From Clostridia bacterium (GTDB lineage: Bacteria; Bacillota_A; Clostridia; Oscillospirales; Acutalibacteraceae), in the NCBI GenBank assembly GCA_017547865.1, contig JAFYOA010000045.1, forward strand, positions 1 to 8,903: a stretch of DNA of 8,903 nt. Direction: 5' to 3'. A program made the position numbers and the translations under genes. Shown in pieces: positions 1-8,903 of this stretch (positions are counted from its first letter, which is position 1; each line of letters opens with the position of its first letter). Under the pieces are notes generated by a model. It did not search any database, had not been told where the DNA came from, and worked only from the letters and a program-made list of their open reading frames with translations.

Positions 1-761
1 GCTATATCGCTTTGGAATCGGACAATGACAAAATTGTATGTTGGCACCGCGGCAAATACCGCAGCCCCGCAAACGAGGGAAGATACAGCGCACAGACAAA
101 ATTTGATGAAAACGAACCTGATTACGAGCGTGTATACAACGCCGCATGCATCAATGATATGATCCGTCGCGGACGGGAAGCCGGCTTTTTCGTAACCTAT
201 AATCATCCAGTTTGGTCCCGGGAGGGATTTACCGAATACAGCCGCTACGAAGGCATGAATGCCATGGAAATCTGCAACTTTGGCTGCATAGCTGTGGGAT
301 ACGATGATTACAATCCCCATGAATATGACGACTTCCTGCACCAAGGAAAACGCATCTACTGCATTGCCACCGATGATAACCATAACCACGGTAATCCCGG
401 TACCCGCAGTTGGGATTCTTTTGGCGGCTTTACGTACATCAAAGCCGATAAACTGGAGTACAGAACAATTACCAAAGCGTTAGAAGACGGACATTTCAAT
501 GCTTCTCAGGGACCCGAAATCCATGAACTTTGGTTTGAAGACGGGCAGCTGCACATCACCTGTTCTCCTGCTGAAAAAATCATTTGCATTGCCGGTCGCC
601 GCGGCGGGCAAATCAACTGGGCAGAGGAGGGGGAAAGTGTGACCGAAGCAACCTTCCGGGTAGATCCCAAAGATGGTTACGTACGCGTGGAAGTGATCGA
701 CCACCGTGGCCGTCCCGCCAACACCAATGCTTATTTCTGCGATGAACTGTTTGCCGATTAA
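1..761 (+). CDS. PHP-domain phosphoesterase-like protein (5' end outside window)
   Basis: The reading frame is open from base 3 to the TAA at 759-761. The first possible start in the window is a TTG at 12, but the codons before it are also open and no ribosome binding site is visible, so the gene almost certainly begins upstream; about 252 C-terminal residues are seen. The stretch TYNHPVWS, followed by an EICN segment and the later CIATDDNHNHG, matches the C-terminal metal-binding motifs of the PHP (polymerase and histidinol phosphatase) fold, which holds divalent metals and hydrolyses phosphoesters. The N-terminal HxH motif would lie outside the window. The last roughly 80 residues (from about GPEIHELWFEDG) look like a small beta-rich domain. 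No membrane segment is visible in this part. The substrate cannot be told. The gene converges on the gatD-like gene and ends at a shared terminator. Family assignment is fairly sure, function is not. Confidence 0.75.
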   Translation, partial: YIALESDNDKIVCWHRGKYRSPANEGRYSAQTKFDENEPDYERVYNAACINDMIRRGREAGFFVTYNHPVWSREGFTEYSRYEGMNAMEICNFGCIAVGYDDYNPHEYDDFLHQGKRIYCIATDDNHNHGNPGTRSWDSFGGFTYIKADKLEYRTITKALEDGHFNASQGPEIHELWFEDGQLHITCSPAEKIICIAGRRGGQINWAEEGESVTEATFRVDPKDGYVRVEVIDHRGRPANTNAYFCDELFAD

Positions 762-770
762 AAGTAAAAA

Positions 771-810
771 AACGTTCCGCTTGCGCAATGCAGGCGGAAC
801 GCTTTTTATT
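771..810. terminator. Bidirectional intrinsic terminator between convergent genes
   Basis: A 12-base-pair stem is formed by 773-784 and 790-801 (CGTTCCGC core, one G-T wobble) with a five-base loop GCAAT. It is followed by TTTTT at 803-807 on the plus strand. Upstream, an A-rich run at 766-772 gives a T-run on the minus strand. It sits between the stop codon of the PHP gene (761) and that of the gatD-like gene (812), so it can serve both. Confidence 0.85.
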
Positions 811-811
811 A

Positions 812-1519
812 TCAGGAAAGCTTTCTGTCTTTTACTTCCTTAATTCGCACATCGTAGGCCTGAATAACTTCCGGTTCAAAGGCAAGTGTCGGATTTTCCG
901 GACCGCCCATTCTGCGGATCAAATCTTTTGTAAAATAGGGGTTAAGCACCAGCAGAGGGCCGAGCAAATAGGTACCGAAAAAGTTATTGACACGAATTCC
1001 TTCCACAGCACATTCACGGTTCATGCCCTTGCCCTGCAGAACTTCTGCAAAATGCGGAACGCCTTCACCCAGGAATGTCTGTGTGAAAGTAGCGCGGAAA
1101 CCAAACACTTCCATATCGCCGAATTTGCACAGTGCCAAACCTTCACTGCGGCGCATCATGTCGCGAGTCATTTTATAATCAAACAGCCCGAGACAATCTA
1201 CGTGTGTACCGTTTACATCATCAATACACTTGCCGAAAATCTCATGAGCATTGCCGGTGGCTAAAATCACGGTGCCATTATCGATCATTTCCTGCAGCCG
1301 TGCTTTATACGGTTTCAAGGCCTCGATCAGCTTCACCTGCGCACTTTCAGTCATAGGGCCAATATACAGAAGACTGACATCCTTCTGTACAAAGGCGGGT
1401 GTTTCGCCAAATGAAGTTGTGATATATTCGGCGTTGGGAAGGCACTGGCACAAGTAGCGCATGTTACCGCCGTCGCCAAAAAGGTTGCACATTTCCGGAT
1501 ACAAAGCTTCAATAATCAT
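812..1519 (-). CDS. GatD-like class I glutamine amidotransferase homologue lacking catalytic Cys and His
   Basis: This 235-residue protein has the size and landmarks of GatD, the amidotransferase subunit of the lipid II isoglutaminyl synthase MurT/GatD. The N-terminus has LYPEMCNLFGDGGN (family form LYPDLLNLYGDRGN), and near residues 178-193 it reads NNFFGTYLLGPLLVLNP (family form GTYLHGPLLPKNP). The nucleophile-elbow segment is ATGNAHEIFGK (residues 87-97), where active enzymes have a CGGxQxLG-type motif, so no Cys stands at the nucleophile position. The usual catalytic His is Leu186. Both codons were checked in the DNA, and the frame is intact. The ATG at 1519 overlaps the murT-like stop in an ATGA, with AAGGAG (1532-1527) seven bases upstream, which supports translational coupling. 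Seen: the residue losses. Inferred: no glutaminase activity, perhaps a structural or allosteric partner of the ligase. It is cytosolic, with no signal peptide. Confidence 0.8.
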   Translation of the reverse strand: MIIEALYPEMCNLFGDGGNMRYLCQCLPNAEYITTSFGETPAFVQKDVSLLYIGPMTESAQVKLIEALKPYKARLQEMIDNGTVILATGNAHEIFGKCIDDVNGTHVDCLGLFDYKMTRDMMRRSEGLALCKFGDMEVFGFRATFTQTFLGEGVPHFAEVLQGKGMNRECAVEGIRVNNFFGTYLLGPLLVLNPYFTKDLIRRMGGPENPTLAFEPEVIQAYDVRIKEVKDRKLS

Positions 1520-2886
1520 TTCTTTTCTCCTTCCGGCAGCGCTTTCAGCTGGTCACAGATGGTCTTCAGAGCTGCGCCATTGAAGATGTCATACATAATC
1601 AGGATCTTGTCCACATTTTCTAGTTTCAGCATCCCCACAGCGTCAGCTTCGTTCATGCAGCAGGCCAGCTTTTCACGGTCGATCCCGGCGATCAAACTGC
1701 GCACCAGGTAATCGTGGCTGCGAACACCGGCAATCACAATCTGCTTAACATCGTCGCCGCGCAGGAATTCAAAGTCGGTTTCATAGATCCAGGCAATGTT
1801 CTCAGAAGAGTTCTTTGCGTCGTTGGCATCGTCCAAAATCATAATTACTGCCTTGTTGCCGGGCTCATGGCGAATAAAATCGCACATAGCGGAACAGGCG
1901 ACAGGGTTCTGACCTTTCGCCAGAGAGACCGTCACTTCCTTACCGGCTGCGGTAAAGCTGTCATAGCGCGTTTTTACGATCTCAAGCTTTTCCATAGCGG
2001 AGGAAACCTGTTCGGCAGAAAGCCCAAATGTACGGGTCAGCGCAATCGCCGCGGTGGTGTTATAAATATCGGTAATACGATGATTCGGAAGCTTATAGCG
2101 TTCTTCCGTTCCGTTGTGATCGATCAAGGCATATCCATCCTGCACAGACTTCGTTTCGAAATCGATAGCAGGGGAGCCAAAGTCGCAATTCACGCATTTT
2201 GCACGGCCGATATGATTGTAGTGCCGGAAGCTGTATGCCAGTTTATGGCCACATTTGGGGCAGCTGCGGATATCACAGATGATATTATCTTCCGTCGGGC
2301 GTTCGCCTTCCAGCTGGTTCAAACCGAAATGAACACGCTCATTATTGATGGCCAATTGGCTGCTGATAAGGTCATCGCCATTCAGGATCAATTTGGTCTT
2401 GGGAGAAATGTATTCATTCAAAATATTGAAGATAAATTCCGTATGAGCATTTCTCTTCATGGAATCGCGCTGCAGATTGGTGCAAACGAGGTAATCAAGA
2501 GTGATATAGGGAAGAATACGGGGAGCGCTGCGTTCATCGATCTCAAACAACGCCAGATCTTTCTTAAAGCCACCCTTCAGGGTGCAGTTATCCAGCAAAA
2601 CAGAGGCAATACCGGAATTGATATTGCCGCCGGCAGCGTTATTGATAAATTTATACCCATTGCTGGAAAGGATATGATTGATCAGATTGGACGTGGTGGT
2701 TTTGCCGTTCGTACCGGTTACACCAATCACAGTTTTCGGCATATCAAAATACTTCAGCACTTCCGGGCACAGACGCAGGGCAACTTTGCCGGGAAAATCC
2801 GTGGCATTGTGGCCAAGCATACGCATAAAGCGAATGGTACCCTTGGCAGCAAGAATAGACAGATAAAAGCTAAGCGGCTTTTTCAT
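1516..2886 (-). CDS. MurT-like Mur ligase family protein
   Basis: This 456-residue ATP-dependent ligase of the MurT branch has the P-loop GVTGTNGKTTT at residues 55-65, a central ligase domain, and a four-Cys zinc ribbon inserted in it (C209-x2-C212 and C231-x2-C234), a hallmark of MurT. The C-terminal part corresponds to the MurT C-terminal domain. Canonical MurT activates D-Glu of lipid II, and GatD supplies ammonia to make D-isoGln. Here several motifs diverge, judged from memory of the family: NLQRDSMKRN where NLFRDQLDRYGE is usual, KTRYDS where a GRxE motif is usual, and ENIAWIYETDFE (362-373) where DxSWxWDxDFE is usual. The last change removes Asp positions that contribute to the GatD active site. 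The gene is co-transcribed with and overlaps the gatD-like gene. The ATG at 2886 is preceded by AGGAG (2905-2901) at an unusually long 14-base spacing; no better in-frame start exists before an upstream in-frame stop. Family is sure; substrate is uncertain. Confidence 0.85.
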   Translation of the reverse strand: MKKPLSFYLSILAAKGTIRFMRMLGHNATDFPGKVALRLCPEVLKYFDMPKTVIGVTGTNGKTTTSNLINHILSSNGYKFINNAAGGNINSGIASVLLDNCTLKGGFKKDLALFEIDERSAPRILPYITLDYLVCTNLQRDSMKRNAHTEFIFNILNEYISPKTKLILNGDDLISSQLAINNERVHFGLNQLEGERPTEDNIICDIRSCPKCGHKLAYSFRHYNHIGRAKCVNCDFGSPAIDFETKSVQDGYALIDHNGTEERYKLPNHRITDIYNTTAAIALTRTFGLSAEQVSSAMEKLEIVKTRYDSFTAAGKEVTVSLAKGQNPVACSAMCDFIRHEPGNKAVIMILDDANDAKNSSENIAWIYETDFEFLRGDDVKQIVIAGVRSHDYLVRSLIAGIDREKLACCMNEADAVGMLKLENVDKILIMYDIFNGAALKTICDQLKALPEGEKK

Positions 2887-2931
2887 ATTTCGTGGGTCAT
2901 CTCCTAAAATAGAAATTGCATAAGCTTTATT

Positions 2932-2959
2932 ATTTTAACATTTTCGTCCGATTTAGTAA
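2932..2959 (-). promoter_or_regulatory. Candidate promoter of the murT-gatD-like operon
   Basis: On the minus strand TTACTA (2959-2954) is followed after 16 bases by TAAAAT (2937-2932). The -10 box is preceded by TGT, which gives an extended -10 (TGTTAAAAT). The -35 match is weak (3 of 6). It would give a leader of about 40 bases before the ATG at 2886. No other better candidate was seen between the upstream terminator and the gene. Confidence 0.5.
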
Positions 2960-2980
2960 ATGGATTCGAAGAAAAAATAT

Positions 2981-3017
2981 AACAAAAAGAAAGGAGCCAG
3001 CCATGTGGCTGACTCCT
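2981..3017 (-). terminator. Intrinsic terminator after the GH3 gene
   Basis: An 11-base stem (2992-3002 with 3007-3017, AGGAGxCAGCC type, one mismatch) encloses the loop ATGT. On the minus strand it is followed by TTCTTTTTGTT (2991-2981). It lies 17 bases past the GH3 stop codon and ahead of the murT promoter, so it separates the two units. Confidence 0.8.
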
Positions 3018-3033
3018 GAGATGCAAAATTGAA

Positions 3034-4737
3034 TTAAAGCTTGGTATCCCAACGATCGCACCAAACGTTATTGCTGGGAGTGCCCTTGAATTCGCTGTCG
3101 CCGCAGATCTTGCCGATCACGGCCTTAACAACGTTCTTGGAATCCTGATAGCAGTTGATGTAGGTACGGCTCATGGTGAGGTCAATGAGGTAGTTGGGCA
3201 GATACAGGCTGATGAAAGCGGTGGGAACCTGGCAGGCATACCACGGCTGATCGATGGGCAGAGACCACTTCACACGCATGGTGTTGTACTGAGCAAAGCC
3301 AACCTGATCGATGAAGACCAGAACGGCGTCGTACTTAGCCATGAACTCGTCCATCTTGCCCTTGGCCGGACGATCATCCAGATCATCCACTTCAAAGCCG
3401 CGCTTGCGGAGCTCTTCGAAGATGAGAGGCTTAGCATCGGACTTGGTCTTGATCAGCTGACCGGCAACCACACGGCCGTCGCCTTCCAGGAAGAGGACGC
3501 ACAGACGCTTGTGGGTTTCGGGGCTGATGGGCAGCATCTTCTGGGTATCCTTAACCAGAGTGATGAACTTATCGGCGCATTCGTCAGCGATCTTCAGGTG
3601 CTCTTCGCAGCCAACAACGGACAGGCCGTCGTGAGAAGGAATGAGGGTACCGGCAGCCTGCTTCTTGTGCAGACCGATGGAAGCCTTAACACCCAGAATA
3701 CGCATCAGAGCATCGGTCATACGCTCTTCGGTGATGATGCCGTTCTTGTAACCGTCCATCATGTAGCCATAGTCTTCTTCCATATCGTTGAAGAACAGGA
3801 ACATATCGCAACCGGCAGCGATGGCACGGGGCAGCTGCTCAGAACGAGGCATGCAGGAACCGAACATACCGATCATGTGAGACGCGTCGGTAACAACCAG
3901 ACCGTTGAAGCCCAGTTCAGTCTTCAGCAGGCCGTTGAGCAGTTCGGGGCACAGGGTAGCGGGCAGGATTTCATGATCGTCCAGATCCTTACCGGCGAGC
4001 TTGCGCTGCCAGGCGGGCTGAGCAATGTGACCGGCCATGATGGTCTTCACACCGAAATCGATGAGTTCCTTGTAAACCTTACCAAAGGAAGCCATCCACT
4101 CATCGGCGGGCAGATCGTTGATGCCCATCATCAGGTGCTGGTCGTTTTCTTCGGTGCCGTCACCGGGGAAGTGCTTGCAGCAGGTGGCCATTTCGCACTC
4201 TTCGGTGCCCTTCATAAAGGCCTTTGCATAAGCGATGGTTTCATCGGGATCATCGCAGAAAGAGCGAGTCTGCACAATGGTGTTTCTCCAGTTCTGCAGC
4301 AGGTCAACGATGGGAGCGAAGTTCCAGTTGGAACCGATGGCCATAGCTTCGGTGCCGCCGACCTTAGCAGCCTTGTAGGCCACATCGGGATCTTTGGAAG
4401 CAGCCGTAGCAGCACCGCAGGAAACAGCAGTACCGCCGCCGACACCGCCGTTACCACCGGCTTCGCAGTTGGAAGCAACCAGCAACGGGATGCGGCTGTG
4501 CTCCTGGAAAGTCTTGATCATGGTCCACAGTTCTTCTGCGGACTTGCTCTGATAACGCAGGGCACCGGGATGATACTTTTCGGCAACCTTGATGATGCCG
4601 TCAGTACTGAAATCATGCACCATGTTTACGAACAGCTGGCCGACTTTTTCTTCGTCGGTCATGCTGGCGATGGTGTCCATGACCCATTTGACGCCTTCGT
4701 CATCGAGATAGAACGGTTTTGCTTTCAGATCTACCAT
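3034..4737 (-). CDS. Glycoside hydrolase family 3, NagZ-like beta-N-acetylhexosaminidase
   Basis: This 567-residue GH3 enzyme is predicted to release terminal beta-N-acetylglucosamine-type sugars. The N-terminal TIM-barrel domain covers about residues 15-360: RSFCDDPDE near 158-166, KHFPGDG at 188-194, the Asp-x-His pair D199/H201 that in NagZ-type GH3 enzymes supplies the acid/base, and VVTDASHMIGM with the probable nucleophile Asp284. A second alpha/beta domain (about 375-567) resembles the GH3 C-terminal domain of two-domain members. The His of the usual KHFPGHG motif is Asp193 here. There is no signal peptide or lipobox, so it probably works in the cytosol on imported or recycled wall fragments. 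The start is the ATG at 4737 with AAGGAG (4752-4747) nine bases upstream. In the parts read, lysine is almost always AAG after the first codons, a sign of high expression. It has its own promoter and terminator. The exact substrate (GlcNAc-anhydroMurNAc, chitobiose or other) is unknown. Confidence 0.85.
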   Translation of the reverse strand: MVDLKAKPFYLDDEGVKWVMDTIASMTDEEKVGQLFVNMVHDFSTDGIIKVAEKYHPGALRYQSKSAEELWTMIKTFQEHSRIPLLVASNCEAGGNGGVGGGTAVSCGAATAASKDPDVAYKAAKVGGTEAMAIGSNWNFAPIVDLLQNWRNTIVQTRSFCDDPDETIAYAKAFMKGTEECEMATCCKHFPGDGTEENDQHLMMGINDLPADEWMASFGKVYKELIDFGVKTIMAGHIAQPAWQRKLAGKDLDDHEILPATLCPELLNGLLKTELGFNGLVVTDASHMIGMFGSCMPRSEQLPRAIAAGCDMFLFFNDMEEDYGYMMDGYKNGIITEERMTDALMRILGVKASIGLHKKQAAGTLIPSHDGLSVVGCEEHLKIADECADKFITLVKDTQKMLPISPETHKRLCVLFLEGDGRVVAGQLIKTKSDAKPLIFEELRKRGFEVDDLDDRPAKGKMDEFMAKYDAVLVFIDQVGFAQYNTMRVKWSLPIDQPWYACQVPTAFISLYLPNYLIDLTMSRTYINCYQDSKNVVKAVIGKICGDSEFKGTPSNNVWCDRWDTKL

Positions 4738-4787
4738 TTTGATTAACTCCTTTGCATTTGGATTTTTGGTTTATATTTAGCAGTAAA

Positions 4788-4806
4788 GCGTGGGGAAAAA
4801 CCACGC
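4788..4806 (-). other. Stem-loop at the 5' end of the predicted GH3 transcript
   Basis: GCGTGG (4788-4793) pairs with CCACGC (4801-4806) around a seven-base loop. From the promoter at 4816-4844, transcription is expected to begin near 4809, so the hairpin would begin about four bases into the mRNA. There is no T-run after it on the minus strand, so it does not look like a terminator. A role in protecting the 5' end is an inference. Confidence 0.5.
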
Positions 4807-4815
4807 CTTACATAC

Positions 4816-4844
4816 ATTATATAGTTTCTGGGGATAAAATACAA
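4816..4844 (-). promoter_or_regulatory. Promoter of the GH3 gene
   Basis: On the minus strand TTGTAT (4844-4839) is followed after exactly 17 bases by a perfect TATAAT (4821-4816). It lies in the short gap between the MATE stop (4867) and the GH3 start (4737), and gives a leader of about 70 bases. Confidence 0.7.
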
Positions 4845-4866
4845 GTTTTTTGTTTGAAATTTATCA

Positions 4867-6264
4867 TCAAACTTTGATCTTGGCCCACTTGCCGCTGTGC
4901 CAACGAAGCTTGGCCATCAGGTAAATCACAACCGGATCAGCAGAGAAAGCGATCCACACACCAATGATACCAAGATTCAGAACATTAACCAGCAGAACTG
5001 CCACAGGCAGACGAACAATGATAAGACCGACAAAGGTGCACACGGCGGTAAATTTGGCATCGCCGGCGCCGCGCAGAGCAGAGTTGTACACAAAGCGGGC
5101 ATTGGACAGCGGGTTCACGATAGCGACGATCTTCAAAACAGAAGCAACCATGGTGATGATCGCAGCTTCGTCGGTGTACCACTGGGCAACAAAGCCACCC
5201 ATGAAGAACAGCAGAATGGCAACGATGAAAGAAACACCGTAGCTCCAACGCTGAGTGAGCTTGATGTAATCCTGTGCCAAATCGGGACGCTTGCGGCCCA
5301 GGCACTGACCGGTGAGGGTCGTGGTGGCAATACCAAACGCCATGCCGGTGGTGAAGGAGAGAGACTGAATGTTGATGGCGATGGTATGTGCGGTGTAAGC
5401 TTCATCACCCAGAGAGGTAACGATGGTGGTGAAAGCCAGCAGGCCGACACGCATAATCAGCTGTTCGCCCAGTGCGGGAATACCGATGTTGGTAATACGC
5501 TTGATCATGGTGAAATCGGGCTTAAAGCTCTCTTTAAAGTTGAGATGTACAAACTGGGTATTGGAAACCAGAAGATAGAAGCAGAAACCGCAGGCAACAG
5601 CCTGGCCGAGAACAGTAGCAACGGAAGCGCCCATGACACCCATCTTCGGGAACCCGAAGTTGCCGCCGATAAGCAGATAGTTGAAGATAACGTTTACGAT
5701 GTTTGCAGCGGTATTGGAATAGAAAGAAGCCTTGGTATTGCCGGAACCGCGAAGCACAGCTGTCATAACAGCAGAAAGAGCGAGGAAGGGGAAACCTGCA
5801 ATCTGCACGTAGAAATACTCAACCGCGGCATTAACCGTATCAGCACCGATGTTTCCGCCGGCAATCCAGGAAATGAGCGGACGGCAGAAGAAAGACATGG
5901 CGACGCAGAGAATAGCAATCAGGAAAACGCTGAGCATCAAGACCTGACGGAGAACCGTATTGGCTTCATCACGATTGCGCGCACCTTTGGCACGGGCCAC
6001 CAACGCGGTTGCACCGGTACCCAAAGCCATAAAGCAGGTGAACATGATCATACGAGGCTGCATACACAGACCAACCGCACGAACGGCATGTTCGCCAACA
6101 CCGGAAACCATGATGGTATCCGCCATAGACACCAGTGAGGCAAGAATATTTTCCGCCAAAGCTGGCCACATCAGGCTAAGGATAAGTTTATTTCGCTCGG
6201 AGATCGATGTTGTTTCCAGATCGATTTTGTCCTGGCGAACTTTGGACATATCTGCTGCGGACAT
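4867..6264 (-). CDS. MATE family efflux transporter
   Basis: This 465-residue integral membrane protein of the multidrug and toxic compound extrusion (MATE, MatE) family has about twelve hydrophobic segments in two homologous halves. Family-type features seen include MWPALAENILASLVSMADTIMVSGVGE in two parts near residues 33-59, LRGSGNTKASFYSNTAANIVN in the first half, and the matching GIPALGEQLIMR and LRGAGDAKFT in the second. The repeated LRGxGxxK marks the two halves. Such proteins export drugs, metabolites or other cationic compounds by Na+ or H+ antiport; the substrate cannot be read from sequence. A hydrophilic N-terminus of about 25 residues precedes the first membrane segment. The ATG at 6264 has AAGGAG (6279-6274) nine bases upstream. 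It has its own promoter; no clear terminator lies between its stop and the GH3 promoter, so some readthrough into GH3 is possible. Confidence 0.92.
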   Translation of the reverse strand: MSAADMSKVRQDKIDLETTSISERNKLILSLMWPALAENILASLVSMADTIMVSGVGEHAVRAVGLCMQPRMIMFTCFMALGTGATALVARAKGARNRDEANTVLRQVLMLSVFLIAILCVAMSFFCRPLISWIAGGNIGADTVNAAVEYFYVQIAGFPFLALSAVMTAVLRGSGNTKASFYSNTAANIVNVIFNYLLIGGNFGFPKMGVMGASVATVLGQAVACGFCFYLLVSNTQFVHLNFKESFKPDFTMIKRITNIGIPALGEQLIMRVGLLAFTTIVTSLGDEAYTAHTIAINIQSLSFTTGMAFGIATTTLTGQCLGRKRPDLAQDYIKLTQRWSYGVSFIVAILLFFMGGFVAQWYTDEAAIITMVASVLKIVAIVNPLSNARFVYNSALRGAGDAKFTAVCTFVGLIIVRLPVAVLLVNVLNLGIIGVWIAFSADPVVIYLMAKLRWHSGKWAKIKV

Positions 6265-6314
6265 TTTGCAAGACTCCTTTTACATTGTTTGTTTTTGAAA
6301 CTAAATTTTTATAT

Positions 6315-6343
6315 ATTATACACTATTTGGCCATAAAAAGCAA
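6315..6343 (-). promoter_or_regulatory. Promoter of the MATE transporter gene
   Basis: On the minus strand TTGCTT (6343-6338) and a perfect TATAAT (6320-6315) are separated by 17 bases. The predicted leader is about 45 bases and carries the AAGGAG site. No operator or riboswitch-like fold was seen in it. Confidence 0.7.
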
Positions 6344-6398
6344 TAGAAACAAGAAAAATGGCAAATCATTAAATCGTTAACTGTAATAATTGTACATA

Positions 6399-6427
6399 TT
6401 GACAGCGGGAGATTTATTGATTACGAT
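6399..6427 (+). promoter_or_regulatory. Upstream promoter (P1) of the tautomerase gene
   Basis: A perfect TTGACA at 6399-6404 is followed after 17 bases by TACGAT at 6422-6427. Transcription would begin near 6434, giving a leader of about 43 bases before the ATG at 6477. Confidence 0.6.
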
Positions 6428-6455
6428 TGACACAGGCAACGAATCCGTTTATGAT
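6427..6455 (+). promoter_or_regulatory. Downstream promoter (P2) of the tautomerase gene
   Basis: A second perfect TTGACA at 6427-6432 is followed after 17 bases by TATGAT at 6450-6455. Its first T is the last base of the P1 -10 box. Initiation near 6462 would give a very short leader that begins almost at the GGAGGTG ribosome binding site (6463-6469). Confidence 0.65.
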
Positions 6456-6462
6456 GATATAC

Positions 6463-6469
6463 GGAGGTG
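6463..6469 (+). promoter_or_regulatory. Ribosome binding site that fixes the tautomerase start
   Basis: GGAGGTG at 6463-6469 lies seven bases before the ATG at 6477. The reading frame is open further upstream (an ATG near 6390), but that start has no such site, lies before both promoters, and would bury the family's essential N-terminal proline. Confidence 0.85.
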
Positions 6470-6476
6470 TTATATT

Positions 6477-6818
6477 ATGCCATTTATTCATGTATCTGTA
6501 AATCAACCCCTGAGCCGAGAGGCTTGCGCCGAACTGCGCGAAAAGTTCGCCATTGCCGTCACGCTGATTCCCGGTAAAACCCGCGAAAATTCCATGATCC
6601 GTATCGAGCCCGATTGCTTTATTGAAATCGGCGATCCCGGTACTCCTTGCGCCGACATCGATGTTCGTCTGCTTAGAAGCAGTCCGAAAGAAGCAAAAGC
6701 AGCATTCGTTAAAGCAGCTTCCGAAATTATGGAAGAATGCTGCGGGGTTCCTGCCAAGCGCCTGTATATCCAGTTCTTTGAGCTGGAAGATTGGGGTTCC
6801 GGCGGTATTTTGAAATAA
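6477..6818 (+). CDS. MIF/tautomerase superfamily protein
   Basis: This 113-residue protein matches the length and pattern of macrophage migration inhibitory factor (MIF)-type tautomerases, which form trimers and use an N-terminal proline, exposed after removal of Met1, as the catalytic base for keto-enol tautomerisation. Seen: Met-Pro start (MPFIHV), Lys34 in PGKTRE at the place of the MIF active-site Lys, the ACGxPCAxx-like segment GTPCADIDV (MIF has PCALC, so only the first Cys of its CxxC is kept), and the C-terminal RLYIQFFELEDWG, which parallels MIF RVYINYYDM. A phenylpyruvate-type model substrate activity is likely for the family; the natural substrate is unknown. The gene stands alone, diverges from the MATE gene behind two promoters, and ends in a terminator. 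No signal peptide is present. Confidence 0.82.
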   Translation: MPFIHVSVNQPLSREACAELREKFAIAVTLIPGKTRENSMIRIEPDCFIEIGDPGTPCADIDVRLLRSSPKEAKAAFVKAASEIMEECCGVPAKRLYIQFFELEDWGSGGILK

Positions 6819-6825
6819 CGCAAGC

Positions 6826-6860
6826 AAAAGAGTGGTGCAGAAATGCATCGCTCTTTTTTG
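6826..6860 (+). terminator. Intrinsic terminator of the tautomerase gene
   Basis: An 11-base stem (6829-6839 with 6844-6854, two G-T wobbles), which can be lengthened by A-T pairs from 6826, is closed by a GAAA tetraloop (6840-6843). It runs into TTTTTT at 6854-6859. It lies directly downstream of the stop codon at 6818. Confidence 0.85.
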
Positions 6861-6866
6861 GTATAG

Positions 6867-6903
6867 AAAAAAGCTCTTTCACAAAAAAGTGAAAGAGCTT
6901 TTG
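6867..6903 (-). terminator. Intrinsic terminator of the dap operon
   Basis: A perfect 14-base stem (6869-6882 with 6889-6902, AAGCTCTTTCAC core) encloses an A6 loop. On the minus strand it ends in a T-run (6872-6867). It begins six bases past the stop codon of the ACT gene. The symmetrical sequence could also stop plus-strand readthrough. Confidence 0.88.
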
Positions 6904-6908
6904 TTATT

Positions 6909-7358
6909 TCAGTTCATGGCTCTCTGTACAGCTTCCAGAGTGCGCTCAAAATCAGCGGAAGTCACCAGGAAGGAAATCTCCACTTCGGAAGTGGAAATTA
7001 GACGGACATCCGCATGAACGGAAGCAGCGGCGTTCAGAACCTTGAAAGCGATACCGGGAGTATTCTTCATGTCCGGATCGTACACAGAAAGCTTATAATT
7101 GCCGTTGCTCACAATGAATTTGGAATCCGTGCTGCTTCTCAGCTCAGAAATACAGGTAAACAGATCGTTATCATCAATGGTAAAGGAAAAATCCGTAAGG
7201 GCACCGTGGGTAGGGGCCAAAGAAATCATATCGATATTTACTCCGGCATCCGAAATTCCTTTCAGCACCTTCGTGATATCTTCCATATTGGCAGAGCAAT
7301 TCTGCAGTGTCACCAGCGTGATATCGCTGATATAACTGACAACGGTTTTATCTCCCAT
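6909..7358 (-). CDS. Stand-alone double ACT-domain protein, aspartokinase regulatory-type
   Basis: This 149-residue protein is made of two ACT domains. The first (about residues 10-75) contains DITLVTLQN and GVNIDMISLAP followed by TDFSFTID. The second (about 86-148) contains KLSVYDPDM, PGIAFKVLNAA and LISTSEVEISFLV. This order and the ISTSEVxIS motif are those of the C-terminal regulatory part of aspartokinase (LysC type), where ACT pairs bind lysine or threonine at a dimer interface. No amino-acid kinase domain is present, and the gene has its own GGAGG (7373-7369) ten bases before the ATG at 7358, so it is a free-standing module rather than a visible fragment. It follows dapB by 16 bases and is the last gene before a strong terminator. 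A trans-acting feedback sensor for aspartokinase or the dap enzymes is the likeliest role, by inference. Confidence 0.8.
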   Translation of the reverse strand: MGDKTVVSYISDITLVTLQNCSANMEDITKVLKGISDAGVNIDMISLAPTHGALTDFSFTIDDNDLFTCISELRSSTDSKFIVSNGNYKLSVYDPDMKNTPGIAFKVLNAAASVHADVRLISTSEVEISFLVTSADFERTLEAVQRAMN

Positions 7359-7374
7359 AGTTCATTATCCTCCG

Positions 7375-8121
7375 TTAAATCAAATCCGCCATATCGTATA
7401 GTCCGGCCGGTTTGCCTGCCATGTAAACAGCAGCATTTACCGCACCGGCTGCAAATACTTCCTTCGACTGAGCAGAATGGGAAAGAGTGATCACTTCGGA
7501 GTTACCGGCGAAGATCACTTCGTGTTCACCAACAATGGTACCGCCACGCACGGCATGCAGACCGATTTCTGCTTTTTCACGCTTTTGACGGCGGGAGTGC
7601 CGATCGTACACGTATTTGCTTTCCGTATCACGTTCACCGGCAATTGCATCCGCAATCATCAAAGCAGTGCCGCTGGGAGCGTCAATCTTTTGGTTATGAT
7701 GCTTCTCGATGATCTCAATGTCGAAATCATCGCCCAAAACCTGCGCAGCCTTTTTGGCAAGACCGATCAGAAGATTGATGCCGATGGACATATTGCGGGA
7801 ATAGAATACCGGCATTTTTTTAGCTGCATCACGCACCTGCTGTGTCTGCTCGGCATTGTAGCCGGTAGTGCAGAGCACCAGCGCGACCGGATGCTTTTCC
7901 GCATAGGCAAGCAGGGGAGACAATACGCTTGTGTGAGAAAAATCAATCACCACATCGGCGGGCTCGGTCACATCGTCAAAAGATGTATAGACCGGAAATT
8001 CCGCAGGCTCCGGATTGATATCCACACCGGCACAGATGCAGCAGTCGTTTCTGCCGGCAACAATGGAACGAATCACGCGTCCCATATGACCGTTACATCC
8101 ACTGAGAAGAATACGAATCAT
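7375..8121 (-). CDS. dapB: 4-hydroxy-tetrahydrodipicolinate reductase
   Basis: This 248-residue enzyme of the diaminopimelate/lysine pathway reduces the DapA product to tetrahydrodipicolinate with NAD(P)H in the cytosol. The N-terminal Rossmann motif is GCNGHMGR at residues 8-15. VIDFSH and CTTGY lie in the cofactor-binding half. The signature EKHHNQKIDAPSGTA (139-153) carries the catalytic His141/His142 and Lys145 and the substrate-binding Gly-Thr. RGGTIVGEHEV near 192-202 is also typical. Length is normal for the family, and all key residues are present. The ATG at 8121 is preceded by AGGATG at a normal distance. It lies 25 bases after the dapA stop and 16 before the ACT gene, so the three form one operon. 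Confidence 0.95.
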   Translation of the reverse strand: MIRILLSGCNGHMGRVIRSIVAGRNDCCICAGVDINPEPAEFPVYTSFDDVTEPADVVIDFSHTSVLSPLLAYAEKHPVALVLCTTGYNAEQTQQVRDAAKKMPVFYSRNMSIGINLLIGLAKKAAQVLGDDFDIEIIEKHHNQKIDAPSGTALMIADAIAGERDTESKYVYDRHSRRQKREKAEIGLHAVRGGTIVGEHEVIFAGNSEVITLSHSAQSKEVFAAGAVNAAVYMAGKPAGLYDMADLI

Positions 8122-8146
8122 TTTTTCACATCCTAAAAATCCAAAA

Positions 8147-8903
8147 TCAGATCAGATCGTGTTTTTTCAGCATTGCCTTCATGGCGGCATCATTTTCTTC
8201 CGTCATGCTGGTCAGCGGCAGGCGACAGCCGCCGCAGTTGAAGCCCATCATATTCAATGCAGTCTTCACCGGAATCGGATTCACATCCATAAAGAAACCA
8301 TCCATCAGATCGAGATATTCATTCTGGATCTTCCGGGCAGTGATCAAATCGCTCTTCAGCATAGCGTCGGTCAGATCGTGCATCTGCTTGGGCAGTGCAT
8401 TGGCAAACACAGAGATAACACCGATACCACCCATAGCCATCATAGCCAGCGTCTGGCTGTCTTCACCGGAATACACATCCAGCTCATCGCCACACAGTGC
8501 GATGGTCTGTGCCGCAGCAGAGATATTACCGTTGGCTTCCTTGGTGGCAACAATATTTTCTACCTTAGCCAGTTTGGCATAGGTGGCAGGCAGAATGTTG
8601 CAACCGGTACGGGAAGGTACGTTGTACAGAATGCAGGGAATAGACACAGCGTTGGCGATGGCGGTAAAATGCTCCACCAGGCCCTTCTGAGAAGTCTTAT
8701 TGTAGTACGGAGTGACCAGCAGGAGACCATCTGCACCCATTGCTTCCGCTTTTTGGGAAAGCTGGATAGCGAAAGCGGTATCGTTGCTGCCGGTACCGGC
8801 GATGACGGGAATACGGTGTGCCACTTTCTCAATGGTGTGGCGCATCACTTCACAATGCTCTTCCTCGGTCATGGTGGCAGCTTCACCGGTGGTACCGCAG
8901 GTA
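8147..8903 (-). CDS. dapA: 4-hydroxy-tetrahydrodipicolinate synthase (5' end outside window)
   Basis: This enzyme condenses pyruvate with aspartate semialdehyde, the first committed step to diaminopimelate and lysine. The frame is open through the right edge and reads TCGTTGEAAT before the Met at 8872, which is the family's GTTGE motif with the active-site threonines, so that Met is internal and the true start lies outside; about 251 residues are visible. Also seen are the catalytic-type Tyr in LYNVPSRTG, the Schiff-base Lys in ATKEANG, and SGEDSQTL followed by GGIGVISV near the C-terminal half. The family usually has SGDD; here the third residue is Glu. It is the first visible gene of the dapA-dapB-ACT operon; the promoter is not in the window. 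Confidence 0.95.
   Translation of the reverse strand, partial: TCGTTGEAATMTEEEHCEVMRHTIEKVAHRIPVIAGTGSNDTAFAIQLSQKAEAMGADGLLLVTPYYNKTSQKGLVEHFTAIANAVSIPCILYNVPSRTGCNILPATYAKLAKVENIVATKEANGNISAAAQTIALCGDELDVYSGEDSQTLAMMAMGGIGVISVFANALPKQMHDLTDAMLKSDLITARKIQNEYLDLMDGFFMDVNPIPVKTALNMMGFNCGGCRLPLTSMTEENDAAMKAMLKKHDLI

Follow-up and report, generated by a model that had tools for sequence, protein, structure and literature searches.

A MurT/GatD pair with a glutaminase-dead GatD in a Clostridia bacterium, a probable glutamine-independent amide ligase

The closest described systems are the GatD/MurT lipid II isoglutaminyl synthases of Staphylococcus aureus, Streptococcus pneumoniae and Streptococcus pyogenes. 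In S. aureus, complexes with GatD C94A or H189A were reported to be totally inactive as glutaminases (PMC5871853). Asp349 of MurT, which contacts His189, was proposed as the third residue of the catalytic triad, and MurT-D349N was reported to abolish or severely reduce amidation (PMC6113224). These two papers call either all three residues (Cys94, His189 and MurT-Asp349) or only Cys94 and His189 conserved among the homologues that they aligned (PMC6113224, PMC5871853). The S. aureus MurT/GatD-C94G complex lost glutamine-dependent amidation of lipid II while retaining NH3-dependent amidation at pH 8.5, and MurT or GatD alone gave no amidation (PMC3266927). In S. pneumoniae, MurT mutants at K59, N85, D112/E113, D136 and R140 were left with 1–13% of activity, and the loop residues D139 (71%) and E143 (102%) tolerated loss. 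The mutant D355A, at the S. pneumoniae site of D349, kept 28%, with GatD Asp32 proposed as the third triad residue (PMC6085368). In Mycobacterium tuberculosis, amidation of D-Glu masks a NOD1 ligand (PMC11132681). Among the titles and abstract openings of the open-licence papers that our searches listed, we found no description of a GatD without the catalytic Cys and His.

The DNA analyzed here, referred to as the window, is a stretch of 8,903 nucleotides from a Clostridia bacterium (contig JAFYOA010000045.1). A gatD-like gene encoding 235 amino acids from an ATG start lies at 812..1519 on the minus strand (reading 1519..812); the plus strand of this interval contains internal stop codons in frame. 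The first-pass annotation had described the gene as intact and coupled to its partner, and this was borne out: it overlaps by 4 nt a murT-like ligase gene of 456 amino acids (1516..2886, minus). Both open reading frames were visible at 78 of 80 related loci, and in the remaining two gatD stood at the very start of the available sequence; these loci are the best 80 of 546, chosen with two patterns, one of them excluding His, and give no measure of frequency. The MurT_C domain of the ligase (PF08353) scored 72.2 bits against a curated cut-off of 25, and the protein matched S. aureus MurT with an E value of 9.1e-54; its score for the NCBIfam equivalog NF045635 was 194.2 bits, below the cut-off of 800. 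The window GatD has the GatD fold, scoring barely above the cut-off of Pfam PF07685 (29.3 vs. 27 bits) and below that of NCBIfam NF045636 (63.9 vs. 400 bits). The window also includes dapA and dapB. Immediately after dapB, a separate reading frame (6909-7358, minus) encodes two ACT domains of the aspartate-kinase type and no kinase domain; its product may be a regulator that senses lysine.

A midpoint-rooted tree was built from 232 distinct MurT+GatD pairs (support of the deepest split, 0.107). A split with a support of 0.978 separated 122 pairs, canonical ones together with sporadic losses, from 110 others. The latter consisted of the window's own group (90 distinct pairs), a third group (13) and a fourth, the Acetobacterium branch (7), one member of which has exactly the sequence of a protein recorded under the name Acetobacterium woodii. 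The canonical set (n = 106) was defined as GatD with Cys, which makes its 106/106 Cys a matter of definition; His was present in 105/105 of its readable rows, with three His-less rows kept apart. The sporadic group comprised eight rows from seven loci, one locus (L258) being counted twice.

Alignment with S. aureus GatD placed ICGGYQFLG opposite TGNAHEIFG of the window protein and GTYLHGP opposite GTYLLGP. The site of C94 is thereby Gly89, in the nucleophile elbow T88-G89-N90 (1250..1258, minus), and that of H189 is Leu186 (962..964, minus), as the first-pass annotation had noticed. The 90 pairs of the window's group have Gly (86), Asn (3) or Ser (1) at the former site and His in none at the latter. 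Among the best 120 of 288 homologues of the window GatD (E ≤ 0.001), all 120 have Gly at the Cys site, and His is absent from the His site throughout. The surroundings are changed as well. Glu93 (1241..1243, minus) replaces the Gln of CGGYQ, and this column holds Glu or Asp in 90/90 of the group; in canonical GatD it holds Gln in 95 and Glu or Asp in 6 of 106. In the former oxyanion loop, GPMTE stands for GGGxD, the Gly triplet having become GPM; Glu58 of this loop (1346..1348, minus) is Glu in 89/90 of the group, and the canonical column is Asp in 90 and Glu in 9 of 106. The interface Trp is present in 90/90, and Asp16, the equivalent of S. pneumoniae GatD Asp32, is kept. The window protein has neither the elbow Cys nor the catalytic His of a class I glutamine amidotransferase and, judged by these catalytic residues, is outside the glutamine-hydrolysing family.

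The partner ligase lacks the facing acid too. At the site of S. aureus MurT D349 the window MurT has Asn363 (1798..1800, minus); this column is Asn in 83/90 of the window's group and 7/7 of the fourth group, Asp or Glu in the third, and Asp in 105/106 canonical proteins. Loss of the GatD glutaminase is well supported because the effects of C94A, H189A and D349N in S. aureus match residues that are replaced here; the argument proceeds from mutants at equivalent positions. The residues for ligase catalysis were found in place. The S. pneumoniae residues K59, N85, D112/E113, D136 and R140 correspond to K62, N88, D117/E118, D141 and R145, which are kept in 87/87 (K62), 86/87 (N88), 87/87 (D117), 87/87 (E118), 87/88 (D141) and 87/88 (R145) readable proteins of the window's group. 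K62 lies in the P-loop TGTNGKT (2698..2718, minus). The four Cys of the zinc ribbon (C209, C212, C231 and C234; 2185..2262, minus) are likewise kept (88/88, 88/88, 89/89 and 88/89 readable).

Other parts of MurT were remodelled, and two features serve as signatures of the subfamily. Arg119 (2530..2532, minus) follows the Mg-binding Asp-Glu pair and occurs in 83/87 readable proteins of the window's group, 13/13 of the third and 7/7 of the fourth, and in 0/106 canonical ones. The second is an insertion of two residues, G325-Q326, in the K-N-P loop (1909..1914, minus); its first position is filled in at least 89/90, 13/13 and 7/7 of the three groups and is a gap in 106/106 canonical proteins. The loop residues D139 and E143 (S. 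pneumoniae numbering) are both replaced in the window's group. The Glu143 site, in the loop facing GatD, is His148 in the window (2443..2445, minus), with His in 81/88 readable proteins of the group and Glu in 104/106 canonical ones. Arg119 and the insertion are also absent from the canonical MurT proteins read in the order of genome G031. Asn146 of MurT was considered as a further mark of the dead subfamily and rejected, since canonical MurT in that order has it as well (27/29 readable rows).

Parsimony on the MurT+GatD tree required eight steps for the Cys, five for the His and eight for the MurT Asp; on a tree of MurT alone the numbers were nine, five and seven. Some sporadic losses of the Cys were found in one genome each, among them G235 (L258), where MurT is split into two open reading frames, and gene decay may be at work among the sporadic losses outside the window's group. 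Since Arg119 and the two-residue insertion are common to the 110 pairs and absent in the sporadic losses, we distinguish two phenomena. In one, the Cys was lost repeatedly beside a MurT that is canonical in other respects; the other is a single old subfamily whose MurT was remodelled too, and to which the window pair belongs. The loss of the MurT Asp, the eight steps of Cys loss and the membership of an old subfamily marked by a distinctive MurT signature go beyond what the first-pass annotation had proposed. A separate branch of five loci (L142, L143, L144, L147 and L148) has lost Cys and His with a canonical MurT; in 5/5 the same-strand gene downstream of the pair has a FemX-like start (read from the start of the sequence).

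To estimate how frequent these losses are, 291 genomes were sampled from the class of Frisingicoccus regardless of GatD; 158 had MurT_C. Of these 158, 104 had canonical GatD only and 36 had lost both residues; six had lost the Cys and kept the His, three had kept the Cys and lost the His, and one had a Cys-less copy together with a canonical one. Seven had no GatD reading frame found near MurT, and one was cut. A GatD copy without Cys, His or both was thus present in 46/158. The sample includes its own seed genome (G021), without which the both-lost count is 35/157. Set against these 104 canonical genomes, the uniform loss among the best 120 homologues can hardly be due to chance. The possibility of a conserved clade with the TGNxxE/GTYLLG form, raised in the first-pass annotation, was supported. 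No canonical pair was found in any of the 36 both-lost genomes, an absence that is not absolute because many are metagenome-assembled. Whole genomes were available behind 37 of the 80 related loci; 36 had MurT_C, 33 of them exactly one. Two genomes (G021 and G028) had two pairs each, all without Cys and His, and one of the 37 reached from dead pairs (G010) had a canonical pair (L081) beside the dead one. The order of G031 gave 143 genomes, 79 of them MurT-bearing. The 30 best-scoring were read, dead pairs being expected rather among those with low scores, and yielded 27 rows with Cys and His, one Cys-less row with His, four partial rows and one locus without a GatD found.

Several individual loci differed in arrangement. 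In one genome (G052) a canonical pair coexists with another whose GatD lacks the Cys only (L180 and L191). Seven loci (L145, L163, L176, L236, L244, L252 and L255) have murT without a recognised GatD reading frame nearby although downstream DNA is present; MurT may stand alone there, or its partner may have diverged strongly. A natural MurT-GatD fusion of 863 amino acids, which has Gly for the Cys but retains the His, was found at L155 (G039:C37, ORF 486-3074, minus). Frisingicoccus caecimuris (L026, 4589-8561) has a tandem murT-gatD-murT-gatD arrangement in which neither GatD retains the Cys or the His; in the second MurT the P-loop is altered to GTKGKT and the alignment shows no zinc Cys.

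The earlier view that this is not a decaying gene was upheld for the window's group. Among relatives, the GatD dN/dS had a median of 0.098 and a maximum of 0.271 (159/160 non-independent pairs, 78–97% identity), and together with the conserved motifs this ruled out a decaying pseudogene there. The ratio comes from relatives only, because the synonymous sites of the window GatD were saturated in comparison with three loci. Record titles of the relatives mention goat cecum, roe-deer colon, water-deer rectum, wild mice and chicken, and species with a pair of this group include Neglectibacter timonensis and Frisingicoccus caecimuris (DSM 28559).

We consider it probable that MurT and GatD here form an amide ligase that has ceased to use glutamine, with a non-catalytic GatD and a nucleophile that reaches MurT directly, most likely ammonia. 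MurT would still bind ATP and, in the lipid-linked precursor of the cell wall, activate the D-Glu alpha-carboxyl. Having lost the catalytic Cys and His, and with them the facing MurT Asp, GatD would be unable to split glutamine, and with the ligase half kept the nitrogen probably comes from a source other than glutamine. The retention of NH3-dependent amidation by S. aureus C94G and the failure of either subunit alone make a direct-nucleophile ligase the best reading of the natural pair, with GatD as an obligatory subunit that would hold MurT in its working shape. The first-pass annotation had listed a ligase using free ammonia or another nucleophile among several possible roles, and the kept MurT residues along with the lost third-triad Asp favor that suggestion. 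For the window organism free ammonia would be the likeliest nucleophile, given dapA and dapB and the gut-associated relatives. Ammonia is plentiful in gut habitats. Against a simple ammonia enzyme stand the remodelled MurT site, the newly conserved pocket residues N90 and E93, and the report that NH3-dependent amidation in S. aureus works at pH 8.5 and not at 7.5 (PMC3266927). The 36 both-lost genomes in which no canonical pair was found speak for a glutamine-independent ligase, and G010, with a pair of each kind, speaks against it. The argument from the triad is likewise weakened by the activity left in S. pneumoniae D355A and by the kept Asp16, the alternative third residue. The genes themselves display lost glutaminase residues, kept ligase residues, purifying selection in relatives and membership of one old subfamily; the substrate, the product, the nucleophile and the role of GatD are inferred.

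The MurT site has changed beyond what the loss of glutamine alone would require, with Arg119, the insertion and the replacement of both D139 and E143, and the nucleophile or acceptor may for this reason differ. MurT could join glycine, a diamino acid, a polyamine or some other amine or amino acid to the D-Glu alpha-carboxyl, leaving the GatD glutaminase unneeded, a reading we hold to be unlikely. Arg119 and the KxxN insertion lie beside the Mg/acceptor site and are missing in sporadic losses with a canonical MurT, and both Arg119 and the fourth group would be easier to account for with such a nucleophile than with ammonia. However, the 30 largest neighbor clusters from 113 loci included no shared amine or amino-acid gene beside the pair in the window's group that could act as a donor. 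Conserved neighbors reflected clade synteny only: a mnmA-like gene and a cluster of rlmN-like, PP2C-like and PASTA-kinase-like genes at 28–31 loci (named from the starts of the sequences). The dapA and dapB genes of the window organism also count against it, and the polyamine attachment reported in Selenomonas and Veillonella (PMC12826042) is an analogy only.

The fourth group bears on this amino-acid reading. In type-B peptidoglycan the cross-bridge begins at the D-Glu alpha-carboxyl; the wall of A. woodii is classed as type B, and the Microbacteriaceae are another type-B group. A profile search matched 38 of 40 genomes of the Acetobacterium/Eubacterium family (the family of G127). Among the 38 were 29 with a readable dead GatD, one fragment with Leu at the His site, seven with canonical pairs only and one unread fragment (G336). 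All 29 readable dead pairs have Gly and Leu in GatD and Arg119, the insertion and the Asn in MurT. One of these 29 genomes (G360) has a dead and a canonical pair (L302 and L349). The generalization that all Eubacteriaceae carry the dead pair is false; eight genomes have a canonical pair, seven of them with no dead one seen, which also speaks against the amino-acid reading. The family is one for which a review table lists B2alpha walls, although the same Eubacterium row gives A1gamma, A4alpha and A4beta (PMC11382707). In A. woodii a single MurT was found, followed on the same strand by a mnmA-like gene and then by glmM- and glmS-like genes (cell-wall sugar synthesis). The order murT-gatD-mnmA-like-glmM-like recurred at L334, L335, L338, L339 and L341, and a glmM-like gene directly follows gatD at L336, L337 and L340; Pfam was run on L334 and on parts of L337 and L338. 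The A. woodii genome paper (PMC3315566) makes no mention of murein, peptidoglycan or cell wall.

If the A. woodii wall is of type B, its only MurT found acts on or near the carboxyl that bears the bridge amino acid. A more specific proposal, which we judge rather unlikely, is that the old MurT subfamily as a whole attaches an amino acid or diamine instead of ammonia to the D-Glu alpha-carboxyl, that the Acetobacterium/Eubacterium branch thereby starts the type-B cross-bridge, and that GatD is non-catalytic and shapes the nucleophile site. Arg119, the KxxN insertion and the split within the family carry the argument for it, and the dead/canonical split within the Eubacteriaceae offers a test of the type-B bridge reading.

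GatD might instead be a sensor that binds glutamine or another small molecule unsplit and switches MurT on or off, but this is improbable. Arg124, the equivalent of the glutamine-capturing R128 of S. aureus, is kept in 88/90 of the window's group and 13/13 of the third group, which makes a glutamine sensor possible. In the window's group the pocket has gained two conserved residues, N90 and E93, which suggest that it still binds something. A glutamine sensor does not explain the whole subfamily, because Arg124 is lost in 7/7 of the Acetobacterium branch, where Glu58 and Glu93 also stand at 0/7 each, and MurT would still need a nitrogen source. A hidden glutaminase site made of other Cys and His residues is very improbable. 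Cys11 (106/120) and Cys26 (101/120) are frequent among the best 120 of 288 homologues but are otherwise Ala, Gly, Ser, Thr or Asn. The most conserved His column among these 120 reaches 61, at position 123, which is Arg in the window protein, and the Gly triplet of the oxyanion loop has been lost. Cys98, which the first-pass annotation had named as a possible substitute, is rare in the group, its column being Tyr in 62/87 of the group and 35/36 canonical proteins. Column conservation thus led us to reject Cys98 or another Cys/His pair as the active site.

Dead MurT/GatD pairs are thus real, widespread and under selection, and a description of them was not found in the open-licence literature searched. 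The conservation of Cys94, His189 and MurT-Asp349 fails in more than a quarter of the ligase-bearing genomes of the sampled class, and the label "glutamine-hydrolysing" would be wrong for the dead GatD proteins. The pairs raise the questions of how gut anaerobes modify D-Glu, whether ammonia is used directly, and which enzyme forms the alpha-carboxyl bridge of type-B walls.

Several known systems can be set beside the window pair. Type-B peptidoglycan of Eubacterium is linked to it by taxonomy only, in that the dead-pair branch occurs in that family, whereas the window organism has no such known wall. Compared with the GatD/MurT of S. aureus, S. pneumoniae and S. pyogenes, the window pair has the Cys, the His and the facing MurT Asp replaced and lacks the oxyanion Gly triplet, and its MurT has gained Arg119 and the two-residue insertion. 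The laboratory mutant MurT/GatD-C94G of S. aureus carries the same Cys-to-Gly change (PMC3266927). That mutant keeps His189 and MurT-D349, however, whereas the window's clade has all three changed. Human carbamoyl phosphate synthetase 1 has kept a glutaminase-like domain without the catalytic Cys and uses ammonia as its nitrogen source. By analogy, the window pair may work in a similar way, although the human enzyme is an unrelated ligase with fused domains that serves ureagenesis and not the cell wall.
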